64,000 bases of DNA from NCBI RefSeq assembly GCF_000265525.1, contig NC_018015.1:1152322-1216321 (forward strand). The letters are read 5' to 3'. The notes beneath the pieces were generated by a model. It was not told the origin of the DNA, did not search any database, and worked only from the letters and a program-made list of their open reading frames with translations. The position numbers and the translations under genes were made by a program. The first letter of the stretch is position 1. Every line of letters begins with the position of its first letter. The stretch is from Thermococcus cleftensis. GTDB taxonomy: Archaea; Methanobacteriota_B; Thermococci; Thermococcales; Thermococcaceae. This document shows, piece after piece, positions 1-64,000 of this stretch.

Positions 1-216
1 CACCCCCGGAGGCACGAACATGACGCTCATATTCCTTATGAACAGCTCCGCCTCGTCCTCGACCCAGTCGAGCTTCACGGCACCGGTGAGGAGCGCCCCA
101 AGGAGGAAGAGCATGCCGAGGACGCTCCCGGGTATCGTGAGGTTGAGCGCGAAGCTCGTGAACTCGCCCAGGGCGTAGAAGCCGAAGATTATGGCAAGTC
201 CTCGATATGGGTTCAT
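1..216 (-). CDS. LrgA/CidA-family membrane protein, C-terminus outside the window
   Basis: The reverse strand reads 72 uninterrupted codons from an ATG at 216 and runs off the left edge. The product starts MNPYRGLAIIFGFYALGEF and continues with a hydrophobic stretch containing PGSVLGMLFLLGAL, then WVEDEAELFIRNMSVMFVPPGV. The P-G-S-V-LGM and MSVMFVPPGV motifs are typical of the LrgA/CidA (YohJ) holin-like family, which usually pairs with LrgB, so lrgB would be expected further left. Two membrane segments are visible (about residues 5-22 and 27-47). A TATA-like element (GCTTTTAAGG on the minus strand, about 240-250) lies about 25 nt upstream, so the mRNA may be nearly leaderless. Confidence 0.8.
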   Translation of the reverse strand, partial: MNPYRGLAIIFGFYALGEFTSFALNLTIPGSVLGMLFLLGALLTGAVKLDWVEDEAELFIRNMSVMFVPPGV

Positions 217-301
217 GGTTTAGCTTAGTGCCATTCTCCTTAAAAGCCCCTCGAACCGAAAGCGGGATAAAACCTCGGCCCCCATTATCACCGGTGGTGT
301 T

Positions 302-1759
302 ATGCTCCTGGGGAACTATCGTTTTCCCGGCAGGTACGGCCCCGAGTGGGGCAGCGGCGGGATCTTCGGCCTGAGGTACCACGACGGTGTGCTTTACTAC
401 ACGCTCGCCTTCGAGGCGGAGGCGCACTTCATCGACCTGAAGGGCGGGGACGAGAGGGTCTACGACTTCACCCTCGTTGGCCCGGCACCGACCAGCGGTG
501 GCGACACCTACAACGCCGTCGAGACGGTCGATGAGTTCATATACTTCGGGGGCTGGGTTCACGCTCCGGCCGTTTACCGCGAGAGGAGGATACTCTTCAA
601 CAACAAGTACTCCCACGTCCACGCCTACGACACCTCCGAGGGGACGGTGAAGCTCCTCTGGAGGGACTCTATACACCACGAGACCGACTGGGCTGGGGAG
701 GTGAGCGATTTAATCTACGACCCCTACAACGACAGGCTTCTACTCGCGAGGGAGGACGGCCACGCTAACCTCGGCGTCTACGCCCTGGACAGGAGGACCG
801 GACGGGCCGAGGCGCTCCTTCATGAGCCTTCCCCCAAGGGAACTAGGGTCCACGATTCGGTCTTCTTCGGGGTTGGCAACAACTTCACGGGCGGGCTGAG
901 GGGGATTAAGGCCCTCGACCTGATAAGCGGCCGCTGGGAGTCCTTCAGAGTGGCCGAAAGTGCCGATGGAAGGCCCTACATAAGGCCCGAGCTGGGGGCG
1001 ATGGCCTCCGCCTACAACCGCGCCTTTGCGTTCGTCCGCGGGGGGATAATAGCGGGTAATCCGTTGATGGGTGAGGAGTTCACCTTCTTCCGCCTCCTCG
1101 ACTTCTACACCTTCTATGCCCCCTTCAGGGTGAACGCGATTAACGTGGGTGGAGGAATACTAACGGCCTTCAACGCCCACCACGACGCGGTTTACAGGCC
1201 TGGCTCCGACGGAATGGACTGGTGGACCACCAACACGGTGGTTGGGCCGAGCGTTCTGCTCTACGTCGCTCCCCCGATGGTGAAGATAGTCGGTGCACTC
1301 GGGGCGAGGGTGACGAGCATCGAGAAGATGGACGGGAAGCTCCTCGTCGCGACGAACAGCGCCCCGAACACCGGGGCAACTGAGGCGACGCCCTTCGACA
1401 CTGGGAACAGGGATATAGTGGTTCTTGACGAAAAAATACTCCAGGAACGGCCGCCATCGGTCAGCTTCTCCCTGCCCCTGTCCCTTCCGAGTGCCGCGAA
1501 AAACCTCGGGGCCGGAACCTTCGGAGGAATCCCCCTCGACGGCCACCGCGAGCCGAGAATGGTTCTCCACCTCCACCGGGACAACCTGCTGACGGTCTAC
1601 GAGTACGACCTGTCCCTGCCGCCTGGGGAGTCCGTTGCCGAGACCTTTGAGGTGAGGGCGGGAAGAAACGTCATTGACCTGAGCGCGTTCAGCGGAATCG
1701 TTAGCTTCGAGCTGAAGAAGCCGGACTTCAAGGGCAGGGCGAGAATAGAGCTGCGCTGA
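302..1759 (+). CDS. DUF2139-type archaeal protein of unknown function
   Basis: The 485-residue product has no signal peptide or membrane segment. It is rich in short beta-strand-like stretches with repeated W/Y-G-G turns, such as YFGGWVHAP and GVGNNFTGGLRGI, which suggests a beta-propeller-like fold. I recognise the overall type as the archaeal DUF2139 family but cannot name a function. The ATG follows GGTGGTGTT, a weak ribosome binding site, and a TATA-like GGATAAAAC lies at about 264-272. The gene stands alone, convergent with the small gene at 1799-2104. A short inverted repeat, CCCCT/AGGGG, at 1761-1779 lies between the two stops. Confidence 0.6.
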   Translation: MLLGNYRFPGRYGPEWGSGGIFGLRYHDGVLYYTLAFEAEAHFIDLKGGDERVYDFTLVGPAPTSGGDTYNAVETVDEFIYFGGWVHAPAVYRERRILFNNKYSHVHAYDTSEGTVKLLWRDSIHHETDWAGEVSDLIYDPYNDRLLLAREDGHANLGVYALDRRTGRAEALLHEPSPKGTRVHDSVFFGVGNNFTGGLRGIKALDLISGRWESFRVAESADGRPYIRPELGAMASAYNRAFAFVRGGIIAGNPLMGEEFTFFRLLDFYTFYAPFRVNAINVGGGILTAFNAHHDAVYRPGSDGMDWWTTNTVVGPSVLLYVAPPMVKIVGALGARVTSIEKMDGKLLVATNSAPNTGATEATPFDTGNRDIVVLDEKILQERPPSVSFSLPLSLPSAAKNLGAGTFGGIPLDGHREPRMVLHLHRDNLLTVYEYDLSLPPGESVAETFEVRAGRNVIDLSAFSGIVSFELKKPDFKGRARIELR

Positions 1760-1798
1760 TCCCCTTCTGTTCTTAGGGGAAGAAAAAGAGGGCGGGCC

Positions 1799-2104
1799 TC
1801 AGACCTGCCCCATGACGTTGTTCCAGGAGTAGCTCGATTCGATAAGCTCCTCGACGGTGAGGTAGACCTCACCGACAACCTCCGGCTCCAGGCTCTTGAG
1901 CTTCTCGAGCAGCTCCTCCCTCGGCAGGGCTTCCTCGTCGAATACCACGAACCCGTTCTTGGCGTAGCCGTTGATGAAGGCCCTCCAGACCCTCTCGTCC
2001 TTGAGGAGTTCGTACTGTACGACCCTGGCATCGTCGGGCGTGGCCCGGGCGAACCTGAACTCCAGCCTCAGGAGGCGCTTTCCGCTCACCCTGTCCATCA
2101 CCAT
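1799..2104 (-). CDS. Small conserved Thermococcales protein encoded with tetraether lipid synthase
   Basis: This 101-residue soluble alpha/beta protein starts MVMDRVSGKRLLRLEFRF. Its ATG overlaps the TGA of the upstream radical SAM gene by one base (TGATG), so the two are co-transcribed and probably translationally coupled. The longer open frame extending upstream is only the shadow of that gene. A predicted beta strand (LLRLEFRFA) is followed by a helix and an acidic C-terminal helix. It resembles Thermococcales DUF3213-type proteins, but I am not certain of that assignment. The coupling suggests a role linked to the radical SAM enzyme, but nothing in the sequence gives a reaction. Confidence 0.65.
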   Translation of the reverse strand: MVMDRVSGKRLLRLEFRFARATPDDARVVQYELLKDERVWRAFINGYAKNGFVVFDEEALPREELLEKLKSLEPEVVGEVYLTVEELIESSYSWNNVMGQV

Positions 2105-3870
2105 CACCCCTTCACCCCGAAGTAGTCCTCTATGTCGATGTAGGTCTTCCTGTAGAGCTCGCTGTTCCTCATCTTCTCCACGAACTCCTTGGTTCTGACG
2201 TACTTGTCCCGGTGGTACTCCCAGTCGGGGTGCATCGTCTTCCACTCCTCCCAGGTGTAGCTGAACTGGGACTGGACCTTGTCGCGGTAGAGCTCCGGGA
2301 TCACGTTGAACGTACAGAAGGGCACCACCCTGCCGTCGGGCATCGCGTAGTGTATGACGCAGCGCTCGACCCTTTCCACGTCGTAGTTGTACTCGTCCAT
2401 GAAGTGCATCATTCCGAGGAAGAGGGCGTTCTTGTGGAACTTGCCGAGGGCATCGTAGTTGCCGTACATGAAGGCGTTCTTTATGAGGTCGAGCACCTTC
2501 ACGCCCTTGGGAGCGTACCTGTCGTCGTAGAAGCTCTTGAACTTCATGAATATCTCCGCCCCGAGCTTGAGCTTCTGGAGCCTCCCGAGGCTCTTCCACT
2601 TCTCTATCTCCTCGGCCCTGGTCTCGAGATACTCTACGAAGCCTTCAACGTCCAGGAACCTGCTTATTGGCACCACCCTCTTGTTCTCGCGGTCGAGGAA
2701 GACGTAGGTTGCGGCTCCACAGCAGTAGTGGCTCGTCATGTAGTAGCGCGAGCCTGTGAAGGCCTCAAAAAAGCGGGCTATGTGTCCGGCTATCGGAATC
2801 GGGTACCAGTCGTCCATAGCTATTGCACCGTTGGTCTGTTCCTCTATCCTTGCTATCGCTCCAGGAATTGTTATCCTAAAGCGCTGGCGCTCCTTCCTTG
2901 GGACCCTTCCGACGAGGGAAATGGGCTGGAAGTTCACACCCCTGACGATGTCGAGGTGGTTGAGGGCGAAGTTTATCATGGCCCCGAGTTCGTGGTCGTT
3001 CACGTTCCTTATGGTGGTGGGCACGAGGACTATCCCCGGCCCTCCGGCCTTCCTGACGTTCTCAAAGATGAGTGGGACCTCCCAGTGGTTCTTCCAGTTG
3101 GTCTGGGGCGTCATTCCGTCGTAGCTCATGTAGAGGGTATTAACGCCCGCCTCGCGAATCTTCTTTACCAGCTCCGGCTCGAAGGCGAGCTTTATTCCGT
3201 CGGTGTTGAGCTGGACGTGGTCGTAGCCCTCTTCCTTGGCGATCTTGATTATCTCAATGAGATCCTCGCGGAGGGTAGGCTCGCCTCCGGTGAGCTGGAC
3301 GGCGTTGGCTCCGACCGGGTACTGCTTCTTGGCGTTGCGGAGCATCATTCTAATCTGCTCGAGGGTCGGCTCGTAAATCGGCTGGCCCTCCTTGGCGTAG
3401 AAGAAGCAGTACCAGCAGCTCAAATTACAGCGGTTTGTGAGCACGATGTTGAGCAGGTTCGTGTGAGAGCGGTGTCTCGCGCAGAGACCGCAGTCTAAGG
3501 GGCAGTTGGCGCCGGTGTTCTCGACGTTGAAGCTTTTGAGCTTGAAGTCGAACCTCCAGCGCTGGAAGCGGTAGTACTGCTCGACGCTCTCGTAGTAGAC
3601 ATCGGTTATCATGCCCTCGGGACAACGCTTGGTTATCCAGACCTTGCCGCCCTTCTCCCACACGAGGGCCGGAACGACCCTCCTCGTCTCGGGACAGAGT
3701 GAGTACGTTCTGTGCGGCAGGGGGCCTCCGTAGGCCCTGCTCGCACTCTTGAGCATGGTCTCGAACTCTTCCTCTGTTATTTCAGGGAACTCAATGATGT
3801 CTCTAATCCTTCGGGTTGATTCGGCGAATTCTTTCTCGCCGCTGGGAACTTCACCAATACTTTCCGCCAT
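2104..3870 (-). CDS. tes: Radical SAM tetraether lipid synthase (Tes, MJ0619-like)
   Basis: The 588-residue protein carries the radical SAM motif CNLSCWYC in its N-terminal third, preceded by CPLDCGLC, and the SAM-binding GGEPTLR. It matches the archaeal MJ0619/Tes family, which joins two archaeol chains into tetraether (GDGT) lipids at the membrane. Later cysteine pairs (SHYCCG; CVIHYAMP and PFCTFN) fit auxiliary iron-sulfur sites. Two N-terminal Cys positions seen in the family look altered: CPET where CPxC is usual, and CPEG where CPEHG is usual. The start at 3870 is chosen because GAGGTGGAGAGC precedes it and the TATA-like GCTTTTATAC (about 3926-3936) would lie inside the longer open frame that begins at 3966. 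The gene overlaps the downstream 101-residue partner. Confidence 0.85.
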   Translation of the reverse strand: MAESIGEVPSGEKEFAESTRRIRDIIEFPEITEEEFETMLKSASRAYGGPLPHRTYSLCPETRRVVPALVWEKGGKVWITKRCPEGMITDVYYESVEQYYRFQRWRFDFKLKSFNVENTGANCPLDCGLCARHRSHTNLLNIVLTNRCNLSCWYCFFYAKEGQPIYEPTLEQIRMMLRNAKKQYPVGANAVQLTGGEPTLREDLIEIIKIAKEEGYDHVQLNTDGIKLAFEPELVKKIREAGVNTLYMSYDGMTPQTNWKNHWEVPLIFENVRKAGGPGIVLVPTTIRNVNDHELGAMINFALNHLDIVRGVNFQPISLVGRVPRKERQRFRITIPGAIARIEEQTNGAIAMDDWYPIPIAGHIARFFEAFTGSRYYMTSHYCCGAATYVFLDRENKRVVPISRFLDVEGFVEYLETRAEEIEKWKSLGRLQKLKLGAEIFMKFKSFYDDRYAPKGVKVLDLIKNAFMYGNYDALGKFHKNALFLGMMHFMDEYNYDVERVERCVIHYAMPDGRVVPFCTFNVIPELYRDKVQSQFSYTWEEWKTMHPDWEYHRDKYVRTKEFVEKMRNSELYRKTYIDIEDYFGVKG

Positions 3871-4039
3871 GCTCTCCACCTCAACGTTATGACTTCCACC
3901 TGTCTGCTTATCCCTCCAATTTCGGAGTATAAAAGCTTTTGCGTAAATATGAAAGTTTTCCTGCATAGGTATGGGGCATATCTGGGCAATGGGTGGAAAC
4001 CGTTAAAAGCCCGCCCGACTACAGGGGGGAGGTGGTGGA

Positions 4040-4390
4040 ATGCCCGCGAGAGAAATGAGAATGGAGATGTTCCTCAGGGCGCTCCTCAAGAGGGACTTTT
4101 CCCGTGCTAAGGGACACCTGGAGAAGCTCCAGAAAATGGCCGGCTCCGATGAGTGGGGAAGGGGCTATGGGAAGGCCATAAACGGCTTCCTCAGCGCAAT
4201 AAAAGACAACGACCCGGACTCGCTGATAGTCCAGCTCATCAGGGAGCACGACCGGAAGAAGGCCGAAAAGCTCCTTGAGCACTTCGAGGGTATCCTTGAG
4301 CACGACTTCAGGGACGACTACGAGAAGGGCTACTACACCGCCTGGGTCGAGTTTCTGAAGGCTTACCTGAGCCAGAAGACCCTCGCGTGA
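4040..4390 (+). CDS. Small helical protein of unknown function, coupled to uracil-DNA glycosylase
   Basis: The 116-residue, charged, all-helical protein begins MPAREMRMEMFLRALLKRD. It has no cysteines, signal or membrane segment. A strong GGAGGTGGTGG ribosome binding site sits just before the ATG. A TATA-like GTTAAAAGCC lies near 4004-4013, so the message has a short leader. Its TGA overlaps the ATG of the glycosylase gene (TGATG). I do not recognise the family. Two similar segments (GYGKAINGFLSAIKDNDPDS and KGYYTAWVEFLKAYLSQ) suggest a helical repeat. Confidence 0.7.
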   Translation: MPAREMRMEMFLRALLKRDFSRAKGHLEKLQKMAGSDEWGRGYGKAINGFLSAIKDNDPDSLIVQLIREHDRKKAEKLLEHFEGILEHDFRDDYEKGYYTAWVEFLKAYLSQKTLA

Positions 4391-4983
4391 TGGCCATGGG
4401 AAAGGAAGAACTCATGAAGAAGCTCGAGGAGAGGATAAGGGCCTGCAGGAAGTGTCCACTCGGGGAGCTCAGGACGAACGCCGTTCCCGGCGCTGGAAGC
4501 TACGACGCTAAGGTCATGTTCGTTGGTGAAGCACCGGGCTACTGGGAGGATCAGAAAGGCCTCCCCTTCGTCGGGCGAGCTGGAAGGGTTCTCGACGAGC
4601 TTTTGGCCGAGATAGGCCTGAGCAGGGAGGAGGTTTACATAACAAACATCGTAAAGTGCCGCCCTCCTGAAAACCGCGACCCGACCGAGGAGGAAATCAA
4701 GGCCTGCTCCCCCTACCTCGACAGGCAGATAGACATTATCCGGCCAAAGGTGATAGTTCCGCTGGGCAGGCACTCGATGCGCTACATACTCGAGAAGTTC
4801 GGCTTTGAGCCCGAGCCGATAAGTAGGATACACGGAAAGACCTTCGAGGCAAGAACGCTCTTCGGGAAAATCGTCATAATGCCGATGTACCACCCGGCAG
4901 CTGCCCTCTACCGGCCGCCCATAAGGGAGGAGCTGAGGAAGGACTTCGCCAGGCTCAGGGCCCTTCTCGAGTCTTCTTTCTGA
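4390..4983 (+). CDS. udg: Family 4 uracil-DNA glycosylase
   Basis: The 197-residue product removes uracil from DNA, the first step in repairing deaminated cytosine, a frequent lesion at high temperature. The family 4 signature is complete: CRKCPLG near the N-terminus and further Cys in KCRPP and ACSPY bind a 4Fe-4S cluster; GEAPGYWEDQKGLPFVGRAG forms the active-site and uracil-binding loops; MYHPAA is the C-terminal motif. Length is normal for thermophilic UDGa. The ATG at 4390 overlaps the upstream stop; the next in-frame ATG (4396) is an alternative. Confidence 0.95.
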   Translation: MAMGKEELMKKLEERIRACRKCPLGELRTNAVPGAGSYDAKVMFVGEAPGYWEDQKGLPFVGRAGRVLDELLAEIGLSREEVYITNIVKCRPPENRDPTEEEIKACSPYLDRQIDIIRPKVIVPLGRHSMRYILEKFGFEPEPISRIHGKTFEARTLFGKIVIMPMYHPAAALYRPPIREELRKDFARLRALLESSF

Positions 4984-5095
4984 ACATTTTTTCACGTTTC
5001 AATTACTTTTCTATGTGAACCTGTTTCGTCTTGTGTTTTTTAATGGTATCTTGGGGTTGGCTGAATCTTTTTCTGGGAAAGGTTTTTATGTCTTG

Positions 5096-5153
5096 AGTGC
5101 GCATTAATGTACCTGAAGGTATCCTATAAGGCAGGGGTACACTAATGTTCACT
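5096..5153. repeat. Imperfect inverted repeat, 18-nt arms
   Basis: The arms are AGTGCGCATTAATGTACC (5096-5113) and GGTACACTAATGTTCACT (5136-5153). They pair at 15 of 18 positions around a 22-nt centre. The centre contains a smaller palindrome, TACC-TGAA-GGTA. A TATA-like GGTTTTTATG lies 6 nt before the left arm, so the repeat could form a hairpin at the 5' end of a short RNA or be a regulatory site. Confidence 0.6.
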
Positions 5154-5240
5154 ATACAGCACTTTAGGGACCATGTAGGCTCGTGGAAGCGTAGCAGCAT
5201 TTTCGATGAATCACCAGAATGTCAGTAAGTATTTTTGGAA

Positions 5241-5252
5241 AAGCTTATATTT
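5241..5252 (+). promoter_or_regulatory. TATA box of nhaC
   Basis: AAGCTTATATTT has a typical archaeal BRE/TATA context. Initiation about 25 nt downstream (near 5275) would place the start of the mRNA just before the ribosome binding site GGAGGTGA (5281-5288). This rules out the longer open frame beginning at 5206. Confidence 0.65.
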
Positions 5253-5292
5253 GACGGATATTCATTGGTTCAAAACCCGTGGAGGTGAAACC

Positions 5293-6951
5293 GTGTCGGA
5301 CTTTGGAATACTGTCTCTGCTACCGCCCCTGGTGGCTATTATACTGGCGATATGGACGAAGAGGGTCGTTCTGGCTCTCTTCGCAGGCGTCTGGATTGGG
5401 GGCCTGATGGTCTCGGGCTGGAACCCGGTAACGGGAACCACCCAAAGCTTGGAATGGGTCGTGGGTAGCGTAACCAGCGACTGGAACGCCAGGATACTCA
5501 TCTTCGACTTCCTCATAGGCGCGGGCGTTGGGTTGATTTACAAGTCAGGTGGGGTGCATGCCCTTGCCAAAGCCCTCGCAAAGAGGGTTAAAACGAGCAG
5601 GGGCGCCTCTGTCCTCGGCTGGCTGATGGGCGTTCTCGTCTTCTTCGACGACTACACCAACACCATCATCGTCGGAAACACCATGAGGCCCATCACCGAC
5701 AGGACGCGCGTTTCGAGGGAGATGCTGGCCTACATAGACGACTCAACCGCCGCGCCGGTCGCTGGCCTGGCGCTTATCTCGACCTGGATCGGTTATGAGC
5801 TGGCTATGATCGGAAAGGGCTTCGATGGGTTTGGAGTGTCGTACAATTCCTACGATGCATGGCTTTCCAGCGTTCCCTTCAGGTTCTACTCGATACTCGC
5901 GATAATACTCGTTTTCATCGTGGCCTACACCCACAGGCACTACGGTCCGATGCTCAAGGCCGAGATGCGCGCCAGGAAGGAAGGCAAGGTTCTCCGCGAC
6001 GGGGCAAAGCCGCTCATGACCACCGAGGTGGACCTTGGAATGCCGAAGGAAACCGGTAGCCTCTGGGACTTCGTCATACCGATCCTTGTCCTCGTTGCGG
6101 TATCGATGCTCGGCCTCTGGTACACCGGTGCCGCGAACCTCGAAGCCTACAGTCAGGATCTTGGCTGGTGGACGGAGCTTGAGAACCCATTCGGCGTGAA
6201 TTTCCTCAACTACGGCTTTGTGGAGTCGTTCCGTGAGGCCGACGCTGCAACGGCACTCCTCTGGGGAAGCTTCACGATGGTCCTCGTCGCCAGCATAATG
6301 CTCCTCGGCAGGAAGAAGATGACCATCGAAGAATGGGAGGACACGGTAATCAGGGGAATGAAGCAGATGCTCTTCGCCAACACAATTCTTGTCCTCGCTT
6401 GGAGCCTTGGCACGGCGGCTGAGGCCGTTGGGACGGGCACGTACATAATAGACCTTGCCACAGGTTCTGGCGCCGACCTCGGCCCATGGATGCCCCTCAT
6501 AATGTTCCTCGCGGCTATGTTCGTTGCCTTCACCACAGGAACCAGCTGGGGAACCTTCGCCATAATGGTCCCGCTCGGCGTCCAGCTCAGCCTCGCCTTC
6601 ACCAACGGTCAGGTCAACGAGATAGTCTTCGCAACCATCGGAGCGACCTTCACCGGCTCGATCTTCGGCGACCACTGCTCCCCGATAAGCGACACAACCA
6701 TCATGAGTTCGATGTTCTCCGGCTCGGACCACATAGACCACGTAACCACGCAGATACCCTATGCCCTCACCGTCGCATCGATAGGCGCTGTCCTCTACGT
6801 GCTCTTCGGCCTCGGCGTTAGGAGCTGGATAATCCTCCTGCCCCTTGGCTTCGTCCTCCTCGTGGCGGCTTGGTACGTCCTCAGCGAGTGGTACGGGAAG
6901 AAGTACGGCATACCGCACGGAAAGGTGCCGGTCTACGTGGTTGAGGAGTGA
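5293..6951 (+). CDS. NhaC-family Na+/H+ antiporter
   Basis: The 552-residue, strongly hydrophobic protein has about 12 predicted membrane spans and belongs to the NhaC family, whose members exchange Na+ for H+ or move organic anions. Typical family motifs are FDDYTNTIIVGNTMRPITD, YIDDSTAAPVAGLALISTWI and GATFTGSIFGDHCSPISDTT, the conserved charged and Asp/Ser-rich segments of the transport site. The GTG start at 5293 is chosen because it follows GGAGGTGAAACC and the promoter. The gene is monocistronic. Substrate specificity within the family cannot be read from sequence. Confidence 0.88.
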   Translation: MSDFGILSLLPPLVAIILAIWTKRVVLALFAGVWIGGLMVSGWNPVTGTTQSLEWVVGSVTSDWNARILIFDFLIGAGVGLIYKSGGVHALAKALAKRVKTSRGASVLGWLMGVLVFFDDYTNTIIVGNTMRPITDRTRVSREMLAYIDDSTAAPVAGLALISTWIGYELAMIGKGFDGFGVSYNSYDAWLSSVPFRFYSILAIILVFIVAYTHRHYGPMLKAEMRARKEGKVLRDGAKPLMTTEVDLGMPKETGSLWDFVIPILVLVAVSMLGLWYTGAANLEAYSQDLGWWTELENPFGVNFLNYGFVESFREADAATALLWGSFTMVLVASIMLLGRKKMTIEEWEDTVIRGMKQMLFANTILVLAWSLGTAAEAVGTGTYIIDLATGSGADLGPWMPLIMFLAAMFVAFTTGTSWGTFAIMVPLGVQLSLAFTNGQVNEIVFATIGATFTGSIFGDHCSPISDTTIMSSMFSGSDHIDHVTTQIPYALTVASIGAVLYVLFGLGVRSWIILLPLGFVLLVAAWYVLSEWYGKKYGIPHGKVPVYVVEE

Positions 6952-7028
6952 ACCCTTCCGTTCTCCCATTTTTCCGCTCTTCTGAAGGTTTAAAAGCCCT
7001 CCGTTGAACTCCAGCGGGAGGTGGTGTC

Positions 7029-7931
7029 ATGCTCATCAGGGCCTTCGTTCCGGCTCACATAACGGCATTCTTCGTTCCCCTCTTTCACGATGACCCGCTT
7101 AAGGCCGGCTCGCTCGGCGCTGGAATAAACCTCGACAAGGGAACCAACGTCTTCGTTAGCGTGGAAACCGGAACGCTCGAGAAGCACATACACATCGCCT
7201 TCAACGGCGAACCCGTGAAGGGGGAGGAGGCGATTATCAGCTACTCCGTCGCCGAGAGGCTCGTCCCCAACGACTTCCTTGGCGAGGTCGAAATCTGGCA
7301 GTACTTCGACTTCCCGAACGGCTACGGCTTCGGAAACAGCGCCGGCGGGGCCCTGGGAACGGCCTTAGCTTTGAGCTACGTCTTCGGCGGGACGTGGCTT
7401 AAGGCCTCTCAACTTGCCCACGAGGTCGAGGTGAAGCACAGGGGCGGTCTAGGCGACGTGATAGCCCAGCTTGCCGGCGGAATTGAGGTTCGCGTCAAGG
7501 CCGGTGGCCCCGGAATCGGCGTGGTGGACAACCTGTTCTTTGAGGACTACAAGGTCCTCGTCGTGCCCCTGGGAAGGCTCTCAACGAAGGAAATCCTCGA
7601 TGGGGACGTCGTTAAGGCGATAGAGGTTGAAGGAAGGAAAGCGCTGGATTCCCTCCTCAGAGACCCAAGGCCGGAGAGACTGATGGTTCTCGCGAGGGGT
7701 TTTGCCGAGAGAACGGGCCTCCTGGAAGGAGAGCTCTTAGAGGTCGCGAGGGAGTTTGACAGGCATCTTTCGAACCCCAGCTCGATGATAATGCTCGGCA
7801 GGGGTCTCTTTGCACTCGTCCGGGAGAAGGAGCTTGAGAACACTAAAGCCCTCCTCTCTGATCTCGGCCTGCCCTATGACGTGGCCGGAATACATGAGGG
7901 AAAGCCGAGGGTGGGCAGGTGGGTGGGCTAA
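7029..7931 (+). CDS. Pantoate kinase (archaeal CoA pathway)
   Basis: This 300-residue GHMP-superfamily kinase phosphorylates pantoate to 4-phosphopantoate, the archaeal replacement for the bacterial pantothenate route to CoA. The ATP-binding loop is visible as PNGYGFGNSAGGALGTALAL near residue 97. The N-terminus (RAFVPAHITAFF) and LGAGINLDKG fit archaeal pantoate kinases. GGGAGGTGGTGTC precedes the ATG and a TATA-like GTTTAAAAGC lies near 6987-6996. DNA ligase follows 43 nt downstream on the same strand, an arrangement known in Thermococcus. A second enzyme of the pathway, ketopantoate reductase, is encoded at 61528. Confidence 0.93.
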   Translation: MLIRAFVPAHITAFFVPLFHDDPLKAGSLGAGINLDKGTNVFVSVETGTLEKHIHIAFNGEPVKGEEAIISYSVAERLVPNDFLGEVEIWQYFDFPNGYGFGNSAGGALGTALALSYVFGGTWLKASQLAHEVEVKHRGGLGDVIAQLAGGIEVRVKAGGPGIGVVDNLFFEDYKVLVVPLGRLSTKEILDGDVVKAIEVEGRKALDSLLRDPRPERLMVLARGFAERTGLLEGELLEVAREFDRHLSNPSSMIMLGRGLFALVREKELENTKALLSDLGLPYDVAGIHEGKPRVGRWVG

Positions 7932-7974
7932 CCTTTTATCCTCCTTTTCCTCATTGTGTTTCAGGTGGTGAGAG

Positions 7975-9654
7975 ATGAAATACTCCGAGCTGACGGAGCT
8001 GTACAGGAGACTGGAGAAGACCACCCTCAAGACCCTCAAGACCCGCTTTGTGGCGGAGTTCCTGAGGAAAACGCCGGACGACGTTCTTGAGGTCGTTCCA
8101 TACCTTATCCTTGGCAAGGTCTTCCCAGACTGGGACGAGAGGGAGCTTGGTGTAGGTGAGAAGCTCCTCATAAAGTCCGTTTCCATCGCCACCGGCGTCT
8201 CCGAGAGGGAAATCGAGAACTCAGTTAAGGACACCGGTGATCTCGGCGAGAGCGTTGCCCTGGCCCTGAAAAAGAAAAAGCAGAGGAGCTTCTTCTCCCA
8301 GCCGCTGACGATAAAGCGCGTTTACGACACCTTCGTCAAAATAGCCGAGGCCCAGGGGGAGGGGAGCCAGGACAGGAAGATGAAGTATCTGGCCAACCTC
8401 TTTATGGACGCCAAGCCAGAGGAGGGTAAGTATCTGGCCAGAACCGTCCTGGGAACAATGAGAACAGGCGTCGCGGAGGGCATACTGCGCGATGCGATAG
8501 CCGAGGCCTTCAAGGTGAAGCCCGAGCTTGTTGAGCGGGCCTATATGCTGACGAGCGATTTTGGCCACGTGGCCAAGATAGCGAAGCTCGAGGGCAACGA
8601 GGGCCTATCCAGGGTCAGAATCCAGGTGGGCAAGCCCATAAGGCCGATGCTGGCTCAGAACGCGGCGAGCGTGAAGGAAGCCCTGGCGGAAATGGGTGGG
8701 AAGGCGGCGTTCGAGATTAAGTACGATGGCGCTCGCGTTCAGGTTCACAAGGATGGCGATAGGGTCGTGATATACTCCCGTCGGCTGGAGAACGTCACCC
8801 GCTCGATTCCAGAGATAGTCCGGGCGGTGAGGGAGAGCTTAAAGGCCGAAAAGGCGATAGTGGAGGGCGAGCTCGTTGCCGTCGGCGAAGGTGGGAAGCC
8901 GAGGCCCTTCCAGTATGTCCTGAGAAGGTTTAGGAGGAAATACAACATCGAGGAGATGATAGAGAAAATCCCCCTTGAGCTGAACCTCTTCGACGTCCTC
9001 TACGTCGATGGTGAGGGGCTGATAGACACCCCCTTCTCGGAGCGCAGGGAAAAGCTGGAGGAGATAATTTCTCCGGGGGAGCGGATAAGGCTGGCGGAGC
9101 AGCTGGTCACTAAGAGCGCCGAAGAGGCAGAGGCGTTCTACAAGAAAGCCCTGGAACTCGGCCACGAGGGGCTGATGGCCAAAAGGCTGGATTCGGTTTA
9201 CGAGCCCGGAAACAGGGGCAAGAAGTGGCTCAAAATAAAGCCCACGATGGAGGATCTCGATTTGGTCATCATAGGCGCCGAATGGGGTGAGGGGAGGCGT
9301 GCCCACCTGCTCGGCTCCTTCCTCGTGGCTGCTTTCGACCCGCACAGCGGTGAGTTCGTCCCTGTTGGAAAGGTGGGAAGCGGATTCACGGACGAGGACC
9401 TGGCGGAGTTCACGAAGATGCTCAAACCTCTCATAGTTCGCGAGGAGGGCAAGTACGTTGAGATAGAGCCAAAGGTCGTTATCCAGGTTACCTACCAGGA
9501 GATACAAAGGAGCCCGAAGTACGAGAGCGGCTTTGCCCTTCGCTTCCCGCGCTACGTGGCCTTAAGAGAAGACAAGAGTCCGGAGGAAGCGGACACCATT
9601 GAGAGGATCGCCCAGCTCTACGAGTTCCAGGAGAGGTTCAAGGCGAAGAGGTGA
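7975..9654 (+). CDS. lig: ATP-dependent DNA ligase
   Basis: The 559-residue enzyme seals nicks in replication and repair. Domains in order: an N-terminal DNA-binding domain (about 1-215), the adenylation domain with motif [11 protein letters not shown] (the lysine that receives AMP is K249), and an OB-fold domain near the C-terminus with KWLKIKP as motif V. Length equals that of known Thermococcus and Pyrococcus ligases. The start ATG follows GGTGGTGAG. The 3' end overlaps the convergent PrsW-like gene by 17 nt. Confidence 0.97.
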
Positions 9655-10357
9655 CCTCGGCCGTTCCTTCCTCCTTTGTTCCTTCTTCCTCTTCGGGAAT
9701 CAGCCTTCCGGCCAGTTCAGCGGCTTTTTTGGCCATCACTGGAGTTGCCAAGATGAAGAGTGTTGATATTCCGGCGAGAAAAGCGGCCACGTTTCCTGAA
9801 TAACCCCCGACCACCGCCAGGGAGGGGAGGTCGTAGAGGGCATGGGCCGTAATCGAGAAGGCCAGTCCTGAGAAGCGCTCCCTTCCACTCCCTCCCAGCA
9901 GGAAGCCAACGGAAATGGCCGCCCAGACCGTGTGGAGTCCCATCAGCACTATCCTCACGGCCACGAGGTAGGGTTCCTGGTTCAGGGCGAAGATTCCGGC
10001 CGTGTACATTATCCCCTCTGTAATTCCGAGGAACAGGCCAGTCCCTATCACGAGCTTCCACCGCTGCCAGTCTGGGAAGCGCTCGAAGAACTTGAGGGGG
10101 AGCAGCTTTACTGACTCCTCCACAACACCGGCGACGAAAGCCAGAACCAGCCAGGCTTGGAGCGCCAGGAAGGGAAACTCGAGGAACGAGGCTATGACCA
10201 GTCCCAAAATGCTCATCGCGAAGGCCTGGGCCTTCCAGCCGCTCTTGGGAAAGGAGCGCCACCTCTGGAGGGTGTACCTGACGGCGAGAAGAACTGAGAT
10301 GCCCCCGACGACCGTTATGATCCCGAAGTAGTACTCGATGACCTTCTCAGGTGTCAT
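9638..10357 (-). CDS. PrsW-family intramembrane protease-like protein
   Basis: The 239-residue membrane protein has about seven predicted spans. It carries the glutamate, FxxxE and histidine motifs of the PrsW (CPBP-related) family: [29 protein letters not shown] and AHALYDLPS. These residues form a putative metal-free or metal-dependent intramembrane protease site. The C-terminal tail is a Glu-rich cytoplasmic extension. PrsW cleaves anti-sigma factors in bacteria; archaea lack those, so the substrate here is unknown. The promoter would lie between this gene and pyrE, which diverges from it. Confidence 0.75.
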
Positions 10358-10464
10358 GGTAGTTCATTCACCATCAGGTCTTATTAACCTTGGCCTCAAC
10401 TTTTTTAAGCTTCCTGTCCATTTTTCAGTCAATGGGTGGAGAAATTTACACGAGGGTGTTCAAT

Positions 10465-11025
10465 ATGAGGGAGCTCAAGGAGAGGCTCATCGAGATGTTC
10501 TTCTCCGAGGAGGCTGTACTCTTCGGGCACTTCGTACTAACGTCCGGGAAGGAGAGCGACTACTACATCAACGTCAAGAAGCTCTCCACCAATCCGGAGG
10601 CGCTCAAGCTCATAGCACGGCTGATGAGGGAAACGGCCGAAGAGAGGGGCATAGACTTCGACCGCGTTGCCGGTCCGGAGCTTGGGGCCGTCCCCATAGC
10701 GACCGCGCTGGCTTTGGAGACCGGAAAGCCCCTGGTCATAGTCAGGAAGAAGCCCAAGGGTCACGGCACTGGGAGCCAGATCGAGGGAGAGGTTAAGCCG
10801 GGGGAGAGAATCCTCCTCGTCGAGGACGTGACGACGACGGGCGGAAGCGTCCTCCGCGCGGCCGAGGTTCTGGAGAAAGCAGGAGCCAAAATAGCAGCCA
10901 TAAGCGTGGTCGTGGATCGGGAGGAGGGCGCGGAGGAGAGGATAGGTGAGGAGTACACCTTCCTCCCGCTCGTCGGGGTCTCAGAGCTTTTTGAGAGAAG
11001 AGACGTTCGTTCCGCGGAGCAGTGA
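10465..11025 (+). CDS. pyrE: Orotate phosphoribosyltransferase
   Basis: The enzyme joins orotate to PRPP to form OMP in pyrimidine synthesis. The 186-residue product has the PRPP-binding motif [12 protein letters not shown], the flexible loop [15 protein letters not shown] and the N-terminal [16 protein letters not shown] segment that binds orotate. The start at 10465 follows GAGGGTG; the upstream open frame to 10390 runs through the promoter. The 3' end overlaps the convergent MinD-like gene by 45 nt. Confidence 0.95.
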
Positions 11026-11814
11026 TGCCAGGGCATCGTAGAGCCTCGAGAAAAGTCCCTTCTTCCTTTTCTCCCCGAACACCCATTCGTCGAGTATCTC
11101 CCCGCTCTCACCTATAGCCTTCGAGGCCTTGGCGTGGGGGGCGTGGTCGATGACAGGCCTGCCGTAGTTGGTCGCCTCCGGAACTCTGTGATCGAAGGGT
11201 ATCACCCCGACCACCGGGACATCGACGCTGTACTCTAGGAAATCGATTATGTCATCGACGTTGCTCGAGGATTCCCTGACCTTGTTGAGTACGACGCCGA
11301 CCTTGAGGCCGTAGGCGTCGCCGAGGGACTTGAGCTTTATGACCTCGTTCTCTATCATTCTGTGGACGGAGTAGATGGGACAGCGCTCTATCTCCACTAT
11401 GATTAACTGATACTGGGCAAGCCGAAAGGTGGATATCGTGTCGAAGGGAATGCCAACCGGGGAGTCTATTATCGTGATGTTATACCTGGACTGTATCTCC
11501 CTCACTATATCCCTCAGCCTTTTCTGGTCGAGGTCTATGACGTCATAGAGCTTTGAACTTCCCGGCAGTATGTCCGTTCCCGTCCTCGGATCGTGATACA
11601 CGGCGTCGATAACCCTCATCTCAGGATTCTTCAAGAGGGTGTGAATGTTGTACTGGGGGGCATATATTCCGAAGTGAAAGGCGAGCTTTGGAAGGTACAG
11701 GTCGCCATCGACGACAAGCGAGCGGTAGCCCTTCTTCGAGAAGTATGCTCCAAGGTTGGAGGTCATCGTCGTCTTTCCCGCCCCTCCCCTGCCGGTAATG
11801 ACCACTGATACCAT
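10981..11814 (-). CDS. MinD/ParA-like ATPase
   Basis: The 277-residue protein starts with a deviant Walker A motif, GRGGAGKTT, followed by [11 protein letters not shown] (switch I region) and [13 protein letters not shown] (Walker B). This is the MinD/ParA/Mrp fold, which works as an ATP-driven dimer in positioning, partition or cofactor assembly. The C-terminal about 30 residues are basic with alternating hydrophobic residues ([14 protein letters not shown]), which could form a MinD-like membrane-targeting helix. A small winged-helix gene lies 53 nt upstream on the same strand, suggesting a two-gene unit. Partner and function unknown. Confidence 0.8.
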
Positions 11815-11867
11815 AAACTAGGCCCCCTTTGAATTGTTCGGTTTCAAGAAAATGATTGAAGAACAGG

Positions 11868-12083
11868 TCAGAGGTAATCCTCGATGGTCTTTGCCCTGAC
11901 CATTATTGCGGCCTTGTCCTGGCCGTAGAAGACCTCAACGAGACCGTCGGATTCGAGCTCTTTAACCGCCCGAAAAACTGCGGGCGCAGGTGTCTCCAGT
12001 TCGGCGCTCAGGGTCTGGAGGGCAACGGCCCTCTTCTTGGTGGCGAGGATTTTATACACCACATCTTTGCGTCGGCCGAACAT
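11868..12083 (-). CDS. Small winged-helix DNA-binding protein
   Basis: The 71-residue protein is a single winged helix-turn-helix domain. It runs VYKILATKKRAVALQTLSAE, then a recognition helix AVFRAVKELESDGLVE and a wing VEVFYGQDKAAIMV. It has no ligand-binding domain. It starts at an ATG without a clear ribosome binding site. A TATA-like GGTTTATTTAG (minus strand, about 12115-12126) lies about 35 nt upstream, so the mRNA is probably leaderless. The MinD-like ATPase follows on the same strand; the pair may form a regulator or segregation unit, but this is inference. Confidence 0.7.
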   Translation of the reverse strand: MFGRRKDVVYKILATKKRAVALQTLSAELETPAPAVFRAVKELESDGLVEVFYGQDKAAIMVRAKTIEDYL

Positions 12084-12191
12084 CAGACGGCACCGTTAGT
12101 AATTACGTCCCCGAACTAAATAAACCTTCCGCGGCCAGAATTGGCCATCTTTCAAGGGCAGGTTTATAAGGCGTGCAGGTTATGGTGGAGC

Positions 12192-13445
12192 ATGCGCGGG
12201 GTTGTGGAGAGACTGGACTTGGAGGGCCTTGGGGTAGTGAGGGACGGGAGGAGGGAGGTGCACGTTCCATTCACCGCACCCGGGGACGTCGTTGAGGTCA
12301 AAAAATGGCGGAGGAAGAAGCGCACCTTGATTGCCACAGATTTTGAGGTGGTTGAACCCTCCCCAGAGCGGACGGAGCCCGTCTGTCCCTATTTCGGCGT
12401 CTGCGGCGGCTGTCTCCTTCAGCACATTCCCTACGAAAGGCAGGTGGAGTTCAAGGAGGAGAAACTCTCGACACTCCTTGGCATGGACATCAAGGTCATA
12501 CCCTCCCCGGTGATTTACGGTCATAGAAACAGGATTGATGTTGTCATTTCGACAAGGGGCATAGGCTTCAGGCGCCGCGGAACCTGGTGGGACGCGGTCG
12601 ATATCGAGCACTGCCCCGTTTTCGGCGAGGTGAGCGGGAGGATTCTCCGCTCCCTGAGGGAGTTCATAGAAGACTCCAAGCCGAGCCTCTACGAGATACG
12701 GCGGAACGAGGGCTTCCTGCGCTACATCGTCATAAGGGAGGGCAAGTTCACGGGCGAGCTGATGGTGAACCTGGTGACGTCGGAGGGTTCCCTGCCGGAG
12801 CGCTTTCCAGAGTACTTTGACTACGCGGACTCGATATACTGGAGCGTGAACAGAACCCAGAGCGACGTCTCTTACGGCGAGATAGAGCGCTTTTGGAAGG
12901 CCGAGTTTATAAGGGAGAGACTGGACGACGTCACCTACCTGATTCACCCGAACAGCTTCTTCCAGACCAACAGCTATCAGGCCGTGACGTTGGTTAGAAA
13001 GGTGGCGGAGCTGGTGGACGGGGATAGCGTTCTCGACCTCTACTCGGGCGTTGGGACGTTCGGCGTTTACCTTGCGAAGAGGGGCTTTAAGGTTGAGGGG
13101 ATTGAGGTGAACCCCTTCGCGGTGGAGATGGCCAACAAAAACGCGGAGCTGAACGGCGTTGAGGCTAGCTTTATGGTCGGGGAGGACAGGGACGTGGAAA
13201 GCCTGGCCAGATACGACACTGTAATAGTCGATCCGCCGCGGGCGGGCCTTCACCCCAAGCTGATTCGGAAAATCTTAAAAGACAAACCTCCAAGCATCGT
13301 TTACGTCTCCTGCAACCCCGGAACCCTCGCCCAGAACCTTGAGGTGCTGGGGGAGAAGTACGCGGTCGAGAGCGCCATTGGCATTGACATGTTCCCCCAC
13401 ACGCCCCACGTGGAGACGGTTGTCAAACTTAAACTCAAGGTTTAA
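12192..13445 (+). CDS. RNA m5U methyltransferase, TrmA/RumA family
   Basis: The 417-residue enzyme methylates C5 of uridine in tRNA or rRNA using SAM. Visible parts: an N-terminal TRAM-like domain (about 1-55), the 4Fe-4S motif CPYFGVCGGC, a SAM site (DLYSGVGTFGVYLAK, EGIEVNPFAVEMA), VDPPRAG, and the catalytic cysteine C374 in YVSCNPGT. Thermococcales carry two paralogues, one for tRNA U54 and one for 23S rRNA; sequence alone does not tell me which this is. A TATA-like GGTTTATAAGG at about 12161-12171 gives a very short leader, which fixes the start at 12192 rather than 12141. Confidence 0.9.
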   Translation: MRGVVERLDLEGLGVVRDGRREVHVPFTAPGDVVEVKKWRRKKRTLIATDFEVVEPSPERTEPVCPYFGVCGGCLLQHIPYERQVEFKEEKLSTLLGMDIKVIPSPVIYGHRNRIDVVISTRGIGFRRRGTWWDAVDIEHCPVFGEVSGRILRSLREFIEDSKPSLYEIRRNEGFLRYIVIREGKFTGELMVNLVTSEGSLPERFPEYFDYADSIYWSVNRTQSDVSYGEIERFWKAEFIRERLDDVTYLIHPNSFFQTNSYQAVTLVRKVAELVDGDSVLDLYSGVGTFGVYLAKRGFKVEGIEVNPFAVEMANKNAELNGVEASFMVGEDRDVESLARYDTVIVDPPRAGLHPKLIRKILKDKPPSIVYVSCNPGTLAQNLEVLGEKYAVESAIGIDMFPHTPHVETVVKLKLKV

Positions 13446-13514
13446 CTTTAGAACCGATAAGTTCAAAAGCTTAATATACTTGGTCTGCATAATGTTAGTT
13501 AGAGGTGATGAAAG

Positions 13515-13940
13515 ATGCTTGACGAAAGGGACAGGATCATAATCGAGATGCTCACCAAGGACGCACGCACCCCGTTCACGGAGATAGCGAAGGTCCTTGG
13601 CATAAGCGAGACGGCCGTTAGGAAGCGCGTGAAGGCACTCGAAGAGGCTGGCGTTATAAAGCAGTACACCGTCGTGGTGGACCCCTCAAAGCTCGGCTAC
13701 AACCTCGTCAGCCTGACCGGTGTTGATACCCTCCCCGAGAAGATCTTCGATGTGGCCGAGAAGCTCAAGGAGTTCGACTTCGTGAGGGAGGTTTACCTCA
13801 CCAGCGGCGACCACATGATAATGGCCGAGGTCTGGGCCAAGGACGGGGAGGACCTCTCGGACATAATCTCCAACAAGATAGGCCGCCTCGATGGCGTCAC
13901 CAAGGTCTGCCCCGCGATAATACTCGAGAAGCTCAAGTGA
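13515..13940 (+). CDS. lrpA: Lrp/AsnC-family transcriptional regulator LrpA
   Basis: The 141-residue protein has an N-terminal helix-turn-helix ([20 protein letters not shown], about residues 16-35) and a C-terminal RAM/ACT-like ligand-binding and oligomerisation domain. The sequence, including [12 protein letters not shown] at the C-terminus, closely follows Pyrococcus furiosus LrpA, which represses its own promoter. The promoter here is AGCTTAATATAC (about 13469-13480), and the start follows AGAGGTGATGAAAG. Autoregulation at the TATA region is expected from the Pyrococcus orthologue but not visible as a clean palindrome. Confidence 0.92.
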
Positions 13941-13942
13941 GA

Positions 13943-13973
13943 CACGCCAACCGGCGTGCACTTTTCTGATTTT
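13943..13973 (+). terminator. Hairpin with T-tract after lrpA
   Basis: CACGCC (13943-13948) pairs with GGCGTG (13953-13958) around an AACC loop and is followed by CACTTTTCTGATTTTT. It begins two bases after the lrpA stop codon and probably ends that transcript. Confidence 0.6.
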
Positions 13974-14086
13974 TAGCCGACTGACGGTAAGGGGCGATGG
14001 CGTTATTTGGCCAGTTCTCGCATTTTAGGCTGAGAGATTGGGACTTTAGATGCCCCTTCGGAAAATGACCACTCCCCGCAAGCACT

Positions 14087-14306
14087 GAAGTTTCGCCAAA
14101 AGTTTGTAGCTCTCAAAGGAGAACACGCTCAAACAACTCCCAACAAGGGGTTATTCCTCTCTTGACGCCCTTCGGGCGTCTTTTTAGAGGTAAACCCGCA
14201 CTCGCAGGGCAGTTTTGAATGTTCTCGAGTTTAAAACGACCATTCCCGAGAAAACCACCCAAAATTTTAACCTTTTCAAAAAGAGCTACCAACTTTGATG
14301 AAACTT
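14087..14306. repeat. 27-nt imperfect inverted repeat bracketing non-coding DNA
   Basis: The left arm (14087-14113) runs GAAGTTTC-GCC-AAAAGTTTGTAGCTCT on the plus strand. The right arm (14282-14306) reads GAAGTTTC-ATC-AAAGTTGGTAGCTCT on the minus strand. About 23 of 27 positions agree with one gap. The 168 nt between them hold a strong hairpin (14156-14190) and no credible gene. The right arm also forms part of a perfect 8-bp hairpin, TGAAACTT/AAGTTTCA (14299-14323), directly after the tRNA-Trp gene. Confidence 0.6.
14156..14190 (+). terminator. Strong GC hairpin followed by T5
   Basis: GACGCCC (14164-14170) and GGGCGTC (14174-14180) form a perfect 7-bp stem with a TTC loop, followed by TTTTT. 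Outer flanks CCTCT and AGAGG can extend the pairing. It looks like an intrinsic-type terminator for plus-strand transcripts, although lrpA has its own hairpin 200 nt upstream. This hints at another short transcript from 13.97-14.16 kb. Confidence 0.55.
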
Positions 14307-14324
14307 CGCCAAGCAAAGTTTCAA

Positions 14325-14464
14325 TGGTGGGGGCGCGGGGATTTGAACCCCGGTCCGCGGGTTTCTCCGGGTCAGAGCTCCAAAGGCTCATCCCCAATCA
14401 GCAAACCCGCAAGTCCTCATACCTCTGGAGCCCGCGATGATGGACCAGGCTACACCACGCCCCC
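14325..14464 (-). tRNA. tRNA-Trp (CCA) with a 62-nt intron, CCA end encoded
   Basis: On the minus strand the 7-bp acceptor stem GGGGGCG pairs with CGCCCCC, followed by A and an encoded CCA (14325-14327). The anticodon stem GCGGG/CCCGC encloses C-U-CCA-G, anticodon CCA for tryptophan. The T arm CGGGG-TTCAAAT-CCCCG is canonical. A 62-nt intron (14363-14424) interrupts the anticodon loop after the base 3' of the anticodon, the usual archaeal site. Without intron and CCA the tRNA is 75 nt. The TATA box GTTTATAAAC (14491-14500) lies 27 nt upstream. Confidence 0.96.
14363..14424 (-). ncRNA. Box C/D guide RNA inside the tRNA-Trp intron
   Basis: Box D' (CTGA, 14398-14401) and box D (CTGA, 14372-14375) are clear. 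Box C is ATGAGGA (14414-14420) and C' is a degenerate GATGAG near 14387-14392. The guide before D (TTTGGAGCT) pairs with the anticodon loop GCUCCA; the base five upstream of D pairs with C34 of the anticodon. The guide before D' (GCGGGTTT) pairs with AAACCCGC at the intron/3'-exon junction; the base five upstream of D' pairs with position 39. This matches the archaeal pre-tRNA-Trp intron that directs 2'-O-methylation at C34 and position 39 of its own transcript. Confidence 0.9.
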
Positions 14465-14490
14465 GTCCGGCTTAAGCTTAGCGGGAGGAG

Positions 14491-14500
14491 GTTTATAAAC
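14491..14500 (-). promoter_or_regulatory. TATA box of tRNA-Trp
   Basis: GTTTATAAAC is a self-complementary TATA element 27 nt upstream of the tRNA 5' end. The plus-strand gene at 14558 probably uses a separate element, TTTTATTAAC (14515-14524). Confidence 0.6.
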
Positions 14501-14557
14501 TTTGCTCCCGGAAGTTTTATTAACTTTGGCTTACAAAAATATTTCGAGGTGGTAAAG

Positions 14558-14794
14558 ATGGAGGAGCCCATAGTCATAGGAAAGGACAAGTTCAGGATAA
14601 GCGAGGACGAGACCGCCAGGAGGGAACTCCGGGTCATGAAGGTTCACGACGACGTCATACAGATTCAGGAGGAGGTCCACGGTATAATAGCTCTCGTCGG
14701 AGCAAGTTCGAGCGTGAACATCAAGAAGGATGAGCTCAGGAACCTCATCAAGGTCGTTAAGGAGCAGTTCGGCTGGACAGACATCTGCGAGTGA
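14558..14794 (+). CDS. Small conserved archaeal protein of unknown function
   Basis: The 78-residue protein begins MEEPIVIGKDKFRISEDE and contains a long amphipathic stretch (LRVMKVHDDVIQIQEEVHGI) followed by a mixed alpha/beta part ending in FGWTDICE. It has no signal, membrane span or metal motif. Start 14558 follows GAGGTGGTAAAG. Single-gene unit upstream of fbp but with its own promoter. Function unknown. Confidence 0.7.
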   Translation: MEEPIVIGKDKFRISEDETARRELRVMKVHDDVIQIQEEVHGIIALVGASSSVNIKKDELRNLIKVVKEQFGWTDICE

Positions 14795-14849
14795 TATCCT
14801 TTCGTTCTTTCCTTGCCCTAGGGCTGCTGAATTTTGACTTCTTCTTGTG

Positions 14850-14866
14850 TATCATCGACGGTGATA
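14850..14866 (+). promoter_or_regulatory. Tgr/TrmBL1 motif upstream of the fbp TATA box
   Basis: TATCAT-CGACG-GTGATA matches the Thermococcales glycolytic motif TATCAC-N5-GTGATA with one mismatch. It lies six bases upstream of the TATA box TTTTATAAG (14873-14881). Known Tgr sites upstream of BRE/TATA activate gluconeogenic genes, which is the expected direction for fbp. Confidence 0.85.
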
Positions 14867-14913
14867 TTAACGTTTTATAAGCATAAAAGTGGTTAAAGCT
14901 ACCGGTGGTTGCC

Positions 14914-16041
14914 ATGGCCGTTGGAGAGAAGATAACCCTAAGCGTCATCAAGGCCGACATCGGCGGCTGGCCCGGACACTCCAGGGTGCACCCTCAGCTC
15001 GTCGAGACGGCCGAGGAAGTCCTCTCAAAGGCTGTCGAGGAGGGAACGATAATCGACTTCTACGTCGCCACCTGCGGCGATGACCTCCAGCTAATAATGA
15101 CCCACAGGAAGGGTGTAGACAGCCCTGATGTCCACGGTCTTGCCTGGAAGGCCTTCGAGGAGGCCACAAAGGTTGCCAAGGAGCTCGGCCTCTACGGTGC
15201 CGGCCAGGATCTTCTCAAGGACGCCTTCAGTGGTAACGTCCGCGGAATGGGGCCGGGAGTTGCTGAGATGGAGATAACGCTGAGAAAGAGCGAGCCGGTG
15301 GTTACATTCCACATGGACAAGACCGAACCCGGTGCCTTCAACCTCCCGATATTCAGAATGTTCGCGGATCCTTTCAACACCGCCGGCCTAGTCATCGACC
15401 CGAACATGCACATGGGCTTCCGCTTCGAGGTCTGGGACATAAAGGAGCACAAGCGCGTTATCCTCAGCACTCCGGAGGAGCTCTACGACCTCCTCGCCCT
15501 CATCGGCGCCAAGAGCAGGTACGTCATCAAGCGCGTCTTCCCGAAGGAGGGCCACAAGATAGCCAAGGACGAGCCGGTCGCTGTTGTGAGCACCGAGAAG
15601 CTCTTTGAAATAGCCGGTGAGTACATAGGGAAGGACGACCCGGTCGCCATCGTCCGCGCCCAGAGTGGACTTCCAGCTCTCGGCGAGGTTCTCGAGCCAT
15701 TCGCCTTCCCGCACCTCGTCAGCGGGTGGATGAGGGGTTCCCACAACGGACCGATAATGCCCGTCCCGATGCACCAGGCCAACCCGACGAGGTTCGACGG
15801 CCCGCCAAGAGTTGTTGCCCTCGGCTGGCAGATAAGCCCTGAAGGAAAGCTCGTCGGTCCGGTTGATCTGTTCGACGACCCGGCCTTTGACTACGCAAGG
15901 CAGAAGGCCCTTGAGATTGCTGAATACATACGCAGACACGGGCCCTTCGAGCCCCACAGGCTCCCGATGGAGGACATGGAGTACACCACCCTTCCGGGCG
16001 TCCTGGAGAGACTCGAAGAGCGCTTTGAGGACATAGAGTGA
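14914..16041 (+). CDS. fbp: Fructose-1,6-bisphosphate aldolase/phosphatase
   Basis: This 375-residue bifunctional enzyme condenses triose phosphates to FBP and hydrolyses it to fructose 6-phosphate, the committed gluconeogenic step in archaea. It carries metal ligands in IKADIGGWPGHSRVHP and ATCGDDLQL, the DPNMHMGF loop, the Schiff-base lysine region SRYVIKR, and SGWMRGSHNGP. Length matches the T. kodakarensis enzyme. Start 14914 is preceded by CCGGTGGTTGCC. Transcription is expected to rise on gluconeogenic growth through the Tgr site at 14850-14866. GAPOR, the opposing glycolytic enzyme, follows with its own promoter. Confidence 0.97.
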   Translation: MAVGEKITLSVIKADIGGWPGHSRVHPQLVETAEEVLSKAVEEGTIIDFYVATCGDDLQLIMTHRKGVDSPDVHGLAWKAFEEATKVAKELGLYGAGQDLLKDAFSGNVRGMGPGVAEMEITLRKSEPVVTFHMDKTEPGAFNLPIFRMFADPFNTAGLVIDPNMHMGFRFEVWDIKEHKRVILSTPEELYDLLALIGAKSRYVIKRVFPKEGHKIAKDEPVAVVSTEKLFEIAGEYIGKDDPVAIVRAQSGLPALGEVLEPFAFPHLVSGWMRGSHNGPIMPVPMHQANPTRFDGPPRVVALGWQISPEGKLVGPVDLFDDPAFDYARQKALEIAEYIRRHGPFEPHRLPMEDMEYTTLPGVLERLEERFEDIE

Positions 16042-16169
16042 GTCCTCCTTTTTCTCCTTTGGTTCCCTCAACGTTTCTTGGCCGTCCCGATTGCTAAGAT
16101 TTTTAAAACCTCGCGTCCAACTTTTTTGATAGACCCATCGGAAGCCTTAAATATTCTCCTCCCAAAAAC

Positions 16170-16186
16170 TAACACTCGGAGTGATA
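16170..16186 (+). promoter_or_regulatory. Tgr motif downstream of the GAPOR TATA box
   Basis: TAACAC-TCGGA-GTGATA is a one-mismatch copy of the TATCAC-N5-GTGATA motif. It lies downstream of the TATA element CTTAAATATT (16146-16155) and overlaps the likely transcription start. Sites at this position repress glycolytic genes when sugar is absent, the mirror of the fbp arrangement. Confidence 0.85.
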
Positions 16187-16201
16187 CAAAGGGGTGAGAG
16201 C

Positions 16202-18160
16202 ATGAAGTTCACAGTTCTCAGGCTCAAGCTGGACGAGAGGAAAGTTGAGAGTGAGGAAGTGGATAGAGACGGGATCTACGGCGTCATAGACTACGGCATA
16301 GAGCTCCACGAGAGCCTTGAAACGCACTCCCTTGATCCTTATGATCCCAGAAACGTCACGGTAATGGGAATGGGGCCGTTCTCGGGCTCAACCCTGCCCG
16401 GAGCGCACAGGCTAATGTTCTTCTTCCGCTCGCCGCTCTACGGCACGCTCTTCCCCTCTGCAATGGGAGGTGCCGCTTACGCCTTCAAGAACGTCGGCGT
16501 TGATTTCGTAACCTTTGAGGGCAAGGCCGAGAAGCCCGTTGTGGTGCTCCTCTACAACGACGGTGAGAACGTTCACGTTGAGCTCCACGAGATTGAACTC
16601 GAAAAGGTCATAGAGATATGGAGGGGCTACAAGGGCGAAGAGGGGGTTTATGCCCTCACCCAGTACCTCATCGAGACCTTTGGCGATAAGTTTGACTTCG
16701 AGTACAGAATAGCGGTCGTTGGACCGGCCTCGCTGAACACCAACTACGGCGCTATATTCTCCCAGGCCCTCAGGAAGGGAGAACGTCTGGTCGGCAGTGA
16801 AGACTGGGCCGCGAGAGGAGGCTCTGGAAGCGTTCTCCTCCGCGCTCACAACGTCGTTGGAATAATCTTCGGCGGGAAGCCGAGGAAGAGGCCCTTCCCG
16901 GGTGAAGACATCGGCAACTTCAGAACGGCCAAGGGCATAGTGGAAGGCGTCCACAAGAAGCCTTACAACGAGATTATAGCTGAAAAGACCACCAAGTACC
17001 GCTTCAACCCCAAGCTCAACACTGGCGGAACCTTCGGCGGCAACTACCCTGCCGAGGGCGACTTCGTACCCATACTCAACTGGCAGATGCCGTACATACC
17101 GAAGGAGGAGCGCATTAGGATACACGAGAACATAATGAAGCACTACTGGGAGCCCTTCAACGAAGAGGCGATAAAGCCCAAGAACTGGACGACCTGCGGC
17201 GAGCCGTGTCCCGTCGTCTGTAAGAAGTACAGGCGCGGACACCACGTCGAGTACGAGCCTTACGAGGCCAACGGGCCCCTCAGCGGGAGCATCTCCCTGA
17301 GGGCAAGCGACATAAGCGTCCACGCCGTCGATGCGATGGGCTTCGACGCGATAGAGTTCGGCGGAACCGCCGCCTGGGTCCTTGAGCTCGTCCACCGCGG
17401 TCTGCTCAAGCCGGAGGAAGTTGGTATAAGCGGAAAGCCGGAGTTCACGAAGGAGGCTTTAATCGAGCGCCCGGTCGAGGCGAGCGAGGTCAACGCAAAG
17501 CTTGTGGCTGAATTGGCCCACCGCGTCGCCTTCGCCGAGAACGAGATTGCCAGGGTAATCGGTCTCGGCAAGAGGAAGGCGAGCGTTATCCTCGACGAGA
17601 AGTTCAAGGACAGGCTCAAGTACGGCGAGAGCTTCAAGGACTACGCGGTCTTCACTCCCCTCGGCGAGAACGGCGAGATGACACCGACGATGTACTGGGC
17701 CATCGGCAACTACATACCGCTCCCGATTCAAGGAAGATACTGGACCTTCTATCAGTTCGGCGTCTTCCTCGAGCCCGAGGAGCTGGCGAGCAAGATAATA
17801 GCGAGCGCCCTCTGGGAGTTCTGGTACGACAACGTCGGCTGGTGCCGCTTCCACAGGGGCTGGATGAAGCCCGTCCTTAAGGCGCTCTTCATGGAGGCCT
17901 ACGGTGAGAACGTGGACATGGAGGAGCACGCGAGGAAGCAGCTCAAGAGGCTCATCGAGTACGCGAGGAAGGCCGGCTACAGGCCTGTCTTCTGGGACTC
18001 GATGCGCGTTATAGACCTCGTGGCAGCGGGAAGCGAGGAGTTCGGAAATGAAAGATGGGCCGAGAAGTTCAGGATTGACAAGGTCGGCACGGCAAAGGAG
18101 TATCTCGAAAGGGTTCTTGATGCCTACAGCGAAGCGCTCGGCGTTGAGTGGAGGCTCTGA
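16202..18160 (+). CDS. gor: Glyceraldehyde-3-phosphate:ferredoxin oxidoreductase (GAPOR)
   Basis: The 652-residue tungsten enzyme oxidises glyceraldehyde 3-phosphate to 3-phosphoglycerate with ferredoxin in the modified Embden-Meyerhof pathway. It belongs to the aldehyde ferredoxin oxidoreductase family. Features: MGPFSGSTLPGAHRL and ARGGSGSVL in the tungstopterin-binding domain, a cluster-binding CGEPCPVVC, and VGWCRFHRGW with the fourth Cys. Length agrees with Pyrococcus GAPOR. The ATG at 16202 follows GGGGTGAGAG; the earlier GTG at 16181 lies inside the Tgr operator and is rejected. Confidence 0.95.
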   Translation: MKFTVLRLKLDERKVESEEVDRDGIYGVIDYGIELHESLETHSLDPYDPRNVTVMGMGPFSGSTLPGAHRLMFFFRSPLYGTLFPSAMGGAAYAFKNVGVDFVTFEGKAEKPVVVLLYNDGENVHVELHEIELEKVIEIWRGYKGEEGVYALTQYLIETFGDKFDFEYRIAVVGPASLNTNYGAIFSQALRKGERLVGSEDWAARGGSGSVLLRAHNVVGIIFGGKPRKRPFPGEDIGNFRTAKGIVEGVHKKPYNEIIAEKTTKYRFNPKLNTGGTFGGNYPAEGDFVPILNWQMPYIPKEERIRIHENIMKHYWEPFNEEAIKPKNWTTCGEPCPVVCKKYRRGHHVEYEPYEANGPLSGSISLRASDISVHAVDAMGFDAIEFGGTAAWVLELVHRGLLKPEEVGISGKPEFTKEALIERPVEASEVNAKLVAELAHRVAFAENEIARVIGLGKRKASVILDEKFKDRLKYGESFKDYAVFTPLGENGEMTPTMYWAIGNYIPLPIQGRYWTFYQFGVFLEPEELASKIIASALWEFWYDNVGWCRFHRGWMKPVLKALFMEAYGENVDMEEHARKQLKRLIEYARKAGYRPVFWDSMRVIDLVAAGSEEFGNERWAEKFRIDKVGTAKEYLERVLDAYSEALGVEWRL

Positions 18161-18227
18161 GTTATTTTCCTCTTTTTGAGAACAACCCTTATATTCTCCC
18201 CCTCTTCATGAATCTCAGGTGAGAAGA

Positions 18228-19490
18228 ATGAGGGCAGTTGTAATAGGCTCCGGAATCGGCGGCCTTCTGACGGCCTCTTTCCTGGCCAAGAACGGTTACG
18301 ACGTCACCGTCATCGAGAAGGCCCCCTACGTCGGTGGGCGCTTCACCAATCTGGAATACAGGGGCTTCGGCCTCTCCACCGGGGCCTTTCACATGCTCCC
18401 CCACGGCGAGGACGGGCCTCTGGCTCACCTCCTGAAGCTCCTTGGGGCTGAGGTCAAGATAGTTAACTCAGACCCCAAAGGCATGATCTTCTACGAAGGA
18501 AGAACCTTCTCCTACCGCGAGGGCTGGAAGTACCTCGGCTTCAGGGAGAAGGCGAGGGCGATGAAGCTCATGGCGGACGTGAGGAGGGGCAAGCTCCCCG
18601 TGGGGGAGGAGGCCGAGATGAGCGGCCGCGAGTGGATACGCGAGAGGGTTGGCGACAACGAGTTCGTGGATCTCTTCTTCCAGAGCTTCCTCGGCTGGGC
18701 CGACAGCGTGCTGGACGTTCCGGCCGGAGAGCTGGCGAGGGAGATAAAGGCGGCCCTGAGGTGGGGCGGACCTGGACTGATCAAGGGCGGCTGCAGGGCC
18801 GTAACGGGCGAGCTCGCGAGGATAACCGAGAACAGCGGCGGAAGGATAATGACAGGCAAAAAGGCCGTTGAAATCGATGTCGAGAAAAAGAGGGTCATCA
18901 CCGCTGACAACGACGAGCTCCCCTACGATGTCCTAATCTCCAATGTGGGAATAAAGGAGACCGTCGAGCTCATCGGAAGGGACAACTTCGAGCGTGAGTA
19001 CCTCAAGCGCGTTGATTCGCTGAGGCCGAGCGAGGGTATAAAGTACAACGTGGCCCTGAAAGGGGAGCCAAGGGTCGGCAACACCGTCGTCTTCACCCTC
19101 GACACCGAGAGGATAAACGGCTACAACGAGCCCTCCAGCCTTTCCCCGGAGCTGGCAAGGGAAGGCTACACCCTGATAATGCTCCATCACGCTTTGCAGA
19201 GCAGAAACGTTAAGGCCGAGAGGAAGAAGGGGATAGAGGACATCTACCGCATATTCCCGAACCTGGATAACGAGGGCGAGATTCTGCTCGTTCAGACTTA
19301 CCTTGAAGGGAATCCAGTGAACAGGGTGGCGAGCGGGCAGACCGTCGAGGACTTCCCGATGAGTGATGTTTACATCGTCGGCGACGCTTACAAGCTCCCC
19401 GGAGGGATAGAGGTGGAGGGCATAGCCCTCGGCGTCATGAGAACGCTCGAGAGGCTTGGATTGGGGAACTTCTCGGACTGGTACCTCTGA
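18228..19490 (+). CDS. FAD-dependent oxidoreductase, phytoene dehydrogenase-like
   Basis: The 420-residue product opens with a dinucleotide-binding motif, VIGSGIGGLLTASFLAKNGY, and ends with a second FAD contact, DVYIVGDAYKLPGGIEVEG. The layout is that of the CrtI/phytoene-dehydrogenase-related family (COG1233), enzymes acting on isoprenoid or carotenoid-like substrates. Thermococcales are not known for carotenoids, so the substrate is uncertain; an isoprenoid or lipid reaction is possible. AGGTGAGAAG precedes the ATG and CTTATATTC (about 18188-18196) is the TATA element. Single-gene unit. Confidence 0.8.
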   Translation: MRAVVIGSGIGGLLTASFLAKNGYDVTVIEKAPYVGGRFTNLEYRGFGLSTGAFHMLPHGEDGPLAHLLKLLGAEVKIVNSDPKGMIFYEGRTFSYREGWKYLGFREKARAMKLMADVRRGKLPVGEEAEMSGREWIRERVGDNEFVDLFFQSFLGWADSVLDVPAGELAREIKAALRWGGPGLIKGGCRAVTGELARITENSGGRIMTGKKAVEIDVEKKRVITADNDELPYDVLISNVGIKETVELIGRDNFEREYLKRVDSLRPSEGIKYNVALKGEPRVGNTVVFTLDTERINGYNEPSSLSPELAREGYTLIMLHHALQSRNVKAERKKGIEDIYRIFPNLDNEGEILLVQTYLEGNPVNRVASGQTVEDFPMSDVYIVGDAYKLPGGIEVEGIALGVMRTLERLGLGNFSDWYL

Positions 19491-19638
19491 GGGAATCCGC
19501 CCTTTTGGAGCCTTGCTATTCTTTACCTTTGCCAACTTATTTTCCGGCCTTTCGAACCTTTTTCCAGTGAACAGCCTTGGCTTCTAACGAACGTTTTTAT
19601 CCCCTTGCGCGTAGCTATACCTCCAGGAGGTGATGCTC

Positions 19639-20586
19639 ATGAAGAGGGTTGTAATAGCCTTGGGCGGCAACGCTATTCTCCAGCGAGGCCAGAAGGGAAC
19701 CTACGAGGAACAGATGGCCAACGTCATGAAGACTGCCAGGCAGATAGTGGACATAATCCTGGACGGGGACTACGAGGTGGTCATAACCCACGGGAACGGC
19801 CCGCAGGTCGGTGCTTTGCTCCTCCACATGGACGCCGGCCAGGCCGTCCACGGCATTCCTGCCCAGCCTATGGACGTGGCCGGAGCGATGACGCAGGGCC
19901 AGATAGGCTACATGATCCAGCAGGCGCTCGTCAACGAGCTCCGCGCGAGGGGTATTGAAAAGCCAGTCGCTACGATAGTGACGCAGACCCTCGTTGACAA
20001 GGACGATCCCGCCTTCCAGAATCCGAGCAAGCCGGTTGGGCCCTTCTACGATGAGGAGACAGCCAAAAAGCTCGCGGAGGAGAAGGGCTGGGTTGTTGTG
20101 GAGGACTCCGGGAGGGGCTGGAGGAGGGTAGTGCCGAGCCCCGATCCGAAGGGCCACGTAGAGGCACCAGTGATAGTCGATCTCGTTGAGAAGGGCTTCA
20201 TAGTCATAGCGAGCGGCGGCGGTGGCGTTCCCGTCGTGGAGGAGAACGGCCGGCTCCGGGGTGTGGAAGCGGTTATAGACAAGGACCTGGCTGGCGAGAA
20301 GCTGGCGGAGGAGGTCAACGCCGACATCTTCATGATTCTCACCGATGTGAATGGCGCGGCGGTAAACTTCGGCAAGCCCGACGAGCGCTGGCTCGGAAAG
20401 GTCACCGTCGAGGAGCTGAAGCGCTATTACAAGGAGGGCCACTTTAAGAAGGGTAGCATGGGGCCGAAGGTTTTGGCCGCCATAAGGTTCGTCGAGGGGG
20501 GTGGGGAAAGGGCGGTTATAGCCCACCTCGAGAAGGCCGTCGATGCCCTCAAGGGCAAGACAGGTACCCAGGTCGTGAAGGCCTGA
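19639..20586 (+). CDS. Carbamate kinase
   Basis: The 315-residue amino-acid-kinase-fold enzyme interconverts carbamoyl phosphate plus ADP with ATP and carbamate. In Pyrococcus the orthologue can supply carbamoyl phosphate for pyrimidines and arginine. Family motifs: [48 protein letters not shown] and GSMGPKV. Length equals the P. furiosus enzyme. Start 19639 is preceded by CCAGGAGGTGATGCTC. A TATA-like GTTTTTATCC lies at about 19590-19600. Confidence 0.95.
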
Positions 20587-20633
20587 ACCAAAGGCTATAA
20601 ATACCACCCCTCCCTTCTTTATCAGGTGATACC

Positions 20634-21479
20634 ATGAGTGAGGCAACCAGCGGATTCTTCGGCTCTCTTCTGTGGTGGCTGTTCTTCATGTACATCTTGC
20701 TTTGGCCCCAGATGCAGTACAGGAGCCTGCAGATAGCGAGGGCCAAGCTGCTCAAGAGGCTCTCGGAAAAGAGGGGCTCAACCGTCATAACGATGATCCA
20801 CAGGCAGGAAAGCATCGGCCTCTTTGGAATCCCCTTCTACAAGTTCATAAGCGTCGAGGACAGCGAGGAGGTGCTGAGAGCTATTCGCTCGGCCCCCAAG
20901 GACAAGCCGATAGACCTCATCATACACACTCCCGGTGGGCTTGTGCTGGCGGCGACGCAGATAGCTAAGGCCCTCCACGACCACCCGGCGGAGACTCGTG
21001 TGATAGTTCCCCACTACGCCATGAGCGGCGGGACTTTGATAGCGCTCGCCGCGGACAAGATAATAATGGATCCCCACGCGGTTCTCGGCCCCGTTGACCC
21101 CCAGCTCGGCCAGTACCCCGGGCCGAGCATCGTCAGGGCCGTCGAGAAGAAAGGCGCCGACAAGGTTGACGACCAGACCCTTATCCTGGCCGACGTTGCG
21201 GAGAAGGCCATAAAGCAGGTTCGTGACTTCGTCTACAGCATTCTCAAGGACAGGTATGGAGAGGAGAAGGCCAAAGAGCTGGCACAGATACTCACTGAGG
21301 GCAGGTGGACGCACGACTACCCGATAACCTACGAGCAGGCCAGGGAGCTCGGTCTTCACGTCAGCACGGACGTTCCCGAGGAGGTCTATGCCCTCATGGA
21401 GCTGTACAAGCAGCCCATGAAGCAGAGGGGCACGGTCGAGTTCATGCCCTACACCCAGCGCGGCGAGAGTTCCAAATGA
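20634..21479 (+). CDS. Membrane-anchored ClpP-fold serine protease-like protein (SDH/DUF114 family)
   Basis: The 281-residue protein has one N-terminal membrane span (LLWWLFFMYILLW) followed by a ClpP/crotonase-fold domain. The likely nucleophile is the Ser in YAMSGGTLIAL, with the oxyanion-type loop HTPGGLVLAA. DPHAVLGPVDPQLGQYPGPS is a hallmark of the archaeal SDH_sah family. It probably degrades or processes membrane or secreted proteins. A TATA-like GCTATAAATACC lies at about 20594-20605. The substrate is unknown. Confidence 0.82.
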   Translation: MSEATSGFFGSLLWWLFFMYILLWPQMQYRSLQIARAKLLKRLSEKRGSTVITMIHRQESIGLFGIPFYKFISVEDSEEVLRAIRSAPKDKPIDLIIHTPGGLVLAATQIAKALHDHPAETRVIVPHYAMSGGTLIALAADKIIMDPHAVLGPVDPQLGQYPGPSIVRAVEKKGADKVDDQTLILADVAEKAIKQVRDFVYSILKDRYGEEKAKELAQILTEGRWTHDYPITYEQARELGLHVSTDVPEEVYALMELYKQPMKQRGTVEFMPYTQRGESSK

Positions 21480-21617
21480 AGCTTCCCTCAGCTTTCTCAA
21501 CTTTTTTGCTAGGTTGAGGCTTCCCGGGCCAAAAAGTTTTTATTTGCTCATTCCTTTTTGAGTCCAGAAATGTTTGAGCAGGTCAAGCTGTTCTAAAAAG
21601 GGAGAGGGGTAAGAGCA

Positions 21618-22520
21618 ATGCAGACGAAAGTGGATCCAGAGGAGATTAAGAGGATCAAGAGGGAGATAGAGGCCCTTGAGAAAGAGAGAAACGAGATAAG
21701 GGCCAAACTTGATGAACTTGAAAAGGAGCTTCAAATCTGGATTCAGAGAAGGGACGAGAAGAACAACGAGGTTAAGGGGCTCCGCCAGAGGGGAAGGGAG
21801 TACAAGGCCAAGCGCGACGAGATCAACCAGCAGATACAGGAGCTAAAGAAAAACCGCGAGGAGATAAACGCGAAGCTCGACCTCCTCTACCAGGAGATAC
21901 TCGAGTACAGAACCAAGAGGGACGAGTACAACCAGCTCCGCAGACTTAAGATGCCGCCGGAGAAGATACAGGAGAGGATAGAGAAACTCGAGTGGGAACT
22001 CCAGACCAATCCGAACATAACGCCCGACCGGGAGAAGCAGATAGTTGACCAGATCCAGGTTCTCGCGACGGAGCTCGAGATAATCCAGCAGGCCGAGCGC
22101 TTCCACAGAAAGCTCGTCGAGGCGAGGAAGAAGGTTGACCAGCTCAAGAAGGCCAGGCGGAACATCAGCCTCGAGATACAGAAGCTTGCCAACCAGAGCC
22201 AGCAGTTCCACGAGCAGATGATAGAGGCCTTCAACAAGGCTGACGAGGTCAAAAAGGAGGCCGATGAGTACCACGCCAAGGTCGTCGAGCTACGCGACAA
22301 GATAAGGGAGGTCAGGAGGGAGCTCCGCGCTATCGAAAGGAAGATAAGGGAATACGACGAGAAGCACAAGGAGCTCATAGCCTACAGGCTTGTCGCGAGG
22401 ATGCGCGCCAAGAAGGACGCCAGCTTTGAGAAGGCAGTCGAGGCCCTGGAGAAGTTCAAGCGCGGTGAGAAGCTCACCCTCGACGAGCTGCTGCTCCTCC
22501 AGAGGTACAACCTCGTCTGA
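21618..22520 (+). CDS. Archaeal coiled-coil protein (COG1340 type)
   Basis: The 300-residue, highly charged, almost wholly alpha-helical protein has heptad-like repeats from about residue 5 to 260 (for example EEIKRIKREIEALEKERNEI) and no membrane segment or enzyme motif. It resembles the archaeal COG1340 coiled-coil proteins, whose role is unknown; a structural or nucleoid function is possible. GAGAGGGGTAAGAGCA precedes the ATG. The archaeosine synthase gene follows after 9 nt, so they are probably co-transcribed. Confidence 0.8.
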   Translation: MQTKVDPEEIKRIKREIEALEKERNEIRAKLDELEKELQIWIQRRDEKNNEVKGLRQRGREYKAKRDEINQQIQELKKNREEINAKLDLLYQEILEYRTKRDEYNQLRRLKMPPEKIQERIEKLEWELQTNPNITPDREKQIVDQIQVLATELEIIQQAERFHRKLVEARKKVDQLKKARRNISLEIQKLANQSQQFHEQMIEAFNKADEVKKEADEYHAKVVELRDKIREVRRELRAIERKIREYDEKHKELIAYRLVARMRAKKDASFEKAVEALEKFKRGEKLTLDELLLLQRYNLV

Positions 22521-22529
22521 GGCCTGGCT

Positions 22530-24236
22530 ATGGAGGTAATCAGGCACGAGGGGCCCGGAAGGCTGGGTCTGGTTAGGCTGGGAGAGCACTCCTTCAGAAC
22601 CCCAGCCTTGGCTGGGGTAGACTTCACCCTCTCCCCCTTCAACTCCTTCTTCCACCCGGAGGAGCCGGGGGATTATGACTTCAACTTAGCCCCGGCCATT
22701 CCGCTCGGCTTCTACACCCCCGCCGAGGTCATTGAAAAAGCCATTGGAAGGCTCTGGAGCGTAAACTACGAGGGCTTCAACGCCTTCTACCTGCCAGCAC
22801 TCAGGAGGACGGAATACCTTCCCGAGTTCTTCAAGATAATCGAACGCTATGGCTTTGAGGCCGTCTACCTTGGCAACACCAAGATACTCGTCAAGGAGTA
22901 TCGTTACTTCGTGAGAATCCTTAGGGAACTCCGCGAGAGGTTCCCCAACGTCATGATAATCGCCGATCTGGAGCCCTTCTTCTACCCGCTGGCGGTTTAT
23001 CTCGGTGTGGATGCCTTCGAGACGCGCTCGCTCAAGCTCTACGACTTCGAGGGCAAGGGTTTCACTCAGTTTAGCCCGTTCCTCTGGGACAGGGAACCAA
23101 ACTCCCTCGACTTCGCGAGGGAAACCATATTGCTCGTCAGGAGGGCCATTGAAGAGGGCAAGCTCCGCTACCTCGTCGAGAACTTCTTCAACACCCAGTA
23201 CCACGCGGGGATTCTGAGGATAGCCGACCTGGAGCACGGGGATTACCTTGAGAAGTACACCCCAATCCAGAGGGAGACGGTCTACTTCATGAGCGAAGCC
23301 TCGATAAGGAGGCCCGAGGTAAAGCGCTGGCACGAGCGCGTTGTCGAGCGCTTCGTCCCACCGAAGAACACCGAGCTTGTGCTCCTCTTCCCCTGCTCGG
23401 CCAAAAAGCCCTATTCATTCTCGCGCTCACACACCCTCTACCGCAGAGCCGTGAAGGAGGCCCTCGGCTCTGGAATAAGCAGGGTTCACGAGCTTATCCT
23501 CACCTCCCCATTTGGCGTCGTGCCTAGGGAGTGGGAGTGGTTAGCAAAGTATGACATAGTCGTCACCGGCCACTGGAACGAGGAGGAGATTAAGCCAGCG
23601 GCCGAGCTCCTCGCGAAGACACTGGAGAAGTACCCGAGGGACGTTCCGATAATAGCTCACCTCGACGAAGCCTACGTCGAGATAGCCAAGCTCGCCGGTG
23701 AGCTGAGCGGGAGGGAAATTATCTTCACCCGCGTTGAGAACGGCACGACGAGCAGGGAGAGCCTTAAAGCCCTCACCGAGACGCTGGGGGAGTTCGAGCT
23801 TGAGGGAACCAAGGAGGACAGGACCTACCGCTACTTTGAAAACATAAGGAAGGTCTTCGACTTCTACTTCGGTGCTGGAGCCGGGGAAGCCGTTCTCCCG
23901 GAGAACGGGCAGGTGAAGGGCTCCAAGATGCTCCGCCTCTTCGTTGACGGCCAGCAGACGGGAACCTTCAGGGACGGCGTGATAAGCGTCACCCCCTTCG
24001 GAATGCAGAGGATCTACGATTCGCTCAAGGCATACTGGGTGAATGTGGACTTCGAGCTCCGCGGCGACGTCTTCGCGGTGGGAGTTGATGAGGCGGACCC
24101 GACTATAAGACCGGACGACATCGTCGGCGTCGTCAGGGACGGAAAAGTTGTCGGCGTCGGAAAGGCAGTTCTGAGCGGAGAGGAGATGGTTAGGGCGAAG
24201 AAGGGCGTGGCTGTAAAGGTCAGGAAGAGGGCCTGA
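22530..24236 (+). CDS. arcS: Archaeosine synthase ArcS
   Basis: The 568-residue TGT-like protein makes archaeosine at position 15 of tRNA by adding an amine-containing group to preQ0. The N-terminal half has a TIM-barrel TGT-like fold. The ArcS-specific motif PCSAKKPYSFSRSH (PCxxxKPYxxSxxH, Cys at residue 289) is intact. A PUA RNA-binding domain closes the protein (from about residue 490, VKGSKMLRLFVDGQQ onward). The start is close to the stop of the coiled-coil gene, with no strong ribosome binding site. In Thermococcales ArcS works with the radical SAM partner RaSEA, not seen in this window. Confidence 0.93.
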   Translation: MEVIRHEGPGRLGLVRLGEHSFRTPALAGVDFTLSPFNSFFHPEEPGDYDFNLAPAIPLGFYTPAEVIEKAIGRLWSVNYEGFNAFYLPALRRTEYLPEFFKIIERYGFEAVYLGNTKILVKEYRYFVRILRELRERFPNVMIIADLEPFFYPLAVYLGVDAFETRSLKLYDFEGKGFTQFSPFLWDREPNSLDFARETILLVRRAIEEGKLRYLVENFFNTQYHAGILRIADLEHGDYLEKYTPIQRETVYFMSEASIRRPEVKRWHERVVERFVPPKNTELVLLFPCSAKKPYSFSRSHTLYRRAVKEALGSGISRVHELILTSPFGVVPREWEWLAKYDIVVTGHWNEEEIKPAAELLAKTLEKYPRDVPIIAHLDEAYVEIAKLAGELSGREIIFTRVENGTTSRESLKALTETLGEFELEGTKEDRTYRYFENIRKVFDFYFGAGAGEAVLPENGQVKGSKMLRLFVDGQQTGTFRDGVISVTPFGMQRIYDSLKAYWVNVDFELRGDVFAVGVDEADPTIRPDDIVGVVRDGKVVGVGKAVLSGEEMVRAKKGVAVKVRKRA

Positions 24237-24238
24237 CC

Positions 24239-25276
24239 ATGAGGAGAACTCTGTACCTTTCTCTCCTTCTCGTGGTTCTCCTTTCTCTTCTTCCCGGTGC
24301 CTGTGCCGACTACCTTGGGGCTGAGAGCTTTGACTTTCACGTCTTGGCTGTGTACGGTGACTCCGCCGTCCTCTCGCTCGTCTACGTCCCCTACTCAACC
24401 TCAATGAGTGACATGCTTGTGCCCACGGGCTACTTTTACTACAACTTCTACGTGAACTCGACAGGGGCGTATTTCATCGGTGGATCCTGGGACACGCCGG
24501 TCGTTTACTGGTACCGGGGATTATACTATGTGTTTGTCCCGGACGAAGGGAGGGTAGATGTCTATAGAATGGGTGAGGACTGCTTCGAGAGGGTCACATC
24601 GGTGAAGACGGGCCTGGAAGGTTCGCCCAACTTCGCCGTGGCCGTGCCATACCTGGTGGTCCAGGTCTCGGAGAACGAGCTCCTTGCCATCAACGTCGCC
24701 AGAAACGCCACCGCCGGAATCCTCGATCTGAGGGAGACCGAGAGCGGTACCTACTTCAAGGGGGTAACGGTAGTCAAAGGGCCGTGGGGTGTTGAACTGG
24801 AGGGGGACGAACCCGAGAAGCCGCCGAAACCGTTGAATGTCGAGGTGGACAACGGAAGGCTTAAAATCCCGGGGAAGGGTGTGGAGCTATCCCTCCAGGC
24901 TGTTGCCGAGCATCTGTGGGACGACAGGGAAGCGGGTCATCTCAGGGCGTACGAACTTGAGAACGCGCTCCTCCTTGTTCCACCGGACGTTACGCACTAC
25001 TTCGCGCCAGATGCCAACTCCACGGGTGAACTGTTGGTCTTTGGAAACGAGAGCGTCCCTGTTCGGGGAATTTCGGAAGTTTCTCTCCTATACTACGATG
25101 GAAGCCTAAAGGTATTCCCACTCGGGGAGGGGTGGGGGAGCAGGTTTGCTGTGGGGGCCGATAACGTGACGTTCAGCCGGTGCGAGGTGCCGAGGACCTA
25201 CGCCCTCGAGTTCTGGGCGGCGGTCGTTCTGCTCGCACTTATAGGCTTCACCTGGTTCTTTATGGTCCGGCGGTAA
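24239..25276 (+). CDS. Exported membrane-anchored protein of unknown function
   Basis: The 345-residue protein has an N-terminal signal peptide (about residues 1-24, LYLSLLLVVLLSLLPGACA) and a C-terminal membrane helix (FWAAVVLLALIGFTWFFMV) before a short basic tail. The region between is rich in Tyr, Val and Thr and looks beta-rich. It begins 3 nt after arcS and is probably in the same operon. I do not recognise a family. The topology suggests a domain outside the cell tethered to the membrane. Confidence 0.7.
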   Translation: MRRTLYLSLLLVVLLSLLPGACADYLGAESFDFHVLAVYGDSAVLSLVYVPYSTSMSDMLVPTGYFYYNFYVNSTGAYFIGGSWDTPVVYWYRGLYYVFVPDEGRVDVYRMGEDCFERVTSVKTGLEGSPNFAVAVPYLVVQVSENELLAINVARNATAGILDLRETESGTYFKGVTVVKGPWGVELEGDEPEKPPKPLNVEVDNGRLKIPGKGVELSLQAVAEHLWDDREAGHLRAYELENALLLVPPDVTHYFAPDANSTGELLVFGNESVPVRGISEVSLLYYDGSLKVFPLGEGWGSRFAVGADNVTFSRCEVPRTYALEFWAAVVLLALIGFTWFFMVRR

Positions 25277-25312
25277 GAAAACTCTAAAAAGCCGCACTCC
25301 CCTTCTTTGACC

Positions 25313-25609
25313 ATGCCGAGGCACTTCAAGCGGGGCGTCAAAAGGGAGCACCACTTTCTCAAGGGACTTGAGAAACCCCTTGAGAGGATAGCCGCGATAC
25401 CCGGGGTCAAAAAGGTTATCCCCGGGAGGATTTACGCGAGCGACTCCAGGGGCTTCGAGATTAAGGTGACGCGGGAAACGCAGACCGGGCTGAAGCTCGT
25501 CGCCAAGAGCAATGGAAGCGTTCAGGAGGTTTTTCTTGTCGTGGACAGGGCGGAGAGGGATAGAGTCAGGAGTGAGATAGAGCGCCTCTCCGACGAGTGG
25601 ACGAAATAG
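25313..25609 (+). CDS. DUF2103-type small basic protein
   Basis: The 98-residue basic protein starts MPRHFKRGVKREHHFLKGL. It contains a His-rich N-terminus and a compact alpha/beta part (IPGRIYASDSRGFEIKVTRE). It resembles the archaeal DUF2103 family, described as possible metal binders. There is no ribosome binding site before the ATG, and a TATA-like CTCTAAAAAGC lies about 25 nt upstream, so the mRNA should be leaderless. Function unknown. Confidence 0.7.
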   Translation: MPRHFKRGVKREHHFLKGLEKPLERIAAIPGVKKVIPGRIYASDSRGFEIKVTRETQTGLKLVAKSNGSVQEVFLVVDRAERDRVRSEIERLSDEWTK

Positions 25610-25626
25610 TTTTAAACCTCGGCCTG

Positions 25627-25645
25627 TAACTATCGTTGATAGTTA
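25627..25645. promoter_or_regulatory. Perfect palindrome at the start of the DUF2079 gene
   Basis: TAACTATC (25627-25634) and GATAGTTA (25638-25645) form a perfect 8-bp inverted repeat with a 3-nt centre (GTT). It lies about 15-30 nt downstream of a TATA-like GTTTTAAACC (25608-25617), on the expected transcription start, and its last base is the A of the ATG. This position is typical of a repressor operator. Confidence 0.6.
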
Positions 25646-27045
25646 TGGGGAGAACTAAAACTAGGTTATGTCATTACGATGTTACTGCGGTCTTCATTGC
25701 ACTTGCCTATTCAGCCCTTTTGATGCATTTCAGCCTCGTTAAGTTCGAGTGCTTTCGCTACACCAGCCTTGACCTTGGGATCTTCACCCAGTCACTGGCC
25801 GGCTTCCTCCACGGCAGGCCCCTGTTCAACACCGTTGAATGGCAGCTCTACGGTACGCCAAATCATCTCGCCGTTCACTTCCAACCGTTTCTCTATCTCC
25901 TGGTCCCGATATTCGCGGTATTTCCGTCCCCAAAAACACTGCTCGTCCTCCAGACTGCTGCCCTGGGTTTCTCCGTGTTTCTGGCATACGTCCTCGCTAG
26001 GAAGCTCCTGTCCCCTCTGGAAGCGCTGGCGGCGACGGTTCTCTACGCCTTCAACTCCTCCCTCGTTGGCATAAACCTCTTCGAGTTCCACCCCGTCTCC
26101 TTCGCCGTCCCCCTCTTTATCCTCTCGGCGATTTTTCTGGTCGATCGCAGGGAACGGGCATTCTTCCTCGTTTCCGGGCTCATACTGACCATCAAGGAGG
26201 ACGCCTTTCTCGGTGTTCTCTCCCTCTCCCTATGGTGGGCCTTCGGAGATGAAATCTCCCTCAAAAGCGCAAGGAAAAACCGTCCTCTGCTTCTTCTGGC
26301 GGCCCTCTCCCTGCTGTACGGTGCGGTGGTCATAAAGCTGGTGATCCCGGCCCTTGGGGGCGGCTACCTGTACGGGAGCCTCTACACCGAACCCCGGCTG
26401 GATAGGCAGAAGCTCCTCTACTTCCTCCTTTTCAACCTGAGCCTGGGCCTCCTGCCGCTCTTCAGACCCAGGAACGCCCTTCTTCTTACCCTCCCCTGGC
26501 TTGAAAACCTCCTGGCATCGAGGCCCAGCCAAACGACTTTCGGCTTCCACTACCCCTACATGGTTCTCCCCCTCTCCTTCATCGGTGCGGTCTTCGCGCT
26601 CAGGGAGCTCGACCTCAGGAGGATCCTTCCCGTTCTCCTGAGTGTTGGCCTTCTGGTTTCCCTGGCGACGATGCCGGTCGAGCTGAATCAGCCGGAGAAA
26701 CCGCTCCCCCTCGTCTACCCCTCGGTTCTCGAACCCATACCCGGCCGAAAGGCGGTGGAACCGGTCATCGAGTTCCTCCTGGGGAGCAACCTTTCCGTCT
26801 ACACCCAGCCGGCCTTTTACCCCGCCCTGGCCGTCAAGCCCGACGTTTACGTTTACCCCGCCGGGGTGGAGCCGGACGCGGTTCTCGTGAACGTGAAAAC
26901 CTACCGCGGCAGGCTCTACCTTGAGAGGCTTCAAAAGATGGTGGGGGGGAAGTACCGTCCCGTCTACTCCCGGGACGGCGTGATGCTGTACATCAGGGAG
27001 GGGCTGAACGTCTCGGTTTTTGGGCTGGTGCCCACAGGATCCTAA
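25645..27045 (+). CDS. DUF2079-family polytopic membrane protein
   Basis: The 466-residue protein has about nine membrane spans. Early motifs CFRYTSLDLGIFTQSLAGFL and AVHFQPFLYLLVPIFAVFPS are typical of the DUF2079 family, which has glycosyltransferase-C-like topology. Members may transfer sugars from lipid carriers, but no activity is established. The loop after the spans (YLYGSLYTEPRLDRQKL) and the C-terminal soluble part with VYTQPAFYPALAVKPDVYVY are outside the membrane. The start at 25645 follows the palindrome; no ribosome binding site is seen, which suggests a leaderless mRNA. Confidence 0.72.
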   Translation: MGRTKTRLCHYDVTAVFIALAYSALLMHFSLVKFECFRYTSLDLGIFTQSLAGFLHGRPLFNTVEWQLYGTPNHLAVHFQPFLYLLVPIFAVFPSPKTLLVLQTAALGFSVFLAYVLARKLLSPLEALAATVLYAFNSSLVGINLFEFHPVSFAVPLFILSAIFLVDRRERAFFLVSGLILTIKEDAFLGVLSLSLWWAFGDEISLKSARKNRPLLLLAALSLLYGAVVIKLVIPALGGGYLYGSLYTEPRLDRQKLLYFLLFNLSLGLLPLFRPRNALLLTLPWLENLLASRPSQTTFGFHYPYMVLPLSFIGAVFALRELDLRRILPVLLSVGLLVSLATMPVELNQPEKPLPLVYPSVLEPIPGRKAVEPVIEFLLGSNLSVYTQPAFYPALAVKPDVYVYPAGVEPDAVLVNVKTYRGRLYLERLQKMVGGKYRPVYSRDGVMLYIREGLNVSVFGLVPTGS

Positions 27046-27071
27046 AATAGGGGGCCTGGAAAAAGCAAATG

Positions 27072-27734
27072 TCATATCTCCTCGATCTCGGGCACCACCT
27101 CATCAGGGGTTCCCGTCAGCACCACCCTCCCCGCGGCTATCACAACGATTCTGTCCGCAAACTCAACGAGGGGGCGCCAGATGTGGGAAACCACGACCAT
27201 GTTGGTCCCCTTTTGGGCCAGCTCTCCTATAACTCCTGCGACTTCCTTTATCCCCTCCAGATCCAGGTTGGCTAGAGGCTCATCTAGGAGCACCAGCTCG
27301 GGTTTTCCGAGGAACGCCTGGGCCAGGCTGATCCTCTTGAGCATGCCCGCCGAGTACTCTCCCATCTTTCTGTTCAGGTACTTCTCGGCCGAGAATAGCT
27401 CCGCGGCTTTGATTACTTCTTCTCCGTCCAGCCCCTTGACTTCGGCGATGTAGGTGAGCCATTCCCTGGCCGTCCTGTGCTTTGGAAGGGCCGGCGGGTC
27501 GAAGGAGACGCCTATCCTTTTCCTCAGCCCGTCGTTGCTCCAGGGCTTCTCGCCCAGGACCCTGATTTCCCCTTTGCTCGGCCTGTACAGGCCGGCGCAG
27601 AGGTTCAGGAAGGTGCTCTTTCCGCCACCGTTGGGGCCGAGTATCAGCGTCAGTCCCCCCTCGATTTCGAGGTTTATCGAATCCAGGGCCACCAGCCTGC
27701 CGAACCGCTTGGTGAGGTTCTTCGCGGTTATCAT
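27072..27734 (-). CDS. ABC transporter ATP-binding protein
   Basis: The 220-residue ATPase has Walker A GPNGGGKST, a Q-loop region, the signature YSAGMLKRISLAQAF (a divergent LSGGQ), Walker B LVLLDEPLANLD and the switch His in VVVSHIW. It is closest in layout to drug/lipid exporter (ABC-2) ATPases. It is the last gene of the 27.1-32.5 kb minus-strand operon and overlaps the preceding gene by 4 nt. It would power the permease at 28165-28935, which is interrupted here. Confidence 0.88.
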   Translation of the reverse strand: MITAKNLTKRFGRLVALDSINLEIEGGLTLILGPNGGGKSTFLNLCAGLYRPSKGEIRVLGEKPWSNDGLRKRIGVSFDPPALPKHRTAREWLTYIAEVKGLDGEEVIKAAELFSAEKYLNRKMGEYSAGMLKRISLAQAFLGKPELVLLDEPLANLDLEGIKEVAGVIGELAQKGTNMVVVSHIWRPLVEFADRIVVIAAGRVVLTGTPDEVVPEIEEI

Positions 27735-28168
27735 CTTCTCCTCCCCTCCACGAGCAGGACGGCCGCGAGAAGGAGGGCGCTCACACCTCCCAGGCCGTAC
27801 CTGATGTTGAGAACGGTTACCGAGGGGTGCCTGTTGATCACCCTGACCGCCAGGGTAACCGGCGTCATCGACCCCACCGCGAAATAGTAGGGCCCCGAGT
27901 GCTCCAGCATCGCCCTGCCGCGGAAACTGCCCGTCACGTTCCTTTCGAGGATCGCCCTTCCGCTTTCGGGGTCGAAGACCCTGACGGTATAGCCGGTTCC
28001 CTCGTCGGCGCTGGCACTGAGCACTGCCGTTCCCGCTGACGGCACCACCATTCCCTGCCCCACGAGGACGACCTCGGAAATCGGCTGGGTCAGGGCGTTC
28101 TTTTCTATCGGGAACACGAGGATTGTCATTATGACTATCGACAGCAGTACCGCCTTCAGGAGCCTCAT
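27731..28168 (-). CDS. Small exported protein with two membrane helices, ABC operon
   Basis: The 145-residue protein starts with a signal anchor (MRLLKAVLLSIVIMTILVF) and ends with a membrane helix (GLGGVSALLLAAVLLVEG) followed by GRRR. The middle is a beta-rich extracellular domain. The ATG at 28168 overlaps the permease stop (ATGA), and its TGA overlaps the ATPase start. GGAGGG lies before the start. Probably an accessory subunit of the transporter; no family recognised. Confidence 0.7.
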   Translation of the reverse strand: MRLLKAVLLSIVIMTILVFPIEKNALTQPISEVVLVGQGMVVPSAGTAVLSASADEGTGYTVRVFDPESGRAILERNVTGSFRGRAMLEHSGPYYFAVGSMTPVTLAVRVINRHPSVTVLNIRYGLGGVSALLLAAVLLVEGRRR

Positions 28169-28935
28169 GAGACGTCCCTCCACTCGCTGAGTATGAGGGC
28201 CACGCCGAGCATCACCGCCGGTAGAAGAAGCCCCACGTAGAAGGAACCGTCGAGGAACGCCGCCACCCTGTCGGAGGGGTAGAACTGGGTCGTGTAGGCT
28301 TTGAAGAACGCATCGTCGATGACCCTCGGGGGAAGGCTCCTCAGTTTAAGCACGAGGGGGGCGTAGAGGAGCGTTATGCTTCCGAGGAGGGCGGCGAAGG
28401 TGTTCGGGGAGAGCATAGCCACCAGGGCCGATAAAGATACCACGTAGAGCACCATCATGGCTCAGTAGAGGAGGTAGCCCGCTAAGAAGCCCTCCCCGAA
28501 GAGTGCCCTTCTCATCAGCTCAGGGACGTCCCCGTGAATGTATAAGAACGCCAGGAGGGCCGGCAGGATTGAGGCAAGGAAGAGCAGCACCATCGCGGAG
28601 AGCGCCTTTGAAAGGACCACCGAATGGTTCCTGACGGGCAGGCTGTAGATGCTCTTGGCAACCCTAGTGTCCCTGTCGTACCTGAGCATCAGGGAGACCA
28701 GCAGGGCCCCGGTGAGCGCGAATATCGTGTACTCCTCGGTTCCCAGCCTTGGGAGTATCAGTCCCAGGGTCTTGGCGGACTCGGAAACTATTACGCTATC
28801 CGGCCCGGCTATCATAAACACGGTATCGTTGCTCGTCAGGCCGGAAAAGAAGGTGATGCCGAGCATGACGAAGCCGAAGATGAAGACGAGCAGGTTGTAG
28901 GGATCCTCAAGCTCCCACCTTATCTGGGCCCTCAT
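28165..28935 (-). pseudogene. ABC-2-type permease interrupted by an in-frame TGA
   Basis: One reading frame from 28935 to 28165 encodes a six-span permease of 256 codons, but codon 158 is TGA (28462-28464). Upstream is a 157-residue open frame ending GEGFLAGYLLY. Immediately downstream, after one codon (GCC), two ATG codons in the same frame open a 97-residue frame, MMVLYVVSLSALVAML, with the remaining spans. Tryptophan (TGG) fits the hydrophobic helix at the stop. Either a nonsense mutation has made a pseudogene, or the protein is made in two parts by reinitiation at 28458. ATPase and other operon genes on both sides are intact or frameshifted. Confidence 0.75.
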
Positions 28936-28939
28936 TGCC

Positions 28940-30526
28940 TCACCTCCTCAGCCTCAGGGCCAGGTAGACCGCACCCACGACCCCGGCAAGGATACCCGCC
29001 TTGACCCACAGGGAGCCGTTGTCCCTTCCCGGCGGGCCAGGGACGTCATCGGTGGGCGGCGCTGAGGGGACAGGAGTGTTCTCAGGAACACTGTTTTCGC
29101 GGGTCTGCGACTTTTCCCCGGCCCCGGTGTCGTCTGCTCCGCCAGAGGGCGGCGAGGTGACGATTTCCCTATCCTCCACCGCGGGCTTCTTTTCCAGGCT
29201 CACCTCGATCCTCTTCGACTCGTTCGGGGCCAGGATTACCTCCAGGCTCTTCGTGAGATAGCCGGGAGCCTTCACTGTGATGTTGTAGCGCCCGGGGCTG
29301 AGCGTTAGGTTTTTGGATTTGACCTCCTCGCCGTTAAGGAGCACCGTCGCGTTTTCCGGATAGGTTACCACAGTTAGGGCCGCGCTGGCCGGGGAGAGCC
29401 TCAGGAAAACACTCGCACTCTCTGCCAGAAACACGGATTCTTTAGCCGAGAGGTTGCCCTTAGAGGCTACGACGGTGTAGTTCCCGGGGGGAAGAAAGAG
29501 CGTCGCGGGCGTTGTGGCGAAGGCCCTCAGTACCCCGTCGGTGACCACGAGGGAAGCGTTGCCCGGCTCGGAATCGACCTTAAGGGGAACCGCTCTCACA
29601 GCCCTCCTCTCCACCGTCAGCGAGGACTTCACCTTTTCCATGTCCACGCTGATGTGGCGGGTTTCGTTGGGGACCACCCTGACGAGGCACTGGACCAAGT
29701 AGTGGTTCTCCGCTATTCCCACCGTGTGGGTGTCGAGCTTATGGATCACCGGTATCCGTACCGTCCCGTAGTAGCTGACGGCGGTGGCGTTGTAAACGTC
29801 GCGGGGAATGGCCGGAACGTAGAGGCCCATGGGGGTGTAGAAAATGTAGCGGTTGTAGCCGCCGTTGATGTAGAACGTCAAACCCTGGGGCACGGAGTCT
29901 ATCTCCAGCCGCGCCCAGGGGACGAGGTAGGTGGCGTTTCTGACGCTTTCCGAGTGAGTTGCCCCTGGGTACACTTCGACGTAGAAAATGCAGGGTTTCC
30001 CGTCATCGTCTCCAATGTGCATGAAGGTTCCATTGAGGGTTATGTACACCTCGTCCCTTCCCCGCACTGCGAGGCCCATTGGGTAGGGATTCGATACGTT
30101 GAGATACCCGGAGTTGCTTCCACACCCACCTGGGAACGCAAACGGATTGAAGGGAGGGTTGAGCTTCTCCCGGCTGTAGTTGGCGCTCTCGTTGAAGATT
30201 GCCCATATCGACACGATCCCCTCCCCTGAAACCGCTTCCGCAATCTCGTCGGGATTCACGCGGAGGATTGTGGCTTCCCCAGCCTTCACCGAAACCCTGG
30301 CGGTTACGGTTACGTTTCCGGTTATCCTGACTGTGTAGTTCCCCGGCTTGAGCACCAGGCCCACGGGAGTGGTGTAAGAGCCCACCCCCTCTATCTCGGC
30401 CACGTTTCCAGGTGCCTCGACGAACAGGTAGCCGGGCCTCTCCATCGTGCTTTCTCCGGCCGAATATGCCGGAGGAACGAGCAGACCGGCCATCAAAAAC
30501 GCCAGAAAAATGAGCTTCCATCTCAC
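28940..30526 (-). CDS. Secreted PEGA-domain surface protein
   Basis: The 528-residue protein has a signal peptide (about residues 1-24), three to four PEGA-like beta domains ending in turns such as LKPGNYTVRI, LPPGNYTVVA and LSPGRYNITVKAPGYL, a Pro/Ser/Glu-rich linker, and a C-terminal membrane helix before RLRR. It would be displayed outside the cell and tethered to the membrane. The start is GTG at 30526, overlapping the upstream stop (GTGA) and preceded by GGAGGTGGAAGC. Its place in an ABC exporter operon suggests a partner role, e.g. envelope binding, but this is inference. Confidence 0.8.
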   Translation of the reverse strand: MRWKLIFLAFLMAGLLVPPAYSAGESTMERPGYLFVEAPGNVAEIEGVGSYTTPVGLVLKPGNYTVRITGNVTVTARVSVKAGEATILRVNPDEIAEAVSGEGIVSIWAIFNESANYSREKLNPPFNPFAFPGGCGSNSGYLNVSNPYPMGLAVRGRDEVYITLNGTFMHIGDDDGKPCIFYVEVYPGATHSESVRNATYLVPWARLEIDSVPQGLTFYINGGYNRYIFYTPMGLYVPAIPRDVYNATAVSYYGTVRIPVIHKLDTHTVGIAENHYLVQCLVRVVPNETRHISVDMEKVKSSLTVERRAVRAVPLKVDSEPGNASLVVTDGVLRAFATTPATLFLPPGNYTVVASKGNLSAKESVFLAESASVFLRLSPASAALTVVTYPENATVLLNGEEVKSKNLTLSPGRYNITVKAPGYLTKSLEVILAPNESKRIEVSLEKKPAVEDREIVTSPPSGGADDTGAGEKSQTRENSVPENTPVPSAPPTDDVPGPPGRDNGSLWVKAGILAGVVGAVYLALRLRR

Positions 30527-31536
30527 CGCTTCCACCTCCTTTCCGTCCACAGAGCTGTCATGGCGAGAACGACGAGCGAGATGACGAAGAAGTACCTGAC
30601 TGGGGTCGAAGGCGAGCGCCCGCTCCCGTAGTCCGGGAGCTTGACGTTGGTGTCGTAGAGGTTAAAGCCGGGTTGCCACCATTCTTTATCCGCCCTGCCC
30701 TCGGCGAAGAGTTTTGACATTTTTTCGCCGGCCAGGTAATCGTAACTGTTTCCCAGTATCACCCCAAGGGACAGGAGTTCGGGCGAGGTTTTCATGAGCC
30801 TGGTGGTCAGCATTATGCCAGTGTCAAAGTCGTATACCCCTCCCGAGATTAGTGAGGCCTTTATGATGCCGCCACCCCTTGACCAGACCAGCGGCACCGC
30901 GTTGCTCTCGATAAGGACGTAGGGCGGGTTAAAGTCCCCGTAGTACGTGTGGAGAATTTTTTTGTCCATCCAGGTGAACGAGACGTTGTTCACCACCAGA
31001 TCGGAGGTTGTGAAGTTGAACTCCCTTAGGATGCTCGAACGGACGAGCAGGCCCCCCTTCTTTGGTAATCTGGAGGGGTCCACGAAAAACGTGGGCCTTC
31101 CAAGAACTCTGCCGTTGTGGTGGTACATCATGTCGGTCAGGTTAAGGAGGATCGTTCTTGAGAGAACCAGTTTACCGAGGGGTTTCTGAAAATTGGCCAG
31201 CGCGTTGTTAAGCTCCAAAGTAACCCTGATTGAGGCGCTGTCATTGGAAACGTCAACGATCTCAAAGGTTAAGAAGACGTTTCCTTCTGCCACTAGGGTC
31301 ATGAAGGAGTTGTTATCGACTTCCTCCACGGCGGATATGTTCTCGTAGGCATCTTCCGGTAGAAGTTCCGGCCACACCTGGAACGCGTTCCATTCCTGTC
31401 CGTTAGGATTTTCGGGCACCATAAGGGCGTATTTGATATACACCCCCTTCTGGAACCAGTATGGAAGTGAGTAAACTGGCGCTGCGGCCGCTGAAAGTGT
31501 CAGAAGTGCCAGGACAGCGGCGATGGTTTTCCTCAT
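30523..31536 (-). CDS. Exported membrane-anchored protein B, paralogue of the adjacent frameshifted gene
   Basis: The 337-residue protein has a signal peptide (AAVLALLTLSAAAAPVYS), an extracellular domain opening with LPYWFQKGVYIKYALMVP, and a C-terminal helix (YFFVISLVVLAMTALW) plus basic tail. It is a clear paralogue of the gene immediately upstream: both have LPxWFQxGxYxKYAL near the N-terminus and PGFNLYDTNV near the C-terminus. The ATG at 31536 overlaps the upstream TGA and follows GGAGGGGAGA. Function unknown; the family looks specific to Thermococcales. Confidence 0.78.
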   Translation of the reverse strand: MRKTIAAVLALLTLSAAAAPVYSLPYWFQKGVYIKYALMVPENPNGQEWNAFQVWPELLPEDAYENISAVEEVDNNSFMTLVAEGNVFLTFEIVDVSNDSASIRVTLELNNALANFQKPLGKLVLSRTILLNLTDMMYHHNGRVLGRPTFFVDPSRLPKKGGLLVRSSILREFNFTTSDLVVNNVSFTWMDKKILHTYYGDFNPPYVLIESNAVPLVWSRGGGIIKASLISGGVYDFDTGIMLTTRLMKTSPELLSLGVILGNSYDYLAGEKMSKLFAEGRADKEWWQPGFNLYDTNVKLPDYGSGRSPSTPVRYFFVISLVVLAMTALWTERRWKR

Positions 31537-32544
31537 TCTCCCCTCCACCTCCAGTTCAGGAGGGCGCTGAGAAGTAGAAGTAACAGAGAAACCGAGAAGA
31601 GGTATTTCATCTTTGTGTCAGGAACCTCACTTGATGACGTTTTTGGAAACCTGACGTTGGTGTCGTAGAGGTTAAAGCCGGGATTCCAGAGCTCATGGGG
31701 GGGTTTCGCCCCTGTCCTTAAGCCTCTCATTCCTTTCGGCGGCTGAATAATCATAACTGTCGCCGTTTATTACTCCGAGGGCCAGCAACTCTGGAGTCAC
31801 ATCAAAAAATCCTGTTATCAAAACTCCTGTATCAAAGTCATAGATGTAGTTGTTCCAAATTGTGGCCGAGTAATAACCATCACTGAGTTTCCAGTAGAAA
31901 GGAACCTGTGAGCTGGATATGTGGATATATGGGGGTTCGAAAGTGCGATAATATGTGTTTAACTTTGTATGCTCCCACAAAGAATAGGATACATTGTCCA
32001 CAAGAATGTCCTGGGTTGCAGCACCTAATTTCCCGACACGACTCATATTTACCAGTAGACTTCCTTTGGGGGGCAGATTCTCTGGGAAGACAAGAAAAGT
32101 TGGTCTCCCGATTACTGAACCGTTGTCATCTATGTATTCCATGCGTCTAAGATCCAGAGTGAGGATTGTGGACATAACAATTTTATCTAAATAATATCTG
32201 TTGTAAATCCAGACATCATTAAGTTCGAGGGTGGTGTTTACCAGCGCAGTCTCATTTTGTACATTCAATATCATTAACGTCAAAAACACGTTCCCCCGAA
32301 CCACCAAGGATACAAGCTCATCTGCACCTGTACCATTTAGACGTTTTAAAATTAAATCCCGGGATTGATTTGGTATTTGGGATAGGTAAACCTCAAAGAT
32401 GTTGACCTTCCTTTCGTCTCCGGGTGATAGCAGGGCGTATTTAACGTAAGTCCCCTCCTGGAACCAGTTGGGGAGGGCGTGAACTGGGGGCAGGGTCACC
32501 GATAGGACTACCAGCGAAAAAACGATCGACCTTGGAATCCCCAC
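31533..32544 (-). pseudogene. Exported protein A, paralogue of B, frameshifted at a 7-base C run
   Basis: From a GTG at 32544 (preceded by GGAGGGTGCACGCGC) the frame encodes a signal peptide and LPNWFQEGTYVKYALLSP, homologous to protein B. It stops early at 31693-31695, just after a run of seven Gs on the plus strand (31697-31703). The missing C-terminus, LWNPGFNLYDTNVRFPKT and a membrane helix, continues in the neighbouring frame to 31533. The total length is 1012 nt; removing one base gives 336 residues, almost exactly the 337 of B. A single-base expansion of the homopolymer explains this. The middle of the gene (about 31740-32450) is visibly AT-richer than its surroundings. Confidence 0.8.
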
Positions 32545-32584
32545 GCGCGTGCACCCTCCATGCGTGCGGTGCGATTGTAGTACT

Positions 32585-32603
32585 GGGACGTCCCTTATAA
32601 GTC
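32585..32603 (-). promoter_or_regulatory. Operon promoter with adjacent palindrome
   Basis: On the minus strand the TATA-like ACTTATAAG (about 32595-32603) is followed directly by the perfect 10-bp palindrome GGGACGTCCC (32585-32594). It lies about 40-60 nt upstream of the GTG start at 32544 and probably drives the six-gene operon. The palindrome next to TATA may be a regulator site. Confidence 0.5.
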
Positions 32604-32772
32604 TTACGTTTCAAGGTTGTGTTTAACGCACCCGATTCAGTGAATCCAAAAACAGCCATCATCTGTTGTATGGTGGCGAATCTGGGGCCAAGTAATCAAC
32701 GTGCCTGATTCCCGAGAAGGACTTGGGGCGAACCCTCAACGAACCCAAAAAGGTTTAAACTGAGAGCAGGTT

Positions 32773-33408
32773 CTAAATCTCTCCCTTCCCCTCGAAGAAC
32801 GCCTCAAGCTCCTCGTCGCTTATCCCGTCGTCCGTTTCCGTGTAGCCCAGCTCCCTCTTCTGGAGTTCTATGAGTCCGGGCGTGAGCAGAAGCTTCCCGT
32901 TCAGCTTCGGCACCGCGTAGTGGAGCGTTATCTCGCTGAACTCGTCCAGCTTTATCGTGGGGTTAAGCTCGTACTCAATCTCCCCCAGCCTCTTCCCTTC
33001 CGCGATAAGCTTCGCCACTATCGCCGAGCCGTCTATGGAAAACTGCACGCTCCCGATGTGCCTGGCCTTCGCACCCTCAATCTTCTCGGTTATGAACTTC
33101 TTGGTTTTTCCCGTGAACTCGAAGTCGCCAAGGATTCCGCCGACGACTATTATCGTGTCCCCCTCGATGTCCTCCGGCTTCAGCTCCTCCTCAGCGAAGG
33201 GGTCGAGGATTATGAGCTTCGAGCGGTCGAAGGGGAACTCTGTGACGCTCTGGCTCAAAACGCTTCCCAGCTTCGCGAGTTCTTCCCTTTCATGAGGTTC
33301 TACGTTGGTGAATATCAGCCTCTCCCCCCACCACTCGCTCGCGTGCCTGTACTCGAGCAGTACCCAGTCGCGCAGTTCCTCCAGGTGTTCTATGAGCAGG
33401 TACGGCAT
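32773..33408 (-). CDS. SPOUT-class methyltransferase of the SFM1 (PF04252) family
   Basis: The 211-residue protein begins MPYLLIEHLEELRDWVLLEY, the characteristic start of the SFM1 family, and continues with LIILDPFAEEELKPEDIEG, the knot motif VVGGILGDFEF, GSVQFSIDGSAI and LTPGLIELQKREL. Yeast SFM1 is a SPOUT-fold protein that methylates an arginine of ribosomal protein Rps3; archaeal members are annotated as RNA methyltransferases without proof. The start at 33408 follows GGTGATGCTC. A TATA-like GCTTTTAAGACC (33439-33450) lies upstream, so the long open frame to 33690 is an artefact of the divergent gene. Confidence 0.8.
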   Translation of the reverse strand: MPYLLIEHLEELRDWVLLEYRHASEWWGERLIFTNVEPHEREELAKLGSVLSQSVTEFPFDRSKLIILDPFAEEELKPEDIEGDTIIVVGGILGDFEFTGKTKKFITEKIEGAKARHIGSVQFSIDGSAIVAKLIAEGKRLGEIEYELNPTIKLDEFSEITLHYAVPKLNGKLLLTPGLIELQKRELGYTETDDGISDEELEAFFEGKGEI

Positions 33409-33507
33409 GAGCATCACCACGCCCGCTTTGCCCTTTGGTCTTAAAAGCCTGCCGACTCCCCAATCCTGCCCAGCAAGGGTTTTAACGGGGAAGGACGAGT
33501 TGCACCC

Positions 33508-34107
33508 ATGGGCTTTCGGGAGAAGTATGCGAAGCTCGGCGAGAGGTACGAGAGGATAGACGGCCCGCTGGAGAGGTTCTTTGACCCGCTGAGGAGGAAG
33601 GCGGCCGGCTACGTCGCCGGCAGGGTGCTCGAGGTCGGCGTCGGCACCGGCTTCATGCTCCCCCATTACCCACGGGACATCGAGCTGCACGCGATAGATG
33701 CCGTCCCCGAGATGGTGGAGGTGGCGAAGGAGAGGGCCGAGGAAATTGGTTTGAACGCCAGATTCTACGTGATGGACGCCGAAAAGCTGGAGTTCCCAAG
33801 CGGGAGCTTCGATACCGTCCTTTCAGCCTTCGTCTTCTGCACCGTCCCGGACCCGGAGAGGGCCATGGCAGAAATACACCGCGTCCTTAAGCCCGGCGGG
33901 AGGGTAATCCTGCTTGAGCACACGAAGAGCGACTGCAGGCTTCTGAACTGGCTGTTTCTCAAACCCCTCGACGTTCTCCTTGGTCTCTTGCTGGAGGACA
34001 ACACGCTGAGGGAAACGCACCTTCTGGCCAGAAAATACTTCGAAATCGAGCACGAGGAGAGCCACTACCGGGGAATAGTCCGGCTCATTGTGGGCAGGAA
34101 GGGGTGA
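33508..34107 (+). CDS. Class I SAM-dependent methyltransferase (UbiE-like)
   Basis: The 199-residue protein has motif I VLEVGVGTGFMLPH, an acidic residue in HAIDAVPEMVEVA, and motif IV DTVLSAFVFCTV. HRVLKPGGRVILLEH fits UbiE/phospholipid-N-methyltransferase-like enzymes. The substrate cannot be told from sequence. It diverges from the SFM1-like gene. A TATA-like GTTTTAACGG (about 33479-33488) lies about 25 nt before the ATG and suggests a leaderless mRNA. Confidence 0.85.
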   Translation: MGFREKYAKLGERYERIDGPLERFFDPLRRKAAGYVAGRVLEVGVGTGFMLPHYPRDIELHAIDAVPEMVEVAKERAEEIGLNARFYVMDAEKLEFPSGSFDTVLSAFVFCTVPDPERAMAEIHRVLKPGGRVILLEHTKSDCRLLNWLFLKPLDVLLGLLLEDNTLRETHLLARKYFEIEHEESHYRGIVRLIVGRKG

Positions 34108-34129
34108 GGGAATGAGCGCGAGAAAAATG

Positions 34130-34207
34130 TGGTGCGGTGGCCGGGATTTGAACCCGGGTTACCGGCTTGGGAGGCCGGTGTCCTGGACCAGGCTAGACTA
34201 CCACCGC
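34130..34207 (-). tRNA. tRNA-Gly (CCC), CCA end encoded
   Basis: The minus strand gives acceptor GCGGTGG pairing with CCACCGC, discriminator A, and an encoded CCA at 34130-34132. The anticodon stem CCGGC/GCCGG encloses CU-CCC-AA, giving anticodon CCC (glycine). The T arm CCGGG-TTCAAAT-CCCGG is canonical. There is no intron. A TATA-like GCTTTTAAATGG (minus strand, about 34235-34246) lies upstream, partly adjoining the end of the DMT transporter gene. Confidence 0.96.
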
Positions 34208-34247
34208 CCTGGCCCGCTATAATTAAGCCGTTCTCCATTTAAAAGCT

Positions 34248-35078
34248 TTATCGTTCCCGCCCGAGGACTATGCCCCCAACTATCATCGCCAGTCCCGCCA
34301 CGGTTGCCGGCGCTATGCTCTCCCCCACGACGATGGAAATGAGGAACAGGCTCAGGAAGGGCACGAGGTAGGCCAGGTTGGAGGCAAAGGCCATGTCCCC
34401 CTCCACCGCCCGGTACCAGAGGAGAAAGGTAATCCCCATCTCGAACAGGCCGACGTAAACCGCTCCAGCGAGGCCTTCCACGGGTGGTACCGTGAGGTTG
34501 CCGGTCGCGACCGCAACGATTGAAACGTATGCGAAGCCGAAGAGGAAGTTCCAGAACATCTTCTCAACGAGCTGTCTCTCATCGCGGAGGTTGAGGAGCC
34601 AGTAGGCTGCCCAGACCACCGCGCTTCCCAGGCCGAGGGCAACGCCGAGCGGGTCGGTGAAGTTTAGCCCTCCCAGGTCACCCTTCGTCGCCACGACGAG
34701 GGCACCGAGGAATCCGAGGAAGAGACCGGCCATGGTTCTGGCACCCAGTTTCTTTCCGAGGAGTGGAATCGATAGGAGCACGAGCATCAGCGGCCAGGTG
34801 TAGTTTAAAGCCTGCGCTTCCTGGGCCGGCAGGAGGTCGTAGGCAGAGAAGAGCACGGTGTAGTAGAGGAGAGGGTTTACGAGGCCCAGGTAGGCCGAGC
34901 GGAGGTTATCCCTCCTTGGGCTGAAGTCCCTCGCATAGAGAAGCCCGAAGAGCGCGAGCGAGGTCAGCGAGGCGTAGAGGAGAAGCTGGAGCGGGCTCAT
35001 GTAGCGGAGCGAGAGCTTGAAGGCGGAAGCGACCGTTGACCACAACAGCACCGCACCGACGGCGTGTTTCCTTGACAT
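34248..35078 (-). CDS. EamA/DMT-family transporter
   Basis: The 276-residue protein has ten predicted membrane helices and two EamA repeats, typical of drug/metabolite transporters. The first repeat begins AVGAVLLWSTVASAFKLSL, and ALNYTWPLMLVLLSIPLLGKK marks the end of the first half. Likely exports small metabolites such as amino acids. The ATG is close to a TATA-like CCTTTTATCC on the minus strand (about 35098-35107), consistent with a leaderless mRNA. Confidence 0.85.
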   Translation of the reverse strand: MSRKHAVGAVLLWSTVASAFKLSLRYMSPLQLLLYASLTSLALFGLLYARDFSPRRDNLRSAYLGLVNPLLYYTVLFSAYDLLPAQEAQALNYTWPLMLVLLSIPLLGKKLGARTMAGLFLGFLGALVVATKGDLGGLNFTDPLGVALGLGSAVVWAAYWLLNLRDERQLVEKMFWNFLFGFAYVSIVAVATGNLTVPPVEGLAGAVYVGLFEMGITFLLWYRAVEGDMAFASNLAYLVPFLSLFLISIVVGESIAPATVAGLAMIVGGIVLGRER

Positions 35079-35109
35079 GGTGTTGGGAGGGGCGGAGGGG
35101 GATAAAAGG

Positions 35110-36186
35110 CTATCGCTCCACCAGAACGCGCTCGATTACCGGATCCGTTATCCTGTACCGCTTCACCCCTGAGCTGAAGTCCTCTTCGATCCAGCTCATC
35201 TTCTCCAGGTTCCTGAGGAGGCCGGCTAAACGCGAATTCGGAACCCTCTGTCCCCTGGAGGAGAGGTAGTCCCTTATCAGCTCCCACCTGTTGTGTCCCC
35301 TGGCTATGGCCTCGAGGATCAGGACGTAGCGGGGGCTTCTCCTTTTCAGCTCCTCCAGCTCGCCCCTGAGGAAGCCCCTGGCGCGGTTGAACACGTAATC
35401 AAGCGAGCCCTTAAGGTCCCGGGTCTCTGCATACCTCCTTCCGAACTCGACCAGCCACCCGGGCACGCCATCGAGCACATCAACGGCTTCCTCGATGACC
35501 TCGCTCGAAACATCAACGTTCATCTCCGAGAAACCCCTGCGGAGGAAGCCGATGGAAAGCTCCCGCGGGAACGGTTTGAGAACGACCTCCCTGTGGGCCC
35601 TCCCGTAGAGGGGGCTCTCGTAGTCGTCCGTGCCCAGGAAATCGTGGAGCAGGCCCACCTCGGAGCCGGTGAGTATAAACCTCAGGTTATCGAGGTTGTC
35701 GTAGGAGTAGGCTAAAAGGGCCAGGAACTCCCTGCCTCCCCTCGAACCGTAAAACCTGAGGTACTGGGCCTCGTCGATGCCTACAACCGCGCCGACCTCG
35801 TTAAGTGCCTCGAGAACCTCCGAAAGACGAACGTCCCGACCGAGCTCAAGCCTTAATCCAGAGATTGAGACGCCCCTGACGTGGCCGAGAACCTCGAAGA
35901 CCCTGCCCTTGATGGCACCCCTAAGGGAGTTTAAGGCCCTCTCGAACTCCCTGATGAGCGATTCCGAGGTTATCCAGCCGCCGGAGTCAAAGTACATCTT
36001 CCTGGCATCGATGTAGACTCCGTTTTCGAGCTCGTTGAGTGCAACCCTTAGAAGGGAGCTCTTTCCAACGCGCCGTATTCCCAGGAGGAGCGTTAAGGGT
36101 TCCGAGGTCGTCACGAGCTCGTTTATTTCCTCTTCCCTGTCAAACAGCTCCTCCCGTCTTTTCTTTGGTCTCGGGTCAAACAGCAT
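35110..36186 (-). CDS. Archaeal AAA-type ATPase (PF01637-like)
   Basis: The 358-residue protein has FDREEEINEL, Walker A GIRRVGKSS, Walker B AVVGIDEAQ and sensor LTGSEVGLL, followed by a C-terminal winged-helix domain (SRLAGLLRNLEKMSWIEEDF). This is the archaeal ATPase family frequent in Thermococcales and Sulfolobales genomes; its biological roles are mostly unknown. A very regular palindromic element lies between its TATA box and start codon (36198-36224), suggesting autoregulation by the protein's own winged helix or by another factor. Confidence 0.82.
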   Translation of the reverse strand: MLFDPRPKKRREELFDREEEINELVTTSEPLTLLLGIRRVGKSSLLRVALNELENGVYIDARKMYFDSGGWITSESLIREFERALNSLRGAIKGRVFEVLGHVRGVSISGLRLELGRDVRLSEVLEALNEVGAVVGIDEAQYLRFYGSRGGREFLALLAYSYDNLDNLRFILTGSEVGLLHDFLGTDDYESPLYGRAHREVVLKPFPRELSIGFLRRGFSEMNVDVSSEVIEEAVDVLDGVPGWLVEFGRRYAETRDLKGSLDYVFNRARGFLRGELEELKRRSPRYVLILEAIARGHNRWELIRDYLSSRGQRVPNSRLAGLLRNLEKMSWIEEDFSSGVKRYRITDPVIERVLVER

Positions 36187-36197
36187 AGGTAATGCCC

Positions 36198-36224
36198 CCG
36201 TTACCAGGTAACGGTACCGTTACC
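36198..36224. promoter_or_regulatory. Palindromic operator of the ATPase gene
   Basis: An 18-bp perfect palindrome, GGTAACGGTACCGTTACC (36207-36224), is preceded by a further half-site CCGTTACC (36198-36205), giving three GGTAACGG units within 27 bp. It lies directly downstream of the minus-strand TATA-like AACCTTTTAGG (about 36225-36235) and within 25 nt of the ATG at 36186, covering the likely transcription start. Confidence 0.7.
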
Positions 36225-36256
36225 TAAAAGGTTTTTGGAGAAAAGAAGGGGAGGAA

Positions 36257-37453
36257 TCACTCCTCCCTGAAGGCCCCGTACTTCTTGGGGTCGTAGAAGG
36301 GCGGAGCTACCGTTATCGCCTTCCTCGGCTTGCCCCTTATCTCCACCTCCAGCTCAACGCCCGGCTTCGCGTACTCCTCCTTCACGAAGGCTATTCCTAT
36401 GCCGATGCCGAGGAGCGGGGAACTGGTTCCGCTGGTGACCTCGCCGATGAGTTCGCCGTTCGCGAGAACTTTGTAGCCCTCCCTCGGGATTCCCTTCTCG
36501 ACCATCTTGAAGTGCACCAGCTTCCTGCCAAGGCCCCTCTCCCTCTGCTTGAGGAGTGCCTCCTTCCCTATGAACTCCTTGTCCCAGAAGATGGCGAAGT
36601 CGAGGTTGGCCTGGAGGGGAGTTACTTCGTCTATGTCCGTGCTGAGGAGCTGGAGCTCCTTGGTCTCATTGCCGTAGAGGGTATAACCGGCCTCAAGCCT
36701 GAGCGTATCCCTTGCTCCAAGTCCGGCGGGCTTTATTCCGTACTTCTCGCCGGCCTCGAGTATTGTCTTCCAGACGTGGAGGGCTTTCTCGGGCTCGCCC
36801 CTCTTCTCTGGATTGGGGTGGTATGGGTTGGCGTCCTCGAAGTAGATCTCAAAGCCGTTCTCGCCGGTGTAGCCGCTCCTCGAGAGGAGCATCTTAATTC
36901 CGTCGAGCTCGACCTCCTTCGCTTGGAACCACCAGAGCTCGTTGATGTCGATGCCGAAGAGGTCTTTCGCTAGATCCCTAGCCTTCGGCCCCTGTATCGA
37001 GAACATGACCATGTCGTAGGTTTTATTTTCGATCTCGAGGTCCAGCTCACCGAACTTCTCGATTCCGCGCTTTATCGCGCTGAACCAGGCCTCGAGCTTC
37101 TCGAAGGCGTCGCTGTCGCAGACCATCATGTATGTGTCGTTTCCCATGTTGAAGACAAGGGTCTCGTCCTTCACGGCTCCACGTTCGTTGAGGACGAGGG
37201 TGTAGGTTCCGCTTATCGCGGGGGGCTTGCTTATGTCGTTGGTCGTGACGTACTGGAGGAACTCGAGGGCGTCCTTACCGCGGAAGATGAACTCCCCCAT
37301 GTGCGAGACGTCGAATATGCCAACGCCGTTCCTAACGGCGAGGTGCTCCTCCTTTATGCTCGAATACCAGATGGGCATCTCCCAGCCCGCGAACTCCTCA
37401 ACCTTCTTGGCGTTCTCCTTATGCCAGTCGAATAGGTGAACCCTCTTTACCAT
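36257..37453 (-). CDS. gcvT: Aminomethyltransferase, glycine cleavage T protein
   Basis: The 398-residue T protein takes the aminomethyl group from the lipoylated H protein and forms 5,10-methylene-tetrahydrofolate (or a pterin analogue). Motifs: [66 protein letters not shown] with the catalytic Asp, and C-terminal FYDPKKYG. Sequence and length follow the Pyrococcus horikoshii T protein. Start 37453 is preceded by GGTGATGGCT. Other glycine cleavage genes are not in the window. Confidence 0.96.
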
Positions 37454-37556
37454 AGCCATCACCGTTAAAACTTGGGCCTGAGCGTTATAATCCTTTCCAA
37501 TTCATGGGCAACTATAATAAGCATCAACGTTCAAATTAATGCTGGGGTGTTCGGAA

Positions 37557-38393
37557 ATGTTTGAGAGGGTTTTGTATCCCACGGATTTTTCCGACGTTTC
37601 CCTCCACGCGCTGAGGCACTGCCTTCCAAAGCTCCTCTCCCTGGGTGTCCGGGAGCTGGTGCTGATTCACGTCATCGACATAACCATAGCCGAGTTTGAA
37701 GCCTTTGAGCTCGAGGAAGTGTACCGTGAGAGACTTGGGGAGCTCGCTGAGGAGCTAGGAAAGGACGGCTTTAACGTTGAGCCCGTCGTGAGGATAGGGA
37801 TTCCGTCGGTGGAGATAGCAGAGACGGCTGATGAGAAGGGCGTGGATCTGGTCGTCATACCCAGCATGGGTGAGAACGTCTGGCGGGCGATGTTCGTCGG
37901 AAGCACGGCCTCCAACCTGGCCAGGGCTACCAGAAGGCCCGTCCTGCTCCTCAAGTACGTCAAGAAGAACGATGCCTTTGAGCTGGCTGTGGACTGCTCA
38001 GAGCTCTTAAAGCGTCCCCTCGTTGCCATTGACTTCTCCAAGTGTTCGATAAAGGTTCTCAAGACCGTCAGGAAGTTCGAGGAGCTCGTTGAGAGTGGTT
38101 TGCTCCTCCATTCGGTGGACTACGGGGGAATGGAGGAGCTGGAGCATAACATAGAGCTGGCGAAGAAGAACCTGGAGAAGTCCGCCAGGGGTCTGAGAGC
38201 AAAGTTTGAGACCGAGGTGATGGTAGGCTCGGCGAGCCAGGCGATAATAGGGACGTCCCTCGCCAAGAACTCGACCCTCATAGTCATCGGCAAGAAGGGA
38301 CGGAGCTTCATCAAGGACCTGCTCCTCGGCAGCACTGCGGAGAGAGTCGTAAGGGACTCAAAAGTTCCTGTGCTACTGGTTCCATGCGAATGA
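37557..38393 (+). CDS. Tandem universal stress protein (UspA)
   Basis: The 278-residue protein has two UspA domains. Domain 1 (about 1-140) has the Asp-containing LYPTDFSDVSLHAL start and MGENVWRAMFVGSTASNLAR, close to the ATP-binding GxxG-GS motif. Domain 2 has VAIDFSKCSIKVL and GKKGRSFIKDLLLGSTAERV. Such tandem proteins bind nucleotides and respond to stress. The ATG at 37557 follows GGGGTG. The TATA-like ACTATAATAA lies near 37511-37520. It diverges from gcvT. Confidence 0.88.
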   Translation: MFERVLYPTDFSDVSLHALRHCLPKLLSLGVRELVLIHVIDITIAEFEAFELEEVYRERLGELAEELGKDGFNVEPVVRIGIPSVEIAETADEKGVDLVVIPSMGENVWRAMFVGSTASNLARATRRPVLLLKYVKKNDAFELAVDCSELLKRPLVAIDFSKCSIKVLKTVRKFEELVESGLLLHSVDYGGMEELEHNIELAKKNLEKSARGLRAKFETEVMVGSASQAIIGTSLAKNSTLIVIGKKGRSFIKDLLLGSTAERVVRDSKVPVLLVPCE

Positions 38394-38481
38394 CCTCAGT
38401 CTGGAACGGCTTCCTCATCACTCGGTAGCTACCCTGTTGCCATCATCGGTCGTTCTTTTCTCCGATTTTTGGCTTATAAAT

Positions 38482-39069
38482 CTACTCCCTCCTGCTCTCG
38501 CCGGTCATGACGGCGCTGGCTATCATGTGGGCGAGGCGGAGCGGTTCGGGATTCAGGCCGGTCCTGGTGGTAGCCCGGATTATCTCAGCCGCGGTCTTCT
38601 CGTCCACTCCGACGGCCTGGAAGTAGAGCTTTTCGGGTATCACCTCAACCAGCGGGGGGGCCTTTTTAAGAAGCCTGAGCCTCTCCTCCGCGTCGGGGAA
38701 GTGTTTCCTGAGAGCGGCCTCCATCGCCCCGAGGTCCGGCCTCTTCCGGACGACGACCACCACCGGCAGACCGGTTTCCCGGTGGAGCTTCTCCAGGTTC
38801 ACCACGTTGAAGCCCGCGTAGGTTATGCCCTTCAGGAGGATCACCCTGAGATCCTTGAAACGGGAAGCTGTCACTGCATCTGCCATCGCCTCTGTAGCGT
38901 CGGTACCGTCCACCGTTATCCATCGGGAAAGAACGCCCACGACCTCCTGGGAGCCCTTCATGACGACTCCTATCAGAATGGTCTTTCCGCGCTCGAGCTT
39001 TGAGGAAAAGGAGAAGGTTCCGTCGTCGAAACCGACTGTCCTGATCTGGGGCTTCACCTTCCGTATCAT
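38482..39069 (-). CDS. DUF99/UPF0215 protein, endonuclease V-like fold
   Basis: The 195-residue protein has [30 protein letters not shown] and a C-terminal helical part typical of the archaeal DUF99 (UPF0215) family. The fold is related to endonuclease V, and a nuclease role on modified DNA has been suggested but I cannot confirm it. Its ATG overlaps the cutA stop (ATGA), so the two are coupled. Confidence 0.85.
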
Positions 39070-39377
39070 GGGAGCACCTTCTCAAGCCACTCGGCGTACT
39101 CTTCATTGACCCTGTCCACATCTATGCGCGCGATGACCGGGACGGTGTAGGGGTGCAACTCCTTTATCGCCTCCTTTAGCTCTTTCCACTTCTCCACGGT
39201 CGTCTTGAGAAGTGCTCCCACCTCCGTGTCCTCCTCTATCTTTCCGTCCCACCAGTAGAACGCCCTGTGCTCCCTCAGGTTGGCGCAGGCGATGAGTTTT
39301 CTCTCGAGGAGCTCCTTAACGGTTTTCTCGGCGCTCTCCCAGTTCGGGAAGGTAGTGTACACCATTATCATCTCCAT
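39066..39377 (-). CDS. cutA: CutA1 divalent-cation tolerance protein
   Basis: The 103-residue protein has the family signature [40 protein letters not shown] and the Tyr/Trp-rich core strand. CutA1 forms very stable trimers in Pyrococcus; its role in metal handling is unproven. The start at 39377 follows GGGTGAGGGC. The divergent acylphosphatase is just upstream; the sequence AAGCTTAAAT between them could serve as TATA for both strands. DUF99 follows in the same operon. Confidence 0.93.
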
Positions 39378-39448
39378 GCCCTCACCCCCGTTCAAACTCG
39401 ACGGATAAGCTTAAATCGGTTGTGGGAGTACTATGCACGGGGTGTGGT

Positions 39449-39724
39449 ATGGGAAGGGTGAGGGCTCACCTCAGAATTCACGGGCGCGTCCAGGGAGTTG
39501 GTTTTCGGTGGAGCCTGCAGCGGGAGGCGAGGAAGCTCGGTCTGGCAGGGTGGGTCAGAAACCTGCCCGACGGGACTGTTGAGGCCGTCATCGAGGGCGA
39601 CGAGGAAAGGGTTGAAGCACTGATAGGCTGGGCGCACCAGGGACCGGCACTCGCCAGGGTGACGAGGGTCGAGGTAAAATGGGAGGAGCCTGAGGGACTT
39701 GAGGGGTTCAGGGTCACTGGGTAG
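39449..39724 (+). CDS. acyP: Acylphosphatase
   Basis: The 91-residue protein hydrolyses carboxyl-phosphate bonds such as acetyl phosphate or 1,3-bisphosphoglycerate. The active-site loop [11 protein letters not shown] holds the catalytic Arg, and [13 protein letters not shown] holds the Asn. Length and sequence match the P. horikoshii enzyme. The start at 39449 follows GGGGTGTGGT; a TATA-like AAGCTTAAATCGG lies near 39406-39418. The 3' end overlaps the next gene by 11 nt, convergent. Confidence 0.97.
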
Positions 39725-40307
39725 CGGCGAAGCGCTCCATTAGAACTCTCTTGGGACAGTACTTGACCTCGCAGTAGTTGCAGACGTACTTCTCCTTATC
39801 CTTCTCGGGCGTGTGGAGTATTAGCTTCCTGAACCCGTCCATTTCCTTTACCTTCACGAAGACCTCGACTGGTAGGGTGCCGTCGATGACTATGTAGAGC
39901 TTGCTTGGCTCCTCGCGGAGGTTCCTGCTGAACACCTCCATAACAGGAACCCCGTTCTCGTGGAGCAGACCCAGGACTTCTGAAAAGCCCCGAAGGTACT
40001 TGTCCTTCTCCAGCTCTATCTCGAGGACCTCCCACCCCATCAGTGGGGCGACGTCGATGAGGCTGGGGAGGGGATTGAGCTTCTCGAAGATCAGCTTGAG
40101 CGGGTAGGTCTTCTCGATGTACTCGATGGTGTGATAGACTATCTTTCTGTTCACGCCGATTATCCGCGCCAGCTCGCTTATTGGAACCTCGACGTCCCTG
40201 AGGTAGATCTTGCCGTTCTTCACGCTTAGGCCGTTCTCGAACAGGAACTCCGCGACCTTCCTCCTGGCGGGATAGTTCTTGAAGTAGGCCTCGAGTATGA
40301 GCATCAT
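39714..40307 (-). CDS. ACT-domain regulator of amino acid metabolism (COG2150 type)
   Basis: The 197-residue protein has an N-terminal winged-helix part ([20 protein letters not shown] as recognition region), an ACT-like ligand domain ([16 protein letters not shown]) and a C-terminal Cys cluster, [10 protein letters not shown], that may bind a metal. This order fits archaeal COG2150 regulators. Start 40307 is chosen because GAGGTGG precedes it. The promoter TATTTAAATC-type element lies near 40345-40355 on the minus strand. A near-palindrome (40322-40337) lies between promoter and start, suggesting autoregulation. Confidence 0.8.
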
Positions 40308-40321
40308 TTTTGTCCACCTCT

Positions 40322-40337
40322 TACCCATATATGAGTA
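40322..40337. promoter_or_regulatory. Near-palindrome before the ACT-domain regulator
   Basis: TACCCATATATGAGTA reads almost the same on both strands (two mismatched positions). It lies downstream of the minus-strand TATA-like element and just before the ribosome binding site of the regulator gene, the position of a repressor site. Confidence 0.45.
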
Positions 40338-40424
40338 GGAATGGATATTTAAATCTTTCCCTCGTGCGCAAGGTTATTAACGATTCGGTCCCAGCTTTCT
40401 GTTTAGGGACTGGAGGTGAGGAAG

Positions 40425-41315
40425 ATGGCCAGGTTTGATGTGGTGGGAATAGGGAACCTGAACTACGACATAATAATGCTCCTCGACAGATTTCCGGAGT
40501 TCCACGAGAAGGTGAACGCGAGGGAGGCTTTCTTCGGTCTAGGCGGGGCGGCGGCGAACACTATAAGCTGGCTCGCTCACTTCGGCCTTAAAACCGGCTA
40601 CATCGGTGCGGTTGGAAGGGACGAGATAGGAAACGCCCACCTGGAGTACTTCAGGAGCATTGGAGTGGACACCGGCGGAATCAGGGTCGTCGATGCTCCC
40701 TCTGGCGTTGCGATAGCGATGATACGTGGGGAGGACAAGAGGATAGTGAAGTACCCCGGCGCCAACCTGATGAAGGGTGTGGACTTCGATTACCTGGCCA
40801 GGACGAGGCACGTTCACCTCTCCTCCAACCCGCCGGAGACGATAGAACAGGTCGTGGCATTCGCGAGCGAGAATGGGATAACCGTTTCGCTCGACATAGG
40901 TGAAGCGGCCCTGCCAAAGGAGATCGAGGAGAAAGTTGATTACCTGATGATGAACGAGGACGAGTACAGGAGAAAGTTCGGCTCCCTCGACCTCTCGCTC
41001 TCCTCGGCCAGAAACCTCGTGGTGACCCTCAACGGGGGCGGTGCCCTGGTGAGGGACGAAAGCGGGAGGATCAGCGAGGTCAGGGGTCTAAGCGCCGAGG
41101 TCGTGGATTCAACCGGTGCGGGGGATTCCTTCGACGCGGGTGTTATCTACGGCGTCCTCAGTGGGTGGAGCCTCGAGGACGCGGCCCGGCTGGGAATGCT
41201 CCTGGCTTACCTCACCGTTCAGAAGGTTGGGGCAAGGAGCGCGATAGTGCCCCTTGAAGAGGTCATCAGAAGGGCCGGGGAGGTTGGTCTTGAACTTCCG
41301 TTCAACGGGCGGTGA
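40425..41315 (+). CDS. PfkB-family sugar or nucleoside kinase
   Basis: The 296-residue kinase has the two PfkB signatures: [15 protein letters not shown] (substrate side) and [15 protein letters not shown] with the catalytic Asp. It phosphorylates a sugar, nucleoside or ribose 1-phosphate; Thermococcales have several PfkB paralogues, including an ADP-dependent ribose-1-phosphate kinase, and I cannot assign this one. Start 40425 follows GGAGGTGAGGAAG. Monocistronic. Confidence 0.85.
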
Positions 41316-41359
41316 GGTTTTCCCGTCCTTCATAACTTTTAAATACCGCCCGATGTACC

Positions 41360-41395
41360 CCCTTTAAGCCTCCCTTTAAGAAACCCTTAAAAGGT
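41360..41395. repeat. Three tandem 12-bp promoter repeats, CCCTTWAAG
   Basis: CCCTTTAAGCCT (41360-41371), CCCTTTAAGAAA (41372-41383) and CCCTTAAAAGGT (41384-41395) are three tandem 12-bp units sharing CCCTTWAAG. They sit between the PfkB gene and the small gene at 41450, upstream of a further TATA-like CTAAAAGCTTTAG (about 41402-41414). The period is close to one helical turn. Confidence 0.55.
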
Positions 41396-41449
41396 CGTGC
41401 CCTAAAAGCTTTAGAGGTACCAAAAGTCCTTAGGCCGGAGGTGACGCTC

Positions 41450-41737
41450 TTGGAAATCATAATCGACAATTTCAAGCCCAAAATCACCCGCCCCTTCAAG
41501 AGGAAGAACGAGTACTGGGTCAAGCTCATTCTATCGGAGGGTGAGGAGTACATAATGAAGTTCAAGACGCCCCTGGAGGCGGAAGACGCTATCTACGGCA
41601 TGCTCGATGACCTTCAGGTTTACGGTGGGAAGGTGAAGCTCCAGCTCCGTGAGGGGAACGTTATAGAGCACATCGAGGTCCTGGAACTTTACAAGCCCTC
41701 CGCGAAGGAACTTCTCGACGAGTACTTCACCGAGTAA
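41450..41737 (+). CDS. Small conserved Thermococcales protein of unknown function
   Basis: The 95-residue alpha/beta protein begins LEIIIDNFKPKITRPF. It contains YWVKLILSEGEEYIMKF and DDLQVYGGKVKLQL; no metal or nucleotide motif. The likely start is TTG at 41450, eight bases after GGAGGTGA; a GTG nine bases upstream lies within that ribosome binding site. A 12-bp tandem repeat occupies its promoter region. Confidence 0.62.
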   Translation: MEIIIDNFKPKITRPFKRKNEYWVKLILSEGEEYIMKFKTPLEAEDAIYGMLDDLQVYGGKVKLQLREGNVIEHIEVLELYKPSAKELLDEYFTE

Positions 41738-41790
41738 ACTTCCATTCGATGCTCTTTTCTGTTCATTGTGGTTGGAAATATGACAAAAAC

Positions 41791-41800
41791 CTATATATAG
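41791..41800 (+). promoter_or_regulatory. TATA box of tfe
   Basis: CTATATATAG is a strong TATA element 80-89 nt before the GTG start of tfe. Initiation near 41820 implies a 5' leader of about 60 nt, unusually long for this genome, where most mRNAs start close to the ribosome binding site. Confidence 0.6.
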
Positions 41801-41879
41801 TCCAGGCCACATAGTTTGGTATTGGACAGCTCTGTGGGCGTGAAGTCAGGGGGTCGAATATTCTCTGGAGGTCGTTACT

Positions 41880-42419
41880 GTGGCAAGGAGGAAGAACAAG
41901 GAGCTACTCGAGCTTGCAATGGACATAGGCGGTGAGGAGGCCGTTGAGGTAATCAAAGCCCTCGAGAAGAAGAAGGAAGCCACCGACGAGGAACTGGCCG
42001 AGATGACGGAGATACGCGTTAATACGGTGAGGAAGGTTCTCTATATGCTCTACGATCAGGGACTGGCTGAGTTCAAGAGGATAAGGGACAAGGAAACCGG
42101 CTGGTATTACTACTACTGGCGCCTTGAGACCAAGCGCCTTCCGGAGATAATTCGTTCCAGAAAGATGGCCGAACTCAAGAAGCTCAAGGAGATGCTCGAG
42201 GAGGAAACGAGCGAGATTTACTACCACTGCGGCACCCCCGGACACCCCAAGCTCACCTTCGACGAGGCTATGGAGTACGAGTTCCAGTGCCCCATCTGCG
42301 GGGCCATGCTCATGCAGTACGACAACACGGCGGTCGTCGAGGAGCTAAAGAAGCGCATCGAGGAGCTTGAGATTGAGCTGGGCCTCAGGAAGAAGCCCAG
42401 GAAGAGGAAGTCCAACTGA
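41880..42419 (+). CDS. tfe: Transcription initiation factor TFE (alpha subunit)
   Basis: The 179-residue factor stabilises the open promoter complex with RNA polymerase, homologous to TFIIE-alpha. It has a winged-helix domain (about 1-90; [20 protein letters not shown]) and a C-terminal zinc ribbon, here with HCG and CPICG (about residues 118-145), followed by a charged helix. The GTG start at 41880 follows CTGGAGGTCGTTACT. A DUF2110 gene follows 38 nt downstream on the same strand. Confidence 0.95.
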
Positions 42420-42457
42420 ATGGCCTTCTCCTTTAATGAACTTCGGGGATGGTGAAG

Positions 42458-43192
42458 ATGGAAGAAGTGGTTATTCTGGAGAAAGTTTACGGCGACAGGA
42501 GCGGCTTTTTAAAGCTCGACAGGAAGCTGAGGGCCCTTCTTGGCGACCTCGAGGTCGAGTGGAAGCTCTCCGCTGTTAAGAAGAACTGGGTTAAGGTGTC
42601 TCTGAGCGGCGAGGACGAGGAGATAAGTGCGAACCTCGTAAGGGAGGAGTTCGGCGAGGTTCCATACAGCCTGAAGAACGTCGAAGAGGGGAAAACCTAC
42701 CGGGGCCGCTTCATAGACCTCGGCAAAGTTGGTTACGGCGCCTACGTGGACATCGGAATATTCCGTCCCCGCCCCAAGGACGCCCTCCTGCCCCTCTACT
42801 ACCTCAAGAGGGCCTTCGGCGAGATTCCAGTCAGGGAGCTGATAGCGAAGATGGGGTGGGTGGACAACCTGCCCGTTGAGGTCGTGGTGACGGACGTTGA
42901 GTTCGGCGCGAGGGAGGTCGAGTTGGCCTTCAGCGATGCCCAGCTGAAGAGGATAAACTCCTGGCTCAACGACGGCCACGACAAGCTCTTCATAGCCGGA
43001 ACCGTGAGCGAGAACGTGGAAAAGGCCCTCATCAGGACGGGCCACGGAAGGGACGTGAAGCGCATAGAAGAGCTGGGCCTGATGGAGACGCTTCTGATAC
43101 TCAAGAAGGGCACCCAGGCGCCTGGCATAATCAAGGAGATAGGTCCACACCTGAAGGGTACCGTGATAGGTGCCATCAAGCTCGAGGAGTGA
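42458..43192 (+). CDS. DUF2110-type archaeal protein, next to tfe
   Basis: The 244-residue protein begins MEEVVILEKVYGDRSGFLKL and contains TYRGRFIDLGKVGYGAYVDI, a segment like an S1/OB-type RNA-binding barrel, and AIKLEE at the end. I place it in the archaeal DUF2110 family on memory of the neighbourhood and layout. Close spacing to tfe suggests co-transcription and a role in transcription or RNA metabolism, but this is inference. Start 42458 follows GATGGTGAAG. Confidence 0.65.
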   Translation: MEEVVILEKVYGDRSGFLKLDRKLRALLGDLEVEWKLSAVKKNWVKVSLSGEDEEISANLVREEFGEVPYSLKNVEEGKTYRGRFIDLGKVGYGAYVDIGIFRPRPKDALLPLYYLKRAFGEIPVRELIAKMGWVDNLPVEVVVTDVEFGAREVELAFSDAQLKRINSWLNDGHDKLFIAGTVSENVEKALIRTGHGRDVKRIEELGLMETLLILKKGTQAPGIIKEIGPHLKGTVIGAIKLEE

Positions 43193-44543
43193 GCCCGTGG
43201 AGAAGCCTCACAGCGAGGGCAGACAGCAGGACGAAGCAGTAGGGGAACAGCGAGGGCGCGAAGAGTGCCAGGGGGGTGTAGATCACCGTCATCAGCAGGA
43301 GGAACGCCGTCGTTCCCCTCATCGTGATTCCCTTTTTTCTATTCCAGAGGGCATACACGCCCGTGGTGAGGGCCAGGGAGCTGTTCATCAGGAAGTTCTT
43401 CGCGTATGAAACCGCGCTGGGGGGCAGGCTTGAGGGAATGTTGAGGGACAGCCCGAAGGCCGTGTAGAGGAGGAAAACCCCCGCACCCGTCATCAGCAGG
43501 TAGGCGTAGTTCCGCAGGTACCTCTTGGGGAACGTCAGGACGAAGGCTACCGGCATGAGAACGAGGTAGGGGTTTATTGCTATCGCCAGGAGCGTGAAGA
43601 TTGACAGCACCCCCGTCTGGAGGAGGGCCTTCCACTTCTCCGGCGAAAAGGTCACGTTGCTGACTATGGCCAGGGCTATTATGAACCCCGCCAGCCCGAG
43701 CGTTGCTCCGTTTATCTCGCTGAACCCGTTCCTGAACATTGGGGCCACGAAGGTAAGGCCGAAGACGAGGAAGCCCAGCTCGCGGGATCTCTTCGGGGCC
43801 AGGTAGAAGGAGAAGGACATGATAACGAGTATCAGGAGCCAGTGGATAAAGACCACGTTCTCCTCTATGGGTGGAACCACGGTGAAGACGGCCCCCATTA
43901 TGGCGCTGATGGGGGAGTCAGGAGGGGAGCCTGCCGTGAACTCGAGGGCCGAGAGAAGTTGCGCCAGGAATCCATGGGTGAACTTCGGCCGTTCTGCGGT
44001 CAGGTACCACAGCATGAACAGGGAAGCGGCAAGGGCGTAGAACCTCCCCGCGTGGCTGTCGTCCCTGCTGAGAAGGGCGAGGAAAGCCAGCATCATTCCG
44101 AAGGTCAGGGAGAGGAAGGCTATGGCCGAGCTCCTGGGCGGGTTCCACAGCCCCTCGAAGGCCCTCTCGGTTAGGTATATGTTGTCCTCGGAGCCCGTTA
44201 TGAGGACGGTGTTGTTGAGCACGACGATGGACGGCAGAAGGGAAGCGTTGGCGGGAAGGCCGGTTTGATTCCAGAGGGAGGCGATGAGGCGGTTGTTGTA
44301 GACGTTTCCGACGAGAACGAGGGTATCATTCCCGTGGGCCTTGATGGTGTAGAGCTTCTCATCGACGTAGTAGGCCCAGGCCCTGGCCCAGGTGTCGTTG
44401 CCCGGAACGACGGTGTAGGTTGAGTCCGAGGAGAGAAAGGCCTGGAACGCCTCCCGGTCGGGATAGTACGTTACCCCGGCGGCGGAGGCGAGGGGAACCA
44501 TCAGCAGGAAAACGAGCGCCATCAGAACTGGGGCCTTTCTCAT
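43176..44543 (-). CDS. Polytopic membrane protein with extracellular N-domain, unknown function
   Basis: The 455-residue protein has a signal peptide (MRKAPVLMALVFLLMVPLA), a soluble domain of about 120 residues outside the cell (to WNPPRSS), then about nine to ten membrane helices. I recognise no family. Start 44543 follows GGGAGGGAGAGC; an element like ATTAAATTTTTAACC lies upstream on the minus strand. The 3' end overlaps the DUF2110 gene by 17 nt, convergent. Confidence 0.7.
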   Translation of the reverse strand: MRKAPVLMALVFLLMVPLASAAGVTYYPDREAFQAFLSSDSTYTVVPGNDTWARAWAYYVDEKLYTIKAHGNDTLVLVGNVYNNRLIASLWNQTGLPANASLLPSIVVLNNTVLITGSEDNIYLTERAFEGLWNPPRSSAIAFLSLTFGMMLAFLALLSRDDSHAGRFYALAASLFMLWYLTAERPKFTHGFLAQLLSALEFTAGSPPDSPISAIMGAVFTVVPPIEENVVFIHWLLILVIMSFSFYLAPKRSRELGFLVFGLTFVAPMFRNGFSEINGATLGLAGFIIALAIVSNVTFSPEKWKALLQTGVLSIFTLLAIAINPYLVLMPVAFVLTFPKRYLRNYAYLLMTGAGVFLLYTAFGLSLNIPSSLPPSAVSYAKNFLMNSSLALTTGVYALWNRKKGITMRGTTAFLLLMTVIYTPLALFAPSLFPYCFVLLSALAVRLLHGLTPRA

Positions 44544-44675
44544 GCTCTCCCTCCCGAGTGGATACCCAGAAGTGGTTAAAAATTTAATGTAGCCCGGCCC
44601 AGCGCGGCCCCATCGCATCGGCTTCCGCCGGCCTGAGCCGCGCCGTAAAAAGTTGAGGGGAAATACTTAAATGGT

Positions 44676-45563
44676 TTACTCCTCCGTTTCCCCTCCTTTC
44701 ATCTCTTCGAGCTTCTTCGCGAGCTTTTCCGCTATTTCCATGAATGCCTTGGCCGCGGGCGTGTCCTCGTAGAGGACTATCGGTATTCCCGCGTCGCTGG
44801 CTTCCCTGGCCTTGAGGTCTATCGGCACTTCTCCAAGGAAATCCACACCCTCCTTCTCGGCGAGCTTTTTGCCCCCACCCTTTCCGAAGAGGTCGATCTC
44901 GTTGCCGCAGTGCGGGCATATGAGGTAGCTCATGTTCTCGACGACCGCTATGTAGGGAACCTCCATCTTCTTCATCATGTTTACAGCCTTTCCGGTGTCG
45001 AGCAAGGCAACCTCCTGGGGAGTGGTGACTATAACCGCCGCATCGAGCTGTAGACTCTGGGTCACGGTGAGTATCTCGTCGCCAGTTCCAGGGGGGAAGT
45101 CGATTATCATGAAGTCTAGGGAACCCCACTTGACGTCGCCGAGGAGCTGCTTGATGGCCTTTGTTACAAGAGAACCGCGCCAGATTATCGGCTGATCCTC
45201 CGGGACGAGGAAGCCCATGCTCATGACCTTTATCGGGGTCGTCTGGCCAAGGAAGTCGTTCATCGGCGGTATCATTTCGAACCTGCCGTCCTCGAGCTTC
45301 TCGGCCAGAACCTCCGCCTTGTCCACGCCGAGCATCTTGGCGACGTTCGGCCCGTGTATGTCCGCGTCGAGTATTCCAACGAAGTAGCCCTTCTTGGCAA
45401 GGGCTGCGGCGAGATTGACCGCGACGGTGCTCTTTCCAACGCCGCCCTTACCGCTGAGGACGGCCACCTTGTAGGTCCACTTCTCCTGCTTCTCCTTTAT
45501 CCTCTGGGTGAGCGGGTCGGCACCGAGGCCGCCTATGTTGAGCGTGGGAGCCTTTATCGTCAT
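44676..45563 (-). CDS. Mrp/NBP35-family iron-sulfur carrier ATPase
   Basis: The 295-residue ATPase has a deviant Walker A VLSGKGGVGKST, switch region LDADIHGPNVAKMLG, Walker B DFMIIDFPPGTGDE and a C-terminal cluster-binding ENMSYLICPHCGNEI (CxxC). These proteins dimerise and carry a 4Fe-4S cluster to target proteins. The start at 45563 follows GGAGGTGGAGGAA; the longer open frame lies in the leader. This cell uses many Fe-S enzymes, including POR/VOR, Tes and UDG in this window. Confidence 0.92.
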   Translation of the reverse strand: MTIKAPTLNIGGLGADPLTQRIKEKQEKWTYKVAVLSGKGGVGKSTVAVNLAAALAKKGYFVGILDADIHGPNVAKMLGVDKAEVLAEKLEDGRFEMIPPMNDFLGQTTPIKVMSMGFLVPEDQPIIWRGSLVTKAIKQLLGDVKWGSLDFMIIDFPPGTGDEILTVTQSLQLDAAVIVTTPQEVALLDTGKAVNMMKKMEVPYIAVVENMSYLICPHCGNEIDLFGKGGGKKLAEKEGVDFLGEVPIDLKAREASDAGIPIVLYEDTPAAKAFMEIAEKLAKKLEEMKGGETEE

Positions 45564-45632
45564 TTCCTCCACCTCCGGCTTAGGTTGGCCTAAGGGGCTT
45601 AAAAGCTTTGTCCCAAAACTTGACAATGTTAC

Positions 45633-46394
45633 TCAGATTTGGGTATCCAAGAGTGGAACCACCGTTGGAACGCCCCTGACCTCCCCCATCGCTACGTTCA
45701 CACCGTAGACCTCGCGGAAGAGCTCTTCGCTGAGAACATTAAAGCCTCCGTCAGCGATTATTTTTCCGTCCTTCATGAAGATGAACCTCCTGGCAAAGCG
45801 GAGGGCTAGGTTCACGTCGTGCATCACGGTGATAACGGTTTTTCCCTCCCTCGAGAGCTCCTTCGCGAGCTGCATAACCTCGAGCTGACTTTTAACGTCC
45901 AGGTTGTTGGTAGGCTCGTCCATTATTAGTACTCGCGGCTCCTGCGCGAGGGCCCTCGCTATGTTCACCTTCTGGAGCTCTCCTCCGCTGAGGCCCCTCG
46001 TTCTCCTGGGGGCCAGGTCCCATATCCCCAGTCTTTTGAGGGCCCTTTCGACAGCCTCGATGTCCCTCCTGGACGGCCTGAGCCCCATGTACGGCCTTCT
46101 GCCGAGGAGAACCGTGTCAAAGACCGTCATGAAGCCTGGCTCTGTCCTCTGGGGAACGTAAGCGAGTATCCTGGCCAGCTCGTTCCTCGAGTACTCGCCG
46201 ATCGGCTTTCCAAAGACCTCGACCCCACCGCATTCCAGGATTCCTGCAATGCACTTCACTAGGGTGCTCTTGCCTGCCCCGTTCGGTCCAAGGACGGCAA
46301 CAAATTCACCCGTCTCAATCCTCAGGCTCACCCCCCTGAGAACTTCCCGCTCGTCGTAGGAGAACCTCAGGTTCTCAGCCTCCACCGCCTTCAT
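45633..46394 (-). CDS. ABC transporter ATPase, iron-complex/cobalamin uptake type
   Basis: The 253-residue ATPase has Walker A GPNGAGKST, signature RGLSGGELQKVNIARAL, Walker B VLIMDEPTNNLD and the switch His in TVMHDVNLALR. It fits the FecE/BtuD group for metal-chelate uptake. It is the last gene of the FmdE-SBP-permease-ATPase operon and overlaps the permease by 4 nt (ATGA). Confidence 0.92.
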   Translation of the reverse strand: MKAVEAENLRFSYDEREVLRGVSLRIETGEFVAVLGPNGAGKSTLVKCIAGILECGGVEVFGKPIGEYSRNELARILAYVPQRTEPGFMTVFDTVLLGRRPYMGLRPSRRDIEAVERALKRLGIWDLAPRRTRGLSGGELQKVNIARALAQEPRVLIMDEPTNNLDVKSQLEVMQLAKELSREGKTVITVMHDVNLALRFARRFIFMKDGKIIADGGFNVLSEELFREVYGVNVAMGEVRGVPTVVPLLDTQI

Positions 46395-47431
46395 CTCCGG
46401 CCCTCCATTCTCACCAGGAGGTAGATGAACGCCGGGGCGCCGAGGAATGAGGTCACTATGCCCACAGGGAGCACCGCGGGGGAGATGATGAGTCTCGCGA
46501 GAGTGTCAGCGGTCACGAGCAAGAGCGCGCCCGTGAGGGCCGAGAGTGGAATCAGGAAGCGGTAGTCGCCTCCGGCGATCAGCCTAACTGCATGGGGTGC
46601 TATGAGGCCTACAAAGCCTATTACTCCGACGAAGGCAACGCTCACTGCCGTTATCAGCGCCGCCAGGAACGTCGAGACGAGGCGGATCCTTTCCACCTCC
46701 ACCCCGACGCTCTTCGCCACCTCGTCCCCCACCGCGGAGGCGTTCAGGTCCCAGCGTCTCAGAAGGAAGTATGTGAAAACAGGTGCGAATGTCAGGAACA
46801 TTATCGCGTCCTCCCTCCAGGTGGCCCGTCCGAGGTCTCCGAAGCTCCAGTATACCATCGCGGCGAGCTGGAGCTCGTCGGCGAAGTACTGTACGAGGGT
46901 CGTCATGGCGACGAAGAGCGAGCTCATGGCCACACCGGCCAGGATTATTGCCTCCGGGCTAAGCCCCCTGAGCCTTGCAAGTGTCAGGATCACCGCGGTG
47001 GCGCTTATGGCTCCGATGAAAGCGAAGAGGACGACGGCGTAAGGGTTGTCGAGTGAAATCCTTCCGGAACTTTCGGCGTAGCCTGCGCCGAGGAGTATGG
47101 CCAGCGATGCCCCGAACATGGCACCGTGGGAGACGCCCATCGTGAAGGGAGTCGCCAGGGGGTTTCTGAGGAAGCCCTGCATGACAGCGCCGGCTATGGC
47201 CAGGGAGGCACCGACCAAAAGACCCGCGACTATTCTCGGTAGCCTTATGTTCCAGACGATGAGCCTAGTACTATCCGTTCCGCCGCCGAGGAGGGCATCA
47301 ACGACTTCCCCAACCGTCAGGTGGTAGGCCCCGTGGGAGAGGGAGTGTAGGCTGACCAGAACGATGGAAAGAAGGAGGAGGAAGCCCATGAAGACCCTTC
47401 TGGCCACGTAGTCCCTGTAATCCATGTCCAT
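46391..47431 (-). CDS. ABC transporter permease, FecCD/BtuC type
   Basis: The 346-residue permease has about ten spans and the FecCD motifs IVWNIRLPRIVAGLLVGASL, AGAVMQGFLRNPLATPFTMG and FVGLIAPHAVRLIAGGDYR. It is the membrane subunit for the binding protein encoded upstream, whose stop codon it overlaps (TGATG). No ribosome binding site of its own is evident, consistent with translational coupling. Confidence 0.93.
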   Translation of the reverse strand: MDMDYRDYVARRVFMGFLLLLSIVLVSLHSLSHGAYHLTVGEVVDALLGGGTDSTRLIVWNIRLPRIVAGLLVGASLAIAGAVMQGFLRNPLATPFTMGVSHGAMFGASLAILLGAGYAESSGRISLDNPYAVVLFAFIGAISATAVILTLARLRGLSPEAIILAGVAMSSLFVAMTTLVQYFADELQLAAMVYWSFGDLGRATWREDAIMFLTFAPVFTYFLLRRWDLNASAVGDEVAKSVGVEVERIRLVSTFLAALITAVSVAFVGVIGFVGLIAPHAVRLIAGGDYRFLIPLSALTGALLLVTADTLARLIISPAVLPVGIVTSFLGAPAFIYLLVRMEGRR

Positions 47432-48549
47432 CACGGTGAGGTCGGTAGTGAGTACTTGACGGTCCCGTTGGAGAGGTCTATCCTTCCGAAGCCCCCGAAC
47501 TGTTCCTTCATGGCTTCGTAGACGGGCTTTCCGACGAGGAACGTGTATATCTCGTCGGCCTTCTCCTCGGGATCAACGTCGCGGAAGCGCTCGGGGTAGA
47601 GCACCTTGCCTATGAAGTACGCGTCGGCCAGGGCGGTTCCTATGTTCGTGGTGTAGAAGTTGTAGGGGAGCAGGCCGTAGAGGTTGCCTTCCTTCACGGC
47701 CCTCAGCGAGCCGTAGAAGTCCGGGTTCCTGGAGTAGTCATCGAGGACCAGCTTGAGGCCGCCCTCGTCGATGAATATGTAGTCCGGCTGCCACTCGAGG
47801 AGCATCTCCTTGTCTATGGACTTGTGACCTTCTCCGAGCTCGTCGGCTACGTTTTCGGCGTTAACCGCTCTGAACGGCGGATAGCCTGCCTCAGTGCTCT
47901 CTATCCCGTGGGCACCCTTGTAGCCTATACCTCCGACGTAGACCCTCTTCGGCTCGACGCCTTTCGTCCGGTTCATCAGGTCCTCCTGGATCGACTTTAT
48001 GAACTCCGTGATCTCCCTGGCCCTCTCCTCCCTTCCGAGTATCCTGCCGGCGAGCTCTATGGAGGCGAACAGCTCCTCGTCATCAAAGGTTCCCAGGCTT
48101 CCGTAGCTGAGCACCACGACTGGAATTCCCGTCTTCTCCTCTATCTCGTCGGCCGTTTTTCCGTCCACGTAGGTGATGAAAATCACGTCCGGCCTGAGCT
48201 TCACGATGGCCTCGAAGTCGGGCAGTTTCCCCGGCCCGCCGGGTCCGACGCTCGGGAGGTCTTTGAGCTCCGGGTGGGCCATTATGTACGGCCTCCCGAA
48301 GGAGTAGCGCTTCTCGAAGTCCTCGACGCCAACCACCATGTCGCTCGCGTTGAGATAGACTATTAACCTGAGCGCACCGGGACCAACTGCTATAACTCTC
48401 TCAACGTTCTTCGGCACCTCCACGCTCCTTCCGAGGGCATCGGTGACCGTTAGGGTGGCGTTTCCGTTTTCGGAATTGGCACCGCTTCCGGTGCAGCCGC
48501 TGGCGAGAACCACCACAAAAATGAGGATCAGCGCGATGAACTTCCTCAT
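47431..48549 (-). CDS. Lipoprotein substrate-binding protein of the FecBCD-type transporter
   Basis: The 372-residue protein has a lipobox, VLASGCTG, at the end of its signal peptide, so it should be lipid-anchored. Two periplasmic-binding lobes (PBP type III) are linked by a long helix; [29 protein letters not shown] and [20 protein letters not shown] are typical. Ligand is probably a metal chelate, tungstate-like or corrinoid compound; the sequence does not decide. Second gene of the operon, 1 nt after FmdE. Confidence 0.9.
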
Positions 48550-48550
48550 T

Positions 48551-49246
48551 TCAGCACCCCCTCCGCTCGATCTCCACTATTCCCCGCCCGACCACGGCCA
48601 GATAGGCCTCTCCGGCACAGCGGAGGCACAGCGGTTCGCCGTTCACGTGAACCGCTCTCGTTTCCATGACCAGCTCCCCGCACTTCGCGCAGCGGACGCT
48701 CTCCACTATCGGCGCCTGCTCAATCGGGGGAACCCTTACGCGCTTGATCTTGAATTCGTCCCTCGGGAGGTGAAGCATGGCTTTTGCAACCTCTTCCCAG
48801 AGCTCCCAGAGGCGCTTTCGCTCCTCCTCACTCCCCTTGCGCTCCCGGACAACCCTATTGAAGAGCTCGGTTGTTCCGGGGGGATAGTACTTCCTCAGCC
48901 TCTCCGCGTCTGCGTAAACCCTGACCCCCTCCCAGGTGGAGCGCTTGACGAGGGTGAGGGCGGTTTTTCCGAGGTCGAGGTAGATGAGCGAGTTGTTGCC
49001 CAGCGTACAGCCTGTCGCCACCTGAACGCCGTCGGTGAAGCAGCTGTTGATTTCGACTATCGCGAGTAGGGACTCATCGACACTTGAGGAATGATCCAGC
49101 CTGCCCACCCCCAGCTCCTCCATGGCTATCAATGACGCCCTTATCCCGAGGGCGAGGTACGGGCAGACGTGACCGTGGAACTCCCTGGCGTATTCGAGTA
49201 TCCCCTCCGCGTTTCCCTCCGCCACCAGCCTGTTGAGCGTGAGCAT
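48551..49246 (-). CDS. FmdE-family metal-binding protein
   Basis: The 231-residue protein has an N-terminal FmdE domain with the motif [16 protein letters not shown] and a Cys in [18 protein letters not shown], plus a C-terminal zinc-finger-like domain with CAKC and CLRC. FmdE was named from tungsten formylmethanofuran dehydrogenase operons, but that enzyme is not encoded here. Its position as first gene of a metal-chelate ABC uptake operon suggests metal or cofactor handling. Start ATG is preceded by GGTGATAC. The promoter lies under a SurR-type site. Confidence 0.88.
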
Positions 49247-49302
49247 TGTATCACCAATTTGGGGTTGAGTAGCACGATTTTTAACAATTTTTTAATCTTG
49301 GT

Positions 49303-49325
49303 GTTATCAACGAAAGGTTGATAAC
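49303..49325. promoter_or_regulatory. Full SurR-type site upstream of the FmdE operon
   Basis: GTTATCAAC-GAAAG-GTTGATAAC is a perfect 9-bp inverted repeat with a 5-nt spacer. It is exactly GTTn3AAC-n5-GTTn3AAC, the extended recognition pattern described for the redox sensor SurR of Pyrococcus. On the minus strand it lies upstream of a TATA-like GATTAAAAAATTG (about 49284-49297), a position expected for activation in the absence of elemental sulfur. Confidence 0.75.
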
Positions 49326-49400
49326 CTGCACCGTGAGAACCGGACTCCTAATGGTAGTCTGGGAGGTCTTTCTAAGAAAAGAATCGAAACGGAAGGAGGT

Positions 49401-50396
49401 TCACTCCTCCGGCTTCGGGAGGGTGACGTCGACGCCGAGAACCTTCCACATGGCCTTGATCTGCTCGCGCATAACATCGATGGCTTCCGGCTGCTTGAAG
49501 AGGTGCTTGAACCTGCCCTGCAGTTTAAGGTACTCCTCGATGGGCTTCTTGAACTCTATGGCGACTACGCGACCGCCCTCGCGCTTGACCTTCGCTCCCC
49601 CTCCGGGGCTCTGTATCTTGATGTTGTGGAAGTCGCCGTTCTCGATCTCGAAGAGCGGCCAGACGCCTGTCTCTATGGCCAGGCGGGCGATCTCGACGCC
49701 CTTCTCGAGCGGGCTCTTCCAGCCGGTTGGGCAAGTACACTGAACCTGGACGAATGCCGGGCCATCGACCTTGGCGGCCTTCTTCATCTTCTTGACGAAG
49801 TCAAAGGGGTTGCCTATGCTGGCGGTTGCAACGTACGGGATCTGGTGGGCGGCAGCTATAAGCGCGACCCACTTCTTGGGCTTGTCCTCACCGATGGAGA
49901 GCTTGCCCGGCGGGCTGGTGGTGGTCCAGGCACCGTAGGGGGTTGAGCTAGAGCGCTGGATTCCAGTGTTCATGTAGGCCTCGTTGTCGTACATGAGGTA
50001 AACCACGTTGTGCCAGCGCTCAAGCATACCGCTGAGGGCCTGCATACCGATGTCGGCGGTACCACCGTCACCGCCTATAGCCAGTATCTTGCCCTTCCTT
50101 CCGAGCTTCTTCCACGCTGCTTCGACACCGCTCGCAACCGCTGCAGCGTTCTCAAAGGCCACGTGAACCCACGGGGCCTTCCAGGCGGTGTAGGGGAAGA
50201 CTGCTGAAACGACCTCCATACAGCCCGTGGCCTGGGCTATGGCGAAGGCGTTCGGGTCACCATACTTCTCCTCCATGGCCTCGCTGAAGGCCTTGGTGGC
50301 GAGCCTCAGAGCGGTGGCACACCCACAGCCGGCACAGGCGGCGTGACCGGGTGCCCAGTACTCGCGAGTGGTAACGGGGGGCTTCCTAACGGCCAT
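49401..50396 (-). CDS. porB: Pyruvate:ferredoxin oxidoreductase beta subunit
   Basis: The 331-residue TPP-binding subunit oxidises pyruvate to acetyl-CoA together with PorA, PorD and the shared gamma subunit. The N-terminal cluster ligands [10 protein letters not shown], the TPP motif GDGGTADIG...[10 protein letters not shown] and QCTCPTGW are present. Start 50396 follows GAGGTGAGGAAA. Last gene of the porG-vorDAB-porDAB order, 10 nt after porA. The C-terminal extension with PGGGAKV distinguishes it from VorB. Confidence 0.96.
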
Positions 50397-50406
50397 TTTC
50401 CTCACC

Positions 50407-51591
50407 TCACAGCAGTTCCTTTCTCAGGCCGATCCAATTGACCTCGTTAAACTCTTCTCCGTTGAGGGCCTTCTGGGCAATCGCGAGTGCCTCGTCGAGG
50501 TCCTTGAAGGTGACGTCCCTTCCTCCAAGTCCGAGGATGAAGTCAACGATCTTCGGCTTCTCGCTCTCGTTGATGAGCGCCCTGCTGAAGTCCTGGAAGA
50601 GGGCTCCGCCGACGCTGAAGGTGACGTTCTTCTCGAGGAGCGCGAGAACCTTCGCCTTCTTTGCGAGCTCCCTTACCTCCTCGATCGGGAACGGCCTGTA
50701 AACTGTGAGCTTGGCAGCACCGGCCTTGATGCCCTTCTCGCGGAGGTGGTCGATGTACTCCTTGAGGGTTCCAGCCAAGGATCCCATCGTGACGAAGATT
50801 ATTTCCGCGTCGTCGGTGCGGTACTCCTCTATCTTCTGGTACTTTCTACCAAAGCGCTTCTCGAACTCCTCAAAGACCTCATCGATGACCTTCCTGGCGT
50901 TCTCGTTGGCCTGCCAGACTGTGTAGCGGGCCTCCATGTAGTGGGCCGGGAAGGCGAGGGTGCCCTGGGTTATAGGCCTGGTCGGGTCGAGGTAGGCGTG
51001 CTTGGGCTCGTACTCGCCGAGGAACTCGTCAACGAGCTCCTGGTCGGGAATCTCGACCGGCTCGACGGTGTGGGTGAGTATGAACGCGTCGAAGCCGACC
51101 ATGGCCGGGAGGAGGACGCGCTCGTCCTCGGCAACCTTGAAGGCTATGAGGATCAGGTCAAGGGCCTCCTGGTTGTTCTCCGCGTAGAACTGGAGCCAGC
51201 CGGTGTCGCGCTCGCTGATGGTGTCCTGCCAGTCGTTCCAGATGTTGATCGGGGCGCTCAAGGCCCTGTTTCCAACGGCGATGACTATCGGAAGGCGCAT
51301 TCCTGCGGCAATGAAGAGTATCTCGTGCATCAGAGCCAGACCCTGTGAAGCTGTGGCCGTGAAGGTTCTGACTCCAGCCGCCGAGGCACCGACACAGGCT
51401 GAAATCGCTGAGTGCTCGCTCTCGACCTTGATGAACTCGGCATCGAGCTCTCCATCTGCGACGAACTCGCTTATCTTCTCGGGGACGAGGGTCGATGGGG
51501 TAATCGGGAAGGCCGCTATGACCTTCGGCTTGGCGAGCTTGGCCGCCCAGGCGGCGGCTTCGTTGGCCTTCATAACCTTTCTCATCGGCAT
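50407..51591 (-). CDS. porA: Pyruvate:ferredoxin oxidoreductase alpha subunit
   Basis: The 394-residue subunit binds pyruvate and forms the active site with the TPP of PorB. Motifs: [35 protein letters not shown] (substrate-binding loop) and [18 protein letters not shown]. Start 51591 follows GAGGTGGTGAAAG and gives [19 protein letters not shown]. Pairs with PorB encoded downstream. Confidence 0.96.
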
Positions 51592-51602
51592 CTTTCACCA
51601 CC

Positions 51603-51920
51603 TCACTTGGTCTCCCTAACCATTATTATGGCATCGGTCGGGCACTCGTTGGCACATATCCCACAGCCCTTGCAGTAGTCGAAGTCAAAGACCGGATAGT
51701 TCTCCTCGTCGAGGTAGATGGCCGGCTCCGGGCAGTAGATGTAGCAGAGGTAGCAGCGGACGCACTTGTCCCTGTTGAACTCGGGCATAAAAACTCTCCA
51801 GGAACCGGTCTTGTTTATCACGCTGCTCCCCGGAATGGTGGCTATCGCTCCCGGGGTCATCTTTTCGCTATACTCCTTCTGAACCCTCTCGATGTCGGCC
51901 TTAAACGGACTCTCGGCCAT
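51603..51920 (-). CDS. porD: Pyruvate:ferredoxin oxidoreductase delta subunit, 2x[4Fe-4S]
   Basis: The 105-residue ferredoxin-like subunit has two cluster motifs, CVRCYLCYIYCPEP and CKGCGICANECP. It passes electrons from TPP via PorB to external ferredoxin. Start 51920 (MAESPFKADIERVQ) is preceded by GAGGTGATAAGC; the open frame to 52052 lies inside vorB's 3' end and is not used. Confidence 0.96.
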   Translation of the reverse strand: MAESPFKADIERVQKEYSEKMTPGAIATIPGSSVINKTGSWRVFMPEFNRDKCVRCYLCYIYCPEPAIYLDEENYPVFDFDYCKGCGICANECPTDAIIMVRETK

Positions 51921-51981
51921 GCTTATCACCTCGGGTGAATTATCAGATGGAAACTTAAACCTTGGGGTAAAGATGGAAAGC

Positions 51982-52917
51982 TCAGCCGAAGACCTCGGCG
52001 AGCTTCTTGAGCTTCTCCCACTCGTGGAGGACCCACTGCTGGAGGATCTCAATGTCCTCCTTGGTCATGTACTTAAACCTGCCCTGGTACTTGAGGAACT
52101 CCTCTATCGGTTTCGGCTCCTTCTTGGTGCTCGGCATGTTGATCTTGTACTTTCCGTTCTCGTACTCGAAGAGCGGGAAGTAGGCCGTCTGAACCGCGAG
52201 CCTCGCGAGCTCGATGCTCTTGTCGGTCGGTGAGCGCCAGCCGGTCGGGCACGGCGCGAAGAGCTGGATGAAGCTCGGTCCAGGGATCTTCTGGGCCTTC
52301 TTGAGCTTCCTTATGAAGTCCTCCGGATAGGCGACGCTTGCGGTGGCGGCGTAGGGTATCTCGTGGGCTATGACTATGTCGATGACCTTCTTCTTGTGCC
52401 TCTTCTCGAGGAAGTGCTTCTTTCCGCCAGGGGTGTTGGTGGTCCAGGCACCGTACGGGGTCGAACCGGACCTCTGGATTCCGGTGTTCATGTAGGCCTC
52501 GTTGTCGTACATTATGTAAACCGCATCGTGACCCCTCTCGAGGAAGCCGCTCAGGGCTTGGAGTCCTATGTCGGCGGTTCCTCCGTCGCCGGCCCAGCCG
52601 ACGACCATTATTCCGTCCTCGCCCTTGACCTTGTATCCCTTGGCCTTGAGGGCCGCCTCAATACCACCTATAACGGCACCGGTGGTTTCAAAGGCCGTGT
52701 GGAACAGATTGGCGTTGAGCGCGCTGTACGGCCAGGGGCCAGCGATGATGGTTGAACAGCACGCAGGAATGGCGAATATCGTCTTCTTCCCGTAAGCTTT
52801 GAGGACATAGCGGAGTCCGAGGGAAGCGCCACAGCCCTGGCAGGCCGTGTGGCCGGCGTAGAAGTGCTCTTCCGCCGGTATGCTCAACCTCTTCTTAACG
52901 TTCTCGGGAATCTCCAT
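51982..52917 (-). CDS. vorB: 2-Ketoisovalerate:ferredoxin oxidoreductase beta subunit
   Basis: The 311-residue TPP subunit of VOR oxidises branched-chain 2-keto acids to acyl-CoA in peptide fermentation. Cluster ligands HTACQGCGAS, TPP site GDGGTADIG and [11 protein letters not shown] are present, and it is a paralogue of PorB in the same operon. Start 52917 follows GAGGTGAGAACG. Confidence 0.95.
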   Translation of the reverse strand: MEIPENVKKRLSIPAEEHFYAGHTACQGCGASLGLRYVLKAYGKKTIFAIPACCSTIIAGPWPYSALNANLFHTAFETTGAVIGGIEAALKAKGYKVKGEDGIMVVGWAGDGGTADIGLQALSGFLERGHDAVYIMYDNEAYMNTGIQRSGSTPYGAWTTNTPGGKKHFLEKRHKKKVIDIVIAHEIPYAATASVAYPEDFIRKLKKAQKIPGPSFIQLFAPCPTGWRSPTDKSIELARLAVQTAYFPLFEYENGKYKINMPSTKKEPKPIEEFLKYQGRFKYMTKEDIEILQQWVLHEWEKLKKLAEVFG

Positions 52918-52922
52918 CGTTC

Positions 52923-54110
52923 TCACCTCTTAAGGTGGTACCAGTCCACCTCTACATCTAGCTCTCCCTTCTCGATGATGGCCTTCATGTTCTCGGCTAT
53001 CTTCCTGACGTCGCTGACGGTGAAGTCCCTTCCTCCGAGGCCGACTATGTAGTTCTTCATGAGCGGCTTTGCATTGGTGTTGTAGAGCGCTCCCTTGGCC
53101 TCGTTGAAGAGTATGCCCTCCTGGCCGAAGGAGAAGTTCCTGTCGAGGACGGCTATGCCTTCAACGCTCTTTGCCAGCTCGTAAAGCTCCTCCTTCGGGA
53201 AGGGCCTGAACCAGCGGACCTTCGCGGCGCCGACCTTGTAGCCCTCATCGCGGAGAACATCGACCGCCTGCTTGACGGTTCCCATGAGTGAACCCATACC
53301 CATGAAGACGAAGTCTGCGTCGTCAGTCCTGTATAGCTCTATCATCTGGCTGTAGTCCCTTCCAAAGCGCTCGCCGAACTCTTTTCCAACCTCGTGAATG
53401 ACCTTCTTGGCATCTTCCATAGCCTTGGCTATCTTGTAGCGGAACTCGTAGTAGTCGTTGGGGCCACCAAGGGCACCTACAGCAACGGGGTTGTCGAAGT
53501 CGGTGAGCGTGTAGAGCGGCTTCCTTGGCGGAAGGAACTCATCGACCAGCTCCTGTGGGATCATCTCGACAACGTCGTAGGTGTGGCTCAGTATGAAGGC
53601 ACTCTCGACAACCATCGCGGGGAGGTTCACGGTCTCGGCTATCTTGAATGCCATCAGCACACCGTCGTAGACCTCTTGGTTGTTCTCCGCGTAGAACTGG
53701 AGCCAGCCGGTGTCCCTCTGCGCCAAACTGTCGGTCTGGTCGTCCCAGACGCTCCAGGGGGGAGCCATGGCACGGTTCACATCGACCATGACTATCGGCA
53801 GCCTCGCTCCAGCCGCCCAGTGTAGCATCTCGTGCATGAGAGCGAGACCCTGGGCGGAGGTGGCGGTGAAAGCCCTGGCGCCGGTCGCGCTCGCTCCTAT
53901 ACAGGCGGCCATGGCTGAGTGCTCGCTCTCGACCGGTACGTACTCAAGCCCCTCTATCTCTCCGTTGGCGAGGAACTCGGCTATCTTCTCGATGATGCTG
54001 GTCTGGGGGGTGATGGGGTAAGCCGCGACGACCTCAACGCGGGCGTGTTTAACGGCGTAAGCGGCCGCGTAGTTGCCGCTCACGACCTTTCTAATGGGCT
54101 TGTACTCCAT
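52923..54110 (-). CDS. vorA: 2-Ketoisovalerate:ferredoxin oxidoreductase alpha subunit
   Basis: The 395-residue substrate-binding subunit of VOR has AAYPITPQTSIIEKIAEF and SEHSAMAACIGASATGARA. It is a paralogue of PorA. The start at 54110 (MEYKPIRKVV) follows GAGGTGTTGGTT. Encoded between vorD and vorB. Confidence 0.95.
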   Translation of the reverse strand: MEYKPIRKVVSGNYAAAYAVKHARVEVVAAYPITPQTSIIEKIAEFLANGEIEGLEYVPVESEHSAMAACIGASATGARAFTATSAQGLALMHEMLHWAAGARLPIVMVDVNRAMAPPWSVWDDQTDSLAQRDTGWLQFYAENNQEVYDGVLMAFKIAETVNLPAMVVESAFILSHTYDVVEMIPQELVDEFLPPRKPLYTLTDFDNPVAVGALGGPNDYYEFRYKIAKAMEDAKKVIHEVGKEFGERFGRDYSQMIELYRTDDADFVFMGMGSLMGTVKQAVDVLRDEGYKVGAAKVRWFRPFPKEELYELAKSVEGIAVLDRNFSFGQEGILFNEAKGALYNTNAKPLMKNYIVGLGGRDFTVSDVRKIAENMKAIIEKGELDVEVDWYHLKR

Positions 54111-54120
54111 AACCAACACC

Positions 54121-54438
54121 TCACTTCTCCTCTTTTTCCATCGTTATGGCCTTGGTCGGGCACTCGTTCGCACAGATACCGCAGCCCTTACAGTAGTCGT
54201 AGTCTATCCCGACGTAGCCGTCCTCGCGTATGTATATAGCCGGCTCGGGGCAGAATTTCCAGCAGATGTAGCACTTAACGCACTTGTCATCATCGACGAC
54301 GGGTATGAACGTCCTCCAGTCGCCGGTGAAGTTGCTGAGCGTGGTGCCCAGGCTAATCGGGGCCTCCGGGTACTCGTCCACCCGGGTGAGGACGATTTTG
54401 GTGGCCCCTTCCTTCTTTTCACCAAACAGCGTGTTCAA
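54121..54438 (-). CDS. vorD: 2-Ketoisovalerate:ferredoxin oxidoreductase delta subunit, 2x[4Fe-4S]
   Basis: The 105-residue ferredoxin-like subunit has CVKCYICWKFCPEP and CKGCGICANECP. The most likely start is a TTG at 54438: it follows GGTGATAAGG, and the resulting length and start match known VorD. The open frame further upstream overlaps porG. Confidence 0.94.
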   Translation of the reverse strand: MNTLFGEKKEGATKIVLTRVDEYPEAPISLGTTLSNFTGDWRTFIPVVDDDKCVKCYICWKFCPEPAIYIREDGYVGIDYDYCKGCGICANECPTKAITMEKEEK

Positions 54439-54481
54439 CCTTATCACCACCTTGTTCGGGGTTAAAGGATAGGAAAGAAGA

Positions 54482-55039
54482 TTAGAGCTCGTAAACGGTA
54501 GTCTTGTTGAATGCTTCCTCTGCGGCCTTGGCGTTCTTCTCGCCGAGGGATCCGGAGAAGACGTCCTGAATGGCCTTCTGGACGTGCTCGAGGGTGACGA
54601 CGCCGGTGGCCTTTGCGACCGCACCGAGGATTGCGGTGTTGGTAATTGGAAGGCCAAGGACGTCGAGGGCTATGGTGGTGGCATCGACGAGGGCCAGCTT
54701 GGCCGGCTTCTTCTTGAGCTTCTCGAGAACCTCTTCCTTGCTCTTCTCTGTGTTGACGATGACGATTCCGTCGTCCTTGAGACCTGCGGTGACGTCAACG
54801 GTGTCGAGAAGGCTCGGGTCGAGGACGACCACTATGTCGGGCTCGTATATCTGGGTCTTTATCCTTATCGGCCTCTCGTCGATCCTGGTGAACGCTGTAA
54901 CCGGCGCTCCACGCCTCTCGACACCGAAGAACGGGAACGCCTGGACGTACTTGCCCTCAAGGAAAGCGGCTGAGGCTAGTATGTTGGCGGCGGTAACGGC
55001 ACCCTGTCCACCCCTACCGTGAAAACGAATCTCGATCAT
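54482..55039 (-). CDS. porG: Shared gamma subunit of POR and VOR
   Basis: The 185-residue subunit has [20 protein letters not shown] and [16 protein letters not shown]. In Thermococcales one gamma subunit serves both POR and VOR, which explains its place before both gene sets. It is the first gene of the operon; AAGGAGGCAGAGAAG precedes the ATG. A palindrome and TATA element lie just upstream. Confidence 0.96.
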
Positions 55040-55054
55040 CTTCTCTGCCTCCTT

Positions 55055-55069
55055 AAGTTTGTCAAACTT
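55055..55069. promoter_or_regulatory. Palindrome in the por/vor leader
   Basis: AAGTTTG-T-CAAACTT is a perfect 7-bp inverted repeat with a 1-nt centre. On the minus strand the TATA-like ACTTAAATAAA (about 55085-55097) lies just upstream, so the palindrome falls near the transcription start, 16 nt before the porG ATG. It may be an operator. Confidence 0.5.
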
Positions 55070-55235
55070 TATTCATTCAACGCATTTATTTAAGTTTCGG
55101 TATTGGCTTAATCTCCCTTCGGCAGGTGTCTTTGGGTAGGCGTGAACGTTGTCAGTCGCCAATGGTAAAAAGAGCGCATTGTTTCCCGAAAAAAGTTCGC
55201 CCGCTAAATTTTTAAATCCATAAACTACAGGCTGG

Positions 55236-55250
55236 TATATAGACTATATA
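55236..55250. promoter_or_regulatory. TATA-like palindrome upstream of pitA
   Basis: TATATAG-A-CTATATA is a perfect 15-bp palindrome. It may itself contain the TATA element (start about 25 nt later, near the ATG), or be a regulator site downstream of another candidate, TTTTTAAATCC (55208-55218). Confidence 0.45.
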
Positions 55251-55262
55251 GTGGTGGTTAAA

Positions 55263-56225
55263 ATGGAGGGCCTGGCGGTAGCGGCGATAGCAGTGGCGTT
55301 TTACATTGCCTGGAACATAGGCTCGAATGACTCTGCCAACGCTATGGGGACTGCTGTCGGGGCTGGAATACTGAGCTTCCGCCAGGCCACGCTTACGATA
55401 GCGATATTTGTCCTGATGGGGGCATACCTCCGGGGTTACAAGGTCATGAAGACCGTTGGGAAAGGCATAGTCCCGGAGGGGTACCTAACAATGGAGATGG
55501 CGGTCATAGCGCTCCTCGCCGCGGGCGTTTGGGTGACGATAGCCACCGTGAAGGGCCTTCCCGTCTCCACAACCCAGGCGATAGTTGGAGGGGTTATAGG
55601 AGTGGGCCTCGCCACCCACGCCCCAGTGAACTGGTACACTCTCGGTAAAATAGCCGCCGCCTGGGTCGTCTCACCGGTGCTGTCGGGGATTCTTGCCATA
55701 TTCCTCTTCAGATTCTACGGCTGGGTGGTTTCCAAGATAAAAAGCGTCTCGACGATTGAGGCCCTCTACAAGGCCCTGGCCATACTCGGCGGCTCCTACA
55801 TGGCCTTCAACTTCGGGACGAACGAAGTTGCCAACGCCTCCGGCCCTCTGGTCGGTGCCGGCTTCATGGAGCCGAAGGTTGCTGGAATCTTCGGGGCGAT
55901 AGCGCTTTCCATCGGCGCTCTCACGTTCAGCTATGCGGTGATGCACACCGTCGGGAAGAAGATAACTTCCCTCGGACCCGTTTCGGCATTCGCCGCCCAG
56001 TTCGGTTCGGCAATAGCTGTCAGCCTGGCGAACTTCTTCGGCCTTCCCGTCAGCTCGAGCCAGTCAATAGTTGGGGGCGTCATCGGGGTGGGCCTGCTCG
56101 CGGGAGAGGGCGTCGAGAGGGGCGTCATAAGGGACATAGTCTTTGGCTGGGTCGCGACGCCGCTCACGGCCATAGTGATATCACTCGCTATCTTCAAGGC
56201 CTTCTCCCTCGTGGGGCTGGTTTAG
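55263..56225 (+). CDS. pitA: PiT-family phosphate permease
   Basis: The 320-residue membrane protein has about nine spans and the two inverted PiT signature repeats: IGSNDSANAMGTAVGAG and FGTNEVANASGPLVGAG, with GLPVSTTQAIVGGVIGVGL and GLPVSSSQSIVGGVIGVGL. It imports inorganic phosphate coupled to Na+ or H+. Start 55263 follows GGTGGTTAAA. Its usual DUF47 (PhoU-like) partner is not adjacent but lies at 62458. The 3' end overlaps hflX by 45 nt. Confidence 0.94.
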   Translation: MEGLAVAAIAVAFYIAWNIGSNDSANAMGTAVGAGILSFRQATLTIAIFVLMGAYLRGYKVMKTVGKGIVPEGYLTMEMAVIALLAAGVWVTIATVKGLPVSTTQAIVGGVIGVGLATHAPVNWYTLGKIAAAWVVSPVLSGILAIFLFRFYGWVVSKIKSVSTIEALYKALAILGGSYMAFNFGTNEVANASGPLVGAGFMEPKVAGIFGAIALSIGALTFSYAVMHTVGKKITSLGPVSAFAAQFGSAIAVSLANFFGLPVSSSQSIVGGVIGVGLLAGEGVERGVIRDIVFGWVATPLTAIVISLAIFKAFSLVGLV

Positions 56226-57488
56226 CCTCTCTATCCTAACCCCGAGCCGTGTGAGCTCCTTTATCATTCCCGTCTGCACGTAGGCCCTTATCCTAGTTTT
56301 CTCGCCGTACTCGACCGACAGAATCTCGCCGATGGAGTTTATGAGCGCCATCACCCTGGGAACCTTATCCGGCTCGTCCACGGTTATCTCGAAGGCCTTG
56401 TACTTCGGCAGGGTGAGGATAACCTCCTCGAGGGTGCCGTAAAGCTCTTCAAGCTGGCCCAGCTTTGCCGAGATTGAGACGACGTTCGAACCTATTCCCC
56501 TCTCCTCGGCAAGGGCCTTCATAATCTCCGCTTTGTCCCTTATGTCCTCCTCGCTCGTTAAATCCCTCTTGTTGAGGACCACTATTATCGGCTTGTCAAG
56601 GGCCTTCAGCTCCCTGAGAACGCCGAGCGATGCCAGGAACTTCCTCCTCATCTCGGTCCAGGGCTCGCTGGCATCGAGGACGAGCAGAATTATGTCCGCC
56701 TTAACTATCTCCTCCAGCGTCGAGTGAAATGCCTCGACTATAAACGGTGGAAGGCCATCTATGAAGCCGACCGTGTCAGTGACGAGAACCCTCTTGCCCC
56801 CCAGCTTGAAGCGCCTCGTTGTCGTGTCAAGCGTCGTGAACATCTGGTTTCTGGCCTCTATCTCCTCCCCGGCGAGGGCGTTGAGAAGGGTCGATTTCCC
56901 CGCGTTGGTGTAGCCGGCCAGGGCTATGAGAATGAACCCCACCTCTTCCCTGCGCTTCCGCTTAACTTCCCTGTCGGCCTTGACCCTCTCAAGCTCCTTC
57001 CGTATCTTCCCCATACGATAGCGAATGTGCTTGAGGTACTGCTGCGTCTGATACTCACCCATTCCCTTAAAGCCGGCCCTGTCGCCGAGCTTGATTCGCC
57101 TTATCGCTTCCTTCACGAGGGGGACCTCGTACTGGAGCGAGGCTAACTCAACTTGAAGCTTTGCCTCCTTTGAGTGGGCCCGCTTTTCGAAAATCTCGAG
57201 GACGAGCTGCCACCGGTCAATTACCTCGACGCGGAGCTCCTTCCAGAGGTTGTAGGCCTGGCTCGGCGTCAGCCTGTTGGCAAAGATAACCTTATCTGGC
57301 TTGAGCTCCTTTACGAGCTCCTTCAGCTCCTCGAGCTTTCCCTTTCCTATGTTGTAGCGCGGGTGCTCCTCCCTGTTCTGCTCGAGGATCGCGAGGACTT
57401 CATAGCCCGCACTCCTCAAAAGCTCCTCGAACTCCTCCCTGCTCACCCCGTCGCGCCTGGATCTTCTTATTACTCCTATTGCTTTCAT
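56181..57488 (-). CDS. hflX: HflX GTPase
   Basis: The 435-residue ribosome-associated GTPase has an N-terminal HflX domain (YNIGKGKLEELKEL), a central coiled region and the G domain: G1 AGYTNAGKST, G2/switch I TTLDTTTRRF, G3 DTVGFI, G4 NKRD, and G5 SAKLGQ. HflX binds ribosomes and splits stalled ones in bacteria. A TATA-like GGCTATAAACCCC lies close to the ATG at 57488, fitting a leaderless mRNA. Confidence 0.94.
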   Translation of the reverse strand: MKAIGVIRRSRRDGVSREEFEELLRSAGYEVLAILEQNREEHPRYNIGKGKLEELKELVKELKPDKVIFANRLTPSQAYNLWKELRVEVIDRWQLVLEIFEKRAHSKEAKLQVELASLQYEVPLVKEAIRRIKLGDRAGFKGMGEYQTQQYLKHIRYRMGKIRKELERVKADREVKRKRREEVGFILIALAGYTNAGKSTLLNALAGEEIEARNQMFTTLDTTTRRFKLGGKRVLVTDTVGFIDGLPPFIVEAFHSTLEEIVKADIILLVLDASEPWTEMRRKFLASLGVLRELKALDKPIIVVLNKRDLTSEEDIRDKAEIMKALAEERGIGSNVVSISAKLGQLEELYGTLEEVILTLPKYKAFEITVDEPDKVPRVMALINSIGEILSVEYGEKTRIRAYVQTGMIKELTRLGVRIERLNQPHEGEGLEDSE

Positions 57489-57598
57489 CGGCCATATTTT
57501 CTCCCTGGGGTTTATAGCCTTTTGGAACGGCCGGTTTTCAACCTGAAGTTTGGGATACGCCTTTAAACTCCAAAAGCGAGCTATATGCGGTGGTCCCT

Positions 57599-57958
57599 AT
57601 GGATTACGACGACGTTGATGTCAAGCTTAAGGAGATTGAGGAACTCCTCGACAGGCTGGGCAAGCAGCACCCCAAGGAGATTTCCGCCTTCTCAAGGTTC
57701 CTGCGCGAGACCCTAGATAACAAGGCCCTGACGACGCGTGAGAAGGAGCTTATCGCACTCGCCCTCGGCATAGCCCAGGGCTGTGAGTGGTGCATCTACC
57801 TCCACACCCAGAAAGCTCTGGAAGCGGGCGCCAAGCCGGAGGAACTCTTCGAGGCGGGCCTCGTTGCGGTTCTGATGGCCGGTGGCCCGGCCCTGATGCA
57901 CCTGATTCCACTCATGAAGGCCATCGAAACCTTCCAGAAGGAGCACGGGGAGGGCTGA
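57599..57958 (+). CDS. AhpD/carboxymuconolactone-decarboxylase-like protein
   Basis: The 119-residue helical protein has the AhpD-like peroxidase motif, LGIAQGCEWCIYLHTQKALE (E..CxxC..H), used in peroxide or disulfide chemistry. The ATG at 57599 lies about 25 nt after a TATA-like CCTTTAAACTCC, so the mRNA is leaderless. Catalytic partner unknown. Confidence 0.85.
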   Translation: MDYDDVDVKLKEIEELLDRLGKQHPKEISAFSRFLRETLDNKALTTREKELIALALGIAQGCEWCIYLHTQKALEAGAKPEELFEAGLVAVLMAGGPALMHLIPLMKAIETFQKEHGEG

Positions 57959-57961
57959 GGC

Positions 57962-58297
57962 TCAGCCCCCCGTTAGCTTTATTATTGCCTCCGCCAGGTC
58001 CCCTTCGGCCTCTTCGAGGGCCTTCTTTGCGGTATCGTAGTCGACGCCAGCCTGCTCCATGACGAGCTTGATGTCATCTTCCGAGACCCTGACCACCGCC
58101 CTTACTTCTTCCTTTCCTGGCACTATCTGGTAGCTCTTCTCTCCCTGGGCGGTTATTATCGTTATCACCGGGTCCTTGAGGATTATCTCCTTGTTCTCGA
58201 GCCTTATTATGACCTCCTCAACGCCCTCGAGCTCCTCCATTTTTATGCCCATCTGGCGCATGAGCTTCTTCATCTGCCGGGGGTTCATTCCCATCAT
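57962..58297 (-). CDS. nac: Nascent polypeptide-associated complex alpha-like protein
   Basis: The 111-residue protein has the NAC barrel ([20 protein letters not shown]) and a C-terminal UBA domain ([20 protein letters not shown]). Archaeal NAC forms homodimers at the ribosome and helps nascent chains. The start at 58297 follows AGGTGGTAGCG. It is convergent with the AhpD-like gene, 3 nt between stops. Confidence 0.93.
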
Positions 58298-58388
58298 CGC
58301 TACCACCTGTTGGAAGGTAGCCCGGGGGTCTTAAAAAGGTTGGCAAGGTTTTTAGGCTCCTTGACGTACCCGGTGAGGGGGTGGGAGA

Positions 58389-58568
58389 GTGCAATTTCCC
58401 CGCGCCGTTCCCACGGACTTCCAGATTATGGTGGGGTTTCTGAGTGTAGCCCTGCTCCTGCTCGCCGGAAAGTTCTTCTTTGAGTGGCTGGAGAGGTACG
58501 CCGAGAAGAAGGAGAGAGAAATAGCAAAAGAGCTGGAGGAGATTGAGAGGAGGGGCGAGATGTATTAG
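58389..58568 (+). CDS. Small membrane protein, 59 residues
   Basis: A GTG at 58389, preceded by GAGGGGGTGGGAGA, opens 59 codons ending in TAG. The product has a short N-terminal part (QFPRAVPTDF), one hydrophobic helix (MVGFLSVALLLLAGKFFF) and a charged amphipathic tail (ERYAEKKEREIAKELEEIER). A TATA-like GGTTTTTAGGC (58349-58359) fits. Coding bias (AAG/GAG/CTG codons) supports a real gene. No family recognised. Confidence 0.6.
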   Translation: MQFPRAVPTDFQIMVGFLSVALLLLAGKFFFEWLERYAEKKEREIAKELEEIERRGEMY

Positions 58569-58619
58569 GGAATTGCGTTTGCCAAAAAGTATTTATTTTC
58601 CAAAAACCCAATCTTTACC

Positions 58620-58862
58620 ATGACAGTGGAAGTTGTGAGACTCGATGACAACGGGAGGGTTTACCTCCCTGCCAGCATCAGGAAAAACCTCCGCTCCAGG
58701 GAGTTCTACGTCGAGGAGAAGGACGGCAGGATAATCCTGATTCCCGTCAGGGAGAAGCTGATGAAATACCGGGGAATTTTCCGGGGAGAAAACCTCACCG
58801 GTGAGGAAATTGACGAAATCGTGAAGGAAGAAACTGAAAAGCTCCTGAGGGGAGAGCTGTGA
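58620..58862 (+). CDS. vapB: VapB-type AbrB-fold antitoxin
   Basis: The 80-residue protein has an AbrB swapped-hairpin DNA-binding domain, VVRLDDNGRVYLPASIRKNL, and a C-terminal toxin-binding tail (GEEIDEIVKEETEKLLRGEL). It should neutralise the PIN toxin encoded downstream and repress the operon. A TATA-like GTATTTATTTTCC lies near 58588-58600; no ribosome binding site, so leaderless. Confidence 0.88.
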   Translation: MTVEVVRLDDNGRVYLPASIRKNLRSREFYVEEKDGRIILIPVREKLMKYRGIFRGENLTGEEIDEIVKEETEKLLRGEL

Positions 58863-59233
58863 GGGTTTACGTTGACGTCAACGTGATTTACTATCACCTC
58901 ACTGACAACCCTGAGTTCTCTGATAGGGCCACCGATTTGCTGGAAGAACATTATGGCTCAATGATAACCTCGTCACTAACCGTCTGGCAGCTTTACATAC
59001 TTCTCAGAAGGCTGAACAGGAAGGGGACATTTAACCTCATGGAAATACTTCCGGAACTGGGGATTCGAGTCGTCCCACTGACACCTGAAATTCTCATGGA
59101 AGCGGAAAGGATTGAGAAGCTTGACTTCGACGATGCGATTCACTACGCAACGATGAGGAAGCACGGGGTGAAGAAGATACTCTCAAACGACGGGGATTTT
59201 GACAAAATTGAGGAGATAGAGAGAGTATTTTAG
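58859..59233 (+). CDS. vapC: VapC PIN-domain toxin ribonuclease
   Basis: The 124-residue PIN-domain protein has acidic active-site residues: D in VYVDVNVIYYH, and DFDDAIHYATM and SNDGDFD further on. VapC toxins cleave RNA, often tRNA or rRNA. It starts with GTG at 58859, overlapping the vapB stop by 4 nt (GTGA), typical of TA operons. It ends three bases before the TPR gene, which is convergent. Confidence 0.88.
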   Translation: MRVYVDVNVIYYHLTDNPEFSDRATDLLEEHYGSMITSSLTVWQLYILLRRLNRKGTFNLMEILPELGIRVVPLTPEILMEAERIEKLDFDDAIHYATMRKHGVKKILSNDGDFDKIEEIERVF

Positions 59234-59235
59234 CT

Positions 59236-60267
59236 TCAGGTCTCTCTCTTCTCCTCCGGGAACTTTGAGGTCTCCTCGTTGGTCTTCATTATCTTTGCCC
59301 TGTACTCCTCGTACTTCTTTCTGGCTTCCTCCGCCTTCTCCCTCTCGCCGAGGTACTCGTAGGCCTCCGCCACGTGCTTCCACCACATCGGGTCTTTTTC
59401 GGCCTCCTTCAGGCAGTACTCCAGGAACTTCTGGTATGCCTCCCTCGCCAGCTCCTCCCTGCCGAGCTTCCTTGCTATGTTGCCAACGTCCTCGTAAAAG
59501 ACGCCCTCTTCCTGAGCTTCCTTCTGGTAGTACTCCAAGGCCCTCTCCCAGGCCTCCCTGGCCTTCTCCTCGTTGCCCAGCTCCTCGTAGAGCTTTGCCA
59601 CGTCCTCCCAGAACCAGGGCTCCTCCTCGGCGTAGCGCTCGAGGGCCTTAGCTGCCCTCTCCCTGTTTCCAGCCTTCTTCCAGTACTCGTGGGCCTCCTT
59701 GAGGTAGTATGTGTCCCTCTCCTTCTCGTACAGCTCCTCGTATATCTCCGCGGCCCTCTCGTACTTCCCGGCCTTCTCGTAGGCCCAGGCGGCGCTCTCC
59801 ATCCAGCCAAGCTTCTCGTACATCTCCGCCGCCTTCAGGTAGTTTCCGGCCTTCTCGTACTTTCTGGCCGCGGCTTTGTACTTACCCATCTTTTCAAGCT
59901 TTTCAGCCGAGCGGAAGCGGTCCGTCAGGCTCAGATCGGGCTCGCTTATGTACCAGATGCCGAAGGCGAGTATGGCGATGAAGAAGACTATTATCCCACC
60001 AACCACCTGGAGGTTCTGCCAGGTGGCGCTGAGGTATAAGCCGTAGCCGCTTATCGCCGTGAAGACTGCCAGTATTGTCCCATACTTCCAGCTCTCGGCG
60101 TAGAAGGTAAGTCCCGTGAAGAAGAGCAGCATCAGCGTAACTCCCAGGAAACCCAGGGTGAGTATCACCTGGAGCAGCAGCTTGAAGCCGCCGTACCAGA
60201 CTATGCCGGCCGCTATGGCTATAACAGCGATGAGGAATCCAATCAGGTACGCCTTGAGCTTGTCCAT
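59236..60267 (-). CDS. Membrane protein with TPR-like repeats
   Basis: The 343-residue protein has four N-terminal membrane helices (about 1-115) and a soluble C-terminal domain of about six TPR-like repeats (A-x-x-YEKAG-x-Y-x-x-AAE patterns, for instance AARKYEKAGNYLKAAEMYEK). Repeats usually scaffold protein contacts, here on the cytoplasmic or outer face. It overlaps the upstream ogt gene by 25 nt. Function unknown. Confidence 0.8.
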   Translation of the reverse strand: MDKLKAYLIGFLIAVIAIAAGIVWYGGFKLLLQVILTLGFLGVTLMLLFFTGLTFYAESWKYGTILAVFTAISGYGLYLSATWQNLQVVGGIIVFFIAILAFGIWYISEPDLSLTDRFRSAEKLEKMGKYKAAARKYEKAGNYLKAAEMYEKLGWMESAAWAYEKAGKYERAAEIYEELYEKERDTYYLKEAHEYWKKAGNRERAAKALERYAEEEPWFWEDVAKLYEELGNEEKAREAWERALEYYQKEAQEEGVFYEDVGNIARKLGREELAREAYQKFLEYCLKEAEKDPMWWKHVAEAYEYLGEREKAEEARKKYEEYRAKIMKTNEETSKFPEEKRET

Positions 60268-60779
60268 TCTTTCACCCCCTCGATTTCCAGCAGGAAAACC
60301 TTCCCCTCCAGCCTCGGAGTGTAGTGACCGATGCCGTCGCTGGCAACGACCCTGTGGCAGGGAACGACTATCGGGTAGGGGTTCCGCCTCATCGCCCCGC
60401 CGATGGCCCGCGGTGATGTGTTTAATGCCCCTGCAAGGCCACCGTAGGTTATAACGCTACCTCTTTTAACGTTTTTCGTGAGCCATTCGTAAACCCGCCT
60501 CTCAAAGGGTGTAACGCCCTCGAACGAAAGCTCCAGAAGAAGATCCTCGTTTTCCAGCCTCCCGACGATGACGTCCCGGACGAGGGAGGGGTAATCGCTC
60601 TCCCCATCACTGGCATCGACATCGACGCCCCTTCTCTCCAGGAAGTCCGAGAGGCGCTCGATGTTCGCCCGGAACTGCGCCCCGTCGAGGGCGAAGGTTA
60701 TCCCCTGGATTTTTTTCTCGTGGATCACGCCTATCCACACTTTTCTGCCTGCCATCTCAAAGACATCAACGCTCAGCAT
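60243..60779 (-). CDS. ogt: O6-alkylguanine-DNA alkyltransferase
   Basis: The 178-residue protein repairs O6-alkylguanine by moving the alkyl group to its own Cys in a single-turnover reaction. The C-terminal domain has the helix-turn-helix motif GSVITYGGLAGALNTSPRAI and the active site VVPCHRVV with C141. Sequence and length follow the Thermococcus kodakarensis protein. It overlaps its upstream TrmJ-like gene by 14 nt. Confidence 0.96.
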   Translation of the reverse strand: MLSVDVFEMAGRKVWIGVIHEKKIQGITFALDGAQFRANIERLSDFLERRGVDVDASDGESDYPSLVRDVIVGRLENEDLLLELSFEGVTPFERRVYEWLTKNVKRGSVITYGGLAGALNTSPRAIGGAMRRNPYPIVVPCHRVVASDGIGHYTPRLEGKVFLLEIEGVKEWTSSRRT

Positions 60780-61482
60780 CTCCGCACTCCTCCAGCTTTA
60801 TAGCGGCCTTTCTCAGCGGCCCTATAAGCGTGTGAACCTCCCTCCCGTACAGAACGGCCCTCCCCACGAAGCGCTGAAACACCTTTGCGAAGACCTCCCG
60901 TCTCTCCGGATCCTTGGGGTAGTTGAGAGCTTCCAAGAGTCTCTCCCACGACCTTGCTAACTCCTCCTTCTCCCTCCTCGTTGCAGGTTCAAGGGAGCGA
61001 ACTTTCGCCTCCGGCCTTTCCTTTGAGAGCTCGTAGAGGATAACCGCGACGGCCTGTGCGAGGTTCATCACGGGGTAGGCCTCGCTGGTCGGAACCGTCA
61101 CGGTGAAGTCGAGCCTTTCCAGCTCATCGTTTCTCAGCCCGATGCTCTCCCTGCCGAAGAAAAGGCCGACCCTCCCGGGATAGCCTTCGAGCGTCTCCCT
61201 CAGCTCCCAGGGATAGAGGGGAACACGGTGTGGTATGAACCTCCCTCCGGGCTTCCCCGTTGTTCCAACGGCCAAATCGAAGAGCTCAAGCGCCTCCTCA
61301 AAGCTCTCAACCATGAGTGCCCTGTCTAATACGTCCCTTGCGTGGACTGCATAGCTGTAGCTTTCCTCCGTTAGGTTAGGGTTCACGAGCACTAGGCTGG
61401 AAAATCCAAAGTTCTTCATGGTCCTCGCTATCATTCCTATGTTCGCCGGCCCCTCCGGCTCCACCAGAACCACGCTTATCAT
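60766..61482 (-). CDS. TrmJ-like tRNA 2'-O-methyltransferase (SPOUT)
   Basis: The 238-residue SPOUT enzyme begins ISVVLVEPEGPANIGMIART, with LFFGRESIGLRNDELE and VPTSEAYPVMNLAQAVAVILYEL as SAM-binding knot motifs. Members methylate the 2'-O of C32 in tRNA. The C-terminal part contains REVHTLIGPLRKA. First gene of the trmJ-ogt-TPR operon; it diverges from panE. Confidence 0.88.
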   Translation of the reverse strand: MISVVLVEPEGPANIGMIARTMKNFGFSSLVLVNPNLTEESYSYAVHARDVLDRALMVESFEEALELFDLAVGTTGKPGGRFIPHRVPLYPWELRETLEGYPGRVGLFFGRESIGLRNDELERLDFTVTVPTSEAYPVMNLAQAVAVILYELSKERPEAKVRSLEPATRREKEELARSWERLLEALNYPKDPERREVFAKVFQRFVGRAVLYGREVHTLIGPLRKAAIKLEECGDAER

Positions 61483-61527
61483 CGGTAGGCATTTAAGGTG
61501 TTGTCTTTAAACGGTTGCGGTGGTGAG

Positions 61528-62436
61528 ATGAAGATTTACGTCCTCGGAGCCGGGAGCATAGGTTCCCTCTTCGGAGCTCTCTTAACGAGGGCGGGCAACG
61601 ACGTGACGCTCATCGGAAGGGAGGAGCAGGTGAGGGCGATACTGGAGAGGGGGCTCAGGATAACCGGAGTGGAGGAGTTCGTGGTCAGGCCAAGGGCGAC
61701 CGTTCACGCCCCCGAAGAACCACCAGAGCTTCTCCTCCTGGCGACCAAGTCCTACTCCACCAAAGCCGCCTTGGAGTGCGCCAGAAAATGCATCGGTCCG
61801 GAAACGTGGATTCTGAGCGTCCAGAACGGCCTTGGAAACGAGGAACTGGCTATGAGGGTGACGCCTAATGTGATGGGAGGCATAACTACCAACGGCGCAA
61901 TGCTAATGGAGTGGGGCGTCGTAAAGTGGACAGGCAAGGGTATAACGGTCATCGGGAAGTACCCCACGGGTGGAGACCCCTTTGTTGGGGAGGTCGCCGG
62001 AGTTCTCAGGGAGGCCGGACTCGAGGTTTCCACCACTGAGAACGTCCTGGGCTGGAAATGGGCCAAGGCGATAGTCAATTCCGTGATAAACGGCCTTGGA
62101 ACAGTTCTTGAAGTCAAGAACGGGGCTTTGAAGGACGACCCGTACCTCGAGGCGGTCTCGGTGGACGTGGCAAGGGAGGGCTGCATGGTGGCCCAGCAGC
62201 TCGGCGTGGAGTTCGAGATGCACCCCCTGGAGCTCCTCTGGGACACGATTGAACGCACGAGGGAGAACTACAACTCCACCCTTCAGGACATAAGGAGGGG
62301 CAAGAGGACGGAGATAGACTACATCAACGGCAAGATAGTTGAGTACGCGGGCTCCGTCGGTCTGGAAGCGCCGAGGAACGAACTCATCTGGGCCCTGGTC
62401 AAGGCGAAGGAAAATCTAAATAAACCGGGCGGTTGA
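61528..62436 (+). CDS. panE: Ketopantoate reductase
   Basis: The 302-residue enzyme reduces 2-dehydropantoate to pantoate, feeding pantoate kinase. It has the Rossmann motif [20 protein letters not shown], the catalytic Lys in [17 protein letters not shown], and [21 protein letters not shown]. Thermococcus ketopantoate reductase is known to be inhibited by CoA. The ATG at 61528 follows GGTGGTGAG. A TATA-like GTCTTTAAACGG precedes it by about 20 nt. Confidence 0.95.
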
Positions 62437-62457
62437 ACTTAACTTGGGGGATTGAAG

Positions 62458-63105
62458 ATGCCCATATTTGGGGGTAAGGAGAGCAGCGTTTTTGAGGCCA
62501 TAGAGAATCATCTCAAGGTCGTGGACGAAGCACTGGTTGCGTTCAGGGCTCTGGTCGAGGCTTACCTCGAGGGCGACTTCGAGAGGGCAAAGGCCTTCGA
62601 GAGGGAAGTGGACCAGCTCGAGAGTAAGGCGGACTCCCTTAGGAGGGGCATAGAGACCATGCTCTACGAGGGGGCCTTCCTACCTGCCAACAGGGGCGAC
62701 TACGTCCGCTTGAGCGAGCTCATAGACCAGGTGGCCGATGCCGCCGAGAGCGCGGCCCACACTCTTATTCTGGCAAAACCAAAGGTGCCGGCCGAGCTGA
62801 AAGATGAGATCCTTCGCCTCGTGGATTCGGCTAGAGACACCTATTCAGTCCTCGTTCAGGCGGTCAATGCTCTCAATACTGATGTTGATAAGGCTATAGA
62901 GCTTGCCAAGGCCGTCGAGGACGCCGAAGAAAAGGCCGATGAAGTGGAGTACGATGTCAAGGGTAAGGTTTTTGAGAGCGAGACCATCACCACCTACGCC
63001 AAGCTCATCTGGAACCAGATACTCACCAAGATGGGCGACATAGCTGACAGGGCGGAAGATACTTCCGACCAGGTCATGCTGATGGCCATAAAGAGAAGGG
63101 GTTGA
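62458..63105 (+). CDS. DUF47/PhoU-like protein
   Basis: The 215-residue all-helical protein has FERAKAFEREVDQLESKADS and VADAAESAAHTLILAKP, typical of the DUF47 (PhoU-related) family, usually encoded beside PiT phosphate transporters and thought to control them. Here pitA is 6 kb away. Start 62458 follows GGGGGATTGAAG. A TATA-like ATCTAAATAAACC lies near 62413-62425. It may share a transcript with serA, 10 nt downstream. Confidence 0.88.
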   Translation: MPIFGGKESSVFEAIENHLKVVDEALVAFRALVEAYLEGDFERAKAFEREVDQLESKADSLRRGIETMLYEGAFLPANRGDYVRLSELIDQVADAAESAAHTLILAKPKVPAELKDEILRLVDSARDTYSVLVQAVNALNTDVDKAIELAKAVEDAEEKADEVEYDVKGKVFESETITTYAKLIWNQILTKMGDIADRAEDTSDQVMLMAIKRRG

Positions 63106-63115
63106 GGTGATGGAA

Positions 63116-64000
63116 ATGGCGAAGGTACTCGTTGCAGCTCCGCTCCACGAGAAGGCTATGGAGGTTCTAAGGAAAGCCGGTTTTGATGTTATCTACGAGG
63201 AGTACCCCGACGAGGAGAGGCTCGTTGAGCTCGTGAAAGACGTCGATGCGATAATCGTCAGAAGCAAGCCGAAGGTGACGAGGAGGGTCATCGAGAGTGC
63301 ACCCAAGCTCAAGGTCATCGGGAGGGCCGGCGTTGGACTGGACAACATAGACCTCGAAGCCGCTAAGGAGAGGGGCATTAAGGTTGTGAACAGCCCCGGG
63401 GCGAGCTCAAGGAGCGTCGCCGAGCTGGCGATAGCTTTGATGTTCAGCGTGGCCAGGAAGGTAGCCTTCGCCGACAGGAAGATGCGCGAGGGCGTCTGGG
63501 CCAAGAAGCAGTGCATGGGAATCGAACTTGAGGGCAAGACCATAGGAGTAATCGGCTTCGGAAGGATAGGCTACGAGGTGGCCAAGATTGCCCATGCCCT
63601 TGGTATGAAGGTTCTCCTCTACGACCCCTACCCGAACGAGGAGATGGCCAAAGAGGTCGGCGGGAAGTTCGCCCAGCTTGAGGAGCTTCTGAGGGAGAGC
63701 GACGTAGTTACCCTTCACGTTCCGCTGGTGGAGCAGACCTACCACCTCATCAACGAGGAGCGGCTCAAGCTGATGAAGCCAACGGCAATACTCATCAACG
63801 CCGCCCGCGGTGCAGTTGTCGATACCAGCGCCCTCGTCAAAGCCCTCCAGGAGGGCTGGATTGCCGGAGCGGGCTTAGATGTTTTCGAGGAGGAGCCCCT
63901 GCCGAAGGACCACCCACTCACAAAGCTCGACAACGTCGTCCTCACACCCCACATCGGTGCCTCAACGGAAGAGGCCCAGATGCGCGCCGGGGTTCAGGTT
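63116..64000 (+). CDS. serA: D-3-phosphoglycerate dehydrogenase, C-terminus outside the window
   Basis: The frame is open for all 295 codons to the window edge. The product oxidises 3-phosphoglycerate to 3-phosphohydroxypyruvate, the first step of serine synthesis. It has IGRAGVGLDNIDLEAAKERG, the NAD-binding GVIGFGRIGYEVAKIAHALG and the active-site Arg (INAARGAVVDT), Glu (DVFEEEPLP) and His (LTPHIGAS). Start 63116 follows GAGGTGATGGAA; an in-frame ATG at 63110 is an alternative. A glyoxylate-type 2-hydroxyacid dehydrogenase is possible but less likely. Confidence 0.88.
   Translation, partial: MAKVLVAAPLHEKAMEVLRKAGFDVIYEEYPDEERLVELVKDVDAIIVRSKPKVTRRVIESAPKLKVIGRAGVGLDNIDLEAAKERGIKVVNSPGASSRSVAELAIALMFSVARKVAFADRKMREGVWAKKQCMGIELEGKTIGVIGFGRIGYEVAKIAHALGMKVLLYDPYPNEEMAKEVGGKFAQLEELLRESDVVTLHVPLVEQTYHLINEERLKLMKPTAILINAARGAVVDTSALVKALQEGWIAGAGLDVFEEEPLPKDHPLTKLDNVVLTPHIGASTEEAQMRAGVQV

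Follow-up and report, generated by a model that had tools for sequence, protein, structure and literature searches.

The extended motif of the sulfur-responsive regulator SurR has been described as GTTn3AACn5GTT (PMC8595942, PMC12162507), and SurR sites are reported to activate transcription when located upstream of the BRE/TATA element and to repress it when they overlap that element (PMC12401011). For the nickel regulator NikR, the consensus GTGTTAC-N13/14-GTAACAC has been published (PMC545781), and the fecDE promoter of Helicobacter pylori was proposed as a possible NikR target (PMC5140060). Regarding nickel import in Thermococcales, a survey from 2009 located Nik or CbiMNQO systems in only two of four members of the order, yet all four use nickel (PMC2667541). 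Moreover, the FHGHxC motif of the FmdE homologue from D. hafniense bound Zn and Ni, and most genes of the FmdE family (PF02663) adjoin genes for metal-ion transporters (PMC2954224).

Here we describe a locus of Thermococcus cleftensis in which these elements come together. It lies in a window of 64,000 nucleotides, the whole stretch of DNA that was analyzed, and comprises fmdE, three transporter genes and a compact promoter (Table 1). From the sequence, genome context and conservation observed at this locus, we consider it quite likely that the promoter of an operon for nickel uptake carries a SurR site placed for activation, together with a probable NikR operator.

Table 1. Features of the fmdE operon and its promoter (positions in the window).
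Feature	Position	Strand	Description
ABC ATPase gene	45633..46394	-	
FecCD-type permease gene	46391..47434	-	
Solute-binding lipoprotein gene	47431..48549	-	Peripla_BP_2
fmdE	48551..49246	-	PF02663 protein; FHGHxC metal site and C4 zinc finger
NikR-like 28-bp element	49248..49275	-	GTGCTAC-N14-GTGATAC; between TATA and the start codon ATG
Probable BRE/TATA of the operon	49277..49295	-	TTAAAAAT and A-rich BRE; from sequence and alignment of orthologous promoters
SurR-type site	49303..49325	.	GTTATCAAC-GAAAG-GTTGATAAC

Gene content of the operon

A Peripla_BP_2 lipoprotein, a FecCD permease and an ABC ATPase are encoded in one operon, as expected for a FecCD-type ABC importer, and together with fmdE they form a four-gene unit that recurs in Thermococcales, similar gene sets being present in Archaeoglobus, Thermofilum and many bacteria. 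The FmdE product matches PF02663 with 140 bits (cut-off of 22.9), and its metal ligands, FHGHxC with a further Cys and the C4 zinc finger, are invariant in 24 sequences. Relatives of fmdE were found in 58 of the 94 family genomes. Partial or broken copies were also observed: the gene is truncated at one locus (L167), persists as a fragment 3' of nikR at another (L175), and is degraded at a third (L176), where it adjoins an otherwise intact transporter.

Two further observations concern the genes of this unit. The binding protein matches PDB entry 2etv with an E-value of 2e-164 (next match, 3e-18); we take this entry to be Thermotoga maritima TM0189 (locus TM0189-0191), in which case the match would suggest a transfer between archaea and Thermotoga. 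Six base pairs after the ABC ATPase gene, an ApbC/Nbp35-type Fe-S carrier gene (44676-45626) is found here and at two related loci (L171 and L172), and it is absent from this position in more distant relatives. Its product is closest to Fe-S carrier proteins, not to the Mrp homologue 3vx3, and, as this Mrp/ApbC gene lies 3' of the operon only in close relatives, it was not retained as an operon member.

Nickel as the predicted cargo

Several lines of genome context connect the operon with nickel. Among the 57 Thermococcaceae fmdE loci on which all promoter counts are based, nine carry nikR on the same strand, 91-155 bp 5' of fmdE. In two distantly related organisms, a deltaproteobacterium (L074) and a Desulfurococcaceae archaeon (L041), nikR likewise stands next to the operon. 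T. cleftensis itself encodes a NikR with NikR_C and RHH_1 domains. In 663 kb of fmdE loci, palindromes close to the NikR consensus (at most one mismatch, N13-15) occur five times against 0.2 expected; two of them lie 5' of FecCD-fmdE operons (L075 and L086), and one is located 5' of an fmdE locus after which a peptide/nickel-type ABC transporter is encoded (L055).

The NikR-like element of the T. cleftensis promoter retains the overall length of 28 bp and the N14 spacer, with degenerate halves that are not cleanly inverted. Its strict form was detected at 39/57 fmdE loci (0.005 expected) and its loose form at 48/57 (0.13 expected), in counts uncorrected for relatedness and compared with shuffles that preserved base composition only. 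The right half overlaps the Shine-Dalgarno sequence GGTGAT, and its role in translation may account for its conservation; greater weight rests on the left half, on the spacing and on the parallel with cbiM. In the promoter of cbiM, a nickel/cobalt transport gene, a SurR-like site lies upstream of the TATA element and a NikR-like repeat downstream (L137:1502-1524; loci L207-L236), and the cbiM promoters of relatives contain AACn5GTT in 27 of 29 cases and the NikR-like repeat in all 29, inverted in 23. A relaxed NikR-like pattern had three matches in the genome, two of which are the fmdE and cbiM promoters; since the cbiM promoter had been inspected before the pattern was relaxed, its match is no independent test, and the third match (L237) has no evident nickel link. 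Overall, these features suggest that the 28-bp element is probably a NikR operator.

The distribution of the two transporters was also compared. Among 64 family genomes that are at least 98% complete, 17 have fmdE and lack a full cbiM, and two have neither. The avoidance between fmdE and cbiM runs in the expected direction and is weak (Fisher p of 0.26, 0.11, 0.04 and 0.07 at completeness cut-offs of 0, 90, 95 and 98%, respectively, uncorrected for relatedness), and it was not taken as proof.

The main competing explanation accepts SurR control and holds that the importer carries an iron siderophore, cobalamin or molybdate/tungstate, which we regard as unlikely. The FecCD/BtuCD family indeed transports many cargoes, and sequence models do not name this one: no NCBIfam cut-off was reached by the transporter genes, the best-scoring models being those for B12, heme and ferric complexes. 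Moreover, one PDB entry matched by the binding protein is labeled an iron(III) transporter, and another is HI_1472, presumably the molybdate protein MolA. Nevertheless, the adjacency of nikR in Thermococcaceae and in two distant taxa, the NikR-like palindromes 5' of bacterial copies and the promoter plan common to cbiM all argue for nickel. Hence, of the options left by the original prediction (nickel, iron or a cofactor), nickel is favored as the likeliest cargo of the operon.

The SurR-type site upstream of fmdE

Upstream of the operon, the perfect inverted repeat that had been noticed before is present exactly as described, with two 9-bp arms flanking 5 bp (GTTATCAACGAAAGGTTGATAAC). Its four-arm form, GTTn3AACn5GTTn3AAC, had been put forward as the extended SurR motif, a point to be amended, as the published form ends with the third arm. 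The stretch kept in relatives is 49303-49319, which reads AACn5GTTn3AAC in the direction of fmdE, and alignment of the orthologous promoters indicates that the outer GTT, which makes the form a double one, is a local addition to this conserved core. Conservation at the same position, one of the checks proposed at the outset, was evident: in 51/57 loci, GTTn3AAC occurs between -90 and -40 from the fmdE start codon (0.8 expected from the base-composition shuffles), in most cases at positions -64 to -67. Of the 57 loci, 40 carry the long motif and 13 the double motif, for which the shuffles predict 0.04 and none, respectively. The gene located 5' of fmdE encodes the POR beta subunit in 11 loci, is nikR in nine, and is neither in 37 within the flanking DNA examined; as the site is present whatever the upstream gene, it follows fmdE and not its neighbor. 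This position-specific conservation is the strongest support for the site.

The double form is expected 0.01 times per 64-kb window (dinucleotide-preserving shuffles), and a pattern search of the 1.95-Mb genome returned two places against one for the backwards control, the second place being approximately 70 bp 5' of a sulfhydrogenase operon at 583278. Across the 94 family genomes, however, the double form showed no clear excess over the backwards pattern, so that its genome-wide counts alone prove little, and its enrichment was dropped as an argument. The 17-base long motif is enriched genome-wide, with 37 matches against 10 for the backwards pattern.

The regulator itself is encoded in the genome as a SurR with C24xxC27, its best PDB match being the chains of PF0095 (3e-93). 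Matches to the long motif are found at surR/pdo, hypA, hypC-hypD, hypF, the sulfhydrogenase genes, an mrp/mbh-type cluster, fdh/frh-like genes, an NSR-like flavoprotein gene and cbiM (SurR, HypA, HypC and CbiM were confirmed by Pfam, and the other neighbors were recognized by eye from their sequences), and the hydrogenase, hyp, surR/pdo and similar genes are a known kind of SurR target. The motif lies 5' of BRE/TATA at surR, the sulfhydrogenase genes and the frhA-like gene, 3' of a TATA-like element at pdo, and near the start codon at the NSR-like gene, positions that match the published rule for activation and repression. At fmdE, the aligned orthologous promoters and the predicted TATA element place the site upstream, in the reported activating position, in agreement with the original prediction. 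With a CxxC-containing SurR encoded, the motif conserved and the same motif present at hyp and hydrogenase genes, we judge the repeat to be a real SurR site, as first proposed, and by sequence criteria the fmdE operon joins the SurR regulon.

Other motif-like features were noted. Directly after the proximal AAC, an ACC/ACT extension (49295-49302) is conserved in the orthologous promoters, possibly as a further half-site or as part of the BRE, and the bases inside n3 (nRT) are constrained as well; to our knowledge, SurR does not need such an extension or fixed n3 bases. Elsewhere in the window, two long SurR-like motifs overlap (AACn5GTTn3AACn5GTT, 57526-57550) in the intergenic region of two divergent genes, one HflX-like and the other carboxymuconolactone-decarboxylase-like.

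The constraint on n3, which in the orthologous promoters gives mostly GTTnRTAAC with ACC after it, could also reflect another regulator with a similar motif, and transcriptome data from Palaeococcus pacificus would fit either this or repression by SurR: contrary to our expectation, nickel/cobalt transport increased with sulfur, as did HypF. In that organism MBH1 was also up, whereas it was down in P. furiosus (PMC6981617). Both possibilities together appear improbable, more so than a different cargo: AACn5GTTn3AAC is the published long motif reversed, its spacer resembles those of the hyp, surR and cbiM sites, and the site lies upstream of BRE/TATA, whereas that of pdo lies downstream of its TATA-like element. 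A chance repeat without function, despite the double pattern not clearly exceeding its control across the family, is very hard to reconcile with conservation at a fixed position in 51/57 loci with differing upstream genes.

Proposed regulation and relation to known systems

Taking the site as a SurR target, we propose that, when sulfur is absent, reduced SurR would bind upstream of the BRE/TATA element (approximately 49277-49295) and help to recruit basal factors, raising transcription of the operon together with that of the hydrogenase and hyp genes. As the products of these genes need nickel, the importer would be made mainly during hydrogen-based growth without sulfur. Elemental sulfur would oxidize the CxxC of SurR, binding would be lost and expression would fall, while plentiful nickel would lead Ni-NikR to block initiation from the 28-bp element. 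FmdE may act as a nickel chaperone or sensor. A wider proposal, to which we give even chances, is a coincidence-gated nickel supply, in which the unrelated CbiM-type and FmdE-FecCD importers share one plan (SurR as activator upstream of TATA, a NikR-type operator downstream) and are switched on without sulfur and at low nickel, and in which FmdE serves a widespread nickel importer of the FecCD type as its dedicated nickel chaperone or sensor.

If true, the SurR sulfur switch would govern not only the hydrogenases but also the provision of their metal; moreover, a candidate nickel importer for Thermococcales is named, and the uncharacterized, widespread FmdE family gains a testable role in nickel handling. 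Within a comparison outside which the primary genome-wide SurR studies lie, no published expression data for the fmdE operon were found, and the composite SurR/NikR promoter is possibly new.

The promoter resembles SurR-activated promoters of Pyrococcus and Thermococcus, such as those of the hydrogenases and surR, in carrying GTTn3AAC or the long motif upstream of BRE/TATA in a genome that encodes a SurR with CxxC. Unlike them, it serves a metal importer and has a NikR-like element after TATA; its second GTT stands approximately 13 bp more distant from TATA than that of several other SurR-type promoters, and SurR binding is a prediction. With the NikR-repressed nikMNQO operons of delta-proteobacteria (PMC545781) it shares a two-half-site element of 27-28 bp with a 14-bp spacer near the start codon, as well as a nikR gene near fmdE in several relatives; however, its half-sites are not cleanly inverted, one lies over the Shine-Dalgarno sequence, and the transporter is of the FecCD and not the ECF type. 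NiuBDE of H. pylori (PMC5140060) is likewise a FecCD-type ABC importer, with a proposed role in nickel uptake, but no FmdE partner has been reported for it, and for the present operon a role in nickel transport is a prediction. Finally, the protein described here agrees with the FmdE family (PMC2954224) in its FHGHxC motif, further Cys ligand, C4 zinc finger and neighboring metal transporter, whereas it is without link to formylmethanofuran dehydrogenase and is, in several genomes, linked to nikR.
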